Assembly (NCBI RefSeq): GCF_000376105.1
Contig: NZ_AQWM01000002.1
Location: 248,001-312,000, forward strand
DNA length: 64,000 nucleotides
Reading direction: 5' to 3'
Source: Asticcacaulis benevestitus DSM 16100 = ATCC BAA-896
GTDB lineage: Bacteria; Pseudomonadota; Alphaproteobacteria; Caulobacterales; Caulobacteraceae
Made by a program: the position numbers and the translations under genes. Shown here one piece after another: positions 1 to 64,000 of this stretch. Below the pieces are notes generated by a model. The model was not told where the DNA came from and did not search any database. It saw only the letters and a list, made by a program, of their open reading frames with translations. Numbering within the stretch: position 1 is the first letter of the stretch; every line of letters starts with the position of its first letter.

Positions 1-3000
1 TTCAGCATATAGGACGCCGCCTTGAGCACATAGGCGCTCTCGATGGTGTTCATCTGCGACGGGCTCTTCATCGCGTTTTCCAGACGCGCGGTCAGCGAAC
101 GGGCGATATCATCCTCACCGGCCTCATAGGCCAGCGCGATAACACCGGCCAGATCGCGCAAGGGCGTCTGATACCAGTCGTTCGGATCGGTATAACCCAG
201 CGACTTGATCGCCTCGCGGAAGCTCTGGCGGGCGCGGGCGCGATCGCCCATCATGGCCAGACCGGCGGCCACCTGAGCCCGGGCCAGCGGCGATTGCTCT
301 TCCTTGAACTGGACATCGTGATACCAGCGCAGGCGGGCCAGATCACCGCTATGCGCCTTGGCCAGCACATAGAGCGAATAGGCCGAGGCGCGTGACCGCA
401 TCTGCTTGGTCAGCTTCTCACCGGAGACGCCGAACCAGTTCCAGCTCGACGGCACGCTCAGGCGATAATTGACATTGGCATAGCCATCGGGACGCGCCAT
501 CTGACGCATGGCGTTCAGCGACTTGTCGATGGCCTCCTGCGGCACGTAGACACCGCGCGCCTTGGCTTCGAGCAGGAAGTCGGTGGCATAGGCGCCGATA
601 AAGCCATCGGCATTGCCATCACCCGGACGCCACAAACCAAACGCGCCGTCTTCCGACTGACGATCGAGGATCTTGTCGACCGCCACTTTCAGCGCCGCAT
701 TGCCGGGTTTCGCCGCCGTCTTGCCGACCAGAGATTCCGAGACGAACAGCCACGGCATCGCCGCCGAGGTCACCTGTTCGGTGCAGCCGTAAGGATACTT
801 GGCGAGATTGGCCGCCAGAGGCGCGGGGTCGATATTGCGGAACGGCGAATACGACACCTCGACCGTGGCCGAACCCGGTTGCAGGCCGGCCAGCAGATCA
901 GCCGGCGGCGTCCACACCATATTGACCGCCTGCGACGCCGTGGCGACACGGGTCTGCGGTCCCCAGCCGTTGCGGGTCTGGAGATTGAAGCTGTCGTTGA
1001 AGGCGTAGCCCTGCCCGTTCAGCCCGATCTGCACAGACGAGACACCGGTGCGGTTCGGCGCGTTGATGGCGATGGATTCGATGACGCGCTGGCCCTTGTT
1101 GAGGTTGAACGCCTTCTCGAACGCCACGACCAGACCTTGCAGGCCCTTGACGATGGCGGTGTAGAGGCCCGGCTTGCCGTCGGTATTGTCGAGTTCCAGC
1201 GTGGCGAAGGCCTTGTCGCCCGGCGCCAGGAAGCGCGGCAGGGCGAGATCGGCCACCACCGGCTCGCGGATGATCATGCGGCTGTCGACCGAGCCCACAG
1301 CATCGTCGGTCCAGGCCACGGCCATGACGCGCAGTTCGCCGTTGAACTTCTCGATCGGCAGGCGGACATAGGCCTTGCCGTCAAGGCCGGTCTGGACCAC
1401 GCCCGACCACAGGGCGATGGTGCGGATCGGCGTCGTGGTCAAGCCTTCGCCACCCAACTGGTCACCGCCATAGGTCGGCGCGGCAGCGCCCAGGTTCGGA
1501 TCGAGCAAGCGGCCGTAATCGTCGTTATAATCGACGCCGAGCGCGCGCTTGCCGAAATACCAGCCGACCGGATCGGGCGACTTGAACTTGGTCAGGTTGA
1601 GGATGCCCTGATCGACCACCGCGACGCTGACGCGGGCGCGATCGCCCAGCTTCACACCGGAGACCTGCACCGGCACATCGATGAAGTTGCGGCCATTTTT
1701 GTCAGTTTGCGGGCGTTGCGGCTGATCGCTGGCCAGCACCTTGAGGCCGAGCTTGCGCGATTTCGGATCGAGCGGCACATAGACGAGCCCGATGGCGCGG
1801 CGCGGCTTGGAGGCCGTCACCGGATCGCGCGGCTGCATGACACTGACCATGACATAGGCCCCGCCACCCCAAGCCGCCGAGGTTTTCAGCCGCACCGTCG
1901 TGCCGTTCTCACCGATGGAGACCGTCTTGAGATCGATCAGATGATCGGTGGCGACGGCGATCTGCGCCTCACCCTTATAGGGGCCCTTCAGCGTCACCTC
2001 GACCGTATCGCCCTGATTATAGCTCTTGTTGCCCGTGGTGATGCGGACAAAATCGGGCGCATCCGTGCCCTTCTGCGTCGAGCCCCAGCCCGACGAGAAG
2101 CGCGTGACCGTCTTGGCCTGTCCCGGCACCTCGACCTCAAGGCGGTAATCGCCCCAGTCGAGATTGCGCTCAAACGACGCGCCGGTATTGGCGTTGAGAT
2201 CATAGGCCTTGGTCGAGACCACCACGTCGCGGTGGGTCGAGCGCCAGTTCCATTTGCCATCGGAAATATACCAGTCGTAATCCCAGATTTCCGAAATCAG
2301 CTTGACGGTGGCGCCCTTGACGGCGCGCTTGTCGCCCTGCGGCGTCAGGCCGATGATGTTGAAGGCCATGCGCGGCGCATCCTTCCACGAGCCGTCCTTC
2401 TGATCGACCTTGACGCCGAGATAGAGCGGCGCGGTCTTGATGCGCAGGGTCTGGCTTTCGCGCACCGGACGCCCGCCGGGCTCAAAGACCGACGCGGTCA
2501 GGAGCACGGTCAGGGGCTCGGTGGTATCACCCGCCAAGGCCGCATCGAACGGGAAGAGCGCATTGCCCTGGCCATCGGTCGTGGTGGCCGGCAGATCGAC
2601 ATATTTCTCTTCGTAGGGCTTGGTTTCGTCACCGAAGCTGTAATCGGTAAATTTCGGGAACGGGTTGCCGTCAGCGCGGATGCGCGCCTCGCCGGTCACC
2701 TGCAGGCCGGAACCGATGGCGCCATAGAGATAGCGCGCCGCCACGGTCACCGGACGGGTTTCGCCGGCCGAGAGCAAAGGTTTGGTGGCGTCGGCCTTGA
2801 TATCAACGCCCAGACGCTGCGGCGCGAAATCCTCGACCGCGAAGCTCGTCGAGCCCGCCGGTTCGTCCATGCCGACCAGTTCGACACGCGCCGCCCACTG
2901 GCCGCGCGGCGCCGATTTCGGCAGGTTGACATTGACGCTGGCAAAGCCGAGCGGCGTCTTCTCGAAGCTGAAACGGAAGGCTTCCACGCCCGAAGGCCGG

Positions 3001-4376
3001 GTGACGACGATAAAGCCCTTGCGGTCCTTGATCGCCTTGCCTTCCGGATCGCGCACCATGGCGACCAGGCGCACGGTTTCGCCGGGGCGATAGATGCCGC
3101 GGTCGCTGTACATGTAGGAATCGACGCCGGTGGCGTTGGCGCGGCCGGTGCCGGTTTCGCCCGCTTCACTGCGCCCGCCGACGCCGTGCGAGGTCAGGTC
3201 CATCGGCGAACGGTCGAGATCGACGGCGGTAAAATCATCGGCACCGCCATAGGCCATGATCATCTTGGGCGTCAGGGCGTCCTTGCCCTTGAGCAAAGCG
3301 CCGTTGAAGCTGGCACGACCATCGACGCCGGAGCGCACTTCGCCGAGCGTATCGCCGTTGGTGGCCACGAGATCGACCTTGACGCCCGACAGCGGCTTGG
3401 CCGTTTTCAGCGAGCGCACCACGACGTCAAGGCCATTTTGCCCCTTGTACGTGGTCAGGGCCATGTCGGTATAGAGCACCCAGCGACGGGCCTGCGCCGG
3501 CTCATCGTCGCTCTTCTTGTCGCGGCCACCCGAAGCGTCGCGCACCTTGATGACATAGGCGCCGGCGTTCAGTGTTTTCAGCACCGCGCCGAGCGGGAAC
3601 ACGGTCGTGACGCGTTCGCCATTGCCGGTCTTCACCGCCACCTTGCCGGTCCAGATCTTGACGCCGATATCGTCGGCGGCATCGTCACCATAGGCATAAT
3701 CGTATTCGCCCTCGGCCACCGGATCGGGGGCGGAGACCGACTTTCTCACCAAGTTGCGGTCAGATACATGCCAGACCTCGAACGCCAGGGCCGACACATT
3801 GACGGTTTCGACCGCCACGCCATCGGCTTCCTCACGCGGCAGGATAACGCCATTGCCGGCAAAGCCGACATAGGGCGGCTTCTCGCCGAAGCTGAAATCG
3901 AGATCGGCATTGGCTTTCAGTTCGTCATTGCCCTTGCCGGGCAGGCCCTTCAGCAGGGTGATGCGGCGATCGACGAAATCAAGACCGGAAACGCACAGAG
4001 TGGCGTCCTTCACCGAAACGGCCGGCGCGTTGGGCAGGGCGGGCGAGACAACGACATAGTCGCCATAGGGCTTGGCCGGATCGAGCGGCTTTGAGAATTC
4101 GACGCAGGCCTTGGGCGACGGGCCGCTGGTGTCCAGGTTCTGGTGCCAGACGGCAAAGCCGGCCGGGCGCGCATCACCGGCGCGCGGGGCGTTTTTGTCG
4201 CGCAGCTTGCCGAACAGGCCGGTGGCCGGCTTGCCGACCTCGCCGGAGGCCGCCGCCTCGGCCTTGTGCTTGGCATTGCTGCTGAGCGCATGATCGGTCA
4301 GGAAGCCGATGCCGAAACCGGCAATCAATACCGCTGCGGCGCCCGCGATGAGGGTCCGGTTGTGCCAGTCGATCAT
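1..4376 (-). CDS. Bacterial alpha-2-macroglobulin family protein (3' end beyond window)
   Basis: The minus strand is open from an ATG at 4376 to the window edge, about 1458 codons, so the C-terminus is missing. Residues about 7-27 form a hydrophobic signal anchor without a lipobox Cys. MG/bait-like beta domains follow, with the typical bacterial A2M stretch around a GCTEQ thioester-like motif at about 770-790. After it come alpha-helical repeats of the thioester domain (DGAFGLW, ATDFLLEA). Such proteins are anchored to the inner membrane facing the periplasm and are thought to trap proteases, usually beside a class 1c penicillin-binding protein, which would lie outside this window. Whether the thioester forms cannot be read from sequence; the Cys and Gln needed for it are present. 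Family assignment is confident. Confidence 0.9.
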   Translation of the reverse strand, partial: MIDWHNRTLIAGAAAVLIAGFGIGFLTDHALSSNAKHKAEAAASGEVGKPATGLFGKLRDKNAPRAGDARPAGFAVWHQNLDTSGPSPKACVEFSKPLDPAKPYGDYVVVSPALPNAPAVSVKDATLCVSGLDFVDRRITLLKGLPGKGNDELKANADLDFSFGEKPPYVGFAGNGVILPREEADGVAVETVNVSALAFEVWHVSDRNLVRKSVSAPDPVAEGEYDYAYGDDAADDIGVKIWTGKVAVKTGNGERVTTVFPLGAVLKTLNAGAYVIKVRDASGGRDKKSDDEPAQARRWVLYTDMALTTYKGQNGLDVVVRSLKTAKPLSGVKVDLVATNGDTLGEVRSGVDGRASFNGALLKGKDALTPKMIMAYGGADDFTAVDLDRSPMDLTSHGVGGRSEAGETGTGRANATGVDSYMYSDRGIYRPGETVRLVAMVRDPEGKAIKDRKGFIVVTRPSGVEAFRFSFEKTPLGFASVNVNLPKSAPRGQWAARVELVGMDEPAGSTSFAVEDFAPQRLGVDIKADATKPLLSAGETRPVTVAARYLYGAIGSGLQVTGEARIRADGNPFPKFTDYSFGDETKPYEEKYVDLPATTTDGQGNALFPFDAALAGDTTEPLTVLLTASVFEPGGRPVRESQTLRIKTAPLYLGVKVDQKDGSWKDAPRMAFNIIGLTPQGDKRAVKGATVKLISEIWDYDWYISDGKWNWRSTHRDVVVSTKAYDLNANTGASFERNLDWGDYRLEVEVPGQAKTVTRFSSGWGSTQKGTDAPDFVRITTGNKSYNQGDTVEVTLKGPYKGEAQIAVATDHLIDLKTVSIGENGTTVRLKTSAAWGGGAYVMVSVMQPRDPVTASKPRRAIGLVYVPLDPKSRKLGLKVLASDQPQRPQTDKNGRNFIDVPVQVSGVKLGDRARVSVAVVDQGILNLTKFKSPDPVGWYFGKRALGVDYNDDYGRLLDPNLGAAAPTYGGDQLGGEGLTTTPIRTIALWSGVVQTGLDGKAYVRLPIEKFNGELRVMAVAWTDDAVGSVDSRMIIREPVVADLALPRFLAPGDKAFATLELDNTDGKPGLYTAIVKGLQGLVVAFEKAFNLNKGQRVIESIAINAPNRTGVSSVQIGLNGQGYAFNDSFNLQTRNGWGPQTRVATASQAVNMVWTPPADLLAGLQPGSATVEVSYSPFRNIDPAPLAANLAKYPYGCTEQVTSAAMPWLFVSESLVGKTAAKPGNAALKVAVDKILDRQSEDGAFGLWRPGDGNADGFIGAYATDFLLEAKARGVYVPQEAIDKSLNAMRQMARPDGYANVNYRLSVPSSWNWFGVSGEKLTKQMRSRASAYSLYVLAKAHSGDLARLRWYHDVQFKEEQSPLARAQVAAGLAMMGDRARARQSFREAIKSLGYTDPNDWYQTPLRDLAGVIALAYEAGEDDIARSLTARLENAMKSPSQMNTIESAYVLKAASYML

Positions 4377-4590
4377 GGAAAATATTCCCCGCCTGCTATT
4401 AGGGTATCGCGACCCTGCTCATCTTCATCAGCGGCGAATCAAGAGCAGATTGCGGCAAAGATCAATCTTTAGTTTTGTGAATTGCACAAATAAGGATAGT
4501 GATTCTGTATAAGAGATGCTTACCGGCGGGGGCGATATCTATATCCAATACCGCATACTGGTAAGCCATGCCCGCTGGAGAGTATGAGCC

Positions 4591-5094
4591 TTGAGCCAAT
4601 TTGCACGCGTAATGGTGCTTGTGGTTGACGACAACCACTACATGCGGGTTATTGTCGGCACCATGCTGCGGTCGATAGGCATCACCCAGATCCGTGAAGC
4701 CTCCGATGGTATTGACGCGCTGGAAATCGTGCGCGACTGGCGACCCGACGTCATCATCCTCGACCTGATGATGGAACAGCTCGACGGCATCGAATTCACC
4801 AAGCTGGTGCGCCGCGGCACCGACAGCCCCAACCCCTACGTCCCCATTATCATGATGACCGGCCACACCGACCGCCGCCGCGTGATCGAGGCGCGCGATG
4901 CCGGCGTCAACGAGTTCGTGGCCAAACCCCTGACCGCGCGCGCCCTGATCGACCGGATGCGCAGCGTGATCAATAACGAGCGCGGCTGGGTGAAATCGGC
5001 CAACTATGTCGGCCCCGACCGCCGCCGCCGGGCCAATCCGAACTACAAGGGTCCGTTCCGCCGCGTCGCCGACAAGGCCGATGGGAAAATTTGA
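4591..5094 (+). CDS. Single-domain CheY-like response regulator with GPDRRRR tail
   Basis: The 167-residue protein is a receiver domain (about residues 6-125): acidic pocket VVDDN near residue 13, phospho-acceptor Asp in IILDLMM near residue 57, Thr in MMTGHT and Lys in VAKPL. There is no output domain, only a basic tail of about 40 residues with YVGPDRRRR and GPFRR, seen in a group of alphaproteobacterial single-domain regulators; its function is unclear. The start is TTG, chosen because GGAG at 4577-4580 lies 10 bases upstream; ATG 4612 would cut the acidic pocket close. No kinase gene is adjacent, so its partner is unknown. It is divergent from the macroglobulin gene. Confidence 0.9.
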   Translation: MSQFARVMVLVVDDNHYMRVIVGTMLRSIGITQIREASDGIDALEIVRDWRPDVIILDLMMEQLDGIEFTKLVRRGTDSPNPYVPIIMMTGHTDRRRVIEARDAGVNEFVAKPLTARALIDRMRSVINNERGWVKSANYVGPDRRRRANPNYKGPFRRVADKADGKI

Positions 5095-5111
5095 AGGGGC
5101 ACCGCCCCTTC
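5093..5111 (+). terminator. Stop-proximal hairpin after the response regulator gene
   Basis: GAAGGGGC-acc-GCCCCTTC overlaps the TGA stop and is followed by ACCCCTAACTCGACAGCG, without a T-run. The same stop-hairpin-ACCC layout recurs after dnaJ, glmM and rpsA, so it is either a terminator or a 3' stabilising element. Confidence 0.5.
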
Positions 5112-5218
5112 ACCCCTAACTCGACAGCGCAAATTCATTTCGCAACGCGACATTTTGCCCGCGGCTTAAACACTTTTCCCCTTCGCAAATTTATCCTTTT
5201 CGGGCTACAAAGCCCGTC

Positions 5219-6007
5219 ATGACCCAACACGCCACCTCCCCCTTTGGTTTCAAGGATGTCGACGCCCGCGAAAAGGTGGCGATGGTCCATGATGTTTTCA
5301 AAAATGTCGCCTCAAGCTACGACCTGATGAACGACGTCATGTCGGGCGGGGTCCACCACCTGTGGAAGGACGCGGCCTGCGCCCGTCTCAATCCGCAACC
5401 GGGTGAGGTCATCATCGATTGCGCCGGCGGCACCGGCGATATCGCCCGCCGCCTCGCCAAACTGGCGCGCGCCGCCAAGGCCCGTCGTCTGTCACGCGGC
5501 TATGCGGCCAAGGACGCCGAGATCCGCATCATCGACTATAACGAGGCCATGATCATGGCCGGCCGTGAAAAGTCGGCGAAGCAACACCTCGATGAGCCGG
5601 AAATCTCGTGGTCGGTCGGTGACGCCATGAACCTTGCGATCGATGACAATACGATCGACGCCTACATCATCTCGTTCGGCATCCGTAACGTCGCCGATGT
5701 GCAGGTCGCGCTCAATGAAGCCAAACGCGTCCTCAAGCCGGGCGGCCGCTTCTTCTGCCTCGAATTCTCGCACCCGACCTCGTCGGTGATATCGAAAATC
5801 TACGAAACCTATTCGTTCAAGGTCATCCCCTTCATGGGCGAACTGGTGGCGAAGGACCGCGACAGCTACCAGTACCTCGTCGAGTCGATCCAGCGCTTCC
5901 CCGATCAGGATACCTTCAAGGGCCTGATGGACAAGGCCGGTTTCCGCGCCACCCGCTATACCAACTTCTCCGGCGGGGTCTGCGCCCTGCATGAAGGCTG
6001 GGCATAA
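5219..6007 (+). CDS. ubiE: Demethylmenaquinone/ubiquinone C-methyltransferase UbiE
   Basis: A 262-residue class I SAM methyltransferase that C-methylates the benzoquinol ring in ubiquinone synthesis. Visible are the UbiE start ([19 protein letters not shown]), [17 protein letters not shown] at about 34-50, the SAM motif DCAGGTGD at 67-74, SFGIRNV and LKPGGRF, and the C-terminal [10 protein letters not shown] signature. A short basic insert (residues about 84-97) separates motif I from the acidic loop, as in other alphaproteobacterial UbiEs. It overlaps ubiB by 17 bases, which suggests translational coupling. No clear Shine-Dalgarno precedes ATG 5219, but homology supports this start. Confidence 0.96.
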
Positions 6008-7529
6008 CAGCTTGTCGGGTCTGAACTCATGGCTGCGCATGTTCCGCACGGGCCTTGTCCTGCTGCGTTATGACGCCCTGTTACCGAAGGAAACGGCGCA
6101 CCTGCTGCCGCCTGTGCCGCGCGCCTTCGCCGGTCTATTGCGGTCTATGTTCGCCAGAAAAACCAACCTTCGCCCCGGTGAGCGCTACGCCATCGCCCTG
6201 CAGCAGTTGGGGCCCGCCTTTATCAAGCTCGGCCAGGTGCTTTCGACGCGCGGCGATATCTTCGGACAGCAGTTCATCATCGATCTGGCCCACCTGAAGG
6301 ACAACCTGCCCCCCTTCCCGCAATCGGTGGCGGAGGCCAGCGTGGTCGAATCGCTCGGCAAGCCGGTCGACGCCATTTTCAGCCATTTCGGCGATGTGCT
6401 GGGTTCGGCCTCGATCGCCCAGGCGCACGAAGCGGTTCTGCTCGATGGCCGCAAGGTCGCGGTCAAGATCCTGCGCCCCGATATCGAGACGGTCATCGCC
6501 TCCGACATCGACATGATGGTGCTGGCCGCCAGCATGGTCGTCTTCTTCTTCCCGTCGACGCGCCGGCTGGAACCGGTCGCTTTCGTCGATACCGTGGCGC
6601 AGTCGCTGCTGCTCGAACTCGACCTGCGTCTCGAAGCTTCGGCCTGCGACGAGATCGGCAAGATCATCAATACCGAGCCCTGGATGAGCGCGCCGAAGGT
6701 GGTGTGGCATCAGGTGTCGCGTCGCGTTCTGGTCACCGAGTGGGCGCAGGGCACGCCACTCAGCCGTCCCGAAGCCCTGACCCTGCCCGGCCTCGCCCAC
6801 AAGGAACTGGCCGACAACCTGATCCGCGCCTTCCTCAGTCAGGCCCTCGATCACGGCGCCTTCCACGCCGATCTGCACGAAGGCAATCTGTTCGTCAGCG
6901 CGCCGGCACAGATCACCGCCATCGATTTCGGCATCATCGGCCGTCTGCGCCCCAAGGAGCGCCGATATCTGGCGGAAATGCTGTGGGGCTTCCTGCGCCG
7001 CGACTACAAGCGCGTCGCCGAGGTCCATTTCGAGGCCGGTTATGTGCCGCGCCACCACAATGTCGATAGTTTCGCGCAGGCCCTGCGCGCCGTCGGGGAG
7101 CCGGTGCTGGGCCAGAAGGCCACCGAGGTCTCGATGGGCCGCCTGCTGACCCAGTTGTTCGAAATCACGGCGCAGTTTGATATGCACCTGCGCCCCGAAC
7201 TGGTGTTGCTGCAAAAGACCATGGTGTCGGTCGAGGGTGTGGCGCGCCGAATCTATCCCGAACACGATCTGTGGGAAGCCGCCCGTCCGGTGGTCAAGGA
7301 CTGGATTTCGCGCGAACTGTCGCCGGTGGTCCAGACCCGCCGTATCGTTGAAAAGCTGATCAGCCGCCTGCGCACCGATGACGACGAGTACAACGCGCCT
7401 GCCAACCGCGAAGCCGTGGAACTGGCGGCGCTGAAAATGGTGGCCGCGCAGGGGCGCACCTTCGGTCTGATCGCACTGGTCGTCTCGGTGATCTCGCTGG
7501 CGGTGATCATCTGGCTGGCCGTGCGCTAG
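5991..7529 (+). CDS. ubiB: UbiB, atypical ABC1/ADCK-family kinase for ubiquinone synthesis
   Basis: The 512-residue protein carries the UbiB landmarks: KLGQVLSTR (about 79-87), the Ala-rich loop [10 protein letters not shown] replacing the usual P-loop, AVKILRP with the ATP-site Lys, ADLHEGNLF, and AIDFGIIG with the metal-binding Asp. A hydrophobic C-terminal segment (about 489-510) anchors it to the inner membrane. UbiB proteins are needed for CoQ synthesis or lipid handling; the exact reaction is unsettled. The start lies inside ubiE, giving an ubiE-ubiB operon. Confidence 0.96.
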
Positions 7530-7589
7530 ACTTTTTCTTATCCCTCCCTTTAGCGGAGCGGCATAAAAATTCAGCCCGAACCAGTCTCT

Positions 7590-7733
7590 GGCGATAGCGG
7601 TAGCGTGAAGCGTCCAAGAACATCTGTGTCATCTGTGGATACCTTCCTTCCGACGTCAGAACGCACGCGAAGGTCCGTGAGTTGATCCACAGATGACACC
7701 GACATTCAGGTTAATCACGCTACCGCTATCGCC
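7590..7733. repeat. Inverted-repeat element with ATCTGTGTCATCTGTGGAT core
   Basis: GGCGATAGCGGTAGCGTGA at 7590-7608 is exactly inverted at 7715-7733. Inside, ATCTGTGTCATCTGTGGATA (from 7622) has an inverted partner ATCCACAGATGAC near 7684-7697. Related copies occur at 16291-16345 and 20261-20376. There is no coding capacity; it looks like a dispersed palindromic intergenic element. Confidence 0.75.
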
Positions 7734-7759
7734 AAAAACCTGAACCGTATGACTTTCTT

Positions 7760-7905
7760 CCCCTCTCCCCATGCCTATGGGGAGAGGGCGGCAGGCAAGG
7801 CGAAGCCGCAGAATGCCGGGGTGAGGGGCTTGCATGGGAAAGCCCTCACCCGGTCGCCTTCGCCTTGCTCGGCTCCCGTCCTCTCCCCTCACGAGGGGAG
7901 AGGGG
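7760..7905. repeat. Intergenic CTCTCCCC/GGGGAGAG palindromic repeat
   Basis: Two hairpins frame the block: CCCTCTCCCC...GGGGAGAGGG (7761-7788) and CCTCTCCCCTC-ac-GAGGGGAGAGG (7880-7903). A related hairpin is at 12460-12485. Together with the preceding element it fills the 7530-7925 gap, in which I see no gene. Confidence 0.65.
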
Positions 7906-7925
7906 GAAATTGTTGGTTCCGACAC

Positions 7926-8525
7926 TTAATACCCGTCACGCCTCGGTGTGCGGCGCTCGCTTTCGATCTGTTTCTGCTTCTGCCAATAGGCCGCGCCGTT
8001 ATCCGGCCTGAACAGGGTGCGCGGCGCGCCTTGCTTCGTCATCACCGCAAAGACATTGCCCTTCGGCTCGTAAAACAAGGTATCGCCATTGGTCCGCTTC
8101 AGAGTCTGTGTGCCCGGCGGCGGGCTATGGATGAAGCCATGCACCATGGCCATGTAATCCGGATAGGACTTGGCCGAAAACTCCGGGCCATGCTTCTCGA
8201 AATGATAATGGGCGTTTTCGTCGGCCGAATATTTGCGGTTCTTCGACCATAACGGCCAGTCGCCATAGTGGCTGTCCGTGATCCGGGCGCGATCCGCGGC
8301 GATCGGCAGGGCCGCGCCCACCACCGGCGCCGAATCATCGACCATCGGCATCGAGGCCTGCTCAACCGACTTATCGGCGCCCGCCCAGACCGGCTTTTTA
8401 CCCGTCTGCACCCGCTCGGCGGGGGCCTTGCCGGCGCCATCGGGCAAAACCGCCGACGGACCGGCATCGCAGGCCACAAGCCCGATCAGTCCCAGCAAAC
8501 CGAGTAGAAGTCTTATCCCCCGCAC
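7926..8525 (-). CDS. Lipoprotein with BECR/EndoU-like nuclease-toxin type C-terminal domain
   Basis: Translation from GTG 8525, preceded by AAGGGGA, gives about 199 residues beginning with a lipoprotein signal (MRGIRLLLGLLGLIGLVAC), lipobox LVAC. A low-complexity linker is followed by a C-terminal domain with HYHFEKHGPEF, YPDYMAM, GDTLFYEPKGNVFAVM, and APRTLFRP ending in YW. The order KHG.F / eY...A / D.l.y....N.fav...G..rT.f.p matches the fold of barnase-EndoU-ColicinE5-RelE-like RNase toxins found at polymorphic toxin C-termini. Whether it is an active nuclease is unknown. A longer upstream reading is open but would bury the signal peptide. It is divergent from coaBC. Confidence 0.75.
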   Translation of the reverse strand: MRGIRLLLGLLGLIGLVACDAGPSAVLPDGAGKAPAERVQTGKKPVWAGADKSVEQASMPMVDDSAPVVGAALPIAADRARITDSHYGDWPLWSKNRKYSADENAHYHFEKHGPEFSAKSYPDYMAMVHGFIHSPPPGTQTLKRTNGDTLFYEPKGNVFAVMTKQGAPRTLFRPDNGAAYWQKQKQIESERRTPRRDGY

Positions 8526-8638
8526 ACCTTGTCCCCTTGCTTCGCGCCGCTTACCTATGGCACAAGGCCAACTGAGTTTAAAGGATTTGCCATGCGCTTG
8601 TATTTGCTTCCAAAGCATAAAGACTCTGCGTCTTTGTG

Positions 8639-8704
8639 CTTTGGCAAGGGCGACTGCCCGCCGCCGCCGTCGCGGCGAGCCCGCGCGGCTTCTGAGCGCA
8701 TAAA
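8639..8704 (+). repeat. 65-base dispersed repeat upstream of coaBC (copy 1)
   Basis: TTTGGCAAGGGCGACTGCCCGCC followed by GCGGCGAGCCCGCGCGGC and AGCGCATAA recurs inverted at 63109-63171 between trpF and trpB. The spacers differ but the blocks are kept, suggesting a folded element. Both copies end shortly before a start codon. Confidence 0.6.
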
Positions 8705-8734
8705 ATTCGGTTTTTGGCAAATCGGAGATTTGTC

Positions 8735-9922
8735 ATGAAGCGCATATTACTGATCATCGGCGGGGGCATCGGGGCCTATAAATCGCTCGAACTGATCCGC
8801 CTGATCAAGAAGGCCGGTCTCAATGTGCGCGTCGTACTCACAAAAGCGGCGCACGAATTTATCACGCCCCTGACCGCCGCCGCCCTTTCCGGCGACAAGG
8901 TCTATACCGACCTGTTCGATCTCACCGACGAGACCGAAATGGGTCATATCATGCTGTCGCGTCAGGCCGATCTGGTCGTCGTGGCCCCCGCCACCGCCGA
9001 CATGATGGCCAAGCAGGCGCAAGGCCTCGCCAGCGATCTGGCCTCAACCCTGCTCCTCGCCACCGACAAGCGCGTCCTGCTGGCCCCGGCCATGAATGTG
9101 CGCATGTGGCACCACGCCGCCACCCAGCGTAATCTGGAAACCCTCAAAGGTGACGGCGTCCTCTTCACCGGCCCCAATGAAGGCGACATGGCGTGCGGCG
9201 AATTTGGCCTTGGCCGCATGAGCGAGCCGGAAGCGATCCTGGCCGCCATCCAGTTCCATATCACCGGCGGGGTCGATGGGCCTTTGGCTGGCAAAAAGGT
9301 GGTCATCACCGCCGGCCCTACCTTTGAACCGCTCGATCCGGTGCGCGGCCTAACCAATCGTTCCTCCGGCAGGCAGGGCTATGCCATCGCCGAGAAGCTG
9401 GTGCGCGATGGTGCCGACGTCACCCTGATCTCCGGCCCAGTGGCGCTGCCGACGCCGGTCGGCGTGACGCGCCTCGATGTCGATACGGCGCAGGACATGT
9501 TCGACGCCGTCCACGCCCAGCTTCCCTGTGATGTGTTCGTGGGCGTGGCGGCGGTGGCCGACTGGCGCGCCAAGGATATCGCCTCGGAAAAGCAGAAGAA
9601 GACCACCGACAACGAGCTGTCGATCACCTTCGTCAAGAACCCCGACATCCTCGAAGCCGTGTCGAAGCATCTCGATCTGCGCCCGCGTCTCGTCATCGGT
9701 TTCGCCGCCGAAACGCAGAAGCTGGAAGACTACGCCAAGGCCAAGCTGGCTTCCAAGGGCTGCGACGCCATCGTGGCCAATGATGTCTCCACCGGCGTCT
9801 TTGGCAGCAACAGCAACGCCGCCACCCTCGTCGATCTCGACGGATTCACCCCGATCGCCGGTCAGACCAAGGCCGATATCGCCGATTTCCTCAGCACCTA
9901 TATTCAAAAGCGCATCTCATGA
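8735..9922 (+). CDS. coaBC: Bifunctional phosphopantothenoylcysteine decarboxylase/synthetase CoaBC (Dfp)
   Basis: It makes 4'-phosphopantetheine from phosphopantothenate and cysteine for coenzyme A. The N-terminal flavin-dependent CoaC domain shows [11 protein letters not shown] with the catalytic His, PAMNVRMW, and the flexible-flap Cys in [11 protein letters not shown]. The C-terminal CoaB domain shows [28 protein letters not shown] and KNPDIL with the catalytic Lys. GGAG at 8724-8727 sets ATG 8735 as the start, giving 395 residues. The stop overlaps the dut start (ATGA), so the two genes are translationally coupled. Confidence 0.97.
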
Positions 9923-10371
9923 CCGTTACCGCCCACGTTCTCCAACTCCCGCACGCCGTGGGCCTGGCCCTGCCCGCCTATGAAACCGAAGGCTCGGCCG
10001 GTCTCGACCTGCGCGCCGCTATCCCCGAAGGCGACGAGATCACGCTGAAGCCGATGGGCCGCGCGCTTGTGCCGACCGGCCTGACGATGTCGGTGCCACA
10101 GGGCTATGAGGTGCAGGTACGGCCGCGTTCGGGTCTGGCGCTGAAGTTCGGCATCACCTGCCTCAATTCACCCGGCACCGTCGACAGCGATTATCGCGGC
10201 GAGGTCGGCGTCATTCTGGTCAATCTGGGTTCGGAAGATTTCGTCATCCGCCGCGGCGACCGCATCGCCCAGATGATCGTGGCGCAACACGCCCGCATCG
10301 TGTGGGAGACGCCGGACGCCCTGGAGACCACGGCGCGCGGCGAAGGCGGCTTCGGCTCCACCGGGCGCTAG
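9919..10371 (+). CDS. dut: dUTP diphosphatase (trimeric dUTPase)
   Basis: The 150-residue enzyme hydrolyses dUTP to dUMP and PPi, keeping uracil out of DNA and feeding dTMP synthesis. All five trimeric dUTPase motifs are visible in order: [31 protein letters not shown] with the catalytic Asp, [10 protein letters not shown], and the C-terminal P-loop-like [11 protein letters not shown]. It follows coaBC with an ATGA overlap, a conserved alphaproteobacterial pair. Confidence 0.97.
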
Positions 10372-10467
10372 AGCGTGTTCCGATCTGATTGTATCAGATC
10401 GGCGCTCTCGCTTTTTGTTTGACGCGCAATTATTCCGAAAAGTGCTGCACACTTTATCGGATTGCGC
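10371..10467. repeat. RIME-like alphaproteobacterial double-hairpin repeat
   Basis: Hairpin one is GAGCGtgttCCGATCTGATtgtATCAGATCGGcGCTCTC (10371-10410). Hairpin two runs GCGCAATtattCCGA...TCGGATTGCGC (10424-10467). This resembles the mosaic intergenic repeats common in alphaproteobacteria. The second hairpin reappears inverted at 47670-47720. The rest of the gap to 10693 holds no feature I can name. Confidence 0.7.
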
Positions 10468-10693
10468 TCGGGACTACCGCATCAGGCGAGCGACACTCGC
10501 CTGAAAACACACATCTGTGATCCCCAGAGACACATTTCCACTTTGCGAGAAACGCGAAGCGCTGCACCGTGCTTGCAAACGTACACGGAATGACCACGCC
10601 TGAACCGGACGTGAACGGAAACCTCAAAAGAGGTTCAGACTTCAAGCCTTTAATGGAACCGAGCTGAACGATACTTTTGCAAAGGTGACACCG

Positions 10694-11050
10694 ATGGGTG
10701 ATTTTACACAGTTTCTCTGGGCGATGTGGGACGCGGGCCAAGCGGCGATGATCGGCCTCAATCCGCTGCCTGTGCTCCTCATCAGCCTCGTCCTTGGCAT
10801 GATCCAGCCCAGACGAAGCTCGGCGTTTCATCTTGCGTTCGTGGCACTGATACCGGCCGTCATCGTGACCGCGCTTTTGCCGATGGCGCTGGGTTATCAG
10901 GCGATCTGGCCCGACCTCAGCCAGCTCGAGGTCGAAATGCAGTTGGTGATGCTGTTCGCACTCAGCTATGTGGTGATCCGCGCTATGGGCCTGATCAAGC
11001 TGACCCTTTCGCTGGCCCTGCCCAGGCCAAATGGCCACAAACCGGTGTGA
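10694..11050 (+). CDS. Small three-helix membrane protein, first of a tandem paralogous pair
   Basis: The 118-residue product has three hydrophobic segments (about 24-38, 46-68 and 83-105) and no signal peptide. The pattern NPLPVLLISLVLGMIQP...AFVALIPAVIV...LLP is shared with the product at 11170-11514, so the two arose by duplication. I do not recognise a function. AAAGG at 10681-10685 supports ATG 10694; GTG 10685 is possible. Confidence 0.75.
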   Translation: MGDFTQFLWAMWDAGQAAMIGLNPLPVLLISLVLGMIQPRRSSAFHLAFVALIPAVIVTALLPMALGYQAIWPDLSQLEVEMQLVMLFALSYVVIRAMGLIKLTLSLALPRPNGHKPV

Positions 11051-11169
11051 CGGGCCATATCGCGCGCCAAAACCACATGGTTTTTTGATATTCAGTTAAC
11101 CATTCTAGGCGTCAGTATCGCCATTCCCGGCGGAGTGCGTACCCTTATTGTTAAGATGAAGGATACCCT

Positions 11170-11514
11170 ATGAACGATATCTGGCAGTTTCTGGTTGGCG
11201 TGAGCGATGGTTTTCGTGAAGCCCTGGCCGACGTCAACCCCTTGCCCATCCTGATCGTGGCCATCCTGATCGGTCTGCTGCAGCCCAAATCCGATCGCTA
11301 TGCGCTGAAAGCGGCTCTGGCCCTGCTGATCGTGATGGCTTTCAACATCTTCCTGCCGCTGATCAATGGCAGCCAGCCGAACTACCCCGATTTCCGCCAT
11401 ATCGGCGCCGTGGCGCAGATGTTTCTGCTCTATGTCTTCGCCTACGGCATGATCGGCGTGCTCGGCAGCCTGAAAGCGGCCATGAAGCTCGGCGCCGCTA
11501 AAGGCGCCCATTAA
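11170..11514 (+). CDS. Small three-helix membrane protein, second of a tandem paralogous pair
   Basis: The 114-residue product shares with its upstream neighbour the motif NPLPIL--AILIGLLQP, a central helix (ALKAALALLIVMAFNIFLPLI), an intervening PDF/PDL acidic turn, and a third helix (MFLLYVFAYGMIGVLGSLK). Both are predicted to be inner-membrane proteins of three helices, which could homo- or hetero-oligomerise. AAGGATA lies six bases before ATG 11170. Function unknown; a 119-base gap separates the genes, so separate promoters are possible. Confidence 0.8.
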   Translation: MNDIWQFLVGVSDGFREALADVNPLPILIVAILIGLLQPKSDRYALKAALALLIVMAFNIFLPLINGSQPNYPDFRHIGAVAQMFLLYVFAYGMIGVLGSLKAAMKLGAAKGAH

Positions 11515-11522
11515 TCATCCCC

Positions 11523-11559
11523 TTAGACCGCCCCAGTTTACTGGGGCGTCACTGTCTAA
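11523..11559. terminator. Nested hairpin between convergent genes
   Basis: TTAGAC...GTCTAAG encloses GCCCCAG-ttta-CTGGGGC. It sits between the small membrane protein gene and convergent dapB and could serve both directions; there is no T-run. Confidence 0.5.
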
Positions 11560-11598
11560 GCCTCTGGCGACAATGATTCTGGCTTGTAGGCCAGACGC

Positions 11599-12351
11599 TT
11601 AAAACCCAAGCACATCCTGCATATCATAAATGCCGGGCTTCTGCTTGCGGCCCCACTGGGCGGCCTGCACCGCGCCGCGCGCGAACAGCGTGCGGTCGCG
11701 GGCGCTGTGCGAGAAGGTGATGATCTCGTCTTCCGAGGCGAACAGCACAGAGTGCTCCCCGACAATGCCGCCGCCACGAATGACCGAGAAACCGATATCA
11801 CCGTCCTTGCGCGCACCGATAATGCCATCGCGCGCCGCCACCTTGACGTCCTTCAGATTGACGCCGCGCCCGTAGGCCGTGGCCTCGCCGAGCATCAGGG
11901 CCGTGCCCGAAGGCGCATCGACCTTGCGCTTGTGGTGGCCTTCAAGGACTTCGATGTCCCAGTCTTTGGCGTTCAGGCGGGCGCTGGCCTGCTTGAGCAA
12001 ACCGATCATCAGGTTGACGCCCAGCGAGAAATTGCCGGACTGGATCATGACCACCTCGTCGGCATAGAGCGCCAGCCGATCCTGCTGCTCCGGCGTGAAC
12101 CCGGTCGAACCGATGACCTGCACGATGGGGCGCGGACGGCTGAGGCCCTCGCTGGCGCAGGCCTCGCACAGCGCCAGCGACGCTTCCGGCGTCGAGAAGT
12201 CGATCACCACGTCCGAGCGGGTGAGGTCGAACATGTCGCCCTGCTCGAAACGCGCGGACACGGTCTGCCCGGTTTCATCCAGCACACGCCCGACGGCCTG
12301 ACCCATGCGGCCTTTGGCGCCATTGATGGCAAAACGTGTAGTCGCGGACAT
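11599..12351 (-). CDS. dapB: 4-hydroxy-tetrahydrodipicolinate reductase DapB
   Basis: The 250-residue NAD(P)H-dependent reductase acts in the lysine/meso-diaminopimelate pathway, feeding peptidoglycan. Seen are the dinucleotide-binding GAKGRMGQAV near the N-terminus, VVIDFSTPEA, and the substrate/catalytic block EGHHKRKVDAPSGTAL with the paired His and Lys. Length is slightly below the usual 265-270. It lies downstream of dnaJ on the same strand, but a terminator between them argues for separate transcription. Confidence 0.96.
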   Translation of the reverse strand: MSATTRFAINGAKGRMGQAVGRVLDETGQTVSARFEQGDMFDLTRSDVVIDFSTPEASLALCEACASEGLSRPRPIVQVIGSTGFTPEQQDRLALYADEVVMIQSGNFSLGVNLMIGLLKQASARLNAKDWDIEVLEGHHKRKVDAPSGTALMLGEATAYGRGVNLKDVKVAARDGIIGARKDGDIGFSVIRGGGIVGEHSVLFASEDEIITFSHSARDRTLFARGAVQAAQWGRKQKPGIYDMQDVLGF

Positions 12352-12459
12352 GAGCAGGCCTTGTGCGTGAAGGAGGTCTTTCCCGAATAGGCATAAGGCT
12401 GCGTGAGGTCAACCGCCGAATTGCTAACCAAGGCCCTAGCGAAATGCTCTCAATCTTCC

Positions 12460-12519
12460 CCTCTCCCCATGACCATGGGGAGAGGACGGGAGCCGGGAGA
12501 GGGGAGAGGGGAGAGGGGA
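12460..12519. repeat. CTCTCCCCAT hairpin plus GGGAGAG tandem repeat
   Basis: CCTCTCCCCAT-gacc-ATGGGGAGAGG (12460-12485) is followed by 3.5 copies of the 7-mer GGGAGAG (12495-12518). The short tandem is likely to vary in copy number between strains. Confidence 0.65.
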
Positions 12520-12580
12520 AGCGAAGACAGTTCACCCCGTCGAGAAAAGACAACGGCGTAGCCAGGGAGGTATAAAATAG

Positions 12581-12610
12581 AAAATCCCGCCAGTTGAACG
12601 CCGACGGGAC
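12581..12610 (-). terminator. Rho-independent terminator after dnaJ
   Basis: On the minus strand TCCCGTC...GGCGGGATTTTCTATTTT forms a stem followed by a T-rich tail, 45 bases past the dnaJ stop. Confidence 0.6.
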
Positions 12611-12637
12611 TTCCAAACTCTACCGCGATTCCGGGTT

Positions 12638-12656
12638 AAGGGTGCCTCGCACCCTT
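12638..12656 (-). terminator. Stop-proximal hairpin of dnaJ
   Basis: AAGGGTGC-gag-GCACCCTT begins within the TAA stop of dnaJ and is followed by ACCCGGAATCG, matching the stop-hairpin-ACCC family in this window. Confidence 0.5.
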
Positions 12657-13827
12657 AGGCGTTGGCGCCGGTGATATCTTCCCAGAAACGCTTGGCCTTA
12701 TGCATAAAGCCTTGCGACTGGGCATAGGACTGCTCTTCGGCCAGGGTGGCGAATTCCTTCATCAGCTCCTTCTGGCGGGCCGTCAGGTGCTTTGGCGTCT
12801 CGATGAACAGCTCAACGATCAGATCGCCCTTGTGCTTGGAATTGAGCACCGGCATGCCGCGGCCCTTGAGCTTGACCTTATGGCCGGTCTGCGCGCCTTC
12901 GGGCACCGCGATCTGCAGCTTGCACTGGCCATCGCAGTTTTCGCCGCCCATCAGGCAGGGCACTTCGAGATCACCACCAAGAATGGCCTTGGTCATCGGC
13001 ACCGGGATCGAGCAGTGCAGATCGGCGCCATCGCGCTCGAAGATCTCGTGATCGGCCACGGTGAGGAAGATATAGAGGTCGCCCTTGGGACCGCCCTTAT
13101 GGCCGGCCTGACCCTCACCCTTGAGCAGGATGCGCGCGCCGTCATCGACGCCGGCCGGGATGCGGACCTTGAGGGTTTTGTTCTGACGCACCTGACCATG
13201 ACCGTTACAGTTGGTGCAGGGATCCTTGATCATCTGACCCTGACCGTTACAGGTCGGGCAGGTGCGCTCCACGGCGAAGAAGCCGTTCGAGGCGCGCACA
13301 CGGCCCTGACCGCCGCAGGTCGAGCATGTGACGGGCTTGGTGCCGGGCTTGGCGCCTGCGCCATGGCAGACTTCGCAGGTCATGGTGGTGGGGATATCGA
13401 GCTCGACATCCGCGCCCTTATAGGCCTGCTCCAGCGTGATTTCATAATCGGCGCGTACATCGGGCCCGCGCTGCGCGCCCTGCGGCCCACGGCGCTGCTG
13501 CTGGCCGAAGATATCGCCAAACATTTCGGAGAAGATGTCCTCGACGTTCGAGAACCCTTGCGCCCCGCCGCCGAATCCGCCGCCAAAGCCGCCCTGCTGA
13601 CCGTTTACGCCCTCGTGGCCAAAGCGGTCATAGGCGGCGCGCTTCTGGGCGTCCGACAGCACGCTATAGGCTTCATTGACTTCCTTGAAACGCGCTTCGG
13701 CCCCGCTGTCGCCCTGATTGCGATCGGGATGGTGCTCCATGGCCTTCTTGCGGAAAGCCGATTTGAGGATAACCTCATCGACCGTGCGCTCAACGCCCAG
13801 CACTTCGTAATAGTCACGCTTGCTCAT
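12655..13827 (-). CDS. dnaJ: Chaperone DnaJ (type I Hsp40)
   Basis: The 390-residue co-chaperone stimulates DnaK ATPase and delivers unfolded proteins. Domains are: J domain (1-70) with the HPD motif, Gly/Phe-rich linker (about 75-115), a zinc-binding region with four CxxCxGxG repeats ([32 protein letters not shown]), and the substrate-binding barrels. An oddity is a Cys-rich insert [12 protein letters not shown] in the C-terminal barrel, where most DnaJs have a short loop. Start [11 protein letters not shown] at 13827 is set by homology. It follows dnaK at a gap of about 190 bases. Confidence 0.97.
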
Positions 13828-13970
13828 ACAACTCGCCCCGATGGCAGGCCCATAACGCATCGCTCTCGCGGCGTGGCGGCCTCATCTGTCAATGTCAGGA
13901 AGGTTTTGTGGCCGAAAGGCGGCAAGGAGTCAAACCTTGCCGCCTCTTCGTCCGTGAGGCGCGGCGCCAT
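13824..13970 (-). CDS. Candidate 48-residue ORF between dnaK and dnaJ
   Basis: ATG 13970 is preceded by AAAGGA at good spacing. The reading frame ([22 protein letters not shown]...) ends in a TGA that overlaps the dnaJ ATG as ATGA, the layout of translationally coupled genes. Its middle is encoded by the strong hairpin at 13917-13945, so the frame could be accidental. No family is recognised. It may be a coupling leader for dnaJ rather than a functional protein. Confidence 0.35.
13917..13945 (-). promoter_or_regulatory. 11-bp hairpin in the dnaK-dnaJ intercistronic region
   Basis: AGGCGGCAAGG and CCTTGCCGCCT pair perfectly around a 7-base loop. No T-run follows, so an mRNA processing or stability role, or partial attenuation that sets the DnaK:DnaJ ratio, is more likely than full termination. 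Confidence 0.5.
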
Positions 13971-14020
13971 GCTATCCTTTGGGCAATCATCAGATGGCCA
14001 TGGCGCGCGCATACAGGGTC

Positions 14021-15925
14021 TTAGCCCCGCTTGTGGTCGTCGCCGTCGACTTCCTCGAAGTCGGCATCGACCACACCGTCGTCTTCAGCCGTGCCGGTCG
14101 GCTCTTCGCCGCCCTCTTCGCCCTGCTGGGCGTACATGGCTTCACCGAGCTTCATCGAGGCGGTCAGCAGGGTCTGGTGCTTCGCCTTGATGTCGTCGGC
14201 GTCTTCGCCGTCCTTGGCGGTCTTGAGATCGGCCAGAGCCGTCTCGATCGCCGTCTTGTCTTCCGCACCCACCTTGGCGCCAAAGTCCTTCAGCGCCTTT
14301 TCCGTCGAGTGGATCAGGGCGTCGGCCTGGTTACGGGCTTCGATGAGTTGCTTACGCTTCTCGTCTTCGCCCTTGTTGGCTTCGGCGGTCTTGATCATTT
14401 CCTCGATATCGGCATCCGACAGGCCGCCATTGGCCTGAATGCGGATCGAGTGCTCCTTGTTGGTCGCCTTGTCTTTGGCGTGGACGTTGACGATACCGTT
14501 GGCGTCGATGTCGAAGGTCACTTCGATCTGCGGCACGCCGCGCGGCGCGGGCGGGATGCCAACCAGGTCGAACTGGCCCAGGGTCTTGTTATCGGCGGCC
14601 ATCGGGCGCTCGCCCTGGAAGACGCGGATCGTCACGGCCGACTGGTTGTCGTCGGCGGTCGAGAAGGTCTGCGACTTCTTGGTAGGGATCGTGGTGTTGC
14701 GCTCGATCAGCGGGGTGAACACGCCACCCAGCGTTTCTATGCCGAGCGTCAGCGGGGTCACGTCGAGCAGCAGCACGTCCTTGACGTCGCCTTGCAGCAC
14801 GCCGGCCTGAATGGCGGCGCCGAGTGCGACGACTTCGTCAGGGTTGACGCCCTTGTGGGGTTCGCGGCCGAAGAAGGTCTTCACGGCGTCGACCACCTTG
14901 GGCATGCGGGTCATACCGCCGACCAGGATGACTTCATCGATATCCGAGGCCTTCAGGCCGGCGTCTTTCAGCGCCTGCTGGCAAGGCCCGATGGTCTTGG
15001 CGATCAGGTCTTCCACGAGGCTTTCCAGCTTGGCGCGGGTCAGCTTGAGGTTCAGGTGCAGCGGGCCCGAAGCGTTCATCGAGATAAACGGCAGGTTCAG
15101 GTCGTATTGCGCGACGGTCGACAGTTCCTTCTTGGCCTTTTCCGCCTCTTCCTTGAGGCGTTGCAGGGCCAGCTTGTCGGAACGCAGATCGACGCCGTTT
15201 TCCTTCTTGAACTCGTCGGCGAGGTAATCCACGACGCGCATGTCGAAGTCTTCACCGCCCAGGAACGTGTCGCCGTTGGTCGACTTCACTTCAAACACGC
15301 CGTCGCCGATTTCCAGAACCGAGACGTCGAACGTACCGCCGCCGAGATCGTACACGGCGATCTTCTTGCCGTCGTTCTTGTCCAAACCGTAGGCCAGAGC
15401 GGCCGCGGTCGGCTCGTTGATGATGCGCAGCACTTCCAGACCGGCGATCTTGCCGGCGTCCTTGGTGGCCTGACGCTGGGCGTCGTTGAAGTAGGCCGGC
15501 ACCGTGATGACGGCTTGGGTAACGGTTTCACCGAGATAGGCTTCGGCGTCTTCCTTCATCTTCATGAGAATGAAGGCCGAGATCTGCTGCGGCGAGTAAT
15601 CCTTGCCGTGGGCCTTGACCCAGGCGTCGCCCGAAGGACCCTTGGTGATTTCGTAAGGGACCATGCCCTTGTCCTTCTGCACCATCGGGTCAGTATAGTT
15701 GCGGCCGATCAGGCGCTTGATGGCGAAAAGGGTGTTGCCGGGATTGGTGACAGCCTGACGCTTGGCGGGCTGGCCGATCAGGCGCTCGCTGTCGTCAACG
15801 ATGGCGACGACGGACGGCGTGGTGCGCACGCCCTCGGCGTTTTCGATGACCTTGGGGGCCTTGCCGTCCATGATGGCCACGCAGGAGTTGGTCGTGCCTA
15901 AGTCGATACCGATAATTTTAGCCAT
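14021..15925 (-). CDS. dnaK: Chaperone DnaK (Hsp70)
   Basis: The 634-residue Hsp70 uses ATP to fold and remodel proteins with DnaJ and GrpE. It begins [17 protein letters not shown] with the phosphate-1 motif. [10 protein letters not shown] and the adenosine motif VGGMTRMP mark the ATPase domain, followed by the linker, the substrate-binding domain and the helical lid. The tail ends [11 protein letters not shown], close to the usual acidic C-terminus. The long open frame on the opposite strand is its shadow. A heat-shock promoter lies at 16066-16096, leaving a leader of about 135 bases. Confidence 0.98.
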
Positions 15926-16065
15926 GGGTTTAAGTCTGCTCCGTTAAGGCGAATGGTCTGGTGCGGCCTTATGTGAGGCAAGCGCCGCGAATGTCCATCC
16001 CCGTTAAGATGAAAGTGGATGCTTTTTCAAGCCCCCTTGGTAAGAAGGATGCCTGAAAGCTGTAG

Positions 16066-16096
16066 CCGATATGGGTTATGTGTACGAAGTCGCAAG
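16066..16096 (-). promoter_or_regulatory. RpoH (sigma-32) promoter for dnaK-dnaJ
   Basis: Read on the minus strand: CTTG, exactly 17 bases, CCCATATCGG. This differs at one position from the alphaproteobacterial sigma-32 consensus CTTG-N17/18-CYTATNTNNG. A second CTTGAAAAA at 16023-16031 lacks a convincing -10. Confidence 0.7.
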
Positions 16097-16129
16097 AGGA
16101 ATGGCCCCAAAATTTTTAAGGCCAAGGTG

Positions 16130-16150
16130 CAAGGGTGCGAGGCACCCTTG
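16130..16150. repeat. Orphan hairpin of the GGGTGC...GCACCC-ACCC family
   Basis: CAAGGGTGC-gag-GCACCCTTG is followed by ACCCGGATACGCG. The stem and tail match the element at the dnaJ stop, but no gene end is near, so it may mark a lost gene. Confidence 0.5.
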
Positions 16151-16193
16151 ACCCGGATACGCGACCACGCGCGCGGCACCGCCTCACTTTGTA

Positions 16194-16238
16194 CCTCCCC
16201 GCTTACCGGGGAGGGGGACCGACGCGCTTGCGCGTTGG
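16194..16238. repeat. Intergenic CCTCCCC hairpin repeat
   Basis: CCTCCCC-gcttac-CGGGGAGG (16195-16213) is followed by ACGCGC-ttgc-GCGT (16222-16235). It belongs to the GC-rich intergenic repeats seen elsewhere in this window. Confidence 0.55.
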
Positions 16239-16290
16239 TGGTGGGGTTTCTTGCTTTGCAGCGTCATAGCGGTTGATACCGTTGCGCTTT

Positions 16291-16345
16291 CGGTAGCGTG
16301 ACATGATCAAGGATATCTGTGTCATCTGTGGATACCGTTCTTTCT
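16291..16345 (+). repeat. Single-arm copy of the ATCTGTGTCATCTGTGGAT element
   Basis: CGGTAGCGTGACATGATCAA, then ATATCTGTGTCATCTGTGGATACCGTTCTTTC, parallels 7598-7650 closely but lacks the second inverted arm. Confidence 0.65.
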
Positions 16346-16375
16346 GGCGCCGAAAAACGCCCGCATCATTGTGGG

Positions 16376-16783
16376 ATGGATACGTCACAGGACATCGCCG
16401 CCGGCCTGACACCGCTCGAACAGCGCCGGGAGCGTCTGCGCGCCTTTGCCGATCGCGTGCTGGAAGCCGGCGAAGCACTGCCTATGCCGAAAAATGCCGT
16501 CGACAGCGAGCGCACCCTGCGCACCATCACGGCCGCCGACCGGATGCTGGTCCAGATTTACAGCAAGGTCAGCGCCACATCTACACATCTGCCACAGGTG
16601 ACCAGCCCGGTCGTTTATACGCCCAGCAAGCCTCTGCGTGACGCCATCAGCGCTTTCGAGGCGCGCATGGCCAGGCCGCCTCAAGCGATGCCGCAACCCG
16701 CGCAAACCGCCATGGATGAAGTGCCTTTCGTCTATAGTTATGACGAGGAAGAGATCGACGACGCGACGGAGGAAGAGGCCTAA
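16376..16783 (+). CDS. Hypothetical protein, probably C-terminally truncated by an in-frame stop
   Basis: From ATG 16376 the product is 135 residues: a helical, charged N-terminal part (TPLEQRRERLRAFADRVLEAG), a Ser/Thr/Pro-rich middle, a short helix (LRDAISAFEARMARPP) and an acidic tail (YDEEEIDDATEEEA). There is no signal peptide or membrane segment, so it is probably cytoplasmic. An earlier in-frame GTG-type start lies inside the dispersed repeat and is unlikely. The frame stays open for 36 codons after the TAA at 16781-16783 (see next entry). Function unknown. Confidence 0.6.
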   Translation: MDTSQDIAAGLTPLEQRRERLRAFADRVLEAGEALPMPKNAVDSERTLRTITAADRMLVQIYSKVSATSTHLPQVTSPVVYTPSKPLRDAISAFEARMARPPQAMPQPAQTAMDEVPFVYSYDEEEIDDATEEEA

Positions 16784-16894
16784 CGGCTGTCGCCCGAAGC
16801 CCTCGCCGCGCTCGATCTCGAAAAGCGCGCCAATGATATTTTTCAGGCCTATCTCGAAGCCCGCGCCACCGAAACCGATACAGAGCCATCTTAA
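16784..16894 (+). pseudogene. In-frame continuation of the preceding hypothetical gene past a TAA
   Basis: Directly after the stop, the same frame reads RLSPEALAALDLEKRANDIF... to a second TAA at 16892-16894. Codon use matches local genes and the segment is a plausible amphipathic helix. One base change, for example GAA to TAA, would explain the stop. Read-through or a sequencing error are alternatives. Confidence 0.5.
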
Positions 16895-16900
16895 CATAAT

Positions 16901-17037
16901 CTTCCCCTGATTTATCGGAGGAGGTGTCGAGCAAGCGTAGCGCGTTGAGACGGAGGGGGCAGCCCAGTAGTAAGAACAGAGCCCCCTCCGGGCCGGACAA
17001 GCTGGCCACCTCCCCCGATAAGTCAGGGGAGGATAAG
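16901..17037. repeat. CTTCCCCTGATTTATCGG inverted-repeat block
   Basis: CTTCCCCTGATTTATCGGAGGAGGTG (16901-16926) is inverted as CACCTCCCCCGATAAGTCAGGGGAGG (17007-17032). Inside, GGAGGGGGC and GCCCCCTCC form a second stem. It is an intergenic palindromic repeat without coding potential. Confidence 0.65.
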
Positions 17038-17133
17038 ACATCCCAAACCCCAAAACCTAAAAAGCCCCTCCCGCAGATCGCGGCAGGGGCCAAAAGCACG
17101 TCCAACACAGGGGTGCAGGGATCGCGTCCCCGC

Positions 17134-17472
17134 CTACAGGCGCGTCCAGACCTGCGACTTGCAGAACACCTTCAGCACGCAGCCTTGCAATTTGAGCTGG
17201 CCACCGCTCACCGCCGCCGAACCCTCATAGGTCTTGTCGTCCTTCGGATCGGTGATCTGGCCGTTATAAAGCCCCCCATTGCCCTTCATATGGCCGATCT
17301 GCTTGTTGGCGTACTTGCCGTTGACCAGGGTGATACAAAACCCTTCCGGGCAAGGCGCGATGCGGGCGGTATCGCCGGCCTCGGTCTTCCAGTTACCCTC
17401 GATCGGCTCGGCGGCGATCGCCGAACCGGCCCATAGCGCCACAGCGCTCACCAGTAAAATCTTACGAATCAT
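17134..17472 (-). CDS. Secreted DUF2147-family protein
   Basis: The 112-residue product starts with a Sec signal peptide (MIRKILLVSAVALWAGSAIAA, cleavage after AIA). The mature part has the DUF2147 pattern: EGNWKTEAGDTARIAPCPEGFCITLV, an NKQIGHMKG segment, YNGQITDPKDDKTYEGS, then LKLQGCVLKVFCKSQVWTR. It is a small beta-rich periplasmic protein with two Cys pairs that could be disulfide bonded. The family's biochemical role is not established. GGAGGA upstream of ATG 17472 supports the start; longer readings lack it. Confidence 0.85.
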   Translation of the reverse strand: MIRKILLVSAVALWAGSAIAAEPIEGNWKTEAGDTARIAPCPEGFCITLVNGKYANKQIGHMKGNGGLYNGQITDPKDDKTYEGSAAVSGGQLKLQGCVLKVFCKSQVWTRL

Positions 17473-17548
17473 GGCCGTCCTCCACTTTGTTGCCTTGCGG
17501 GCGGCGGGTCTGTTGGCTTTTGCGCACAAAGGCCCCGCGGCCCGGATT

Positions 17549-17646
17549 TGACGTCTACGTAACCTTGCCCTGACAAGAATGTCAATTTTACACTTCTACA
17601 CGAAAAGTTGACATGCGCGTCAACAAATATCTTGACGCGCCCGTCA
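17549..17646. promoter_or_regulatory. Array of four TGAC-N6-GTCA palindromes upstream of fadL
   Basis: Sites are TGAC-GTCTAC-GTAA (17549-17562, one mismatch), TGAC-AAGAAT-GTCA (17571-17584), TTGAC-ATGCGC-GTCAA (17608-17623) and TGAC-GCGCCC-GTCA (17633-17646). The constant 6-base spacer and clustering mark them as operators of one dimeric regulator. The first also resembles the LiuR-type motif TTTACGTAAACGTAAA of fatty-acid and branched-chain amino-acid catabolism; that link is tentative. Confidence 0.65.
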
Positions 17647-17775
17647 GGCAAGTGAGAAAATACCGTTCAATCCGCGTCATAGAAACGCCGGACGCGCCGT
17701 GGAATTCCTCCCCCCGAATTCCCACCGCGACACGTCCAGATCGTAAGCAGTGGAATTCGTACAGGAGTAACGCAT

Positions 17776-19080
17776 ATGCAATCCCTCAAAATCACAGCCC
17801 TTGCGGCTGCGTCGGCGCTCGCCCTCATGTCCGGCCTCACCCCCTCCGCTCAGGCGGCTGGCTTCTACCTCCAGGACCTTTCGGCCAAGCAGGCCGGCAA
17901 CGCCTATTCCGGCGCCGTCACCGCCAAAGGCTCCGACGCCCTGTGGTGGAACCCGGCTGCCATCGCAGGCTCGACCACCAAGGACCTGAGCTTCGGCGCC
18001 GCCTATATCGCGCCCAAGGGCAGCGTCGATGACACCGGCTCGGTCATCGTGCGCCCCCGCCAGGCGCCCGCCGCGGTCGGCGGCAATCCGGTGTCGAAAG
18101 ATCCCATCGCCAACGGCGTCCTGCCCAGCGGCTCGTTCTCGATGCCGCTCAATGACCGCGTCGCCATCGGCGTCACCGTCACCTCGCCATTCTCGTTCGA
18201 GACCAATTACGACGCCGATAGCTGGGCGCGTTACAACGCCGACAAGACCCGCCTGACCACGGTCGATATCCAGCCGACCATCGCCTACAAGGTCAATGAC
18301 TGGCTGAGCGTCGGCGTCGGCCTCAATGCCGAATACACCAAGGCCACACTCGGCAATGCCCTGCCGAACCTCAGCGCCGCCCTGCCCGATGGCGCGCAGG
18401 TGCTCGAAGGCGACGGCTGGGACTACGGCTATACGCTGGGCGCTCAGGCGCAGCACAAGAACGTTACGGTGGGCTTAAGCTACAAATCCGCCATCAAGCA
18501 CGAACTGAACGGCAACCTGAAGATCTCCGGTCTGCTGGACCCGATTGCGACGTCCAACACCACGATTGATGGCCTTTCGGCCACCTTCAGCACGCCGTCG
18601 CAGACCATGCTCGGCGTCACGGTTCAGGCCACCGACAAGCTGGCCCTCCATGCCCAGGCGATCAGCTTCGGCTGGAGCGAGTTCGACACCATCAAGATCA
18701 GCGCGCCGGTTTCGCAGGCCATTCCGGAAGACTACCGCGATACGGTCAGCTTCGCGGTCGGCGGTGATTATGTCATCGACCCGAAATGGACGGTCCGCGC
18801 CGGTGTCCAGTATGACCAGACCCCGACCCGCGACGGTCACCGCGACGCCCGCGTGCCCGATGCCAACCGCATCGATTACGCTGTCGGCACCACCTACCAG
18901 ATGACGCCGAACTTCGCCATCGACGCCGCCCTGACCTATGTCGCCTTCGACAAGAGCCAGCTCAACTACACCACCGCCGCCTATGCCGGCACCCCCGTCC
19001 AGACGCCGGTGCTGATCAAGGGTGAGCTGAACGATGCCAGCGCCATGGTGCTGGCGGTCGGCGGCCACTACACCTTCTAG
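17776..19080 (+). CDS. FadL/OmpP1/TodX-family outer-membrane channel
   Basis: The 434-residue protein imports hydrophobic molecules such as long-chain fatty acids across the outer membrane. It has a signal peptide (cleavage after SAQA, residue about 28), then the FadL hatch signature AGFYLQDLSAKQAGNAYSG and ALWWNPAAIAG. A 14-stranded barrel pattern follows, ending in the terminal Phe of GGHYTF, as BAM substrates do. A Shine-Dalgarno (AGGAG) lies at 17763-17767. The upstream palindrome array and repeated GGAATTC boxes (17701, 17716, 17752) suggest tight control. Substrate is not predictable. Confidence 0.93.
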   Translation: MQSLKITALAAASALALMSGLTPSAQAAGFYLQDLSAKQAGNAYSGAVTAKGSDALWWNPAAIAGSTTKDLSFGAAYIAPKGSVDDTGSVIVRPRQAPAAVGGNPVSKDPIANGVLPSGSFSMPLNDRVAIGVTVTSPFSFETNYDADSWARYNADKTRLTTVDIQPTIAYKVNDWLSVGVGLNAEYTKATLGNALPNLSAALPDGAQVLEGDGWDYGYTLGAQAQHKNVTVGLSYKSAIKHELNGNLKISGLLDPIATSNTTIDGLSATFSTPSQTMLGVTVQATDKLALHAQAISFGWSEFDTIKISAPVSQAIPEDYRDTVSFAVGGDYVIDPKWTVRAGVQYDQTPTRDGHRDARVPDANRIDYAVGTTYQMTPNFAIDAALTYVAFDKSQLNYTTAAYAGTPVQTPVLIKGELNDASAMVLAVGGHYTF

Positions 19081-19092
19081 GCAGCCGCATTT

Positions 19093-19120
19093 AAGGGGAG
19101 CCTCACAGGGGCTCCCCTTT
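19093..19120 (+). terminator. Rho-independent terminator after fadL-like gene
   Basis: AAGGGGAGCC-tcacagg-GGCTCCCCTT followed by T and CTG; the stem can also serve the convergent LacI-type gene. Confidence 0.7.
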
Positions 19121-19167
19121 CTGCGCCCTAGCCAAGCGTCATGACCTCTGACTCATGACGTTTGGTA

Positions 19168-20190
19168 CTAGCCCCCGCAGGATTCGCGGATGACAAGTTG
19201 CGTCGGTATGCGCGTCATCTCCACCGGCTCATTGTCGATCAGGGCCGCGAGCGTATCGACCAGAACCCGGGCCGCTGTCGTGGTGTCCTGCCGCACGGTC
19301 GAGAGCGTGGGGTTGATGCAGGTGCAGGCCCACAGGTCGTCGAAACCCATCACCGACACGTCCTTCGGCACATGCAGGCCGCGCTTTTGCAGGCTCTGGA
19401 TCGCGCCGATGGCCAGGAGGTCGGTGACCGCGAAAACGGCGTCGAACTGAACGCCTTCATCGAGCAGACGTTCGATCGCCGCAGCGCCTTCTTCGCGTGA
19501 GATAAAGCAATCGATCGCGAGCGCCGGATCGGGTGTCAGGCCGGCCTCGACATGCGCACGCCGATAGCCTCTGAACCTTTCGAAAAACTCGGAATGATGC
19601 TCCGAGGCCTCGCCCAGAAACACGATGCGCTTGCGGCCCAGTTTGATGAGGTGCTCGACCGCCGAATGGGCACCCTCCTGATTTTGTGAGCCGATGAAGA
19701 GGTTCGGCGTTTTCGGCATGACCGGCCCGAACACCACCCACGGCTCACCCACCTGCTGCAGCACGGCGACCCGGCGCAGATAGGATTCGAAATCGCGATA
19801 ACCGAGGAAGATGATACCATCGGCGCGGCGCGAAAAACCATAGTCGGCGCCCCAGTCGGCATCGGCCTTTTGCAGCGACATCAGCACATCAACGCCCTTG
19901 GAATTGGCGTAGTCGAGGATGGAGCCGATCAGCGGCAGGAAGAAGGGATTGATGCGGTTGTCGGATTGGTCGAAGTCTTCGGAGACCAGCACGGCGATGG
20001 TGTTGATCTTCTTGGAGCGCAGCTTTCGCGCATTGATATCGACGGTGTAGTTGAGCTGGGTGGCGGCATCAAAAACGCGCTGGCGCACCGCTTCGCTGAC
20101 CGAGGCGGCGCCCGAAAGCGCCCGCGACACGGTGGCCTGGGAGACGCCGGCAAGCGCTGCGATATCGAAGGAGGTGGGGCGTTTCATCAT
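19168..20190 (-). CDS. LacI-family transcriptional regulator
   Basis: The 340-residue repressor has an N-terminal LacI helix-turn-helix (SFDIAALAGVSQATVSRALSG, about 7-27) with hinge helix ARKLRSKK. A periplasmic-binding-protein-like effector domain follows (IAVLVSEDF, ADGIIFLGY, GFDDLWACTCINPTLSTVRQD). Effectors of this family are usually sugars. No sugar transporter or enzyme is adjacent, so its target is unclear; one candidate LacI-type operator in the window is TGGTAGCGCTACCA at 59343-59356. The gene is convergent with the fadL-like gene. Confidence 0.93.
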   Translation of the reverse strand: MMKRPTSFDIAALAGVSQATVSRALSGAASVSEAVRQRVFDAATQLNYTVDINARKLRSKKINTIAVLVSEDFDQSDNRINPFFLPLIGSILDYANSKGVDVLMSLQKADADWGADYGFSRRADGIIFLGYRDFESYLRRVAVLQQVGEPWVVFGPVMPKTPNLFIGSQNQEGAHSAVEHLIKLGRKRIVFLGEASEHHSEFFERFRGYRRAHVEAGLTPDPALAIDCFISREEGAAAIERLLDEGVQFDAVFAVTDLLAIGAIQSLQKRGLHVPKDVSVMGFDDLWACTCINPTLSTVRQDTTTAARVLVDTLAALIDNEPVEMTRIPTQLVIRESCGG

Positions 20191-20260
20191 GTGGCTTTTT
20201 GTAGTGGTTGCGCCAGCATCGCACTGCCTAAGGCTTTAGTCCATATGCAGGTTTTAGAAG

Positions 20261-20376
20261 CTACCCACAGATAAGCCAGATAAGCACAGATGGCGCTTCG
20301 CGCCTCTATAAACCCATGCCTCCAGCCCCTGCTTATGTCTATGAAATCTGTGCAATCTGTGTAATCTGTGGATCAA
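20261..20376. repeat. Inverted pair of ATCTGTG repeats
   Basis: CTACCCACAGATAAGCCAGATAAGCACAGAT (20261-20291) faces AAATCTGTGCAATCTGTGTAATCTGTGGAT (20344-20373). It is the third member of the repeat family at 7590 and 16291 and fills the LacI-LysR gap. Confidence 0.65.
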
Positions 20377-20390
20377 CTTTCTTGCCGGGC

Positions 20391-21290
20391 TCAGTCCAGA
20401 TAATCGCGCATGATCTCGACCACCCAGTCCATGAAGGCGCGGACGCGGCGCGCCTGATGGCGACGGCGCGGATAGATCATCGACACCGGCAGGGGCTCGG
20501 CTTCATAGGCCGGTAAGATCTCCACCAGCCGCCCCTCAGCGACATGGGGCCGGTTGGCGGTGCGCGGCGACTGGAAAATGCCGAGGCCCGCCAGGGCGGC
20601 GCTGCTGAAGGCTTCGGTATTGTTCACCGTGATCCGCCCCGGCATATCCACCACCTGGTAATCATCGCCGCTACGGTACTCAAAACCATAGGGCCGCGCA
20701 CCGAGTGTCTGGGCATAGTGGATCAGGTGATGGCCGTTCAGATCATCGAGCGTCTTCGGTTCGCCATGGCGCGACAGATAGGCCGAGCTGGCGTAATTGC
20801 CCATACGCATCACGCCAAGCGGACGCGACATCAGGGCCGAATCGCTTAAGGCGCCGACGCGGATGACGCAGTCGAAGCCTTCCGCCACCACATCGACGCG
20901 CCGGTCGGTGCACGACAGTTCGATCGCGATCCCCGGATGCTGACCTAGGAATTCCGGCAGGCGCGGCACCAGAAAATCGCGTGCCATACTGACCACCATA
21001 TCGACGCGCAAGGTGCCCGTCAGCGTCCCTTGCGTGCGCTCGAACATGGCGCCCAGTTCGTCAAGTTCGGCCAGAACCTCGCGGCAACGCTCATAATAGG
21101 CCTGCCCATCCTGGGTAAGCTGAACGCGTCGCGTGGTGCGGTGGAAAAGCTGGATTTTGAGATGCGCCTCAAGCTGGCTGACCGCGGCCGAGGCGCTCGA
21201 TTTCGGCAGGCCGAGCGACTGCGCCGCCGCCGTGAAGCTGCTCAGTTCGGCGACGCGGACAAAGGCGGTCATGGCTTCGAGGCGATTCAT
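20391..21290 (-). CDS. LysR-family transcriptional regulator
   Basis: The 299-residue protein has the LysR winged helix-turn-helix (residues 1-60: MTAFVRVAELSSFTAAAQSLGLPKSSASAAVSQLE) and an effector domain of the CrgA/DmlR-like group (DMVVSMARDFLVPRLPEFLGQHPGI, RVGALSDSALMSR). It is transcribed divergently from the adjacent SDR gene across 92 bases, so it probably controls that gene and itself. TCCGAA at 21302-21307 and TTCGGA at 21340-21345 form a spaced palindrome in this gap that could bind the tetramer. Confidence 0.93.
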   Translation of the reverse strand: MNRLEAMTAFVRVAELSSFTAAAQSLGLPKSSASAAVSQLEAHLKIQLFHRTTRRVQLTQDGQAYYERCREVLAELDELGAMFERTQGTLTGTLRVDMVVSMARDFLVPRLPEFLGQHPGIAIELSCTDRRVDVVAEGFDCVIRVGALSDSALMSRPLGVMRMGNYASSAYLSRHGEPKTLDDLNGHHLIHYAQTLGARPYGFEYRSGDDYQVVDMPGRITVNNTEAFSSAALAGLGIFQSPRTANRPHVAEGRLVEILPAYEAEPLPVSMIYPRRRHQARRVRAFMDWVVEIMRDYLD

Positions 21291-21382
21291 TGTTCACATT
21301 ATCCGAACAGTCAGGTCACATTGCGATGTTTATCGCCTTTTCGGAAAACAGTAAACCGTGTCCATCAAACAAGGAGATACCT

Positions 21383-22135
21383 ATGAAAATCGCACTCATC
21401 ACCGGCGGCAGCCGCGGCCTCGGCCGCAACATGGCCCAACATCTCGCCGCGAGGGGCACAGACATTATCTTCGCCTACCGCACGCGCAAGGACGAGGCCG
21501 ACAGTCTGATCGATGAACTGAAGCCTATGGGCCGCAAGGCCGTGGCCCTGCAACTCGATGCCGGCGTCACGGGTGGCTTCGATGCCTTTACCGGGCAGGT
21601 GCGCGAAGCGCTGCAAACCACCTGGGGCCGCGACCGCTTCGACGTCCTGATCAACAACGCCGGCACGGGCCTTTATGCGCCCTTTGCTGAGACGACAGAG
21701 GCGCAGTTCGACGAGGTGATGAACCTGCACTTCAAGGGCGTCTTCTTCCTCACGCAGAAACTGCTGCCGCTGATCCATGACGGAGGCGCGATCCTGAATG
21801 TATCGTCGGGTCTGGCGCGCTTCAGCTATCCCGGCTCTTCGGCTTACGCCGCCATGAAAGGCGCCATCGATGTGCTGACGCGCTATCAGGCGGTGGAACT
21901 GGGCGCACGCCGTATTCGTGTCAATTCGATCGCGCCGGGCGCCATCGCCACCGATTTTGGCGGCGGTCGCGTGCGTGACGACGCCCATCTCAACGCCGCC
22001 ATCGCCAGCCAAACGCCGCTGGGTCGCGTAGGTCTGCCGGACGATATCGGCGGCGCGGTGGCCATGCTGGTATCGGATGAGGCCGGCTGGATCAATGGCC
22101 AGCGCATCGAACTCTCAGGCGGGATTCATGCCTGA
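21383..22135 (+). CDS. Short-chain dehydrogenase/reductase
   Basis: The 250-residue oxidoreductase has the classical SDR motifs: nucleotide-binding TGGSRGLG near residue 8, NNAG near 91, the catalytic Ser in NVSSGLARFS and YAAMK, and the C-terminal GGIHA. Start ATG 21383 follows AAGGAGA at ideal spacing; upstream in-frame starts overlap the LysR promoter region. Substrate cannot be predicted. It is probably regulated by the divergent LysR protein. It ends 15 bases from convergent rimM, where trmD would be expected in many relatives. Confidence 0.92.
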   Translation: MKIALITGGSRGLGRNMAQHLAARGTDIIFAYRTRKDEADSLIDELKPMGRKAVALQLDAGVTGGFDAFTGQVREALQTTWGRDRFDVLINNAGTGLYAPFAETTEAQFDEVMNLHFKGVFFLTQKLLPLIHDGGAILNVSSGLARFSYPGSSAYAAMKGAIDVLTRYQAVELGARRIRVNSIAPGAIATDFGGGRVRDDAHLNAAIASQTPLGRVGLPDDIGGAVAMLVSDEAGWINGQRIELSGGIHA

Positions 22136-22149
22136 TTTGGCATGCGTAA

Positions 22150-22650
22150 CTAAACGCCGGTGAGATCCACCACCATCCGGCGTTCGGCCAGGAGGACTTC
22201 CGGCACATTGTCCAGGGTGAACAAGAGGTAGAAGTTCGGTCCTTCGAGCGGGTGGATATCGAGCAGGTCGCCGGCGCCGAAATTATCGACATTCATCACG
22301 CGGCCGATTTCGGCTCCGGCCTGATCGAAGACCTTCATGCCGATCAGGTCGGTGATGTAATATTCGTCCTCGTCCGGCGCGGGCAGTTCAGCGCGATCGA
22401 TATAGAGCTTGAGCCCCTTGATCTTGTCGGCGGCGGTGCGATCGGGCACGCCCTCGGCCTTGACGATCAGCGCGCCCTTTTGTTCGCGTGCCTTGGTGAT
22501 GACCAGGGCCGGCTCCCCCTTGTCATTGAGCAGGGGGCTGTATTCCAGCACGCTGAACGGATCGTCCATAAAGCTCAGCAGCTTGAACTCACCGTTAAGG
22601 CCATTGGCGGCGCTCACTTGCGCAACGAAGATCAGGTCAGGTTTGGTCAT
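22150..22650 (-). CDS. rimM: Ribosome maturation factor RimM
   Basis: The 166-residue protein assists 30S head maturation by binding S19. The N-terminal RimM barrel starts MTKPDLIFVAQVSAANGLNGEFKLLSF; the C-terminal PRC-barrel has DEYYITDLIGMKVFDQAGAEIGRV and the final EVLLAERRMVVDLTGV. It lies downstream of rpsP but is separated by an intrinsic terminator, so its level is probably lower than that of S16. trmD and rplS, its usual partners, do not follow. Confidence 0.95.
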   Translation of the reverse strand: MTKPDLIFVAQVSAANGLNGEFKLLSFMDDPFSVLEYSPLLNDKGEPALVITKAREQKGALIVKAEGVPDRTAADKIKGLKLYIDRAELPAPDEDEYYITDLIGMKVFDQAGAEIGRVMNVDNFGAGDLLDIHPLEGPNFYLLFTLDNVPEVLLAERRMVVDLTGV

Positions 22651-22664
22651 ATCCGTTCCTATAT

Positions 22665-22697
22665 AGAAAAAGGGTCAGGACGCAAATCCTGACCCTT
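22665..22697 (-). terminator. Intrinsic terminator/attenuator between rpsP and rimM
   Basis: On the minus strand AAGGGTCAGGA-tttgcg-TCCTGACCCTT is followed by TTTCTATAT. A perfect 11-bp stem with a T tail inside the operon should limit transcription into rimM. Confidence 0.8.
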
Positions 22698-22722
22698 CAA
22701 CATGTCTGCGAAAACGCGCGCC

Positions 22723-23220
22723 TTATTCCGAAGCGGGTTGCTCTTCGGCGGCCGCTTCAGCGGCCGGAGCCTCTTCAGCCGGGGCTTCTTCAGCCACAGG
22801 CGCGTTCTTGGCGGCTTCGGCTTCGGCCTTGGCGGCAGCCTTGGCTTCTTCAGCTTCAGCCTTGGCAGCGGCTTCGGCGTCGATACGGTCCTGTTCGCGC
22901 TGGGCGCGTTCAGCGGCGCGCTCTTGCGCCTTCTTGCCCGGAACAGCCTTTTGCGGGTTGTTGCCGTGTTCCCACTTCACGAGGCCTTCTTGGCTAAGGA
23001 AGCGCGCAACGCGGTCGGTCGGCTGGGCGCCCTTCTTGAGCCACTCGGCGATGCGCTCAACCTTGAGCGTAACGCGCTGGGCGTCCTTCGGCAGCATCGG
23101 ATTGTAGGTGCCGACCTTTTCGATGAACTTGCCGTCGCGGGCGGCGGTCGCATCAGCGATGACGATGGTGTAGTAAGGGCGCTTCTTGGAGCCACCGCGG
23201 GACAGACGAATCTTAAGCAT
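22723..23220 (-). CDS. rpsP: 30S ribosomal protein S16 with Ala/Glu-rich extension
   Basis: Residues 1-80 are canonical S16 ([41 protein letters not shown]), needed for early 30S assembly. The remaining 85 residues are a low-complexity Lys/Ala/Glu tail ([19 protein letters not shown], then repeated APAEEA units). Alphaproteobacterial S16 proteins often carry such tails, and this one doubles the protein's length. ffh lies upstream on the same strand, with a 24-base gap. Confidence 0.97.
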
Positions 23221-23244
23221 TTCAGTATCCTAGAGTTAAAAGAG

Positions 23245-24837
23245 TTATTTCTTTGTGGGGTCGAACGGCTTTGCGCCCGGTAAACCGGGAAGGCCGCCGA
23301 ACAGGCCCGATGGAGGAGTGGCGCCAGAACCGCCTAAATTAGGCAATTTGCCGCCGCCAAGAGATTTCAGTTTTTCGAGATCGAGCGCCGGGTTGAGGCC
23401 CGCCAGCGGATTACCACCCGGGCCGGCCTGCGGATTGGCGCCCATCTTCTTGGCCAGTTCGGCCATGTTGGGCTGCGCGCCACCAGCACCCATCCCGAAC
23501 ATTTTCGCCATCGCGCCCATCTGGCCACGGCCATTGGAACGCGACATCATCTTGAAGGTATCGGCCATCTGGCGATGCTGCTTCAGGAGACGGTTGATTT
23601 CCTGCACCTCGACGCCCGAACCGGCGGCGATACGGCGCTTACGCGAAGCGTTGAGCAGGTCCGGCTTTTTGCGCTCCAGCTTGGTCATCGAGGTGATGAT
23701 GGCCACCTGGCGATCGAACACCTTGTCGTTCAGGTTCGATTCCTCGATCTGTTTCTTGACCTTCTGGACGCCCGGCAACAGGCCCATAATGCCCGACATG
23801 CCGCCCATCTTCTTCATCTGGCGCAACTGATCGGCCAGATCGTCGAGATCGAACTGGCCCTTGGCCATCTTCTTCGCCATGGCCTCGGCCTTGGCGACGT
23901 CGAGTTCCTGCGACGCCTTTTCGACCAGCGCGACGACATCGCCCTGACCGAGGATACGGCCGGCGATACGGCGGGCATCGAAGACATCGAGCGCATCAAC
24001 CTTTTCGCCGGCGCCGAGATACTTGATCGGCAGGCCGGTGACGGCGCGCATCGACAGCATGGCGCCGCCGCGACCATCGCCATCGGCGCGGGTCAGGATC
24101 AGGCCGGTCAGCGGCAGGCGCTCATGGAAGGCGCTGGCGGTGCGCACGGCGTCCTGTCCGGTGAGGCTGTCGGCGACGAGGAAGGTTTCGGTCGGCTTGG
24201 CGAGCTTGGCGATCTCGGCCGCTTCGTCCATCATCGCTTCATCGAGCGTGGTGCGGCCGGCGGTATCGAGGATCAGGACGTCGAAGCCCTGCAGCTTGGC
24301 CGATTGCAGCGCGCGGCGTGCGATCTCGACAGCGCTCTGGCCGGCGACGATCGGCAGGACGGCGACATCGACCTGTTCGCCGAGCAACTTGAGCTGCTCC
24401 ATGGCGGCCGGACGGCGCGTATCGAGCGAGGCCATCATGACCTTCTTGCGATCGAACTTGGTCAGGCGCAGGGCCAGCTTGGCCGAGGTGGTGGTCTTGC
24501 CCGAGCCTTGCAGACCGGCCATCAGGATGACGACGGGCGGCACGGCGGCGAGATTGATCGGCTCCGGCTCTTCGCCACCCAGCATCTCGATCAAGCCGTC
24601 ATAGACGATCTTGACCACCTGGTCGGCGGGACGAACGGCCTTGATGACCGCTTCGCCGGTGGCCATTTCCTTGGCGCGCGTCATGAACTGGCGGACGACC
24701 GGCAGTGCCACGTCGGCTTCCAGCAAGGCGACGCGCACTTCGCGCAGGGCCTCGTCGACATCCTTTTCCGAAAGGACGCCGCGGCCGCTGAGGCGGTCAA
24801 ACAAACCGGAAAGACGGTCGTTTAAGCTGTCGAACAT
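23245..24837 (-). CDS. ffh: Signal recognition particle protein Ffh
   Basis: The 530-residue SRP54 GTPase binds 4.5S RNA and targets signal-sequence-bearing ribosomes to FtsY. The NG domain has the P-loop GLQGSGKTTTSAKLA, DTAGRTTLDEAMMDEA and TRADGDGRGG. The M domain follows, with SGVEVQEINRLLKQHRQMADTFKMM. The C-terminus ends in a Gly/Pro-rich tail (GSGATPPSGLFGGLPGLPGAKPF) longer than in E. coli. It heads an ffh-rpsP-(terminator)-rimM operon. Confidence 0.97.
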   Translation of the reverse strand: MFDSLNDRLSGLFDRLSGRGVLSEKDVDEALREVRVALLEADVALPVVRQFMTRAKEMATGEAVIKAVRPADQVVKIVYDGLIEMLGGEEPEPINLAAVPPVVILMAGLQGSGKTTTSAKLALRLTKFDRKKVMMASLDTRRPAAMEQLKLLGEQVDVAVLPIVAGQSAVEIARRALQSAKLQGFDVLILDTAGRTTLDEAMMDEAAEIAKLAKPTETFLVADSLTGQDAVRTASAFHERLPLTGLILTRADGDGRGGAMLSMRAVTGLPIKYLGAGEKVDALDVFDARRIAGRILGQGDVVALVEKASQELDVAKAEAMAKKMAKGQFDLDDLADQLRQMKKMGGMSGIMGLLPGVQKVKKQIEESNLNDKVFDRQVAIITSMTKLERKKPDLLNASRKRRIAAGSGVEVQEINRLLKQHRQMADTFKMMSRSNGRGQMGAMAKMFGMGAGGAQPNMAELAKKMGANPQAGPGGNPLAGLNPALDLEKLKSLGGGKLPNLGGSGATPPSGLFGGLPGLPGAKPFDPTKK

Positions 24838-24888
24838 GAACCAGAACCTTCATTAAGTCTGCGCATTTTCAGGCCAAACCACAAAAAC

Positions 24889-24922
24889 AAAAAACCCCCG
24901 AGGGCGCCACGCGCTGTCGGGG
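24889..24922 (-). terminator. Terminator-like hairpin in the ffh leader
   Basis: On the minus strand CCCCGA-cagcgcgtggcgccc-TCGGGGG is followed by TTTTTTGTTTTTG. It sits 50 bases upstream of the ffh start with no annotated gene ending before it, so it resembles an attenuator. A 13-codon frame (MKPFTITTFPDQE, 24980-24939) precedes it. The rest of 24838-25226 holds no gene I can support. Confidence 0.55.
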
Positions 24923-25159
24923 AGCCTTCTCATCCTCGTTATTCCTGGTCAGGAAAGGTCGTGATGGTGAAGGGTTTCATGATAGGGCGCGAAGAGGTGC
25001 GCGGATGTGAGCGGTTCTTTGACGGAAAAGCCCGTGAGAGTCAAGCCATAGCCTGTTGGCACAGGTTTCGACTTGCCAATTCAGCGCCCCATCAGAGAGT
25101 TTCTGAAAAAAAATATTCCATAGATAAAGTATATGAAAATTCTGGCGCACGGCTAATTT

Positions 25160-25174
25160 TTAATGGCCTATTAA
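25160..25174 (+). promoter_or_regulatory. Full CtrA-type site upstream of the chemoreceptor gene
   Basis: TTAA-TGGCCTA-TTAA matches the Caulobacter CtrA consensus TTAA-N7-TTAA exactly, 52 bases before the start codon, consistent with cell-cycle control of motility genes. Confidence 0.6.
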
Positions 25175-25226
25175 TGAGTTGGGGCCCATTTCAGTAACGC
25201 AGATACATTAAAAGCGCAATAAATAC

Positions 25227-27128
25227 ATGGGGTTGTTTGTGCACGCCGGACAATTTTGGGATGTGATCAATCAGCGCATCAGTATCAGCGGACGCATGCG
25301 CATGGTGAGCGTGCTGATGGTTTTGCCGGTTCTCTTTACCGGCTACATGCTTTGCCGAACCCACCAGGCTACGATTGACTTTGCGCGGGCGGAAATAGGC
25401 GGCGCCCACGACCTGACTTCGCTTTGGCCTGTCTTCATGGCGGGCGCCAGAAACGAGGACATGGATGGCACGATGCCCCATGATCTGGCCTCCGCAAAGC
25501 CTCAATTTCTCAGCGACACCGATACAAACAGCCTTTCTGGCCTCAAAGGCGCACCGTTACTGGCGCAGACACAGGTTCTTATTGGGAAAATTGGTGACCA
25601 ATCCGGCCTGATCCTCGATCCGGATCTTGACAGCTTTTACATGATGGACGCCGTCGTCGTAAAATTGCCAGCTCTGCTGTCTGATGCCCACCAGGTGTTC
25701 GCTACCCATGCCGCCGCCGCCGGAGATACAGCGCACAGCATGTCTCTTATCACGCTGATGAACGCGACCGCTGATCTGAAAGCCTCCGCGGAAAAATCAG
25801 GGTCATACGGCAAGGCGAAAACGCTTGCGCCGAAAACACAAGCCGCCCTGGATGCCCTGATTCAGGCCTCAAAGCAGCTTCAGACTTCGCCAGCCCCGGA
25901 CACTTACAGTCATGTCGTGGAGGCCGCCAATCTGTTTTTCAAACTGGGAAACAGTGACCTTGAGACCATGCTCGAACGGCGCGCAGCCAAGGAAACGCAC
26001 AAGATGTGGACCGAGCTGGGCATAGCCATAGCCGTACTGGCCATAGCCCTTGCTTTGACCACCATCATAGCGTCCGGCCTGTCACGCCGCCTGACGATTC
26101 TGTCAGGACTGATGCAAAAGCTGGCCAAGGGCGAGCCGGTCAGCGACATTCCCTATCAGGCGGATCGCCATGAAACAGGCATCATTGTGCAAACACTCAT
26201 CGCCTTCCGCAACAATTTAAGCGAAACCGAAGAGATGCGCCTGATGCAGCATCGCCTTGAGGAAGACGGCATCAACACCCGCCGCGCAGCGATGCTTGAT
26301 ATGGCCAATCATTTCGAGACGTCCGTGCTCAAGATTATCGACGGCCTCAATCACTCGACGCAAAACCTGGGCGCTACGGCGGCCGAACTGAGCGTACAGG
26401 CCGAACAGACGCGCAGCCGGAGCCAGGACGTGGCGCATGCGATGGAAACGACCAGCGGAAATGTCCAGTCTGTCGCGGGCGCCACCGAAGAAATGGCGAC
26501 CTCTTCCAGCGCCATAGCCGACCAGGCCGAACGCGCCGCCGAAGCCGCCGAAGCCGCCGCCGCCAAGGCCGAGGAAACCACCACCTGCGTCGCGGAAATG
26601 AATAGTGCGGCCAGCCGTATCGGCGCCACCATCGAATTGATCAACCGAATTACCTCACAAACCAATCTCCTGGCCTTGAACGCCACGATAGAAGCCGCGC
26701 GGGCTGGCGAAGCGGGCCGAGGCTTCAGCGTGGTGGCGACCGAAGTTAAGGCACTGGCGCAACAGACTGCCCACGCGACTGAAGAAATACGCCAGCAGGT
26801 AAAAGCGGTTCAGGCGGCGACCGACCATGCCGCCGCAGCGATGACGGCCATTGCCGGCATGGTTATAGGACTGCGTGATATTTCCGGTACAATCTCGCAG
26901 TCGGTAGGACAGCAGACTGCCGCGGTCGGTGAGATTTCGCGCTCGACCGCTGAGGTTGCGACCTCGACATCCGATATCAGCGGCGCGGTTGATGAGGTCA
27001 GCGCCACGGCGGGCCAGACCGGGCAACAGGCCCAGGACGCGCTGAGCGAGGTCAGGCAACTGTCAGAACAGACCCAGGCCCTGAAAGCGACCGCGCTTGA
27101 TTTTTTGACAACTGTACGGGCCGCCTAG
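25227..27128 (+). CDS. Methyl-accepting chemotaxis protein
   Basis: The 633-residue receptor has TM1 at about 26-44, a periplasmic helical domain of about 210 residues, TM2 at about 264-286 ([22 protein letters not shown]), a HAMP region (about 287-340) and a cytoplasmic signalling domain. The hairpin tip reads [42 protein letters not shown], the CheA/CheW contact. There is no C-terminal pentapeptide tether for CheR. Ligand unknown. The AT-rich upstream region has a CtrA site but no clear Shine-Dalgarno. The 3' end overlaps the convergent glycosyltransferase gene by four bases. Confidence 0.95.
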
Positions 27129-28372
27129 AGCCAGGCGTTGAACGGCAATGCGGCCAGCGCCTCGCGGCGCCAGGGGATATGCAGGGCCCGGACAGACTGC
27201 ACCGCCGCCGCACTGAGTTTCCGGCGCAGATCCGGATCGGCCGCCAGATCACGCAGATCGGAGGCCGCTGCAGGGGCGTCGGGTTCGGCCCACACCTGCG
27301 CCGGATCGCCCTTGACGAGGGTATAGCCCCCTTCCGGATCATACACCGGCACCAGGGTTGAGGGCACGAGCCTTGAATTTTCCGCCGTCATGAAATCGCA
27401 GTTGCCCGACCAGCCGGTGGCGATGACCGCCACGCCCGCCGCCATGGCCTCTGCCAGGGTCAGGCCGAAACCCTCAGAGCGGTGCAAGGATATCAGCACA
27501 TCGAAGGCGCCGATAAAGGCCTCCATGTCGCGCTCATTGAGGCGCTCATTGGTCAGGCGGATATCGTTGCGCGTCGAGACCAGGGCCAGCAGTTTATCGG
27601 CCGAGCTGCGATCGCTAACGGGATCGCTGACCTTCAGCGTCAGGCGCGCCGTGGCCGATGGTTCGGGGAAGGCCTGCTGCCACGCTTCGAGCACACCCCA
27701 CGGATTTTTGCGCACGGCCGACGACTTGGTGTCGAACAGGCTGAGCACTTCGCAGACCCCATCCTGCAGACCAAACCTCTGCCGCGCCATCTCATGACGC
27801 ATCGGGGGCGGCGTGGGCACAGGATGCGGCATGATGCGCAGGCGCGGAATGAGATCGGCACGGTTCGCTTCCGTGAAGGTGGCGATCATGGCCTCTTGCA
27901 CAAAACGGCTCGGCACCCAGACTTCATGCAGATACTCGGCGGCGAAGATCCAGCTTGCCGGCGCCTTGGGCGTTTCCCAAGCCCAGTAGGCGATGCGGTA
28001 ACGATCGGCCCAGGTGACATAATCATGCGCCATCAGCGCGACCAGAACCTCGGGGGCATTGGCGTGGATATACCACACCCCGCCCTTGCCCGGCAAAGGG
28101 GCGCCGCCGAAGACGAACTGGTCGAAACAGTCGCGCAGATCATCTTCGATGATATCGTATCCGCCGGCCTTGAAACCTTGCGCCGACAAACGGCCGCCCT
28201 GGGCGATGCCGATGGTTTCATTGAAAAAAGCGGAGACGACGAAATCACCCGACTTGGGCGCACTGTCCGCAGCCTTGGTCCAGCACGAGGATTTCAGGCG
28301 GGAAAGCCCGTTTAGCCAGCCATGAATAAGCGGCAGGCGATATTTTAAAGGGATGTGCCTCAGGCCCAGCAT
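27125..28372 (-). CDS. GT4-type (group 1) glycosyltransferase
   Basis: The 415-residue enzyme has a GT-B fold: an N-terminal domain with [11 protein letters not shown] and WAWETPKAP, and a C-terminal donor domain with [34 protein letters not shown], containing the EX7E motif of family 4. It probably adds a sugar to an envelope or exopolysaccharide acceptor. The GT61-type gene 2 kb away and glmS suggest a surface-carbohydrate neighbourhood, but no polymerase or flippase is present. Substrates are unknown. Confidence 0.85.
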
Positions 28373-28430
28373 GACAAACGATTCGCTATGGAGAAGAGGC
28401 TAAAAGCCTATCGGCTTTCAGGGCAGAAAG

Positions 28431-28658
28431 CTACAGTCCAAGCCACTTGCGGCGTTGCGACCAGTAGGATTGAAACCGATCAGCCTGGGAGGCGTCCTCG
28501 AAGGTGACCACCTTGATCTGGTGATCGCCCATGGGATCGGAACGCACGGAGATGGAATCGGTATCGGCGATGGAGGCAGCTTCGACAAATTTGAAAAAGG
28601 CACCGAAGAAGGCATCCTGCTCGGAATCGGTATTTAAATCAAACTCTAAACTGACCAC
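28431..28658 (-). CDS. Small acidic hypothetical protein
   Basis: A 75-residue product (MVSLEFDLNTDSEQDAFFGAFFKFVEAA...SYWSQRRKWLGL) with a GTG start preceded by GAGGTG. It has no signal peptide or membrane segment. The DXN-type acidic start and aromatic-rich helix followed by beta strands suggest a small alpha/beta fold. No family recognised. It stands alone; the 28659-28935 gap behind it is AT-rich and featureless to me. Confidence 0.6.
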   Translation of the reverse strand: MVSLEFDLNTDSEQDAFFGAFFKFVEAASIADTDSISVRSDPMGDHQIKVVTFEDASQADRFQSYWSQRRKWLGL

Positions 28659-28935
28659 GCCTGCACCTCATAAGTTACGCCTGACCCTTAAGCTAGGCAT
28701 TCCGTCTTCGGAAATCGATGCAAGAACCCGGCCACAATGTCAGGCTTCTGCAAAAAATGTGCATTGCACAATGGATATAATGAACCCCATTACGGCGGCA
28801 GAGTCAAAACCTATAAACACATTCTTAACCTGTAATGGCCGCTTTGTGACCACAAAGTCGCTAAAAACAAGGATGACAGCCTTGTCCCCGGTTGCGATCA
28901 CATTTTTATAAGGACGGTTCGCGCGGCAGCCGAAT

Positions 28936-30135
28936 CTATTCCGCCGTGCTGACGCGTTTGGCGTTCGGCAGGAGCAGCTTCTTCACATTGCGCGCCGCCT
29001 GACGGATACGGTTCTCATTTTCGACCAGTCCGAGGCGGACATAGCCTTCACCGTATTCACCGAATCCCAGACCGGGCGCCACGGCGACGTGGGCTTCCTC
29101 GATCAACAACTTGGCGAATTCGATCGAGCCCATGTGTTCGAACTTCGGCGGGATCTTGGCCCAGGCAAACATCGAAGCCGGCGGCGCGGGGATATCCCAG
29201 CCGGCGCGCTTCATGGAATCGATCAGCACGTCACGACGTGACTTGTAGGTGGCGCGGATCTCGGCAACATTGTCCTGCGGGCCATTGAGCGCGGCGGCGG
29301 CGGCCACCTGGATGGGGGCAAACCCGCCGTAATCGAGATAGGACTTCACGCGGGCGAGCGCGGCGCAGATCTGGGCATTGCCGACCACCATGCCGACGCG
29401 CCAGCCGGCCATGGCGTAGGTCTTTGACAGCGAATTGATCTCGACAGAGCGTTCGATGGCGCCTTCGACCTGAAGGATCGACGGCGGCGGGTTGTCCTCA
29501 AAATAGATTTCCGAATAGGCGATATCGCTGAGCACGATCAGGTCGTGCTTTTTGGCGATACGGATGACCTCCTTGTAGAAATCAAGATCGACCCATTGCG
29601 CCGTCGGGTTTGACGGATAGGAGACGATCATGACCGAGGGAGTCGGCACCGAATGCTTGACGGCCTTCTCGATGCCCGAAAGATATTGTTCGGGGGACAG
29701 CGCCGGCACATGGCGGATAACACCGCCGGCCATCAGGAAGCCGAAGGCATGGATCGGATAGGCCGGATTGGGGCAGATGATCGTGTCACCCGGCGCCGTG
29801 ATGGCCATGGCGAGATTGGCGAAGCCTTCCTTGGAGCCCAGGGTGGCGACCACCTCGGTATCCGGATTGAGCTTGACGCCATAACGGCGGTCATAATAAC
29901 CGGCCATGGCCTTGCGCAGGCCCTGCACGCCCTTCGACACGCTGTAACCATGCGTCTTAGGCTTCTTGACCGTCTCGATCAGCTTATCGACGATATGCGG
30001 CGCGGTGGCCATGTCAGGATTGCCCATGCCGAAGTCGATGATGTCGACGCCTTCCGCTCGCAGACGCGCCTTCACCTTGTTGACTTCTTCGAAGACATAG
30101 GGAGGCAGGCGGCGGATACGGTAAAAGTCACGCAT
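28936..30135 (-). CDS. alaC: AlaC-like PLP aminotransferase (glutamate-pyruvate type)
   Basis: The class I aminotransferase matches AlaC/YfdZ from its start (FYRIRRLPPYVFEEV) through DFGMGNPDMATPH-like N-terminal residues, SYPSNPTA, DIAYSEI, and the PLP Lys in SLSKTYAMAGWRVG. The Arg binding the carboxylate is in RLGLVENENRIRQA. It would make alanine from pyruvate with glutamate; LL-diaminopimelate or other branched substrates cannot be excluded. ATG 30135 gives 399 residues; TTG 30144 adds three. Single gene, divergent from a short gene remnant. Confidence 0.85.
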   Translation of the reverse strand: MRDFYRIRRLPPYVFEEVNKVKARLRAEGVDIIDFGMGNPDMATAPHIVDKLIETVKKPKTHGYSVSKGVQGLRKAMAGYYDRRYGVKLNPDTEVVATLGSKEGFANLAMAITAPGDTIICPNPAYPIHAFGFLMAGGVIRHVPALSPEQYLSGIEKAVKHSVPTPSVMIVSYPSNPTAQWVDLDFYKEVIRIAKKHDLIVLSDIAYSEIYFEDNPPPSILQVEGAIERSVEINSLSKTYAMAGWRVGMVVGNAQICAALARVKSYLDYGGFAPIQVAAAAALNGPQDNVAEIRATYKSRRDVLIDSMKRAGWDIPAPPASMFAWAKIPPKFEHMGSIEFAKLLIEEAHVAVAPGLGFGEYGEGYVRLGLVENENRIRQAARNVKKLLLPNAKRVSTAE

Positions 30136-30314
30136 GACGAACAAGGGGCCTTATGACAGGAGGGATGGGAAGCGTCATATGGCGCATCACGTTTCGTTTG
30201 TCATCCCATCAGGGCCATTTTTTTCGGAATATTTTGCACAAATGTCGGAAAATTTCCGAACTCAACCGTTTGTAAACTGACCGCTACTGAGTTTTTACGC
30301 CCGCCGAAAGATGA

Positions 30315-30452
30315 CCATGCCTCAGTGCCAGCGCCCTCGGCGGTATCCTGCGCGAACGCGGTCTGGAATTCCGCACCTTCATAAGGGAAACCGATATCGT
30401 GGCGCGCACCATGCCGGTTAGCAGCGACCGCGTGCGCGTCCTGCCGTCTTAA
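30315..30452 (+). pseudogene. 3' remnant of an unidentified gene
   Basis: A 45-codon open stretch after a TGA at 30312-30314 reads ...ALGGILRERGLEFRTF...DIVARTMP then VSSDRVRVLPS and a TAA at 30450-30452. It has no start with a ribosome site, yet codon use and an orderly amphipathic pattern look coding. The D-x-V...DR-x-V spacing weakly recalls I78-type protease inhibitors. Its stop overlaps the convergent glycosyltransferase gene by four bases. Confidence 0.4.
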
Positions 30453-31591
30453 CCGATCTTCGTCAGCACCTCATCGACGGTTACGCTGAAATTCTGCCGC
30501 GCGGCCTCATCCGATCCCAGAACATAGTCATAGGTCCAGCCGTTTTGCGACGCCATGTGCAGATAGGTTGTCTTGCGTGCGTCGTTCGGGAAGATCTCAA
30601 CTATATGACCTCCCTCACCCCACATCAGGTTGGTCAGGCCGGCGCCATGCACCGAAACGATCTGGCCGGCGCGCTGGAAAAGCGCAATCTGCTCCAGGGG
30701 GCGCGACCATTCCAGCTCCCATGCCGCGAAGCCTCTGGTCGCAAGCGCCGCCTGCAATTCCGACTGATTGAGCAGATTGCGCAGGCGGGTTCTGGAGCGG
30801 GGAATAAACACCTTGTCCGGCACCTTGATATGGGCGGTCTTGCGCGCGACGGCCTCCGACAGCAGCCGCAGTTCATCGCGGAAAGCATAGGCGTGTTCGG
30901 TGTGATAGGCCTTAGACTTGGCCCATAGATAGCGCGCGGCCATCACCGTATCGCCATCGCCGACCTTCATCAGCCGCGCTTCAATGCCTTGCTCGCGCAG
31001 GGTTCCGATCAGGACATCAAGCATGGGATAGTCATGATTGACCACGAAGGTAACCGGGCCAGAAAGACGGTCAGGGTGACGCAGCAAGGCCGCCATGACC
31101 GGCATCACATAATCGACCATCAGGTGGTAATAGTTCTTGATCCGTGGAATCGCCGTCACCAGCCCTGCCACAGGCACCGGCGGTTTGAAAGACAGCGACG
31201 GATAGGTGATACCCCAGGGAATACTGTCGGCTTTGTCGCTGACAATCCGGGCTGTCTCGCTGCGGATCGGAAACAGGGTATGGCCCACCAGGCGGACGTT
31301 TTCCAGGATCGCCGTGTCGAGCATGACGGCATCGGCCGCCACACCCGGATTGTAGCTCTCGACATTGTTGACCATCAAGGTCTTGAAGGTCGGCGCATAG
31401 ACCGGCTGATCGAGCCGCATCGGTCGGCCTGTATGCTCAAAGCTTTGCCCAGGCGGCAAGGTTTCGGTCAGGGAATAATAGCGGATAGCGCGCGTCAAAG
31501 ACGGCGCTCTGGCCTCAAGCCCGCCGAAAATCTTTCCGAGGCGAGGCTTGATATCCAAAGCCTGCTTCCATTCGGCACGCCCTCTGGCCAT
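30449..31591 (-). CDS. GT61-family (DUF563) glycosyltransferase
   Basis: The 380-residue protein has the GT61 landmarks NYYHLMVDYVMPVMAALL, IPRSRTRLRNLLNQSEL, and VSVHGAGLTNLMWGEGGHIVEIFPN. Family members move xylose, GlcNAc or other sugars; in bacteria they often act in capsule or LPS assembly. No signal peptide is seen, so it probably works at the cytoplasmic face. The gene is single, 87 bases from glmS on the same strand. Confidence 0.85.
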   Translation of the reverse strand: MARGRAEWKQALDIKPRLGKIFGGLEARAPSLTRAIRYYSLTETLPPGQSFEHTGRPMRLDQPVYAPTFKTLMVNNVESYNPGVAADAVMLDTAILENVRLVGHTLFPIRSETARIVSDKADSIPWGITYPSLSFKPPVPVAGLVTAIPRIKNYYHLMVDYVMPVMAALLRHPDRLSGPVTFVVNHDYPMLDVLIGTLREQGIEARLMKVGDGDTVMAARYLWAKSKAYHTEHAYAFRDELRLLSEAVARKTAHIKVPDKVFIPRSRTRLRNLLNQSELQAALATRGFAAWELEWSRPLEQIALFQRAGQIVSVHGAGLTNLMWGEGGHIVEIFPNDARKTTYLHMASQNGWTYDYVLGSDEAARQNFSVTVDEVLTKIG

Positions 31592-31677
31592 GAACCGTTA
31601 ACTCCACTTCGTGGGGCTGAGTACATCGACTTCAGGCATAATTCAAGGCATCGCGCCCTATAGGCTGCAAGGCTTTC

Positions 31678-33516
31678 CTATTCTACGGTCACCGACTTGG
31701 CGAGATTGCGCGGCTGGTCGACATCGGTGCCCTTATGGACAGCGGTATGATAGGCCAGTAGCTGGATCGGCACGGAATAAACCAGCGCGGCGATAAACGG
31801 ATCACAGTCGGGCGCCTTGATCACCTTCAGCGACTTGGCCGCGTCGCCGGACAGGGTCGGCACCTTGCCCGGCACATTGGTGATCATGATGACACGGCCG
31901 CCGCGCGCCGCCACTTCCTGCACATTGGAGGCCGTCTTTTCGAACAGGTCGTCATCGGGGGCGATGACCACCACCGGCGTCTTTTCGTCGATCAGGGCGA
32001 TGGGACCATGCTTCAGTTCGCCGGCGGCATAGCCCTCGGCGTGAATATAGCTGATCTCCTTGAGCTTAAGCGCGCCTTCGAGCGCCAGCGGGTACATGTC
32101 GCCGCGGCCGAGATAGATGACATCGCGCGCCTTCGACAGCTCATAGGTCATGCGCACGATGTCGGCGTTCATGCCCAGGGCTTCGGCGATCAGGCCCGGG
32201 GATTCGAGCAGGGTCTGGACGTAATGGGCTTCCTGCGCCTTCGTGATGCGACCGCGCTGGGCGGCCGCGCAAACGACCAGTGACAACAGGGCCGAGAGCT
32301 GGGCGGTGAAGGCCTTGGTCGAGGCGACGCCGATTTCCGGACCGGCATGGGTGGGCCACAGAAGATCGGCCTCGCGCGCCATGGTCGAGGTGTGGACATT
32401 GACCACGGCGGCGGTCATCAAGCCCTGATCCTTGCACCAGCGCAAGGCCGCCAGGGTATCGGCGGTTTCGCCCGATTGCGACACGGCGATGGCCAGCGTG
32501 CCCGGCGTCATGGCCGGGGTGCGATAACGGAATTCTGACGCGACCTCGACATCGACCGGCAGGCCGGCGATCTTCTCAAAGGCATAGCGGGCGATCGAGC
32601 CGGCATAGTAGGCGGTGCCGCAGGCGATGATCTGGAGGCGTGTGATCTTGGAAAAATCGATACCGGCCTTGATATCGGCGCGCACCGATTGCGCCACCGG
32701 ATCGAGATAGGCGGAAAAAGTGCGCTGGCAGCTTTCCGGCTGCTCATGCACTTCCTTTTCCATGAAGTGACGGAAAGACCCCTTTTCGACGAGCGCGGCG
32801 GAGGCCGAAACCGTGACGATGGGGCGATTGACCAGAAAACCGCCGGCATCGCGCACCTCGGCCGAAGCCTTATGCAGGATCACCCAGTCACCTTCTTCAA
32901 GATAGGTGACGCGCTGGGTGAAAGGCCCGACCGCTAGAGCGTCGGAACCGAGATACATTTCATCCTCGCCCCAGCCAATAACGAGCGGCGATCCACGACG
33001 GGCGCCGAGCAGAGTGTCAGATTCGCCGCTGACCAGCACCGCCAGGGCATAGGCGCCGTGAAGCTGATAGAGCACCGACTTGAAGGCGTCTTTCAGTTTC
33101 AGGCCGGATTGCAGGGCGCTATCAAGCAGATGGGCGATGACCTCGGTATCGGTGTCGGATTCAAACACCTGCCCCTGCGCTTTCAGGCCGGCCTTCAGTT
33201 CGGCATAGTTCTCGATGATGCCGTTATGGACGAGCGTCACCTTGCCATAGCTGTGCGGGTGGGCGTTGGCGACGGTCGGCGCGCCGTGCGTGGCCCAGCG
33301 TGTGTGGCCGATGCCGGTCGTGCCCGCGACCGGCTGCTCGGCGATGACCGCTTCGAGATTGCGGATCTTGCCGGCGGCGCGGCGGCGCTCAGGCCCTGCC
33401 TCCGTCTGTACGGCGATGCCGGCGGAATCGTAACCGCGATACTCAAGGCGCCGCAAGGATTCCAACAGACGCGGGGCGACAGGTTCGCGGCCGATAATAC
33501 CGATGATTCCGCACAT
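31678..33516 (-). CDS. glmS: Glutamine-fructose-6-phosphate aminotransferase GlmS
   Basis: The 612-residue enzyme makes glucosamine-6-phosphate, the entry to UDP-GlcNAc for peptidoglycan and LPS. The nucleophile Cys2 heads the glutaminase domain (MCGIIGIIG, RRLEYRGYDSAGIA). Two SIS domains bind fructose-6-phosphate (SQSGETADTLAAL, TKAFTAQLSALL), and the C-terminus KSVTVE is canonical. It diverges from the HTH-glmM gene, whose product isomerises GlmS's product, across a 277-base AT-rich gap with a possible operator. No glmS ribozyme is visible. Confidence 0.97.
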   Translation of the reverse strand: MCGIIGIIGREPVAPRLLESLRRLEYRGYDSAGIAVQTEAGPERRRAAGKIRNLEAVIAEQPVAGTTGIGHTRWATHGAPTVANAHPHSYGKVTLVHNGIIENYAELKAGLKAQGQVFESDTDTEVIAHLLDSALQSGLKLKDAFKSVLYQLHGAYALAVLVSGESDTLLGARRGSPLVIGWGEDEMYLGSDALAVGPFTQRVTYLEEGDWVILHKASAEVRDAGGFLVNRPIVTVSASAALVEKGSFRHFMEKEVHEQPESCQRTFSAYLDPVAQSVRADIKAGIDFSKITRLQIIACGTAYYAGSIARYAFEKIAGLPVDVEVASEFRYRTPAMTPGTLAIAVSQSGETADTLAALRWCKDQGLMTAAVVNVHTSTMAREADLLWPTHAGPEIGVASTKAFTAQLSALLSLVVCAAAQRGRITKAQEAHYVQTLLESPGLIAEALGMNADIVRMTYELSKARDVIYLGRGDMYPLALEGALKLKEISYIHAEGYAAGELKHGPIALIDEKTPVVVIAPDDDLFEKTASNVQEVAARGGRVIMITNVPGKVPTLSGDAAKSLKVIKAPDCDPFIAALVYSVPIQLLAYHTAVHKGTDVDQPRNLAKSVTVE

Positions 33517-33722
33517 GAGACAGGTTCCTTTTCGCCAGCTTCGGCAATTTGCGATTTTGAAATAGCACGTTTTAAATTGAATTGCTATAAAATGGTATTA
33601 CTAAAAATTGCCGTCACACGCGCCAAATTCGCCATAAAGCGCTCATTAACCTATCATATTTACAGTTTGCGCACCAAATGATGCAAAATTTTAACGCCGA
33701 CAGATGATTGCCAGTCGCATTA

Positions 33723-33740
33723 TGCAATAAATTAATTGCA
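33723..33740. promoter_or_regulatory. Palindrome between glmS and HTH-glmM
   Basis: TGCAAT-AAATTA-ATTGCA is a perfect inverted repeat 53 bases before the HTH-glmM start. TGCAAAAT also occurs directly repeated at 33682-33689 and 33738-33745. These are candidate sites for the HTH fused to GlmM (inference). Confidence 0.4.
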
Positions 33741-33793
33741 AAATGCCCTTCATCGGCCTATGGAACACGCGACAGAGCGAAAAAGGAGCGGAT

Positions 33794-35419
33794 ATGATCG
33801 AGAGCAAATGGGAGAAACTGCAGAGCGCGGTCAACGCCTCGGGCATTTCGATCAAGGACGTGGCGGAGGCCGCCTCCATCGCCCAGAGCAGCATTTTCCG
33901 CGCCATGAACGGCTCCACCAAGGCGCCGCGCCCGGAAACCGTCGATAAGCTGGAAGCCGCCTTTATCGCCCTCGTCACGCAAAAGATCGCCGACTACCGC
34001 CAGGCCATGTCGCTTTACGGCTACAACCCTATCCGCAACCGCAACGAAGAGATGGCCACCCACATGTCCGCCATGACCCAGACCCGCAAATATTTCGGCA
34101 CCGACGGCATCCGCGGTCAGGCCAACACCTTCCCGATGACCGCCGAGGTCGCCTACCGCGTCGGCATGGCCGCCGGCAAGATGTTCATGTCGGACAGTGA
34201 CCGCCGCCATCTGGTCGTCATCGGCAAGGACACCCGCCTGTCGGGCTATATGATCGAGCCGGCTCTGGTGGCCGGCTTCACGAGCGTGGGCATGGATGTG
34301 CGCCTGTTCGGCCCCCTGCCGACGCCCGGCGTGGCGATGATGACCCGCTCGATGCGCGCCGACCTCGGCGTCATGATCTCGGCCTCGCATAACGCCTTCG
34401 CCGACAATGGCATTAAACTCTTCGGCCCCGATGGCTACAAGCTCTCCGATGACGTCGAGCTGGCCATCGAAGCCCGCATGGATGGCAATATCCTGTCCGG
34501 CGTCGCCGATCCGGCCAAGCTCGGCCGCGTCGCTCGTGTCGATGACGCCCAGTGGCGCTATGTCGAAATCACCAAGGCCACCTTCCCCCGCCACCTGACC
34601 CTGAACGGCCTGCGCATCGTGCTCGATTGCGCCAATGGCGCCGCCTACAAGGTGGCCCCGCTGGCCCTATACGAACTGGGCGCCGAGGTCTTCCCGATCG
34701 GCGTCACGCCCGATGGCATCAACATCAATGAAAAGTGCGGCTCCACCCAGCCCGCCGCCATGGCGCAGAAGGTTAAGGAACTGCGCGCCGATATCGGCAT
34801 CGCGCTCGATGGCGACGCTGACCGGCTTGTGATCTGCGACGAAAACGGCACCATCGTCGACGGCGACCAGATCATGGCCATCATCGCCGGTAACTGGGCG
34901 AAGAAGGGCCTGCTCAAGGGCGGCGGCCTCGTCGCCACCGTCATGTCGAACCTCGGCCTCGAGCGCTTCATGGACAAGCAGGGCCTCAAGCTGGAACGCG
35001 CCAAGGTGGGCGATCGCTATGTCATGGAAAAGATGCGCGAAGGCGGCTTCAATCTCGGCGGCGAACAATCCGGTCACGTCATCCTGCACGATCACGCCAC
35101 CACCGGCGATGGCCTGATGGCGGCCCTGCAGGTGCTGGCCGTGCTGGTCGAGCAGCAAAAGCCGATGAGCGAACTCGGCAAGCAGTTCGACACCGTACCG
35201 CAACTTCTGAAAAATGTGAAATATACCGGCGCCAACCCGATGGAACTGGACAGCGTCAAACAGGCGATCAAGGCCGGCGAAGAGGCCCTGAAAGGCACCG
35301 GCCGCGTGCTGGTGCGCCCCTCCGGCACCGAACCCCTGATCCGCGTCATGGCGGAAGGCGATGACGCCGATCAGGTCAAGTCGGTGGTCAATTCGATCAT
35401 CGACGCTATCAAAGGATAA
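33794..35419 (+). CDS. glmM: Phosphoglucosamine mutase GlmM with an N-terminal Cro/CI-type HTH domain
   Basis: ATG 33794, behind AAAAGGAG at 33781-33788, starts a 541-residue product. Residues about 1-65 form a Xre-like helix-turn-helix ([24 protein letters not shown]) and about 25 linker residues follow. Then complete GlmM begins ([12 protein letters not shown]), with the phosphoserine loop [14 protein letters not shown], metal site DGDADR and phosphate-binding [11 protein letters not shown]. GlmM alone is about 445 residues. Internal ATGs at 34052, 34064 and 34073 lack a good ribosome site but could start plain GlmM. The enzyme converts glucosamine-6-phosphate to glucosamine-1-phosphate after phosphorylation of its Ser. 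The HTH suggests transcription control; that is inference. Confidence 0.9.
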
Positions 35420-35422
35420 GTC

Positions 35423-35440
35423 GCAGGGACAAGTCCCTGC
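35423..35440 (+). terminator. Stop-proximal hairpin after glmM
   Basis: GCAGGGAC-aa-GTCCCTGC follows the TAA closely and leads into ACCCATAACTCGACGG, near identical to the tail after the response regulator gene. Confidence 0.55.
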
Positions 35441-35455
35441 ACCCATAACTCGACG

Positions 35456-35704
35456 GTGATTGCCAATATTATAGATCACCGTATGCGGAAATATCGCTGG
35501 AAAAGTGTCCAAGCTGTTATTGAAGCCGTGTGGCATGATAATGCGTGCCCAAATTCTGATCAGGCTGAAGTCGGCAATGAACAATTAGAATCTTATGTTC
35601 AGTGTGATAGCCGTGACAGCATATCCGTAAGTGAAGCTACTAGCTGGGCGCATGAGCAAATTTGTCCCGTTACACTTTACCTTTATGATGAAGTAACAAA
35701 TTGA
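35456..35704 (+). CDS. Small hypothetical protein, lower GC than neighbours
   Basis: An 82-residue product (GTG start; ATG 35483 would give 73) reading MRKYRWKSVQAVIEAVW..., EQLESYVQCDSRDSISVSEATSWAHEQ and a final VTLYLYDEVTN. The base composition is clearly more AT-rich than the flanking genes, suggesting acquisition. No signal or membrane segment. I do not recognise a family. The stretch 35705-35798 after it shows no feature. Confidence 0.5.
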   Translation: MIANIIDHRMRKYRWKSVQAVIEAVWHDNACPNSDQAEVGNEQLESYVQCDSRDSISVSEATSWAHEQICPVTLYLYDEVTN

Positions 35705-35798
35705 CAGCTACTTTTCTCAACAATTCCCTTATGGAAGGCTTAGTTCCTTTCTTCTCCGACTCGATTAAGAGGGAGAAGGTTGGGAAGTGGCTTTTTTC

Positions 35799-37004
35799 TC
35801 AGAGATAGCTCAGCCACCAATTCCGGTGACGCATCCGGTAACGCGCATAGGCGTTCGATATCGGATAGAGCAGCACCAGAATGGCCAGCCAGACGCCATA
35901 GACCGCCGGCAGGGTCAGGCCATAGGCATCGGCCGCCAGACGCGACGGATCACCGAGGAAATTGGTGAAATGCGCCGGCGGTATGCCTTGCGCCAAACCG
36001 ACCAGAATGGCCGCCACATGCACCATATAGATGTGCAGCAGATAGGTCAGAAAGGGCGTGCGCCCGAAGGCCAGCAGCGGTGCCTGAAACAGCTTTGGCA
36101 GATGCGTCAGGGCCAGCAGAAGGCACATGGCCAGACCCAGCGTGATCAGGGTGTAATCGAGCGACGGCGGATATTTCGAGACTTTCAGAATATCCATCAG
36201 CATCAGGCCGGGATTGGCCTGCCACGCCCAGGCTTGCGGCTCGCCATAGAGATTGGGCAGGCGCAGGATCAGGAACAGCAGGATCAGCCCCGCCGCCAGC
36301 AGGGTGATGGCGCGGCGGCGCGACAAGTCTTCCATAGCGAAAATCGGCCCCAGTCCGTAGCCCAGACACATGATGCCAAACCATGGAATGACCGGATAGA
36401 CGCTCATGCCCGGCACGACGCCGAGCCCGCCGGGCTGCATCCCCAACCGCCACAGAATCTGGCCGGTCGCGGTCAGGCTGTCCATGCTGACGCCGGCCAG
36501 CAGGCCATGTCCGGCCACGATCACAATGCCCAGCAGCAGGATAACACGCGATGGCAGCCACACCAGTGCGGCCAGCGCGATCATGCTCACCCCCATGGCG
36601 AAGATGATCTGCAGGAAAAAGAACGGCACGGCGAAATTGAAACCGAAGCTGATCAGGCTGATTTCGAGCACCACCAGCCACAGCCCGCGCGTCAGCAGAA
36701 AGCGCGACAGTGGCCAGCCAGTCTTACCGCGCGCCGCCTGCAGGAAGATCGAAACGCCCGCCAGAAAGGTGAAGGTCGGGGCGCACAGGTGGGTGATCCA
36801 GCGCGTGAAAAAGAGGAGCGGTGTCGTCTTGTCGAGATCGAGCGGATCGAAGGCCAGCGCGCCCAGGTGCATGTAATCGCGCGTGTGATCGAGCACCATC
36901 AGCACGATCACCAGTCCGCGCAAAAGGTCGATCATATCGAGCCTTCGCGCCGCATCGGTCCGGATCGGCCCTGTCGCGGTGTCGGCTAGCAGGTCTTCGC
37001 TCAT
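35799..37004 (-). CDS. DUF1624/HGSNAT-type multispanning membrane protein
   Basis: A 401-residue integral membrane protein with about 10 helices. The start region RRLDMIDLLRGLVIVLMVLDHTRDYMH has the conserved D-x-x-R-G and the His of the heparan-alpha-glucosaminide acetyltransferase-like family; APTFTFLAGVSIFLQAARGK and LHIYMVHV follow. Related proteins move acyl groups across membranes. GGGGGA before ATG 37004 favours that start over ATG 37019. It is divergent from the following TPR gene. Confidence 0.8.
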   Translation of the reverse strand: MSEDLLADTATGPIRTDAARRLDMIDLLRGLVIVLMVLDHTRDYMHLGALAFDPLDLDKTTPLLFFTRWITHLCAPTFTFLAGVSIFLQAARGKTGWPLSRFLLTRGLWLVVLEISLISFGFNFAVPFFFLQIIFAMGVSMIALAALVWLPSRVILLLGIVIVAGHGLLAGVSMDSLTATGQILWRLGMQPGGLGVVPGMSVYPVIPWFGIMCLGYGLGPIFAMEDLSRRRAITLLAAGLILLFLILRLPNLYGEPQAWAWQANPGLMLMDILKVSKYPPSLDYTLITLGLAMCLLLALTHLPKLFQAPLLAFGRTPFLTYLLHIYMVHVAAILVGLAQGIPPAHFTNFLGDPSRLAADAYGLTLPAVYGVWLAILVLLYPISNAYARYRMRHRNWWLSYL

Positions 37005-37163
37005 CACGGCATCCCCCATCGGATATCGCGGTCACTTTATCGCAAAGGTTAATCTTGGCAAGCGCGTGAATGGGCAGATATCGAGCGCACCCTCCCGATC
37101 GTCAGCGCTTGCAGTTTTCGCGCCATGCGGGTACGATTATGCCCAAAGAGGGGAAGCGACCAC

Positions 37164-39077
37164 ATGAAATTGCAAACGTTTACATGCCTTCTGGCGCTAG
37201 CCCTTACCGCACAGGCGACGCAGTCTCAGGAGACCGCGCCGCCGGACAGCACAACCGTCGTTGTGCGTGGCGAGAAAGCGGGTACGCCGCACCATTGGCT
37301 GAAGGCCGAAAGCCCGCACTTCACAGTCTACAGCGATACCAGCCGAGGTCATATCCGCGATTTGCTCGAAAATCTCGAACGCTTCCGCTATGTACTCTAC
37401 GATTTTTCCCACATCGCCGAAGACCCGGCTGGCACACCAAAGCTCACCCTCTATTACACCGAAAGCGCCCATGATCTCGCCATCGTCAATCCGGAAATGC
37501 CGGAACGAGCCGTCGGGCTTTACGAAACTTGCGAAGACGGCGTTCAGGGTTTCGCGGTCTATCAACCGGGCCCGGTCTACACCGCGCTAAATGTAGCCGA
37601 GCAGATGGAAGACGAAGGCCAGACGCTTGTCTTTCAGGCCTATGCCCGCCACTTCTTTCGCAGCCATTTTTCGCAACGCGCGCCCCTGTGGTACATTGAG
37701 GGCTATGCCCGCTACGTCTCGACCATGCGCTTTGAGGACGATGCCGCGATCCTGGGTTTGCCACCCTACACCACAGCCGCCTACCTGCGTAATCTCGACA
37801 TGCGCTACCCCAGCCGCCTCGATTACAAGGACGTGCTGAACGATAATGATTGGTTCAGCGGTCGACGCGGCGAAACCGGGACCTTGCAAAACACCGTTGC
37901 CCAGAAACGCAATCGCCAGCGCGTCACTGACAAAGGGCCTGCGGAGCTGGCCCTTGAAGACAATGCACGGCTGACGACAGAATTCGCGTCGCGCGCATGG
38001 CTGCTGACGCACTGGATTCTGTCGTCGCCGGAGCGGGCGCAAAAACTGGCGGCCTATGATGCCGCGCTTCAGGCCGGTGACAATCGCGTCGACGCCTTCG
38101 GCCGCCTCTTCGGCAGCAGTGCGGTCAGCCTTGATGTCCTGTTGCGTAAGTATCTGCTGAAGGCGCTCAAGCCTGGCCGCATGACCATCGCGCACCTTCC
38201 CCTGCCGGATGTGAGCTTTGATGACTTGCCGGCCTCGGCGGAAAAACAGGTACTGGAGAAGGCCGCCCTGCAAGGCTGTCCGTCCATAGCGCACGGCCGT
38301 CACCTGCTCGGCGATCTTCGCAGCGAGGCCGGAAAACAGCCGGATAGCTTCGATGCGCAGATGACGCTCAGCCGCTCTGAAATTCTCTACGGTGATGCGC
38401 GCAATGCCCTGCCATGGCTGCAAAAAGCGACCCTGACTCACCCCGATGATTTCGAAGGCTTTCATCTCCTCGGCCGCGCCGAACTGAAACTTGCCGAGAC
38501 CACGCAGAACGCCGATGCGTTTGATGCGGCGGAAGCGGCCCTGACCCGCGCCGCAGAACTGAACCCAAATTCCGCGAGCAATGCCTTCTGGTATTACCGC
38601 GCCAAGGCGTCAGGCAATGATCATCTTGATGCCGATGCCGCCGGCGCGGCCGTACTGGCCTGGCGGTTGGCGCCAGAGGTCGACACCTACGTTTTCCACG
38701 CCGCTCTCGTCCACGCCGAATCCGGCGACGTGACCACAGCCACGCAGCTTATGACACAACTCGCCCATGATCCGCGTCCTGGCCGATGGGCGAAACCGGC
38801 GAAGGACTGGCTCGCCCGTCTCAAAGCCGGCGCCAGCAAGGCCGATCTGCTCGCCGCCATTGCCGCGCCCGACAAGCCTGACAGCGGCTGGGCCGGTCAG
38901 GCCGACTGGACCTTGAACACGACCGCCGTGCTCAATGACGTGCTGAAGCATCAGAACGAGGACGACAAGATGCGTATGCAGAGCAACGGCTTTGCGTCGC
39001 CTCCGCCAAACAACGCTGTGCCACAAGGCGGACAGGTCATGCCCGATGCCTCGCAAGAAAAAATCGGAGAGCGCTAA
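37164..39077 (+). CDS. Secreted TPR protein with degenerate gluzincin-like peptidase domain
   Basis: A 637-residue protein with a signal peptide (LALALTAQATQS). Residues about 45-225 resemble the DUF1570/MA-like peptidase domain: WLKAESPHFTVYSDTSRG, LTLYYTES, then the helix QAYARHFFRSHFSQRAPLWYIEGYARYVST. In active relatives this helix is HExxH and the downstream Glu in W-x-x-E-G-x-A-x-Y is the third zinc ligand. Here the first His and the catalytic Glu are Gln and Ala, so zinc proteolysis is unlikely. The C-terminal half has TPR-like helices (LLGRAELKLAETTQNADAFDAAEAAL). Role unknown, perhaps binding in the periplasm. Start ATG 37164 follows GAGGGG. Confidence 0.75.
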   Translation: MKLQTFTCLLALALTAQATQSQETAPPDSTTVVVRGEKAGTPHHWLKAESPHFTVYSDTSRGHIRDLLENLERFRYVLYDFSHIAEDPAGTPKLTLYYTESAHDLAIVNPEMPERAVGLYETCEDGVQGFAVYQPGPVYTALNVAEQMEDEGQTLVFQAYARHFFRSHFSQRAPLWYIEGYARYVSTMRFEDDAAILGLPPYTTAAYLRNLDMRYPSRLDYKDVLNDNDWFSGRRGETGTLQNTVAQKRNRQRVTDKGPAELALEDNARLTTEFASRAWLLTHWILSSPERAQKLAAYDAALQAGDNRVDAFGRLFGSSAVSLDVLLRKYLLKALKPGRMTIAHLPLPDVSFDDLPASAEKQVLEKAALQGCPSIAHGRHLLGDLRSEAGKQPDSFDAQMTLSRSEILYGDARNALPWLQKATLTHPDDFEGFHLLGRAELKLAETTQNADAFDAAEAALTRAAELNPNSASNAFWYYRAKASGNDHLDADAAGAAVLAWRLAPEVDTYVFHAALVHAESGDVTTATQLMTQLAHDPRPGRWAKPAKDWLARLKAGASKADLLAAIAAPDKPDSGWAGQADWTLNTTAVLNDVLKHQNEDDKMRMQSNGFASPPPNNAVPQGGQVMPDASQEKIGER

Positions 39078-39115
39078 GCTCTCCGATTGAATGTCGTCTG
39101 GCGATATAGCCGATC

Positions 39116-39769
39116 TTACAGGATCGACTGGCCGGTCTTGGCCCAATCGGCCAAGAAGGTCTCTAAGCCCTTGTCGGTCAGTTGGTGCTTGAACATGTCC
39201 TTGAAGGTCTGCGGCGGCAGGGTGGCGCAATCGGCGCCGGCCAGGGCAGCTTCGGCGACGTGGCCCGGATGACGCAGGCTGGCCGCGAGGATTTCGGTGT
39301 CGAAATCGTAATTGTCATAGAGGGTGCGGATATTGTGGATCAGTTCCATGCCATCGGCGCCGACATCATCGAGACGACCGACGAAGGGCGACACGAAGGT
39401 GGCGCCAGCCTTGGCGGCCAGCAGGGCCTGCGACACCGAGAAGCACAGCGTGACGTTGGTCATCAGGCCTTGCGACGAAAATTCCTTGGTCGCCTTGAGG
39501 CCTTCGAGCGTCAGCGGCACCTTGATGACCACGTTGGTGGCGATCTTGGCCAGCTTCTCGCCTTCCAGGATCATCGTCTTGGCGTCGGTCGCGGCCACTT
39601 CGGCCGAGATCGGGCCTTCGCACATGTCGCAGATTTCCTTGATCACGTCGAACATGTTGCGGCCGGACTTGGCGATGATGGTCGGGTTGGTGGTGACGCC
39701 GTCGATCAGGCCGGTTTCAAGCAGTTCGGCAAGGATCTTGGTGTCGGCGGTATCGGCAAAAAGCAGCAT
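39116..39769 (-). CDS. tal: Transaldolase (small FSA/TalC-type)
   Basis: A 217-residue (beta/alpha)8 enzyme moving dihydroxyacetone units in the pentose phosphate pathway. It starts [36 protein letters not shown]. The Schiff-base Lys is in NVVIKVPLT, and [30 protein letters not shown] and the C-terminal helix follow. The short form includes fructose-6-phosphate aldolases; distinguishing them needs assays. Start 39769 is set by family length. Confidence 0.93.
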
Positions 39770-39888
39770 TGCGGGGTTCCTGTAAGGTTGCACGGAGGGC
39801 CAGCTACGAGGAATAGCTTCCAACCGGCGCGAATTTGTGGTTATGGAGGCTTAAGCCATCATCCCCCCACAAGTTCAAGCTTTTTCAT

Positions 39889-41307
39889 ATGACCCGTTCT
39901 GTCGCGCCCCCTATTTCTGATGCCCAGCCCAAGGTCGGCTTTGTCTCGCTCGGCTGCCCCAAGGCGCTGGTCGATTCTGAGCGCATCCTGACGCGCCTGA
40001 AGGGCGAGGGTTATGACACCTCGGCCTCCTATGCCGGCGCCGATGTCATTGTGGTCAATACCTGCGGCTTCCTCGATTCCGCCAAGGAAGAAAGCCTGAA
40101 CGCTATCGGCGAGGCCCTGGCCGAAAACGGCAAGGTCATCGTCACCGGCTGCATGGGCGGTGAAGAGGCGATGATCCGTGCGCGCTTCCCCAATGTCGCC
40201 GCCGTCACCGGCGCGCACCAGTATGACGCCGTTATGGACGCCGTGCACAACGTGGTGCCGCCGAAGCCCGATCCGTTCCGCCCGCTGGTGCCGGAAGACT
40301 CAGCCGGGGTGCGCCTGACGCCGAAGCATTACGCCTATCTCAAGATTTCCGAAGGCTGCGATCACCGCTGCTCCTTCTGCATCATCCCCTCTTTGCGCGG
40401 TGATCTCGCTTCGCGCCCCGTGGCAGACGTGTTGCGCGAAGCCGAGATTCTGGCCAAATCCGGCGTCAAGGAACTGCTCGTCGTGTCGCAGGACACCTCC
40501 GCCTACGGGCTCGATATCCGTTACGCCCAGAGCGAATGGCGCGGCCAGAACTGGAACGCTTCGTTCGAGGATTTGTCGCGCGGACTTGGCGAACTCGGCA
40601 TCTGGGTGCGGATGCACTATGTCTACCCCTATCCGCACGTCAATTCAGTCATCCCGCTGATGGCCGAGGGCAAGATCCTGCCCTATCTCGATATCCCCTT
40701 CCAGCACGCGTCGCCGAAGATCCTCAAGGCGATGAAGCGCCCCGGCAATCAGGAAAAGACGCTCGACCGCATCCTGTCATGGCGCGAAATTTGCCCCGAC
40801 CTGACGCTGCGCTCGACCTTCGTCGTCGGCTTCCCCGGCGAGACCGAGGCCGATTTCAACTTCCTGCTCGATTGGCTCGAAGCCGCGCAGATCGATCGCG
40901 TCGGCGCCTTCGCCTATGAAAACGTCGAAGGCGCGGCTGCCAAGCTGCTGCCCGACCATGTGCCCGAAGAGGTCAAGCAGGATCGCTTAGCACGCTTCAT
41001 GGCCGTGGCTTCGCGCATTTCGGCGCAGAAGCTGCAGGCCAAGGTGGGCCGCATCGAGGACTGTCTGGTCGATGACATCCGCAATGACGGCACCGCCATC
41101 GCCCGCACCAAAGGCGATGCGCCCGAAATCGACGGGCACATCTTCCTTAAGGGCTTCAGCGGCCTGAAGGCCGGCGATCTGGTCAAGGCCAGGGTGACCA
41201 AGGCGGACGCCTATGACCTGTGGGGCGAACCCGAAGGCCTGATCAAGCTCAATCGCGTGCCGGGTGCCACCCCGCGCCGGATGCACAATCTGATCACGCG
41301 CTGCTAA
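39889..41307 (+). CDS. rimO: Ribosomal protein S12 methylthiotransferase RimO
   Basis: A 472-residue radical-SAM enzyme that methylthiolates an Asp of ribosomal protein S12. The N-terminal UPF0004 domain holds a [4Fe-4S] site ([32 protein letters not shown]). The radical-SAM triad is CDHRCSFC, and a C-terminal TRAM domain ([16 protein letters not shown]...[15 protein letters not shown]) binds substrate. Start 39889 is chosen by homology. It ends convergent with the acetyltransferase gene, the stops being adjacent. Confidence 0.96.
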
Positions 41308-41942
41308 ACAGCCGCTTTCAGCGCGTCGATATCTGCACCTTCTATGGCGGTGAGGCTGGCTTCGATTTTCTCGATCGGCCAGTCCCACCAACTTATTTCC
41401 AGTAAATCAGAAATAAGCTCGTCTGAAAAGCGCTGGCGGATGACCTGCGCCGGATTGCCGCCCATGATGGTGTAGGGTGTGACGTCCTTCGTCACCACCG
41501 CGCCAGAAGCAATGATGGCGCCAGAACCGATGGTGACGCCCGGCATGATCGTGGCGTTGTGACCGATCCAGACATCATGCCCAACCTCCGTATCGCGGAA
41601 CGGCAGGTCGATATAACCCATCATGGTTTCGGGCTTGAACACCTTGAACGGATAGGTCGAAAACCCGCCCATCGGATGATTGGCTGATGAGGTGATGAAG
41701 GTCGTGCCATGGGCAAACTGGCAGAACTTGCCGATCGTGAGTTTCTCCTTGCTGATCGGGAAGAGATAGGGCGCCAGGGTCTGCGCCCAGTTGGCCTGTG
41801 GCAAGGCATTCGACGCATAGGAATAGGCCCCGACCGAGATACGCGGATGGTCGATGACGTTTTGCAGATAAACCGTGCTGGTGATCACCGTGCCATTTGG
41901 CGCCGTGATCGGGTGGACGGAATCCGCCTTGAGAAGAGACAT
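41304..41942 (-). CDS. CatB/Vat-type hexapeptide-repeat acetyltransferase
   Basis: The 212-residue protein has left-handed beta-helix hexapeptide repeats ([32 protein letters not shown]) and the family signature [24 protein letters not shown] with the catalytic His. This xenobiotic acetyltransferase group includes streptogramin and chloramphenicol acetyltransferases but also many enzymes of unknown substrate; resistance cannot be claimed. The downstream helix [12 protein letters not shown] is typical. It is 19 bases downstream of the 41962-42465 gene, probably co-transcribed. Confidence 0.87.
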
Positions 41943-41961
41943 GGGATAACCTTTTTTGAGA

Positions 41962-42465
41962 TCAGAACTTCGCCGTCAGGCGACGTGACAGGCGGGCCTT
42001 GATGCGCGTCAGGGCCTCGGTCGAAGCCGGCCGGATGAAATCGTAGCCGATGTCCTTCCAGGCAGGATCGTCCTTTTCGTAGCCCAGGCGCGGCAGGATT
42101 TCGAGCGAGGTCACGAAGGCCTGATGGCGGTAAGGCAACAGGACGCCGCCATGCGCCTGCTGGTGCGCTTTGGCCGCGTCGTAATCGCGGAACCAGTGAT
42201 TGATCGAATCCTTGAGACTGGGGGCAGCGAAGATTTCGGAAAAATCGACCTCTTCCGCAGCGCTTTTCAAGGCCGTCCAGTTGGGGAAGCCGGCTTCCTG
42301 CGCGATCACGGTCAGGGCGTGCTTGAGCTGCACACCCGGCGGCGCGTTTTCCAGCCGGCGGAAGCGGTCGCGCGCGCTCACATCGTCGGCGCGCACCGCT
42401 TTGAGCAGTTTCGCGGCGTCGCGTTTATAGGCATCGAGGGGCTTGAGGTCATGCGTATCAGGCAT
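41962..42465 (-). CDS. Hypothetical protein upstream of acetyltransferase
   Basis: A 167-residue soluble protein. Residues about 10-75 (YKRDAAKLLKAVRADDVSARDRFRRLEN, then KHALTVIAQEAGFPNWTALKSA) match the N-terminal helical motif often found ahead of ankyrin repeats, where the FPNWTAL segment is conserved, but no ankyrin repeats follow. The C-terminal half is mixed. A Shine-Dalgarno (AGGAGA) precedes ATG 42465. It forms an apparent two-gene operon with the acetyltransferase. Confidence 0.7.
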   Translation of the reverse strand: MPDTHDLKPLDAYKRDAAKLLKAVRADDVSARDRFRRLENAPPGVQLKHALTVIAQEAGFPNWTALKSAAEEVDFSEIFAAPSLKDSINHWFRDYDAAKAHQQAHGGVLLPYRHQAFVTSLEILPRLGYEKDDPAWKDIGYDFIRPASTEALTRIKARLSRRLTAKF

Positions 42466-42747
42466 GGGATATCTCCTTTGTACAAGGCCTTTTCCCCATC
42501 CCGAAAAGCCACAAAAGAGCAGATTTTATAACAGCAACCGTGTGCGTGAGGGTGACCGGAGGTCTTTCGCAGGGCCGAGCCTCACCTCAAGGCTCTGCCT
42601 CTATCTAGCCATTCCGCACAGAAAAGGCAAGATGGACGCGGTGAACCCCGGCTTAACCTCCTGCGTTTGCATTTTTTTCATCTATGTGGCGTGAAGCTAT
42701 TTCAGGGATTTTACGTAACAGCCCCAAGCCACACAGGGTCCAGACCT

Positions 42748-43704
42748 TTGATCAATCTCAAGGACACGCTGCCGGAACTGAACTACACGCACGAGGCCCG
42801 CATACCGGCCGAGAGCGTGGTTCGCAAGGCGCCCGCCTTTCACGACCGCTGGTGGTCGAGCGATGACGGCCTGCGTCTCTATGCCCGCGATTATCCGGCC
42901 GCCCCCGGCCGTGTGCGCCTGCCGGTCATCTGCCTGCATGGCCTGACGCGCAACAGCGCCGACTTCGAGGAGGTGGCCCCCTCTATCGCCGCGCTCGATC
43001 GTCGCGTCATCGTGCCCGATATGCGCGGCCGCGGCCTGTCGGAAAACGATCCCGACGCCATGAACTACCACCTGTGGACCTACGCCAAGGACGTGCTGGG
43101 CCTGTGCGACGCCATGGGGATCGGCCAGGCCATCTTTATCGGCAATTCGATGGGCGGCATGATCACCATGGTGCTGTCGACCCTGCGCCCCAACCTGGTC
43201 AAATCAGCCGTTCTTAACGATATAGGCCCGACCGTGGCACCGAAGGGGCTGGCGCGTATTTCCGCCTTCGCCGCCCTGCCGCGCAAGGCCATGCGCAACT
43301 GGCAGGAGGCCGCCCTTTTTGTCGCTGAACAAAACAAGCTGGCCTTCCCCGGTCATACGCAGGATGACTGGCTGAAAATGGCCCGCCGCGTCTTCAAAAA
43401 GGGCCGCGACGGCTATCTGCACCTCGCCTACGACCCAAGCATCACCGATGCCTTCAAGGGCATGACCGTGGCGCTCAGCGCCTATGATCTGGCGCCCTGC
43501 TATGCCAGTCTGGCCACCGCCCGCAAACTGCTTCTGGTGCGCGGCGTGCTGTCGGATGTGCTCGATGCCGGCGAGGCGCGCAAGATGGCCGGCATGGCGC
43601 GTGATTTCACCCGCGTCGAGATTGACCATACCGGCCATACCCCGACGCTGAGCGAGCCCCAGGCGCGCGCCGCCCTCACGCGCTTTCTTGAAACTCAGGT
43701 CTGA
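42748..43704 (+). CDS. Alpha/beta hydrolase
   Basis: A hydrolase of about 318 residues with nucleophile elbow GNSMGGM, oxyanion region CLHGLTRNSADFE, PDMRGRGLSEND, acid near RGVLSDVLD and catalytic His in DHTGHTP. It could act on esters or C-C bonds; substrate unknown. The start is uncertain: no ATG lies in the N-terminal region, and TTG 42748, preceded by AGGG, fits best; GTG 42691 or TTG 42667 would extend it. The Hsp20 promoter overlaps its 3' end. Confidence 0.85.
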   Translation: MINLKDTLPELNYTHEARIPAESVVRKAPAFHDRWWSSDDGLRLYARDYPAAPGRVRLPVICLHGLTRNSADFEEVAPSIAALDRRVIVPDMRGRGLSENDPDAMNYHLWTYAKDVLGLCDAMGIGQAIFIGNSMGGMITMVLSTLRPNLVKSAVLNDIGPTVAPKGLARISAFAALPRKAMRNWQEAALFVAEQNKLAFPGHTQDDWLKMARRVFKKGRDGYLHLAYDPSITDAFKGMTVALSAYDLAPCYASLATARKLLLVRGVLSDVLDAGEARKMAGMARDFTRVEIDHTGHTPTLSEPQARAALTRFLETQV

Positions 43705-43718
43705 CGCCCTATATCCTG
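43687..43718 (+). promoter_or_regulatory. RpoH (sigma-32) promoter of the hsp20 gene
   Basis: CTTG, exactly 17 bases, CCTATAT, fitting CTTG-N17-CYTATNT. It overlaps the hydrolase stop codon and lies 23 bases before the Hsp20 start. Confidence 0.75.
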
Positions 43719-43740
43719 CGCATGACTGGAAAGGGCTGAT

Positions 43741-44160
43741 ATGACGCGGACTATGGTTTTTGACAGCCCCTACCTGCTGGGCTTCGATGATATGCGCCTG
43801 CTGATCGAGCGCATCGGCCGCAGCCATGATAATTATCCGCCCTACAATGTCGAATCCTTGAGCGCGGATCATTTTCGCATCAGCATCGCCGTCGCCGGTT
43901 TCACGGCCGAACACTTACGCATCGAGGTGAAGGGTGCGCACCTGACGGTTTCCGCGACCCGCGATCGCACCGGCGAGACCGATACGCGCGATTACCTGCA
44001 TCGCGGCATTGCGCTCAGGGGTTTCAACCGTGCGTTTGTCCTGAGTGACGGGCTGGAGGTCAGCAAGGCCAGCCTGGCCTACGGGCTTTTGCATATCGAT
44101 CTTCACCGCCCCAAGGCGAGCGAAGAGATCAAGCTTATACCGATTGAGGTCGTCGGGTAA
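43741..44160 (+). CDS. Small heat shock protein (Hsp20/IbpA type)
   Basis: A 139-residue holdase with an alpha-crystallin domain (about 35-130): YPPYNVESLSADHFRISIAVAGF, HLRIEVKGAHLTVSA, and HRGIALRGFNRAFVLSDGLEVSKASLAYGLLHIDL. It keeps unfolded proteins soluble for DnaKJ, encoded in this window under the same promoter class. AAAGGG precedes ATG 43741. The C-terminal IxI anchor is present as IPI. Confidence 0.95.
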   Translation: MTRTMVFDSPYLLGFDDMRLLIERIGRSHDNYPPYNVESLSADHFRISIAVAGFTAEHLRIEVKGAHLTVSATRDRTGETDTRDYLHRGIALRGFNRAFVLSDGLEVSKASLAYGLLHIDLHRPKASEEIKLIPIEVVG

Positions 44161-44201
44161 TTCCAAAATTCATACCTTTGAATTTTGGCCCACGTATATG
44201 C

Positions 44202-44588
44202 TCATTCTAAAGGCACGAGTTCATAAGAGCGGGAGCCTAAGGGAAAAAGCAAACCTGCTCGGCATTGCTCATAGAGATATAAGTCAATCAATTCCGCCTC
44301 AGGCTTCAAACCTAGAGATTCTAAATACAATAACATTCGCCAAGCATCGATAACCCCGCTGTTTGATAGGTATTCGTGGGCCTCGATAATAATGCGGGGT
44401 GACTGTAAGCGTAGGAACCTAAATCCCATGCCATGCTTTTTAAAACACCATGTGTATTCAGAAAGTTTAAAGCGCCCGCGCTTCGGGGCATCTTGTAAAG
44501 GTGAGGCGAAGCAACGGTTCAACTCAGCGATAAGTTTGGCCTGAAGAGCTACAAAATTCTTCACATGTCCAAAGTTAATTTGAGACAT
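44202..44588 (-). CDS. DUF6896-like small protein (immunity-type)
   Basis: A 128-residue protein with FKLSEYTWCFKKHGMGFRF, IIIEAHEYLSNSGVIDAWRMLLYLES and a C-terminal Leu-rich helix. The Y-F/C..HG.G.....D.wR...yl pattern matches DUF6896, a group often placed beside polymorphic toxins as immunity. No toxin gene is next to it, so it may be an orphan. GC content is clearly lower than its neighbours, suggesting transfer. The family call is moderate. Confidence 0.6.
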   Translation of the reverse strand: MSQINFGHVKNFVALQAKLIAELNRCFASPLQDAPKRGRFKLSEYTWCFKKHGMGFRFLRLQSPRIIIEAHEYLSNSGVIDAWRMLLYLESLGLKPEAELIDLYLYEQCRAGLLFPLGSRSYELVPLE

Positions 44589-44673
44589 ATAAGCTCCGAC
44601 TTTTTAGCGCTCGCATGAAGCATACATTGTTCGATGCTAAGTTAATCTGAAACCTAACTTCAGTGTCCGAACC

Positions 44674-45138
44674 CTAAGCCGCGTTTGAATCCGCGATGCC
44701 GGTAAGCAGGGCATAGAGAGCGTCCGGCTTGTCGGTCTTGCGCAGTTGTTCGCGCAGATCCTTCTGACGCAGCACGCGCGAGACCTTGGCCAGGGCGCGC
44801 AAATGCTCTGTGCCGGCGTTTTCCGGCGCCAGCAGGGCGAAGATCAGGTCAACCGGCATGTCGTCTATCGAATCGTAATCGACCGGGGTTTCCAGACGCA
44901 CGAAAACACCATGCATACGGTCAAGCCCCTTTAGCGCGGCATGCGGCACGGCGACGCCGAGGCCCACGCCGGTTGAGCCCAGCTTTTCACGTTCCAGCAA
45001 GGCCTGATGCACCTCAACCGAATCGAGACCCAACTGGCGCGCCGCGACATCGGCCACCATTTGCAGACCCTGACGCTTGGAATTGGCGCTGACACTGCCA
45101 AGGATGGCGTGTCTGTCCAGCAGGCTCGTTAGAAACAT
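44674..45138 (-). CDS. ptsN: Nitrogen PTS EIIA component PtsN
   Basis: A 154-residue PTS EIIA-2 domain. The phosphorylated His is residue 66 in VGLGVAVPHAALKGL; ISSLLDRH-like N-terminus and LALLAPENAGTEHLRALAKVSRVLR are typical. In the PTS-Ntr phosphorelay it receives phosphate from NPr and tunes potassium, stress and nitrogen responses. It is downstream of hpf and rpoN on the same strand, the conserved order. Confidence 0.95.
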   Translation of the reverse strand: MFLTSLLDRHAILGSVSANSKRQGLQMVADVAARQLGLDSVEVHQALLEREKLGSTGVGLGVAVPHAALKGLDRMHGVFVRLETPVDYDSIDDMPVDLIFALLAPENAGTEHLRALAKVSRVLRQKDLREQLRKTDKPDALYALLTGIADSNAA

Positions 45139-45276
45139 TGTATATCCATGGTCAGATCAGACAGGTGCCAACGCGCGGAAGGGCTGCCACAACGACCAGA
45201 TCGCAGTCGCAGCCCTGCCATAGAGGGATGGATCGACAAGGTCAAGCCACCCCTCACACACCAAGGGTTGAGTCGT

Positions 45277-45888
45277 CTACTGAGTCATGGTCTTGGGCGC
45301 CGTGCGCTGCGGATCAATCCAGCCGATATTGCCATCGGGACGGCGATAGATGACCGACAGGCCACCATGGGCGGCGTTACGGAACATGATCGCCGGATAG
45401 TTGGACAACTCCATCTCGGCCACGGCGATCGAGACCGTCATGGTGCGGAGCGATTGCTCGGTTTCGGCAATGATCATCGAGTGCGGTGGCGAGGTGTGAT
45501 CCATGCCGTCATCGATTTCGTCGGCGTCATCCTCGATATCGAAGGCGCGCAGGACCGTGACATTGGCCGTTTCTTCCTTGGCCGGCGTACCGTTATGATG
45601 CTGCTTCAGGCGCTGCTTGTAGCGTCGCACGCGCTTTTCCATGGTGTCGAGCGTACCGTCGAAGGCCGAATGGGCGTCGCCGCCAAAACCATGCGAGATC
45701 AGGGTCTGGCCCGAGGCCAGCCTGACCCAGCAATCCGCCTTGAACAAGTGACCCTGCTTGGAGATGGTCACTTCGGCGTCACCACCGCGTTCAAAATATT
45801 TGGCGATGCCTGACGTAAGTTCGGTTTCAATGCGCTCGCGCAAGGCGTCACCGACCTCGACCTGCTTTCCACTGACTTGAATTTGCAT
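45277..45888 (-). CDS. hpf: Long-form ribosome hibernation promoting factor HPF
   Basis: A 203-residue long HPF. The N-terminal S30AE domain (MQIQVSGKQVEVGDALRERIETEL, KADCWVRLASGQTL, MEKRVRRYKQRLKQH) blocks the decoding centre. A linker of about 50 residues leads to the C-terminal dimerisation domain (NYPAIMFRNAAHGGLSVIYRRPDGNIGWIDP) that joins 100S ribosomes. Start 45888 is set by homology. Its position after rpoN suggests shared stress control. Confidence 0.94.
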   Translation of the reverse strand: MQIQVSGKQVEVGDALRERIETELTSGIAKYFERGGDAEVTISKQGHLFKADCWVRLASGQTLISHGFGGDAHSAFDGTLDTMEKRVRRYKQRLKQHHNGTPAKEETANVTVLRAFDIEDDADEIDDGMDHTSPPHSMIIAETEQSLRTMTVSIAVAEMELSNYPAIMFRNAAHGGLSVIYRRPDGNIGWIDPQRTAPKTMTQ

Positions 45889-46136
45889 AGCGATATGTCG
45901 CTCCGTTCTTAAAACAACAAGAACTTCGTCGCCGGCCAAAGACGAATGTTGAGCGGCCGGCGGCAATGGGCACCCAGGGCGTATCCCTGCGGGTACGCCT
46001 CGACTGTACGCCTCTTGCGCCTGATGGGAAGTCAAGAAATCGTGTAGGAGGTGCGACAGAAAAGCACCCCATTCACCTTGTTTTTTATCAGTTTAATCAC
46101 GGGGCAAGCCCAGACTGCCGCACACCGGAAAGTGCG

Positions 46137-47657
46137 TTAGCGGCTTTGGCGCTTGCGCTCGACCGAAGACGGAATGCGCAAGGCTTCGCGATATTTCGCC
46201 ACGGTGCGGCGGGCGATATCGACACCGGCTTCTTTCAGAATTTCGACAATGCGGTCGTCCGACAGGATCTCGCCGGAGTTTTTCTCACCGTCGATCAGGG
46301 TCTTGATCTTGTGACGCACCGATTCCGCCGAATGGGCCGAGGTGCCGTCATTCGAGGCGATGGACGAGGTGAAGAAGAACTTCAGTTCGAAGACGCCGCG
46401 CGGCGTGGCGACATACTTGTTGGAGGTGACGCGCGACACGGTCGATTCGTGCATCCCCACGGCGTCGGCCACGGTTTTCAGATTGAGCGGGCGCAGATAT
46501 TCGACGCCATAGACGAAGAAGGCGTCCTGCTGGCGGACGATCTCGGCAGATACCTTGAGGATCGTGCGGGCGCGCTGATCCAGGCTTTTGATCAGCCAGT
46601 TGGCCTGGCTCAAACACTCGTTGAGATAGGATTTCTCGGATTCGGAGCGCGCCGCCGTCGCCACCTTGGTGTGGTACTTCTGATCGACCAGAACGCGCGG
46701 CAGGGTGTCGGAATTGAGATCGATGCGCCAGCCGCCATTGGCATCGGCACGCACGAAAACATCGGGCACCACGGTCTGCGACGGCTCGGCCCCATAGGCG
46801 GAGCCGGGGCGCGGATTGAGCGATTTCAGCTCGGCGATCATCTCGCTCAGGTCTTCTTCATCGACACCGCACACCTTGCGCAGGGCGCTGAGATCGCGGC
46901 GGGCGAGAAGCTCAAGATTATCGATCAGGGCCTGCATGGCCGGATCAAAGCGGTTGCGCTCGACCAGTTGCAGTTTCAGGCATTCCGGCACGCTGGTGGC
47001 CATGATGCCGGTCGGCTCAAAGCCCTGGCAGGTGCCAAGCACCTTCTCGACCAGGGCCAGTTCGCAGCCCAGCCGATCGGCGATCTCGGTCAGGGGCGCG
47101 CGCATATAGCCGGCCTCATCGACGGCATCGATCAGGATCTGGGCGATCGCCATTTCCGGCGCGCTGAAATGGGCGATCAGGGCCTGGTCGGTCAGGTGTT
47201 CGGTCAGGGTTTTTTCGCGCGTCAGGGCGCGTTCCATATCTTCGTCGCCATCAAAGCCTGTACCGCCCTTGCCCGCCTTGGACCAGTCGACCACCGGGCC
47301 TTCGTTGGAGTCGGAGACAACCGATTCGCGCTCGCGCACCACCGGCTCATCATCGCCATAAACATCAGAAGACGAGGCATCGAGATCGGAATTGGCGGCG
47401 ATAGTGTCACGGTCACTCAGTTCCAGTTCGCGTGATTCGCCGCTGTCGCTAGCCTCTGCCGGTGCATCTGAGTCGTTGGCGTCGCCGACCGGATCGGCGT
47501 CATCGCGCTGCAGGAGCGGATTGCGTTCCAGTTCGGTCTCGATCACCGCCTCAAGCTCAAGGTTCGACAATTGCAGCAGCTTGATAGCCTGCTGCAATTG
47601 AGGGGTGATCACCAACCCCTGTCCCTGCTTGAGTTCTAATCTTTGACCGAGCGCCAT
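46137..47657 (-). CDS. rpoN: RNA polymerase sigma-54 factor RpoN
   Basis: A 506-residue sigma-54. Region I is Gln/Leu-rich (LELKQGQGLVITPQLQQAIKLLQLSNLEL), contacting activators; an acidic region II follows; the core-binding and HTH regions carry GMHESTVSRVTSNKYVATPRGVFELKFFF; and the RpoN box ARRTVAKYREAL contacts -24. In Caulobacterales it drives flagellar and stalk genes with FlbD-type activators. A RIME-like repeat lies directly upstream. Confidence 0.97.
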   Translation of the reverse strand: MALGQRLELKQGQGLVITPQLQQAIKLLQLSNLELEAVIETELERNPLLQRDDADPVGDANDSDAPAEASDSGESRELELSDRDTIAANSDLDASSSDVYGDDEPVVRERESVVSDSNEGPVVDWSKAGKGGTGFDGDEDMERALTREKTLTEHLTDQALIAHFSAPEMAIAQILIDAVDEAGYMRAPLTEIADRLGCELALVEKVLGTCQGFEPTGIMATSVPECLKLQLVERNRFDPAMQALIDNLELLARRDLSALRKVCGVDEEDLSEMIAELKSLNPRPGSAYGAEPSQTVVPDVFVRADANGGWRIDLNSDTLPRVLVDQKYHTKVATAARSESEKSYLNECLSQANWLIKSLDQRARTILKVSAEIVRQQDAFFVYGVEYLRPLNLKTVADAVGMHESTVSRVTSNKYVATPRGVFELKFFFTSSIASNDGTSAHSAESVRHKIKTLIDGEKNSGEILSDDRIVEILKEAGVDIARRTVAKYREALRIPSSVERKRQSR

Positions 47658-47669
47658 TTCAGACCTTCA

Positions 47670-47720
47670 AGCGCAATCCGATAAAGTGGTTGTCACTTTT
47701 CGGGTGTATTGCGCGCCAAA
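47670..47720 (-). repeat. Second hairpin of the RIME-like repeat, upstream of rpoN
   Basis: GCGCAATCCGATAAAGTG...CACTTTTCGG.TATTGCGC matches the reverse complement of 10424-10467. It lies where the rpoN leader or promoter should be. Confidence 0.65.
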
Positions 47721-47867
47721 CGAAAAACATGTTCGCGTCATACTGAGCGAAAAACGTCTATATTTCTTTAGCTCCCGTCATTTTTGCGGAAACCGTACGA
47801 AAATCATGTCTGGCATTATTGCGTTAACAATTCCTGTCGAAACGTTAACATTAACGAATCAAAGCCG

Positions 47868-48638
47868 TTAAGAATTAAAAGACTCGCCGAGGTAGACGCG
47901 CTTCACTTCCGGATCGTGGGTGATCTGGTCGGCCGTGCCTTCGAAAAGCACCTCGCCGGAGTGGATGATCGAGGCGCGATCGACAAGATCGAGCGTTTCG
48001 CGGACATTGTGATCGGTGATCAGAATGCCGATACCGCGGCTCTTGAGGTACATGACCACTTCGCGGATATCCGAGATCGCCAGCGGATCAATACCGGCGA
48101 AAGGCTCATCGAGCAGCATGAAGGAGGGCTTGCCGGCCAGCGCGCGGGCGATTTCGACGCGGCGACGCTCACCCCCCGACAGGGCGGTGGCCGGCGAATG
48201 GCGGATATGGGTGATGCGTAGTTCTTCGAGCAGGCGCGTCGTTTCTTCGCGCACGACCGCCGGGTCCTTTTCATTCAGTTCGAGCACGGCCAGAATGTTC
48301 TGTTCCACAGACATGCCACGGAAGATCGAGGCTTCCTGCGGCAGATAGCCCAGCCCCATACGGGCGCGCTGATACATCGGCTGGTGGGTGATATCCTGAC
48401 CATCGAGCTTGATCGTGCCGTAATCGGCTTCGATCAGGCCGGTGATCATATAGAAGCAGGTGGTCTTGCCGGCGCCGTTCGGCCCCAGAAGCCCGACAAC
48501 CTCACCACGGCCGAGCTTCAGACTGACGCTCTTGACGACGGCGCGTTCCTTGTAGGTCTTGCCGATGCCCTCCACGAGAATACCTTGGGTAAGGTCGGCC
48601 TTGACCGGAGACGGATGAAGCTCTTCAATACTGTTCAT
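47868..48638 (-). CDS. lptB: LPS export ABC transporter ATPase LptB
   Basis: A 256-residue ABC ATPase powering LPS extraction by LptFG. Visible are Walker A GPNGAGKTT, the LptB Q-loop region YLPQEASIFRGMSVEQNI, signature LSGGERRRVEIARAL, and Walker B FMLLDEPFAGIDP with the switch His in TDHNVRE. It follows lptA directly. rpoN is next in the conserved cluster. Confidence 0.97.
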   Translation of the reverse strand: MNSIEELHPSPVKADLTQGILVEGIGKTYKERAVVKSVSLKLGRGEVVGLLGPNGAGKTTCFYMITGLIEADYGTIKLDGQDITHQPMYQRARMGLGYLPQEASIFRGMSVEQNILAVLELNEKDPAVVREETTRLLEELRITHIRHSPATALSGGERRRVEIARALAGKPSFMLLDEPFAGIDPLAISDIREVVMYLKSRGIGILITDHNVRETLDLVDRASIIHSGEVLFEGTADQITHDPEVKRVYLGESFNS

Positions 48639-48646
48639 TGAATGGT

Positions 48647-49156
48647 CTACTGTGCCGGTTTTTTATCGGGATAGATGATTGCCTTGACGCGGCCATTGCC
48701 GTTGTCGAAATTGGTCACCTTATTGGTCACCTGATAGACCAGACGGCTGCCGGTCATGACGTTCTGCTTTTGCGTCAGGATAACCTGGCCGGTGAAGATC
48801 AGATTGTCGGCGGACTTGGTGTAGACCGCCTGATCGCTCTTGATGGTGTTGTCGGTCGTCACATAATAGACGTTGCCGGTGGCTTCGATGACCTGAACCG
48901 GGCCGAAACCGCTGCCGCTATCGCCGGGCGCGAAGGTGATGCGAATATTATCGGCGCGCAGGCGGGCATCGTCCTGCTTGACCTCGACGCGGCCGTTCCA
49001 CACCTGGGTATGGGTGTTTTCTTCAAGGTGCATGGCGTCGCCGCCAACCATGACGGGACCGCCCTGACCGGACACCTGCGCCTGCACGGCACCCGACAGG
49101 CCAAAACCCAGCCCGACCGCCGCCAGCACCGCCACAACCTTATGCGTCTTCATCAC
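48647..49156 (-). CDS. lptA: LPS transport periplasmic protein LptA
   Basis: A 169-residue OstA-like beta-jellyroll protein with signal peptide (VLAAVGLGFGLSGAVQAQ). The mature part (GGDAMHLEENTHTQVWNGRVEVKQDDARLRADNI, ATGNVYYVT, AVYTKSADNLIFTGQVILTQ) forms the periplasmic bridge for LPS between LptC and LptD. It is eight bases from lptB and so co-transcribed. Confidence 0.93.
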   Translation of the reverse strand: MMKTHKVVAVLAAVGLGFGLSGAVQAQVSGQGGPVMVGGDAMHLEENTHTQVWNGRVEVKQDDARLRADNIRITFAPGDSGSGFGPVQVIEATGNVYYVTTDNTIKSDQAVYTKSADNLIFTGQVILTQKQNVMTGSRLVYQVTNKVTNFDNGNGRVKAIIYPDKKPAQ

Positions 49157-49209
49157 GTCGTCATCCCTTAGAGAGCCCTTCGCGCCGGATTGCGGCGAAA
49201 AACCTTTGA

Positions 49210-49902
49210 TTACTGTATCTGCGCCCAGACCTTGGTCTCGCCCTTACCCTTGAAATCAACGACACGTCCGTCATTGGAAATGATAAAGGATTCTCCCTCT
49301 ATATGACCCACCGAACCCGTTCCTTCAACGTGTTTGTCGCCATAGACAGTCGAATTCTCCAGATTGACGATGGCCTGCTCGGTCTTGACCACGAAATCGG
49401 ATCCGCCGGCCTCCATGACCACATGACCGTTCAGGGTGAAGGTGTTGTTGGTCTGGTCATAAACACCATTGGCCGCCGAAATGCGCGTCGGGCGTTCGTT
49501 ATCGCCGTTCTTGAATTCCATATAGGGCGCTTTAAGCTGAATCGTGGTCGCGTTTTGCGACTTGCGGATCGCCTCCAGACCACTGATGGTAAAGTGGTCA
49601 CCGCTGGAGCCCTGGCCATAATAGCGCGGATTGGTCATGCGCACTTCGCTGGTGGCGGCGTTGTAGACGTTCATCGAATTGATGATGGTCTGGGCCGCGA
49701 TCCAGCCGACATTGAGCAAACCCAGGAGGATGATCGAACCCGGCAAGGCCTTGCGCAGGAAGGCGATCATGCGCGAGCGACGGCGCACGGCCGCCACCTG
49801 TTGCGCCAGACGCACCTGACGCTCGGCCTTTTCAACCTGTAAGTCGATCGGCACCGCATTGCCCAAAGGCTGAAGCGGTTCGTGGAGGTCCGTCAGGGTC
49901 AT
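49210..49902 (-). CDS. lptC: LPS export protein LptC
   Basis: A 230-residue bitopic protein. Residues about 47-68 (ALPGSIILLGLLNVGWIAAQTII) anchor it to the inner membrane. The periplasmic jellyroll (TFTLNGHVVMEAGGSDFVVKTEQAIVNLENS, GEKLDFKGKGETKVW-like end) receives LPS from LptBFG and passes it to LptA. The gene sits between rnd and lptA in the conserved alphaproteobacterial order. Confidence 0.92.
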   Translation of the reverse strand: MTLTDLHEPLQPLGNAVPIDLQVEKAERQVRLAQQVAAVRRRSRMIAFLRKALPGSIILLGLLNVGWIAAQTIINSMNVYNAATSEVRMTNPRYYGQGSSGDHFTISGLEAIRKSQNATTIQLKAPYMEFKNGDNERPTRISAANGVYDQTNNTFTLNGHVVMEAGGSDFVVKTEQAIVNLENSTVYGDKHVEGTGSVGHIEGESFIISNDGRVVDFKGKGETKVWAQIQ

Positions 49903-49926
49903 AATTGGCCTGTCAATTGGAGCGGA

Positions 49927-50547
49927 TTATGCCCAGCTATGCGCGAAGATATCGCAATCTTCCCATCCTGCCAAATCCAGTTTGACGCGGTGCGGTAAAA
50001 AGGCCATCGCCGCCTTGGCCAGATGGTCGCGGCCTTCGCGCGCCAGCATGATATCGAGCTTCTCTTTCAGGGCGTGCAGGTGCAGCACATCCGAGGCCGC
50101 ATAGGCCAGTTGTTCGGGTGACAAGGTGGCAGCGCCCCAGTCCGAGCTTTGCTGCGCCTTGGACAGATCGACAGCCAGCAGTTCGCGGGTCAGATCCTTC
50201 AGGCCATGGCGGTCGGTGTAGGTGCGCGCAAGTTTCGAGGCGATCTTGGTACAGTAGACCGGCGACGTGGTGACGCCCAGGTGCAGCTCGAACATGCCGA
50301 TATCGAAGCGGCCGTAATGAAAGAGCTTGAGCACGTTCGGATCGGCCAGCAGTTTCTTGAGGTTCGGACAATCATAGCCGGGGCGCGCCATACGCACGAC
50401 GTGGGCGTGGCCGTCACCGGCGGAAAGCTGGACAACACAGAGCTGGTCGCGGCGGAAACGCAGGCCCATGGTCTCGGAATCGATGGCGACGGACGCGCCG
50501 AGATCAAGACCCTCGGGCAAATCGCCTTCGTGATAAAATACGGTCAA
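49927..50547 (-). CDS. rnd: Ribonuclease D-type 3'-5' exonuclease
   Basis: A 206-residue DEDD exonuclease: Exo I IDSETMGL, Exo II FHYGRFDIGM, Exo III YAASDVLHL with the Tyr and Asp of the DEDDy subtype. HRDC domains of full RNase D are absent, as in alphaproteobacterial short forms, so it is probably a trimmer of tRNA or other RNA 3' ends. It heads the lptCAB cluster. Confidence 0.92.
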   Translation of the reverse strand: MTVFYHEGDLPEGLDLGASVAIDSETMGLRFRRDQLCVVQLSAGDGHAHVVRMARPGYDCPNLKKLLADPNVLKLFHYGRFDIGMFELHLGVTTSPVYCTKIASKLARTYTDRHGLKDLTRELLAVDLSKAQQSSDWGAATLSPEQLAYAASDVLHLHALKEKLDIMLAREGRDHLAKAAMAFLPHRVKLDLAGWEDCDIFAHSWA

Positions 50548-50630
50548 AATACATGCCTTTTCGCTGGAGCTGTTTACATTGCCCCTTTGGGATTTGGCCT
50601 AATCCCAAATCCCGAAAAGGTCAATTGCTC

Positions 50631-51293
50631 CTAGAGTTTAGCGCGCAGGAAAGCCATCATGCGTGTCCACGACAGCTCAGCGGCTTCCGGATCGTAGACA
50701 TCGGCGCGGGTCTTGTTGAAGAACGCGTGGTCGGCCTCATAGCTGTAGAGTTCCGGCACATGGCCGGCCTTCGTCATCGAGGCCTCAATATCGGCCACCA
50801 CGGCCGGCGTCACCCAATCGTCCTTCGTGCCGAAATGGCCCTGGAACGGCACCTTGATATCGGCCGGATCGGCGAATTCCTTCGGCGGCACGCCGTAGTA
50901 GCACACCCCCGCCTTGAAGCCTTCGAGCCGAGCGGTGGCAGCGATGGTCAGAGCGCCGCCCATGCAGAAGCCCATGACGGCGACGGACGGATTAATCTCT
51001 TTCAGGTAGTCGAGCGCCGCCGCGATATCCTGATGGACCGCGCCCGGAAAATCGAGCCCGTTCATCAGGTGGCCGGCCTCGTCGGCATCCTTGGTGATGC
51101 GGCCATGATAGAGGTCGGGCGCCAGGGCATTGAAGCCTTCGAACTCGAAGCGATCGACGATCGACTTGATGTGGTCGTTCAGACCCCACCATTCCTGAAT
51201 GACGATGACGCTTGGCCTGCTCTTGTCGATATCGGAGAGGTAAGCGTCGAGATGGCCGCCATCGGCGCGATTGAGGGTGATCATACGGCCCAT
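50631..51293 (-). CDS. Dienelactone hydrolase family protein
   Basis: A 220-residue alpha/beta hydrolase with the DLH triad: nucleophile Cys in VMGFCMGGALTIA, Asp near KDDWVTP, His in EADHAFFN, plus the Glu of VIQEWWGLNDH. DLHs open lactone rings in chloroaromatic breakdown, but the family is broad and no degradation genes are nearby; it may act on other esters. Single gene. Confidence 0.9.
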   Translation of the reverse strand: MGRMITLNRADGGHLDAYLSDIDKSRPSVIVIQEWWGLNDHIKSIVDRFEFEGFNALAPDLYHGRITKDADEAGHLMNGLDFPGAVHQDIAAALDYLKEINPSVAVMGFCMGGALTIAATARLEGFKAGVCYYGVPPKEFADPADIKVPFQGHFGTKDDWVTPAVVADIEASMTKAGHVPELYSYEADHAFFNKTRADVYDPEAAELSWTRMMAFLRAKL

Positions 51294-51338
51294 GCAGGGT
51301 CTCCTAGAAGATTGTGGTGGGGTATATATAGGCCGGAT

Positions 51339-51971
51339 CTAAGCGTGCGCAAACCCGCCGGCCTGCCACAAGGTGATTTCCCTGTGCAGATTGTCACGCG
51401 CCACGATTTCGCGTCCGGCAAATTCCGGCGTAAGGAAAAGAGAGTCGCGCGTAAGCGTCGGCTGGAGGAACAGCGCCACGCGGCCCGCCGCATAGGCGTC
51501 ATGACCATAGACCGGCAGATATTCGCGATAGACGCCCTCGGCATAGGCGCGATAGGCCGGCCAGTCCGCGCCCAGGATCGACATGTCGATATCGAGCAGC
51601 AGGTTGGTATCCGGATCAGATGTGGCGGTGTGATGTTGCGTCGCCACGATCATAGCGCCGGCGCGTTCGGTATCGATATCGGGCAGAAGCTCGCGCATCA
51701 GGTCGGCGCTGCGCATTTCGTTATCCTGCCGCGCCGCATCGTAGATGACATCGTGAAAAAACAGGGCCAGCAGCACGGTATCGGGCATCTGGAAATGTTC
51801 GCGCAGGCGTTCGGCATGGGCCACCACAGCGCTGATATGAGCAAGTGTATGATAGTGGCGATATGGTTCGCCATAGGCGGACACCAAAACCTGCCAAACC
51901 GGATGACGGCGTGAGCTTTGGACGCCCAGCCGTTCACACAATTCCAACCATGTGGTTTCCAGAGTCATCAT
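51339..51971 (-). CDS. Predicted HD-superfamily metal-dependent phosphohydrolase
   Basis: A 210-residue protein with YGEPYRHYHTLAHISAVV, FFHDVIYDAARQDNE with the HD pair, ATQHHTATSDPDTNLLLDIDMSILGAD, which match the widespread small HD phosphohydrolase family lacking known substrates. The N-terminal LELCERLG helix is typical. No partner gene is adjacent. Confidence 0.88.
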   Translation of the reverse strand: MMTLETTWLELCERLGVQSSRRHPVWQVLVSAYGEPYRHYHTLAHISAVVAHAERLREHFQMPDTVLLALFFHDVIYDAARQDNEMRSADLMRELLPDIDTERAGAMIVATQHHTATSDPDTNLLLDIDMSILGADWPAYRAYAEGVYREYLPVYGHDAYAAGRVALFLQPTLTRDSLFLTPEFAGREIVARDNLHREITLWQAGGFAHA

Positions 51972-52061
51972 GCCGGGGTCAGGGCCAGCACCGTATCGAG
52001 CAGGTCGATTGCGGCATATCGCGATACCATCGGTCGCTTGAAGGGGTAAGATGTCAGAGTT

Positions 52062-52205
52062 TTAGCGGGCCGATGGCTGGCGCTGTGTATCGGCGTAAGT
52101 GCGGTTGCGTGGCGTCGCCATGGCCGAGACGAAGGCGGCGGCACATTGCGCCGGCGCACAACTGCGCGCGGCGGAAATCCAGTTTACGGCGTCGATCTTT
52201 TGCAT
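52062..52205 (-). CDS. Candidate 47-residue small protein
   Basis: ATG 52205 is preceded by AGAGGA at eight bases and opens MQKIDAVNWISAARSCAPAQCAAAFVSAM..., ending at TAA 52062. Composition is Ala/Ser/Arg-rich with two Cys. It fills much of the 51972-52340 gap; apart from it I see nothing there. No family recognised; the strong ribosome site is the main support. Confidence 0.4.
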   Translation of the reverse strand: MQKIDAVNWISAARSCAPAQCAAAFVSAMATPRNRTYADTQRQPSAR

Positions 52206-52340
52206 AGGCAATCCTCTACTCACGCAATCGGACGGGTCTGTGCCTGTCCTTATTATGAACCTGTCGTCTGGTTATAGCCGATAATTATCAAGATTCGATG
52301 ATGAAGACCTGAATCAGGTGTTAACCCTGATCACAAGTGA

Positions 52341-53510
52341 TCACCGCGCCGGCCATTCCCAGGTGGGTCGTTCCAATGTCTGCATGTCGTGATCGCGGAT
52401 AACGGTTTCGCCCAACTCCTTTTCCAGCAGAATGCGCCGAGTGGGCGCGGCCGCTTCCAGAGCCGCCACGAGTTCCGGCGCGTGCGAAACAACAATCACC
52501 TGCGACCGTCTGGAAGCATTAGCAATCAGGCGACCGAGCGGCGCCAGCAAATCCGGATGCAGGCTCATCTCCGGTTCGTTCAACACCATCAGGGACGGTG
52601 GGCGTGGCGACAGCAGGGCGGCGATCAGCAGCAGATAGCGCAAAGTACCGTCGGACAACTCAGCCGTTTTCAACGGGCGCAAGAGACCCGTCTGGCGCAT
52701 GACGATCTCGACATAAGCGCCGGCGAATTCGACCTCGATCCGCGATCCCGGGAAGGCATCGTCGACAGCCTCAGCCATATCTTCGACCGCCCCGACGGAC
52801 CGGATGGTTTCAATAGCAGCCGCCAAGTCGTGGCCATCGCTGGCGAGCACCGGCGAATGGGTGCCGATCTGCGGCTGACGCAACGGCGCCTCGCGGTCGG
52901 TACGGAAGTGATCGTAAAATCGCCAGTTGCGCATGCTTTCCCGCACCAGCAAAAGTTCCGCGCCTTCGCGGGGATCGCTGCCATGCGTCATCAGACTGTC
53001 GAAGGGCGACAGATTGGTCAGGGCCTCCTGCCAGATATTGGCCTTGTCACGCACCTGAATGAGTGGGCCCTTGCGTTTGGCGATTTCATTGCGCGGGCTT
53101 AAGATTTGCCCCAGCCACAGGCTTTCGGACTTTATATGCGGATCGTGCGGGAAAACCGAGGTCAGCGGTGGCGGCAGGCCCAAATCGATCGCATAGCCGT
53201 AGTCTTCCGACGTAAAGCCCAGCTTCAGACTGACCGGGTGCTTGCGCACCGTGCCCTGAATGGCGTGTTCACCGCTTTTCATGCTGCGCGAAAACTGTTC
53301 CGGCCCGGCCCACAGCGTCGAATCCAGTCCGCCTTCGGAGGCAATCGAGCGAACAATCCCGCCATGGGCGATCTCCGCCAGCAGGCGCAGGGCGCGATAG
53401 AGGCTCGACTTGCCGGAGCCATTGGCGCCGGTCACCACATTGAGCATATCCAGTTCCAGCCGCACATCGCGCAGCGAACGGTAACCGGAGATGGCCAGGG
53501 TGGTGATCAT
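52341..53510 (-). CDS. AAA/ABC-type ATPase of the OLD/RecF-like group
   Basis: A 389-residue ATPase with N-terminal GYRSLRDVRLELDMLNVVTGANGSGKSSLYRAL (Walker A), signature-like LSDGTLRYLLLIAALL, Walker B LMVLNEPEMSLHP and a switch His in VVVSHAPELV. In Walker B the usual Asp of DEPE is Asn, worth noting. These ABC-like ATPases occur alone or with nucleases as DNA repair or defence elements; no nuclease gene is next to it. It is a stand-alone gene. Confidence 0.83.
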   Translation of the reverse strand: MITTLAISGYRSLRDVRLELDMLNVVTGANGSGKSSLYRALRLLAEIAHGGIVRSIASEGGLDSTLWAGPEQFSRSMKSGEHAIQGTVRKHPVSLKLGFTSEDYGYAIDLGLPPPLTSVFPHDPHIKSESLWLGQILSPRNEIAKRKGPLIQVRDKANIWQEALTNLSPFDSLMTHGSDPREGAELLLVRESMRNWRFYDHFRTDREAPLRQPQIGTHSPVLASDGHDLAAAIETIRSVGAVEDMAEAVDDAFPGSRIEVEFAGAYVEIVMRQTGLLRPLKTAELSDGTLRYLLLIAALLSPRPPSLMVLNEPEMSLHPDLLAPLGRLIANASRRSQVIVVSHAPELVAALEAAAPTRRILLEKELGETVIRDHDMQTLERPTWEWPAR

Positions 53511-53704
53511 GGCTCAGCTTATGGGCCGCGCATGTGCTTGGCAAGATATGCAGAAACGCGGGCACCCGATTTCACCCTGCCGCAACGTCCGGCCAAAGGC
53601 TACCGCCCAGTCTTGCGCCTACCGACAAGATACCCTGAATCAAAGCGGGATCTTTTCCTTCAGCGCTTGGACGGCGCAGGCTATATGCTTGATTTTGAAT
53701 TGGA

Positions 53705-53735
53705 AAAGCCCGCGTCCTTTAGGGAAGCGGGCTTT
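53705..53735 (-). terminator. Terminator of the tRNA-Ala gene
   Basis: Minus strand: AAAGCCCGC-ttccctaaaggac-GCGGGCTTTTCC directly after the CCA end. Confidence 0.7.
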
Positions 53736-53737
53736 AT

Positions 53738-53813
<76 letters not shown>

Positions 53814-53948
53814 ATCTTTAGGATGGCATCGAATGGGTTGCCCCGTCCGAGGCGGCGACTTCTAGTTCAGGGTTCGCGGGGACGCAAGCCCTTTTGCGAA
53901 CTTTTTTGAACTTTTTCACAGGCATGACGCACAGACCCAACACAGGCC

Positions 53949-53981
53949 TAAAAAAACCCGCCGGATCGCGCCGGCGGGTTT
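53949..53981 (-). terminator. Rho-independent terminator after the FYDLN gene
   Basis: Minus strand AACCCGCCGG-cgcgat-CCGGCGGGTT followed by TTTTTT. Confidence 0.85.
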
Positions 53982-53986
53982 GATAT

Positions 53987-54478
53987 TTAGCGGTCGTCGT
54001 CTTCTTCGCCGGGCAGGCCGTCGATTTCTTCGTCGAAATCGGCGTCGTCCTCGTCTTCGAGGAACGGCACGTCGTCGGCGTCATCGTCGACCAGTTCGGC
54101 GTCTTCGATATCCATGTCGACGCTATCGGGCGTACCGACGCGAGCCGGATCGGCCGGATCGAGGTCTTCGTCTTCGTCCACCAGCAGCGGATCGTCGGCA
54201 ACCACCTGATCGATTTCCGGCGTGATGATTTCGGGCTCTTCGTCCTCATCTTCCTCTTCAGCCGCCGCCTTTGCCTTGGCCAGATCTTCGGTTTCCTCGT
54301 CCGTATCTTCATAATCGGTCGGGGCGGTGCGGACACGCGAGCGGCGCGTGCGGACGACTTCTTCCTGGTCGAACTCGAACTCGCAACGCGGACAATGCGC
54401 CGGGTGCTTGTTCAGGTCGTAGAATTTTGCCGTGCAGTTCGGGCAAACTTGTTTGGTGCCTAAGGCAGGATCAGCCAC
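53987..54478 (-). CDS. FYDLN acid domain (TIGR02300) protein
   Basis: A 163-residue protein. The N-terminal zinc-ribbon-like part (LGTKQVCPNCTAKFYDLNKHPAHCPRCEFEF) has two CxxC pairs and the name-giving FYDLN motif. The remainder is extremely acidic, alternating Asp/Glu with a few helices. It is found throughout alphaproteobacteria, usually upstream of aroA and next to a tRNA-Ala, as here; its role is unknown. Confidence 0.93.
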   Translation of the reverse strand: MADPALGTKQVCPNCTAKFYDLNKHPAHCPRCEFEFDQEEVVRTRRSRVRTAPTDYEDTDEETEDLAKAKAAAEEEDEDEEPEIITPEIDQVVADDPLLVDEDEDLDPADPARVGTPDSVDMDIEDAELVDDDADDVPFLEDEDDADFDEEIDGLPGEEDDDR

Positions 54479-54720
54479 GAGAATTCCTTTAAGTGAGGTT
54501 TGGGCTTGGGTTTAGTCAGGCTTTGAAAAAAGCTTTTGATGGGCTCCCTTGCCACTAGATAGGCTTCCTGTCAAAACCTTAAATCCCACTCTGGCTAATT
54601 TTTATGGCTCTTTTTCGCTTCCCGAAGCAGAGCTTATGCACAGGTCATTGCGCCGCACAGCGGGTCTCGGATCGTAAAATGGTGATTGTGCATCGCCGGT
54701 TATTTGCTAGTAAGCGCGTC

Positions 54721-56010
54721 ATGACAGCTCATCAGACACCCGCTCAGGCCAGCGCCGTAAGGCTTGTGCCGCAAAAAACCGGCGCACCCGCAGGGCTTGC
54801 TGGCAAAATCGCTTTGCCCGGATCGAAGTCGATCACCAACCGGGTGTTGCTGATCGCCGCCCTGGCTCAAGGCAAAAGCCACATCAGCGGCGCGCTCAAA
54901 AGCGACGACACGACCTATATGGCGCAGGCCTTACGTCAGCTTGGCGTAACGGTCGAGGACGCTGGCGACACCGATTTCATGGTGACGAGCACCGGCACGC
55001 TTACGCCTTCGCAAGCGCCGCTGTTTCTCGGCAATGCCGGTACCGCGGTGCGCTTTTTGACGGCGGCGGCGGCCAATATCAAGGGTACGACCGTCCTCAC
55101 CGGCGATGCGCATATGCAGAAACGGCCCATAGCGCCGTTGGTGGAAGCCCTCAACGCGGCCGGCGTTACCGCCACGGCCCCGACCGGCTGCCCGCCGGTG
55201 ACGGTGTCGAGCGAAGGCGGCTTCAGCAAGCGTACCATCGAAGTCGATGCCAGCCTGTCGAGCCAGTATGTCTCGGCGCTGATGATGGCCGGGACCAAGG
55301 GCGACGCGCCTTTCTCCTTGCGCGTAAAAGATGGCGATATCGGCGCACGCGGCTATATCGATATCACTCTGGAATGCATGAAGGCGTTCGGCGCCAACAT
55401 CTCGCAAACGGCCCCCTTGAGCTGGGATATCGCCAACACGCCCTATGCGGCGCGCGATTATTGGGTGGAGCCCGACGCCAGCGCCGCCACCTATATCTGG
55501 GGCATCAATGCGCTGCTGGACACGGCTATCGACATCGGCATTGCGCCGGAAGCCATGATGCAGCCGGACGCCAAGGCCTATGACTTTATAAAGCAGTTCC
55601 CTAATTTGCCGGCTGTTATCGACGGCAGTCAGATGCAGGACGCCATCCCGACCATCGCCGTCCTGGCCGCCTTTAACAACCACCCGGTCCGTTTTGTCGG
55701 CATCGCCAATCTGCGCGTCAAGGAATGTGACCGCATCAACGCCGTGGCCACCGAACTGAACCGCATCCAGCCCGGTCTGGCGGAGGAAATCGGCGACGAT
55801 CTGCTGGTTACGCCCGATCGCAGCCTGATCGGCCGCACGGTAAAGGCCGATATCCATACCTATCACGATCACCGCATCGCCATGGCTTTCGCCCAGGCGG
55901 CTCTGGTGATCGACGGCATCCGCATCCTCGATCCGGGCTGCACCGCCAAGACCTATCCCGGTTACTGGCGTGACCTGCAAAGCGTCGGTGTTGAGATGAC
56001 GTTCGAATGA
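54721..56010 (+). CDS. aroA: 3-phosphoshikimate 1-carboxyvinyltransferase (EPSP synthase)
   Basis: A 429-residue shikimate-pathway enzyme joining shikimate-3-phosphate and PEP. Motifs: LPGSKSITNRVLLIAALA, LFLGNAGTAVRFLTAA, DASLSSQYVSALMMAG, RVKECDRINAVATEL, YHDHRIAMAFA. In the GNAGTAxR-x-L loop the residue after Arg is Phe, where E. coli AroA has Pro101; this position affects glyphosate sensitivity in other enzymes. ATG 54721 lacks a clear ribosome site; upstream in-frame starts exist. Coupled with cmk by ATGA overlap. Confidence 0.95.
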   Translation: MTAHQTPAQASAVRLVPQKTGAPAGLAGKIALPGSKSITNRVLLIAALAQGKSHISGALKSDDTTYMAQALRQLGVTVEDAGDTDFMVTSTGTLTPSQAPLFLGNAGTAVRFLTAAAANIKGTTVLTGDAHMQKRPIAPLVEALNAAGVTATAPTGCPPVTVSSEGGFSKRTIEVDASLSSQYVSALMMAGTKGDAPFSLRVKDGDIGARGYIDITLECMKAFGANISQTAPLSWDIANTPYAARDYWVEPDASAATYIWGINALLDTAIDIGIAPEAMMQPDAKAYDFIKQFPNLPAVIDGSQMQDAIPTIAVLAAFNNHPVRFVGIANLRVKECDRINAVATELNRIQPGLAEEIGDDLLVTPDRSLIGRTVKADIHTYHDHRIAMAFAQAALVIDGIRILDPGCTAKTYPGYWRDLQSVGVEMTFE

Positions 56011-56621
56011 CCCGCCCACTCCTCATCGCCTTCGATGGCCCGGCCGCGTCAGGCAAGGGCACGCTGGCCTCGGTAATCGCCGCCGATTACGGCCTGCCGT
56101 TTCTCGATACCGGGCTTTTGTACCGCGCCGCCGGTCACCTGGCGCATGTCCGTCATATCGATCCCGTCCTTGCCGCCACCCTGATCGACGCCGAAACCCT
56201 GGCCGATGAGGCCTTGCGCGGCCGAGACGCCGGCGAGCGCGCCTCTCAGGTGGCCGCCATTCCAGAAGTCCGCGCCGCCCTCTTCACATATCAGCAGGAT
56301 TTCGCCAACCAGCCCGCGGGCGCCGTGCTCGATGGCCGCGATATCGGCACCGTCATCGCGCCCCACGCCACGGTCAAGCTCTTCGTGACCGCCGCACCTG
56401 AAGTGCGCGCCCACAGGCGCTGGCTGCAACTGGTCAAACTCAATCCGGACCTTAGCGAGGCCGAGGTTTTGAGCGATATCCGCATCCGTGATGAGCGTGA
56501 TTCGTCGCGGTCAAGCGCCCCTTTGGAAAAAGCCACAGATGCGCTCTTGCTAGATACCTCCGACTTGGGTATAGAAGCCGCCATCGCAACTGCGCGATCC
56601 CTTGTGAAAAGCCGTCTGTGA
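56007..56621 (+). CDS. cmk: Cytidylate kinase
   Basis: A 204-residue CMP/dCMP kinase. P-loop FDGPAASGKGTLASVIA, LDTGLLYRA, LDGRDIGTVIAP, FVTAAPEVRAHRR and RDERDSSRSSAPL (lid and CMP contact) are present. It recycles CMP from RNA and lipid turnover. Gene order aroA-cmk-rpsA is conserved across proteobacteria. Confidence 0.97.
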   Translation: MTRPLLIAFDGPAASGKGTLASVIAADYGLPFLDTGLLYRAAGHLAHVRHIDPVLAATLIDAETLADEALRGRDAGERASQVAAIPEVRAALFTYQQDFANQPAGAVLDGRDIGTVIAPHATVKLFVTAAPEVRAHRRWLQLVKLNPDLSEAEVLSDIRIRDERDSSRSSAPLEKATDALLLDTSDLGIEAAIATARSLVKSRL

Positions 56622-56859
56622 CGCTCGACAGAGCGTTAAATCCAACAGCGGTTTTATTAGAGGCAGCACACGGGACGTCTTCGGAGCTTTCGAGCTTGTG
56701 GTTCACATCTTGGGGCCCGCCTTATGGCTGCCTCCCAAACCCAAACTTCACAAAATCCAAAGCCGCACCCCCGCGCCCTTTCCCCGTCGAACGCCACGGC
56801 CTCAACGTCGTTTTCGGGATATGAAAGACGGGACACGCGCTAACCAACAAAGAGACTTT

Positions 56860-58551
56860 ATGAGCGAATACAATCCGTCGCGCGACGATTTTGCCGCCCT
56901 GCTTGACGAATCCATGCACGGCCGCGACATGCTTGAAGGCCAGGTCATTCACGGCCTCGTCGTCGCCGTCGAAAAAGAATACGTTATGGTCGATGTCGGT
57001 CTGAAGACCGAAGGCCGTATCTCCCTGAAGGAATTCGGCCTCGCTGACGGCCAGACCCTGAAGGTCGGCGACACCGTCGAGGTTTACCTTGAGCGCGTCG
57101 AAAACGCCATGGGCGAAGCGGTCATCAGCCGCGAGAAGGCCCGCCGTGAAGAAGCCTGGACCCGTCTTGAAGTTATCTTCAACAAGGGCGAGCCTGTCAT
57201 GGGTACGATCGTTGGTCGCGTTAAGGGCGGCTTCACGGTTGATATGGACGGCGCTTCGGGCTTCCTGCCCGGTTCGCAGGTCGACATCCGCCCCGTGCGC
57301 GACGTCGCTCCGCTGATGAACAAGGAACAGCCTTTCGCCATCCTGAAGATGGATCGCCCGCGCGGCAACATCGTCGTGTCGCGTCGCGCCATCCTAGAAG
57401 AAGCCCGTGCCGAACAACGCACCGAGCTGGTCGGCCAACTGGCCGAAGGCGAAATCCGTGACGGCGTTGTCAAGAACATCACCGATTACGGTGCGTTCGT
57501 TGACCTCGGTGGCATCGATGGCCTGCTGCACGTGACCGACATGTCGTGGAAGCGCGTGTCGCATCCGTCGCAAGTCCTCAACGTCGGCGACGCTGTCAAG
57601 GTTCAGATCATCAAGATCAACCCCGATACGCAACGCATCAGCCTCGGCATGAAGCAACTGCAGTCCGATCCGTGGGATGGTGTTGACCTGAAGTATCCGG
57701 TCGGCGGCAAGTTCTCCGGTCGCATCACCAACATCACTGACTACGGCGCCTTCGTCGAACTCGAGTCGGGCGTTGAAGGTCTGGTGCACGTTTCGGAAAT
57801 GTCGTGGACCAAGAAGAACGTCCATCCGGGCAAGATCGTCTCCACTTCGCAAGAAGTTGAAGTCGTCGTGCTCGAAGTCGACGCCTCCAAGCGCCGCGTG
57901 TCGCTCGGCCTGAAGCAAGCCCAGAACAACCCCTGGGACGACTTCCTCAGCGCTCATCCGGTCGGCTCCACCATCGAAGGCGAAGTCAAGAACGCCACCG
58001 AATTCGGCCTGTTCATCGGCTTCGAAAACGAAATCGACGGCATGGTCCACCTGTCGGACCTCGACTGGAACGTTCCGGGCGAAGAAGCCATCGCCAAGTA
58101 CAAGAAGGGCGATGTCGTCAAGTCCAAGGTTCTGGACGTCGACGTGGAAAAGGAACGCATCTCGCTGGGCATCAAGCAGCTCGGCAGCGATCCGATGACC
58201 GGCGACACCTACAAGAAGGGTCAGAACATCACTGTGACCGTCACGGAAGTCACCACCGGTGGCATCGAAGTGAAGTTCGGTGAAGATGACGCGCCGATGT
58301 CGGCCTTTATCCGCAAGTCCGACCTGTCGCGTGACCGCAACGAGCAGCGCGTTGAGCGTTATGCCGTCGGCGATCGCATCGACGCCCAGGTGACCAACAT
58401 CGACAAGGCGGCCCGCAAGGTCTCCGTTTCGATCAAGGCTCTGGAAATGGCCTCCGAAAAGGAAGCTATCGAACAGTACGGTTCGCAGGATTCGGGCGCT
58501 TCGCTCGGTGATATCCTCGGCGCCGCTCTGCGCGGTAAGCAAGAGTCCTAA
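56860..58551 (+). CDS. rpsA: 30S ribosomal protein S1
   Basis: A 563-residue protein of six S1 domains; repeats are visible as [29 protein letters not shown], [30 protein letters not shown] and [30 protein letters not shown]. It unwinds and recruits mRNA to the 30S subunit. ATG 56860 ([15 protein letters not shown]) follows AAGAGA. Codon use is strongly biased, as expected for a highly expressed gene. Confidence 0.97.
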
Positions 58552-58572
58552 CCAGGGTCGTAACGACCCTGG
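58552..58572 (+). terminator. Stop-proximal hairpin after rpsA
   Basis: CCAGGGTCG-taa-CGACCCTGG starts one base after the rpsA stop and is followed by ACCCGAAATCGTGACAGCG, the stop-hairpin-ACCC pattern. Confidence 0.55.
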
Positions 58573-58630
58573 ACCCGAAATCGTGACAGCGTTTTAGGCG
58601 CTTGAACGGCAAGGGTCAGGATCCAAAATT

Positions 58631-58664
58631 AAGCCGGAGTCTCGCAAGGGGCTCCGGCTTTTTT
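58631..58664 (+). terminator. Rho-independent terminator of rpsA
   Basis: AAGCCGGAG-tctcgcaaggggg-like loop-CTCCGGCTT followed by TTTT. Confidence 0.8.
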
Positions 58665-58762
58665 GTGCCCGTTACATACCGGCACCTTCCGTTTTGGCCT
58701 GTTGCCGCTGCCATGTTTTTGTCAGCGCACTGGCACAGTGGGCATCCACAAGGAGTTGAAAC

Positions 58763-59161
58763 ATGTCCCTTCCCAACCTGATTCACGGTGTCATTCCGTA
58801 CCTGACCGTCATAGGCGCCGCCAAGGCGATCGATTTCTACAAAGCGGCCTTCGCCGCCATAGAGCATGATCGCCGCCCGACCGAAGACGGCCGCCTGATG
58901 CACGGACATCTTGAAATCAACAACGGCTCGCTGATGCTGTCCGACGCCTTTCCCGAACACGGCTATCCGCACCAGCCTTCCATCAGCTTCACCATGACCC
59001 TGATGGTCGAAGACGCTCAACTGTGGTGGGACCGCGCCGTCGCCGCCGGCTGCGAGATCAGGATGCCGCTCGATGTCCAGTTCTGGGGCGATACCTACGG
59101 ACAACTCACCGATCCGTTCGGTGTCGGCTGGGCCATCAACCAACCCGCCGCCAAAGCATAA
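58763..59161 (+). CDS. VOC (glyoxalase/PhnB-like) superfamily protein
   Basis: A 132-residue protein of two beta-alpha-beta-beta-beta units: VIPYLTVIGAAKAIDFYKAAFAAIE, GRLMHGHLEINNGSLMLSD, and FWGDTYGQLTDPFGVGWAIN. It matches the PhnB/YdcR-like VOC group whose members are often of unknown substrate. AAGGAG precedes ATG 58763. Followed by its own terminator; single gene. Confidence 0.88.
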   Translation: MSLPNLIHGVIPYLTVIGAAKAIDFYKAAFAAIEHDRRPTEDGRLMHGHLEINNGSLMLSDAFPEHGYPHQPSISFTMTLMVEDAQLWWDRAVAAGCEIRMPLDVQFWGDTYGQLTDPFGVGWAINQPAAKA

Positions 59162-59223
59162 AGCGCGTACCGCGCCTCTATCATATGCTGCAACACGGTA
59201 AAGTGACCGGAATTCGCCTAACC

Positions 59224-59272
59224 CCCCGTGGCGTAAGGTTTTTTTAAAAACCGACGGACCACGGGGTTTTTT
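59224..59272 (+). terminator. Rho-independent terminator after the VOC gene
   Basis: CCCCGTGG pairs with CCACGGGG around an inner GGTTTTTtta-AAAAACC stem, followed by TTTTTT. Confidence 0.8.
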
Positions 59273-59342
59273 ATGATACCGGTTCCCTCAAAGCCCGTTG
59301 CGCGATTAAGGAAATTACCTGCTGGTTGAAAAAATGTGTCTA

Positions 59343-59356
59343 TGGTAGCGCTACCA
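59343..59356. promoter_or_regulatory. LacI-type operator palindrome upstream of ihfB
   Basis: TGGTAGCGCTACCA is a perfect 14-bp palindrome with the central CG typical of LacI-family operators. It lies 87 bases before the ihfB start with TTGAAA (59326-59331) just upstream. Confidence 0.5.
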
Positions 59357-59442
59357 ACACGTTAATTTATATCCAACCCCTTGAACTCATTTTCATTTTC
59401 AGACATGCTCGTTGCTCCGGTCAAACCTGATGGGGGAGAGCA

Positions 59443-59739
59443 ATGCTGAAATCAGAACTCATTGAGCGCTTGGCTTCCGAATATCCGCACCTGACGCAAA
59501 AAGACGTCGAGCGCGCGGTCAATCTCATTCTGGAATCCATGATCACCACGCTTGAAAAAGGTGGTCGCGTCGAGTTGCGCGGTTTTGGCGCCCTGTCTGT
59601 CCGCTCCCGCCCTGCCCGCGCCGGACGCAATCCGCGTACTGGCGAATCCGTCAAGGTGCCGGCGAAGCATGTGCCCTTCTTCAAGAGCGGCAAGGAGCTG
59701 CGCGAACGCCTGAACCTCTCCGGCGACGACAACGGCTAA
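59443..59739 (+). CDS. ihfB: Integration host factor subunit beta
   Basis: A 98-residue DNA-bending protein: [67 protein letters not shown] with the Pro of the minor-groove arm, and a KELRERLN end. With IhfA it shapes promoters, notably sigma-54 ones. The order rpsA-ihfB is conserved, though here a VOC gene intervenes. Confidence 0.96.
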
Positions 59740-59754
59740 GCGAAAGGCCTGACC

Positions 59755-60159
59755 ATGAGCATCGCCTCGGAATTCAAAACCTTCCTCATGCGCGGCAATG
59801 TCATCGACCTGGCGGTCGGTGTGGTCATCGGCGGCGCGTTCGGCAAGATCGTCACCTCGCTGGTCGACAACATCATCATGCCGCCGATCGGCTTCATCAC
59901 CGGCGGCGTCGATTTTTCCAATCTCAAGCTGATCCTGAAGCCCGCCGACGTGGCGACCAAGACGGCGGAAGTCGCTATCTCCTATGGCGCCTTCATCAAT
60001 ACCATCATCCAGTTCCTGATCATCGGCACCGCCATCTTCCTGGTGGTCAAGGCCATCAACCGTCTGATGCCTCCCCCGCCCGCCGCCGATCCGGCGCCGC
60101 CGGGGCCATCGCAGGAAGAGCTGCTGGCCGCCATTCTGGCCGAACTGAAAAAGACATAA
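59755..60159 (+). CDS. mscL: Large-conductance mechanosensitive channel MscL
   Basis: A 134-residue inner-membrane channel that opens under hypo-osmotic shock. TM1 ([24 protein letters not shown]) contains the gate; TM2 is [26 protein letters not shown]; a Pro-rich stretch and the C-terminal helix [14 protein letters not shown] complete it. Starting 15 bases after ihfB, it is probably co-transcribed. Confidence 0.97.
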
Positions 60160-60162
60160 AAA

Positions 60163-60189
60163 AAGCCGGGGCGATGCTCCGGCTTTTTT
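60163..60189 (+). terminator. Rho-independent terminator after mscL
   Basis: AGCCGGGGCGATGCTCCGGCT stem followed by TTTTT. Confidence 0.8.
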
Positions 60190-60254
60190 GCATTTGTACC
60201 CGCGCATAGCCCGCTATGAGGCGGCGAAACGGAGTTCGGCGCAGCCAAAATGGT

Positions 60255-60316
60255 TGTTTTTCGAGAAACGAAGCGGAACGTACTTAAGTACGTGAGCATC
60301 GTATCGCAGAAAAGCG
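60255..60316. repeat. Long imperfect palindrome around ACGTACTTAAGTACGT
   Basis: A perfect 16-base palindrome (60278-60293) is the centre of arms TTTTTCGAGAAACGA...ACGTACTT and AAGTACGT...TCGTATCGCAGAAAA. No gene lies in it. Confidence 0.6.
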
Positions 60317-60347
60317 GCTATTTGCAGCCCCTCACAGTAGGGTTGGG

Positions 60348-61292
60348 CTAATCGAAGAGGGTTGCCAGACCCATAATCTCCAGGTCCGGCGCAAGCGTGC
60401 GATAGACCGGGATTTCCGACACGTAGCCCGTGAGGCGACCCTTGTGCAGATAACGGGCGCAGAAGGCCTTGCGGTCGAACAGGTCGGCCAGCATGTCCAT
60501 CAGGTCGCCGGTCAGGTAAATGCCCCCGCGTGCGCCCAAAATCAGCCCGACATCCGACGCCATGCCGGCCAGCCAGCCCATGCTGAGGCTGATGGCCTCA
60601 AGCGCGCGTGCATCGCCCCCACGCGCCAGCGCCACGATTTCTTCCGGCTTTGCCTTGGCCGCTCCCACCTGATCGATGACATGCAGGGCCTGCCACACCT
60701 CGACCAGACCTGAGAGCGAGACGGCGCATTCACGCGCCACATGGCCAAACCTGTTATGCAGCACGCGCCAAACCTGCCATTCGCGCTCGGTATCGATCGG
60801 CAGGTCGGAATGGCCGCCTTCGCACGGCATGGCGGTCCAGTGCCCGGCACCGTCGGGCGCCAAGGCGGCCAGACCCAGCCCGTGGTGCGGACCAAGCACG
60901 GCGATAACCTGCTCCTCCATGGCCTGCTCACCACAGATCTGCTCGCGTTCGGAAGGCTTGAGATGGGGAATCGCCATGGCTCGCGCCACGAAATTATTGA
61001 CGAGATTCAAACGCTTGACGCCCAAAAGGTCACGCACCTCGTCACGAATAAGCGTTATGCCTTCGTCGGGCAACTGCAGCACGCCCCGGCGTTCCCAACC
61101 ACGCGAGGAGATAGCCACACCAAGCAGCTTCGGATCGCCACGCTCTTTCAGGAAGCCGAGCACCTCGCGGTCGAAGGCGTCGCGATCGGCGCAGGCGTGC
61201 AGGGTGGCCGGCTCAGGCCGACGGCCGGGCTGGCCAAGCGCCAGCTTGATGTAGGAACCAAAGGTAAAATCACACAACAAAACATGGGACAT
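60348..61292 (-). CDS. Glucokinase-family protein lacking key catalytic residues
   Basis: A 314-residue protein aligning along its length with E. coli Glk. The phosphate loop GGTN is replaced (LLCDFTFGSYIKLAL). The catalytic base Asp of I-N-D-F is Asn (NLVNNFVARAMAIPHL), and GxGTGLG reads GPHHGLG. EGGH and the C-terminal GGIYLTGDL are kept. ATP-dependent glucose phosphorylation looks unlikely; a regulatory or structural role is inferred. It lies 77 bases from its paralog upstream, likely one operon. Confidence 0.85.
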   Translation of the reverse strand: MSHVLLCDFTFGSYIKLALGQPGRRPEPATLHACADRDAFDREVLGFLKERGDPKLLGVAISSRGWERRGVLQLPDEGITLIRDEVRDLLGVKRLNLVNNFVARAMAIPHLKPSEREQICGEQAMEEQVIAVLGPHHGLGLAALAPDGAGHWTAMPCEGGHSDLPIDTEREWQVWRVLHNRFGHVARECAVSLSGLVEVWQALHVIDQVGAAKAKPEEIVALARGGDARALEAISLSMGWLAGMASDVGLILGARGGIYLTGDLMDMLADLFDRKAFCARYLHKGRLTGYVSEIPVYRTLAPDLEIMGLATLFD

Positions 61293-61369
61293 TGTCCGCT
61301 CCGGATTGAACTTTGCTTTTACGCACTTTTTGGATCCTAAAAGTGCGTCACACGTTTCGGAAAGCGCTT

Positions 61370-62320
61370 TTAGTCAAAAAGGGTCGCCAGACCGATGATT
61401 TCCATATCGCGGGCGGTCGTCTTGAACACCGGCACCTCGCTGACATAACGGCTGAGACGCCCCTTGTCGCTGTAGCGTTTCACAAAGGCTTCGACATCGA
61501 AGAGATCACCGATCTGATCGAGCAGATCGCCGGCCAGATAGACGCCCCCCCGCGCCCCCAGGATCAGCGCCACGTCTGAGGCCATGGCGGCGAACCAGCC
61601 CATGCTGAGATCAATCGCCTGCTTCGAGCGTTCATCACCGGTGCTGGCCATGGCGATGATCTCCTCGATCATCGGCGTGCGCGCCTCATCGTCACCGTCG
61701 ATCTTCGCCAGCGCCTTCCAGACATCGACGACGCCGGGGATGGAGATAACGCGCTCGCGCGACACGTGACCGTATTTGTCGATCAGCACGCGCAGCACAG
61801 CCTCTTCCAGGTCTGTGGTCGGAGCCAGATCGGAGTGGCCACCCTCGGTCGGCATCGCCGTCCAGTTGCCCATGCCGTCAGGCGCCAGCGCCGACATGCC
61901 AAGGCCATTGTGCGGACCGATAACCGCGATCACCTGTTCTTCGAGGGGATCGCCGCCGCAGATCTTGTCGCGTTCGCCCTCTTCGAGGCGCGGAATGGCC
62001 AGCGCCTTGGCGACGAAATCATTGACCAGATTGATACGTTGGGTATTGAGGAAACCGCGCATGTCGGCGCGATCGATCGAAAAACCATGGTTGGGAAGCT
62101 GGATAATGCCGCCGCGCTCCCAGCCGGCCGCCGAAATCGCCGCGCCGCTCAGATGCGGATTGCCCTGCGCATCGAGAAAGTCGCGGATTGAGGTCTTGAA
62201 GCCTTCCAGGCTGTTGCAGGCGTAATGTGCGGTTTCTTTCGGACGCTCCCCGCGCCTGGCGATAGCCAGCTTTAGGTAGGTGCCGTTACTGATGTCACTC
62301 AATAGCACGTGGTCGGCCAT
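61370..62320 (-). CDS. Glucokinase-family protein with diverged nucleotide motifs
   Basis: A 316-residue paralog of the next gene. It keeps the catalytic Asp (NLVNDFVAKALAIPRL) and the sugar-binding EGGHSDLAP. GGTN is replaced by SNGTYLKLA and the second phosphate loop reads GPHNGLG. It could still phosphorylate a sugar, perhaps with altered donor use. Start ATG 62320 (MADHVLLSDI) opens a likely two-gene operon with its paralog. Confidence 0.85.
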   Translation of the reverse strand: MADHVLLSDISNGTYLKLAIARRGERPKETAHYACNSLEGFKTSIRDFLDAQGNPHLSGAAISAAGWERGGIIQLPNHGFSIDRADMRGFLNTQRINLVNDFVAKALAIPRLEEGERDKICGGDPLEEQVIAVIGPHNGLGMSALAPDGMGNWTAMPTEGGHSDLAPTTDLEEAVLRVLIDKYGHVSRERVISIPGVVDVWKALAKIDGDDEARTPMIEEIIAMASTGDERSKQAIDLSMGWFAAMASDVALILGARGGVYLAGDLLDQIGDLFDVEAFVKRYSDKGRLSRYVSEVPVFKTTARDMEIIGLATLFD

Positions 62321-62447
62321 GATGTTCCTTGCCCTAAATTTTTTCGCCGCTTCTTGTGAGCCGGCTTGATTTAATTTGAAATCTAAGTCCCAAACCTTGA
62401 TTTATGTTGAAGCGTCTGCGTTATGAGCGACAAATTCAAGGTGTTTT

Positions 62448-63098
62448 ATGCCTCCAAAAGTGAAAATCTGCGGGATTTCGACGCTTGAGTCGACCAAAAC
62501 GGCGCTAAATGACAGCGCTGACTTTTTGGGCTTCGTCCACTTTGCGAAAAGCCCGCGCCATTTGCCCCTGGAAGCCATGTCCGGCCTCATGCAGGTGATT
62601 CGCCGGGTAAACGTTTCCACACCCCTTGTCAGCGTTGTCGTCAATCCCGATGACGATCTGCTGGCAGCTCTGAAGAACGACGTGAGGCCCGACCTGATCC
62701 AGCTCCACGGCAAGGAGAGCCCGGAGCGCGTCGCCGAGATCCAAAGGTTAACAGGCATACCCCTGATCAAGGCGATCAGCGTCAGCGAAAAAGCCGATCT
62801 GGCCGGCGCCCACGCCTATGAACCGCACGTCGACTATATGATGTTTGACGCCAAGGCGCCGAAGGACGCCGCCCTGCCCGGTGGACTGGGCTTAAGCTTC
62901 GACTGGAGCCTGATGCGTCACCACGTCGCAGCAAAACCGTGGTTTTTGGCCGGCGGCCTGTCATCCGCCAACCTGTCCGCCGCCGTACAAGAGAGTGGTG
63001 CATCGATGCTCGATGTCTCCTCCGGTGTCGAATCCGCGCCCGGCATCAAGGACGCCGGTCTCATTTCAGACTTCCTAAAAGCGGCAAAGTCGCTATAA
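62448..63098 (+). CDS. trpF: Phosphoribosylanthranilate isomerase
   Basis: A 216-residue (beta/alpha)8 isomerase of tryptophan synthesis. VKICGIS with the catalytic Cys, LGFVHFAKSPRHL, RPDLIQLHGKE, YMMFDAKAPK with the catalytic Asp and GGL-type phosphate loops are seen. AAGGTG precedes ATG 62448. Next gene is trpB, as in most proteobacteria. Confidence 0.96.
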   Translation: MPPKVKICGISTLESTKTALNDSADFLGFVHFAKSPRHLPLEAMSGLMQVIRRVNVSTPLVSVVVNPDDDLLAALKNDVRPDLIQLHGKESPERVAEIQRLTGIPLIKAISVSEKADLAGAHAYEPHVDYMMFDAKAPKDAALPGGLGLSFDWSLMRHHVAAKPWFLAGGLSSANLSAAVQESGASMLDVSSGVESAPGIKDAGLISDFLKAAKSL

Positions 63099-63108
63099 GG
63101 CACATTTC

Positions 63109-63171
63109 TTGTGCGCTAACGCCGCGCGGGCTTGCCTCGCAACAGCTCGGGCGGGCAGTCGCCCTTGCCAA
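63109..63171 (-). repeat. 65-base dispersed repeat between trpF and trpB (copy 2)
   Basis: Reverse complement reads TTTGGCAAGGGCGACTGCCCGCC, then GCGAGGCAAGCCCGCGCGGC and AGCGCACAA, matching 8639-8704. It would be transcribed within the trpFB mRNA. Confidence 0.6.
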
Positions 63172-63221
63172 ACTCAGCCGAGTTTGGAGACATTATCATT
63201 TAGCCCTGAAGGAATTTCACG

Positions 63222-64000
63222 GTGAGCGATCCCGTCTTGCGACCCAACACCTACGCCCAACCCGATGCCCGTGGCCGGTTTGGTGATTTCGGCGGTCTCT
63301 ATGTGCCAGAGACCCTGATGCCGCTGGTTTTGGAGCTGACGCAGGCGTGGCAAGACGCCAAGAACGATCCCGCCTTCTGGGCCGAATTCCACAGCCTGCT
63401 CAAGCATTTCGTTGGCCGCCCGTCGCCGCTCTATTTCGCCGAACGCCTGACCGAGCACCACGGCGGCGCGAAAATCTATTTCAAGCGCGAAGAGCTGAAC
63501 CACACCGGCGCCCACAAGATCAACAACTGCATCGGCCAGATCCTGCTGGCCAAGCGGATGGGCCGCACGCGCATCATCGCCGAAACCGGCGCTGGCCAGC
63601 ACGGCGTCGCCTCGGCCACCGTGTGCGCCAAGTTTGACCTGCCGCTGGTTGTCTATATGGGCGCCAAGGATGTCGAGCGTCAGGCGCCGAACGTCTTCCG
63701 CATGAAGCTGATGGGCGCGGAGGTGACGCCGGTCACCAGCGGCGCCGGTACGCTTAAAGACGCGCTCAACGAAGCCCTGCGCGACTGGGTGACCAACGTC
63801 CACAACACCTATTACATGATCGGCACCGCCGCCGGCATGCACCCCTATCCGGAAATGGTCCGCGATTTTCAGTCGGTGATCGGCAAGGAAACGCGCGAGC
63901 AGATCCTGGAAATGGAAGGCCGCTTGCCGGACGCCGTCATCGCCTGCGTCGGCGGTGGCTCGAACGCCATCGGCATGTTCTATCCCTTCATCGACTATGA
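63222..64000 (+). CDS. trpB: Tryptophan synthase beta subunit (3' end beyond window)
   Basis: GTG 63222, preceded by AAGGA, opens about 259 codons to the window edge. It reads [37 protein letters not shown] with the PLP Lys, [24 protein letters not shown] and [15 protein letters not shown]. The enzyme makes tryptophan from indole and serine with TrpA, expected downstream outside the window. Co-transcribed with trpF across a repeat-bearing gap of 123 bases. Confidence 0.96.

Follow-up and report, generated by a model that had tools for sequence, protein, structure and literature searches.

The glmM gene found in the 64,000-nucleotide stretch of Asticcacaulis benevestitus DNA analysed here (the window) encodes an enzyme and a predicted DNA-binding domain in the same chain, as indicated by its matches to profiles HTH_3 and TIGR01455. 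Comparison with related loci suggests that this head-bearing GlmM probably controls genes of its own pathway. An autoregulatory, bifunctional trigger enzyme, to which we give somewhat better than an even chance, would be an active mutase whose head sits on dyads between glmS and glmM and controls both divergent promoters, coupled to amino-sugar phosphate flux. The gene, its parts and its neighbour are as follows.

33794..35419, + strand: HTH-GlmM fusion gene, 541 aa (open frame; HTH_3 and TIGR01455; orthologous fusion in 19 of 25 Asticcacaulis genomes)
33794..33988, + strand: XRE/Cro-CI-type HTH domain, residues 1-65 (HTH_3 above cut-off; block pLDDT 84-96 over residues 1-60)
34016..34078, + strand: linker of low confidence, residues 75-95, containing internal ATGs (pLDDT <50 in the full-length model)
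34091..35416, + strand: GlmM catalytic core, residues 100-541 (TIGR01455; alignment to solved GlmM 3pdk and 7ojr)
31678..33516, - strand: glmS, preceding pathway step, divergent (TIGR01135 and PRK00331 above cut-off)

The original prediction of an uninterrupted frame joining an Xre-like HTH to a full GlmM was confirmed: frame 33794-35419 (+ strand) encoded 541 aa with no internal stop, and both domain profiles scored above cut-off. Pfam HTH_3 matched residues 12-57 with 25.1 bits in the whole protein (cut-off 23) and with 28.9 bits when residues 1-101 were scanned alone, while NCBIfam TIGR01455 (glmM) matched residues 101-540 with 616 bits (cut-off 448). The divergence from glmS was likewise borne out, this gene lying at 31678-33516 on the minus strand, 277 bp away from the fusion gene, and scoring 780 bits to TIGR01135. 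Divergent glmS-glmM order was also encountered in six of the seven loci of other genera in the family, and is older than the fusion. The sole Rfam match in the window at the gathering threshold was a tRNA (53741-53813, minus strand).

Solved GlmM chains 3pdk and 7ojr aligned with the protein from residue 95 or 99 onward. Stretches SASHN, DGDADR, GEQSGH and RPSGTEP, which we take to be the catalytic serine, metal, sugar and phosphate loops, were all present and aligned with both chains, the metal-loop stretch being DGDADR in the fusion versus DGDGDR in the solved chains. The second GlmM-type match in the genome was a phosphomutase at 28% identity, leaving the fusion as the only GlmM found; it is therefore presumably the source of GlmM activity in its genome.

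The architecture, sought in relatives, was found in 19 of the 25 Asticcacaulis genomes, each with one match and an open frame of at least 540 aa. Five others displayed plain GlmM (G005, G007, G008, G010 and G015) and one was cut by contig ends. A scan of genome contigs for the fusion confirmed ten loci, all named Asticcacaulis. Junction and start were identical in 18 fused loci, whose products were 540-543 aa long, and the N-terminal junction of G004 agreed with them; a stop between HTH and GlmM was looked for and found in none of the 19. At the GlmM junction (codons 98-102, 34085-34099), TAT TTC GGC was identical in all 18 loci and the preceding AAA in 17 of them, with synonymous identity at these codons ranking among the gene's highest. 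Two genomes displayed irregular contigs. In G004 (L072, C70), glmM continued after about codon 358 into ribosomal protein S1-like sequence in one open frame, and this contig is probably chimeric downstream, with a normal head and junction. G003 (L073, L074, L107, L108) harbored glmS and glmM pieces at contig ends, a matching 105-residue glmS piece appearing at two of them; owing to these contig breaks it was left out of every count of fused and non-fused loci.

Since the fusion recurs in 19 of the 25 Asticcacaulis genomes, it is not an assembly error, a possibility ruled out by the recurrence of the same junction in 18 loci and in chimeric G004. The broader alternative, in which the frame arose by misassembly or represents a gene in decay, is extremely improbable: G004 attests that misassembly does occur among these genomes, but the shared junction, start and length, the junction of G004 itself and the low dN/dS given below all stand against it.

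Outside the genus, the best match started at residue 84 or later in 35 of 36 genomes from elsewhere in the family and order. One candidate, G047, was rejected as a head-bearing GlmM, as its match from residue 39 crossed two stops and corresponded to a headless GlmM extended by chance. GlmM was detected in 266 of the 289 genomes of the class sample and, among the matches listed, only that of the window's genome aligned before residue 58. Pre-core stretches were scanned in 20 of the 22 other listed class matches with a frame of at least 528 aa, and none of the 20 (18 of them informative, the extensions of L146 and L152 being short) displayed a Pfam match at E 0.01. No N-terminal head on GlmM was found beyond Asticcacaulis in the family, order and class samples searched.

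HTH_3 matched all eight aligned fusion N-termini (E up to 0.01). The full-length model (mean pLDDT 78, pTM 0.56) displayed a head with four helices, spanning residues 5-16, 20-26, 31-38 and the start of 47-74, of which helices 2 and 3 form the HTH; modelled alone, the head reached a mean pLDDT of 81.8. Top Foldseek matches of the head model were largely XRE-type regulators, with E of about 0.1 and probability up to 0.99, none of them at E 0.001 or better. VIA-align gave Z of 5 to 6 over 55-57 residues with SinR, DdrO, ClgR and 434 Cro, the highest values (7.8 to 7.9) being those of HNF-1A DNA-binding domains. The best E of the head profile against solved structures was only 0.039. Such structural scores are middling for a small helical domain and, with the HTH_3 match, identify a predicted fold rather than a binding site. 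According to the models, the head folds as a Cro/CI-type HTH.

Nine of ten pairwise comparisons gave a dN/dS of 0 to 0.16 for residues 1-65, the tenth (0.29) being nearly without changes, while the GlmM core displayed 0.01 to 0.13 in the same ten pairs. Head values exceeded core values in five of the ten, several-fold in three. These ratios indicate that the HTH head is under purifying selection. Residues 1-61 were net neutral (seven K/R, seven D/E). A sampled search of 385 class genomes, plasmids and viral contigs yielded no close relative of the head. Sampling 199 family genomes returned at least one weak match outside the genus (E 8.4e-4), and the 385 class genomes at least one (E 5.9e-5, residues 7-57); for some genomes in both searches, only part of the first-look candidates was scored. 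No donor of the head was found among these family and class genomes, plasmids and viral contigs.

Two features bear on where translation begins.

33783..33788, + strand: Shine-Dalgarno AAGGAG for M1 (sequence; predicted anti-SD pairing -8.1 kcal/mol)
34064..34066, + strand: internal ATG M91, conserved, possible start of plain GlmM (locus comparison)

The strong Shine-Dalgarno sequence attributed to M1 was found as predicted (AAGGAG at 33783-33788, -8.1 kcal/mol). An upstream ATG at 33743 extends the frame but is not conserved, while M1 at 33794 is. Internal ATGs lie at 34052, 34064 and 34073, and the second of these, M91, was an ATG in the 18 fused loci and a Met in G004. Internal starts, M91 foremost, might then yield mostly plain GlmM and leave the head as a minor product, which we consider improbable. 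In its favour, M91 adjoins the start of plain GlmM in non-fused species, synonymous identity is high around codons 98-105 (ten representative loci), and predicted pairing before M91 amounts to -4.6 in the window and to -6.0 in L006, where it is stronger than at M1. In 17 of the 18 loci scored (G004 left out; L006 being the exception), the ribosome site predicted for M1 was nevertheless the stronger one, although only slightly in some of them, e.g. -2.4 versus -1.8, and purifying selection on the head also speaks against this alternative. The possibility, raised beforehand, that only plain GlmM is made thus runs against the predicted strength of M1, but a shorter product from M91 may be made in addition, since a conserved ATG stands near the start of plain GlmM.

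The 277 bp between the two genes contain the candidate operators.

33563..33587, no strand: dyad A, TAGCA-N15-TGCTA, candidate operator, glmS side (TAGCA-N15-YGCYA present in all 19 fused regions and in none of the ten non-fused ones)
33723..33740, no strand: dyad B, TGCAAT-N6-ATTGCA, candidate operator, glmM side (GCAAW-N6-WTTGC present in ten of the 19 fused regions and in none of the ten non-fused ones)
33549..33566, + strand: TTGC-N10-TAGC, overlapping dyad A (32 pattern matches among the 19 fused regions versus 1.0 expected)
33724-33741, other strand (-): second TTGC-N10-TAGC copy, overlapping dyad B (pattern search)

The comparison comprised 29 intergenic regions, 19 fused and ten non-fused (four from the genus and six from other genera); L027 (G028) was left out of the counts, and L023 (G005, with glmS elsewhere) stood outside the ten. 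Dyad B, TGCAATAAATTAATTGCA (33723-33740), is the palindrome that had been predicted between the genes. Its presence was verified, but only ten of the 19 fused regions displayed it, dyad A being more constant. It forms part of a near-palindrome (33717-33746) of which 26 of 30 bp are self-complementary. As 2.3% of 2000 shuffles of the window's intergenic region gave a GCAAW-N6-WTTGC match by chance, a single copy is weak and it is recurrence across species that counts. Both dyads were missing in all five plain-GlmM genomes of the genus; in G005, two upstream stretches checked apart displayed neither dyad nor TTGC-N10-TWGC.

The TTGC-N10-TWGC pattern was encountered 32 times in the 19 fused regions, versus 1.0 +/- 1.05 in shuffles (maximum six in 300), and once in the ten non-fused regions. 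It was located near glmS in 15 and near glmM in 17 of the 19 fused regions, its orientation near glmM being opposite between subclades. This pattern and those of the dyads were chosen after inspecting the alignments, and intergenic sequences inside one subclade are not independent. A search for spaced-pentamer pairs with no preset pattern returned nine pairs common to at least four of five subclade representatives, as compared with none in 30 shuffles; some of the nine are reverse complements of each other or overlap within a single element.

Exact TAGCA-N15-TGCTA occurred once in the window's genome, at glmS-glmM, versus one match for the reversed control. In the rest of the genus, matches off the locus were mostly GAGTGCTA repeats resembling CIRCE elements. 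The relaxed TAGCA-N15-YGCYA was found 12 times in the window's genome versus 25 for the reversed control, and TTGC-N10-TWGC 237 times versus 355; being no commoner than their controls, neither is a general promoter element. Palindrome YGCAAW-N6-WTTGCR occupied seven places in the same genome versus three for the control. By these searches, dyad A is exceptional through its conservation at the locus and not through counts, and dyad B is not confined to the locus. One of the seven palindrome sites lies between genes that on visual inspection resemble hprK and PTS EIIA/HPr. There the exact pattern was present in two of the 25 genomes, the window's and that of sister G022, so that a wider regulon is unsupported.

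The head might also be functional otherwise, acting at other chromosomal sites, on a protein partner or in GlmM assembly, with the intergenic elements being core promoters or the site of another regulator; we regard this as doubtful, though far from negligible. TTGCA/TTGCG and TGCTAT indeed look like promoter hexamers. Moreover, all 25 genomes of the genus, fused or not, displayed TTTTGC(A/G)GTGC in front of a PTS EIIA-type gene (L154-L178), a promoter region with no relation to glmS-glmM, and TTGCA is for this reason maybe a -35-type element of the genus. TTGC-N10-TWGC was also found upstream of this PTS gene in two of the 25 genomes (G018 and G021). A TATAAT-like hexamer followed TTTTGC(A/G)GTGC in several genomes. 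Part of the conserved glmS-glmM intergenic sequence may accordingly be core promoter. Sigma-70-like matches on the glmM strand were located at 33629-33657 and 33769-33798 (shuffles give 0.8), both clear of dyads A and B. Against such another function, however, neither dyad A nor TTGC-N10-TWGC was enriched genome-wide, the ten non-fused regions need promoters as well and yet lack both dyads, and the PTS palindrome was exact in those two genomes only. Dyad symmetry and its absence from the ten non-fused regions would not be explained by a core promoter.

A combined tree of GlmS and the GlmM core included 23 genomes of the genus and six outgroup rows, without G003, G004 and L027 (G028; no glmS start found upstream). 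Placing the fused genomes in a single clade was rejected on this tree (p-AU 0.0057), which requires three changes and fits a basal gain of the head in the genus followed by two losses. One of these, shared by G015, G007, G008 and G010, concerns a clade nested on well-supported branches, while placement of the other, in G005, depends on a fork supported at 80/92. When only well-supported branches are considered, two changes are still needed, so that a single gain with a single loss is the minimum; the head therefore appears to have been lost once with good support, and a second loss is likely. A GlmM-only tree again nested the G015 clade within the fused loci, at lower support (94/95), and gave G005 no firm position. 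G005 displayed neither the head nor the divergent glmS-glmM arrangement. Its glmM (L075, L106) adjoins cytidylate kinase-like and ribosomal protein S1-like genes, as read by eye, with glmS located elsewhere. Having been lost on the tree, the head is dispensable.

The enzyme-regulator reading draws on the occurrence of the fusion in 19 of 25 genomes, the head dN/dS, the HTH_3 match, the fold and the status of the fusion as the only GlmM found in its genome. To these are added dyad A (all 19 fused regions, none of the ten others), dyad B (ten of the 19 and again none), their patterns near glmS and glmM being no general promoter elements by the genome-wide counts of TAGCA-N15-YGCYA and TTGC-N10-TWGC, and the pentamer pairs obtained free of presets, as well as the loss of the head on the tree and the missing dyads where the head is missing. 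This shared presence and absence of head and dyads is the best evidence, and rests on very few independent events. Counted against the reading are the promoter-like TTGCA, the nine of 19 fused regions in which dyad B is missing, its seven versus three places genome-wide, head dN/dS above that of the core in five of ten pairs, the net neutral residues 1-61 and the dispensability of the head.

Mechanistically, the HTH heads would be paired via the GlmM dimer, allowing dimeric DNA binding, and the paired heads would occupy the dyad sites of the glmS-glmM intergenic region. Binding would most likely repress, and less likely activate, both divergent promoters. Occupancy of the active site, through substrate or phosphorylation state, would alter the geometry or affinity of the heads, and promoter activity would in this way be tied to amino-sugar phosphate flux. 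A fuller version, which we put forward tentatively and hold to be possible rather than probable, is that GlmM, which catalyses the second step towards UDP-GlcNAc, itself senses flux and serves as transcription factor for steps one and two: dimers of HTH-GlmM would sit on two dyads and be released according to active-site occupancy, and head and operators would have been gained once and later dropped together once or twice.

No description of an HTH-GlmM protein was found among open-licence papers, as judged by titles and abstract openings. The regulator BzdR carries a DNA-binding domain that is presumably of the XRE type. This domain is joined to a shikimate-kinase-like domain, as described in PMC3602430, and BzdR and HTH-GlmM are alike in combining an N-terminal DNA-binding domain, a linker and, at the C terminus, a domain of metabolic-enzyme origin. 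The enzyme domain of BzdR has, however, lost its activity and binds benzoyl-CoA (PMC3602430), whereas HTH-GlmM keeps the GlmM motifs and is the only GlmM found in its genome. Intact motifs and the position of sole GlmM argue against a BzdR-like loss of catalysis.

PutA, NadR and BirA are trigger enzymes with a built-in HTH, in which an active enzyme and a DNA-binding domain act on genes of their own pathway. HTH-GlmM resembles them in uniting an enzyme and a predicted DNA-binding domain in one chain, although they belong to other enzyme families and another pathway. Plain GlmM is represented by CCNA_00116 of Caulobacter crescentus (PMC13046382). It shares the catalytic core with the fusion and, outside the genus, was without the N-terminal head in the genomes searched. 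As related species lack both head and dyads, Asticcacaulis offers a natural comparison for gain and loss of an enzyme's regulatory role.

GlmM provides the precursor for peptidoglycan and lipopolysaccharide. The glmS ribozyme, NagC and GlmY/GlmZ adjust glmS expression to amino-sugar supply. To our knowledge, known controls of the GlmM pathway are RNA elements or separate regulators, and these three are indeed RNA elements or separate proteins, in contrast to the reading proposed here, in which the regulator would be GlmM itself. If true, a mutase equipped with a DNA-binding head would represent direct enzyme-to-promoter feedback in a cell-wall pathway.
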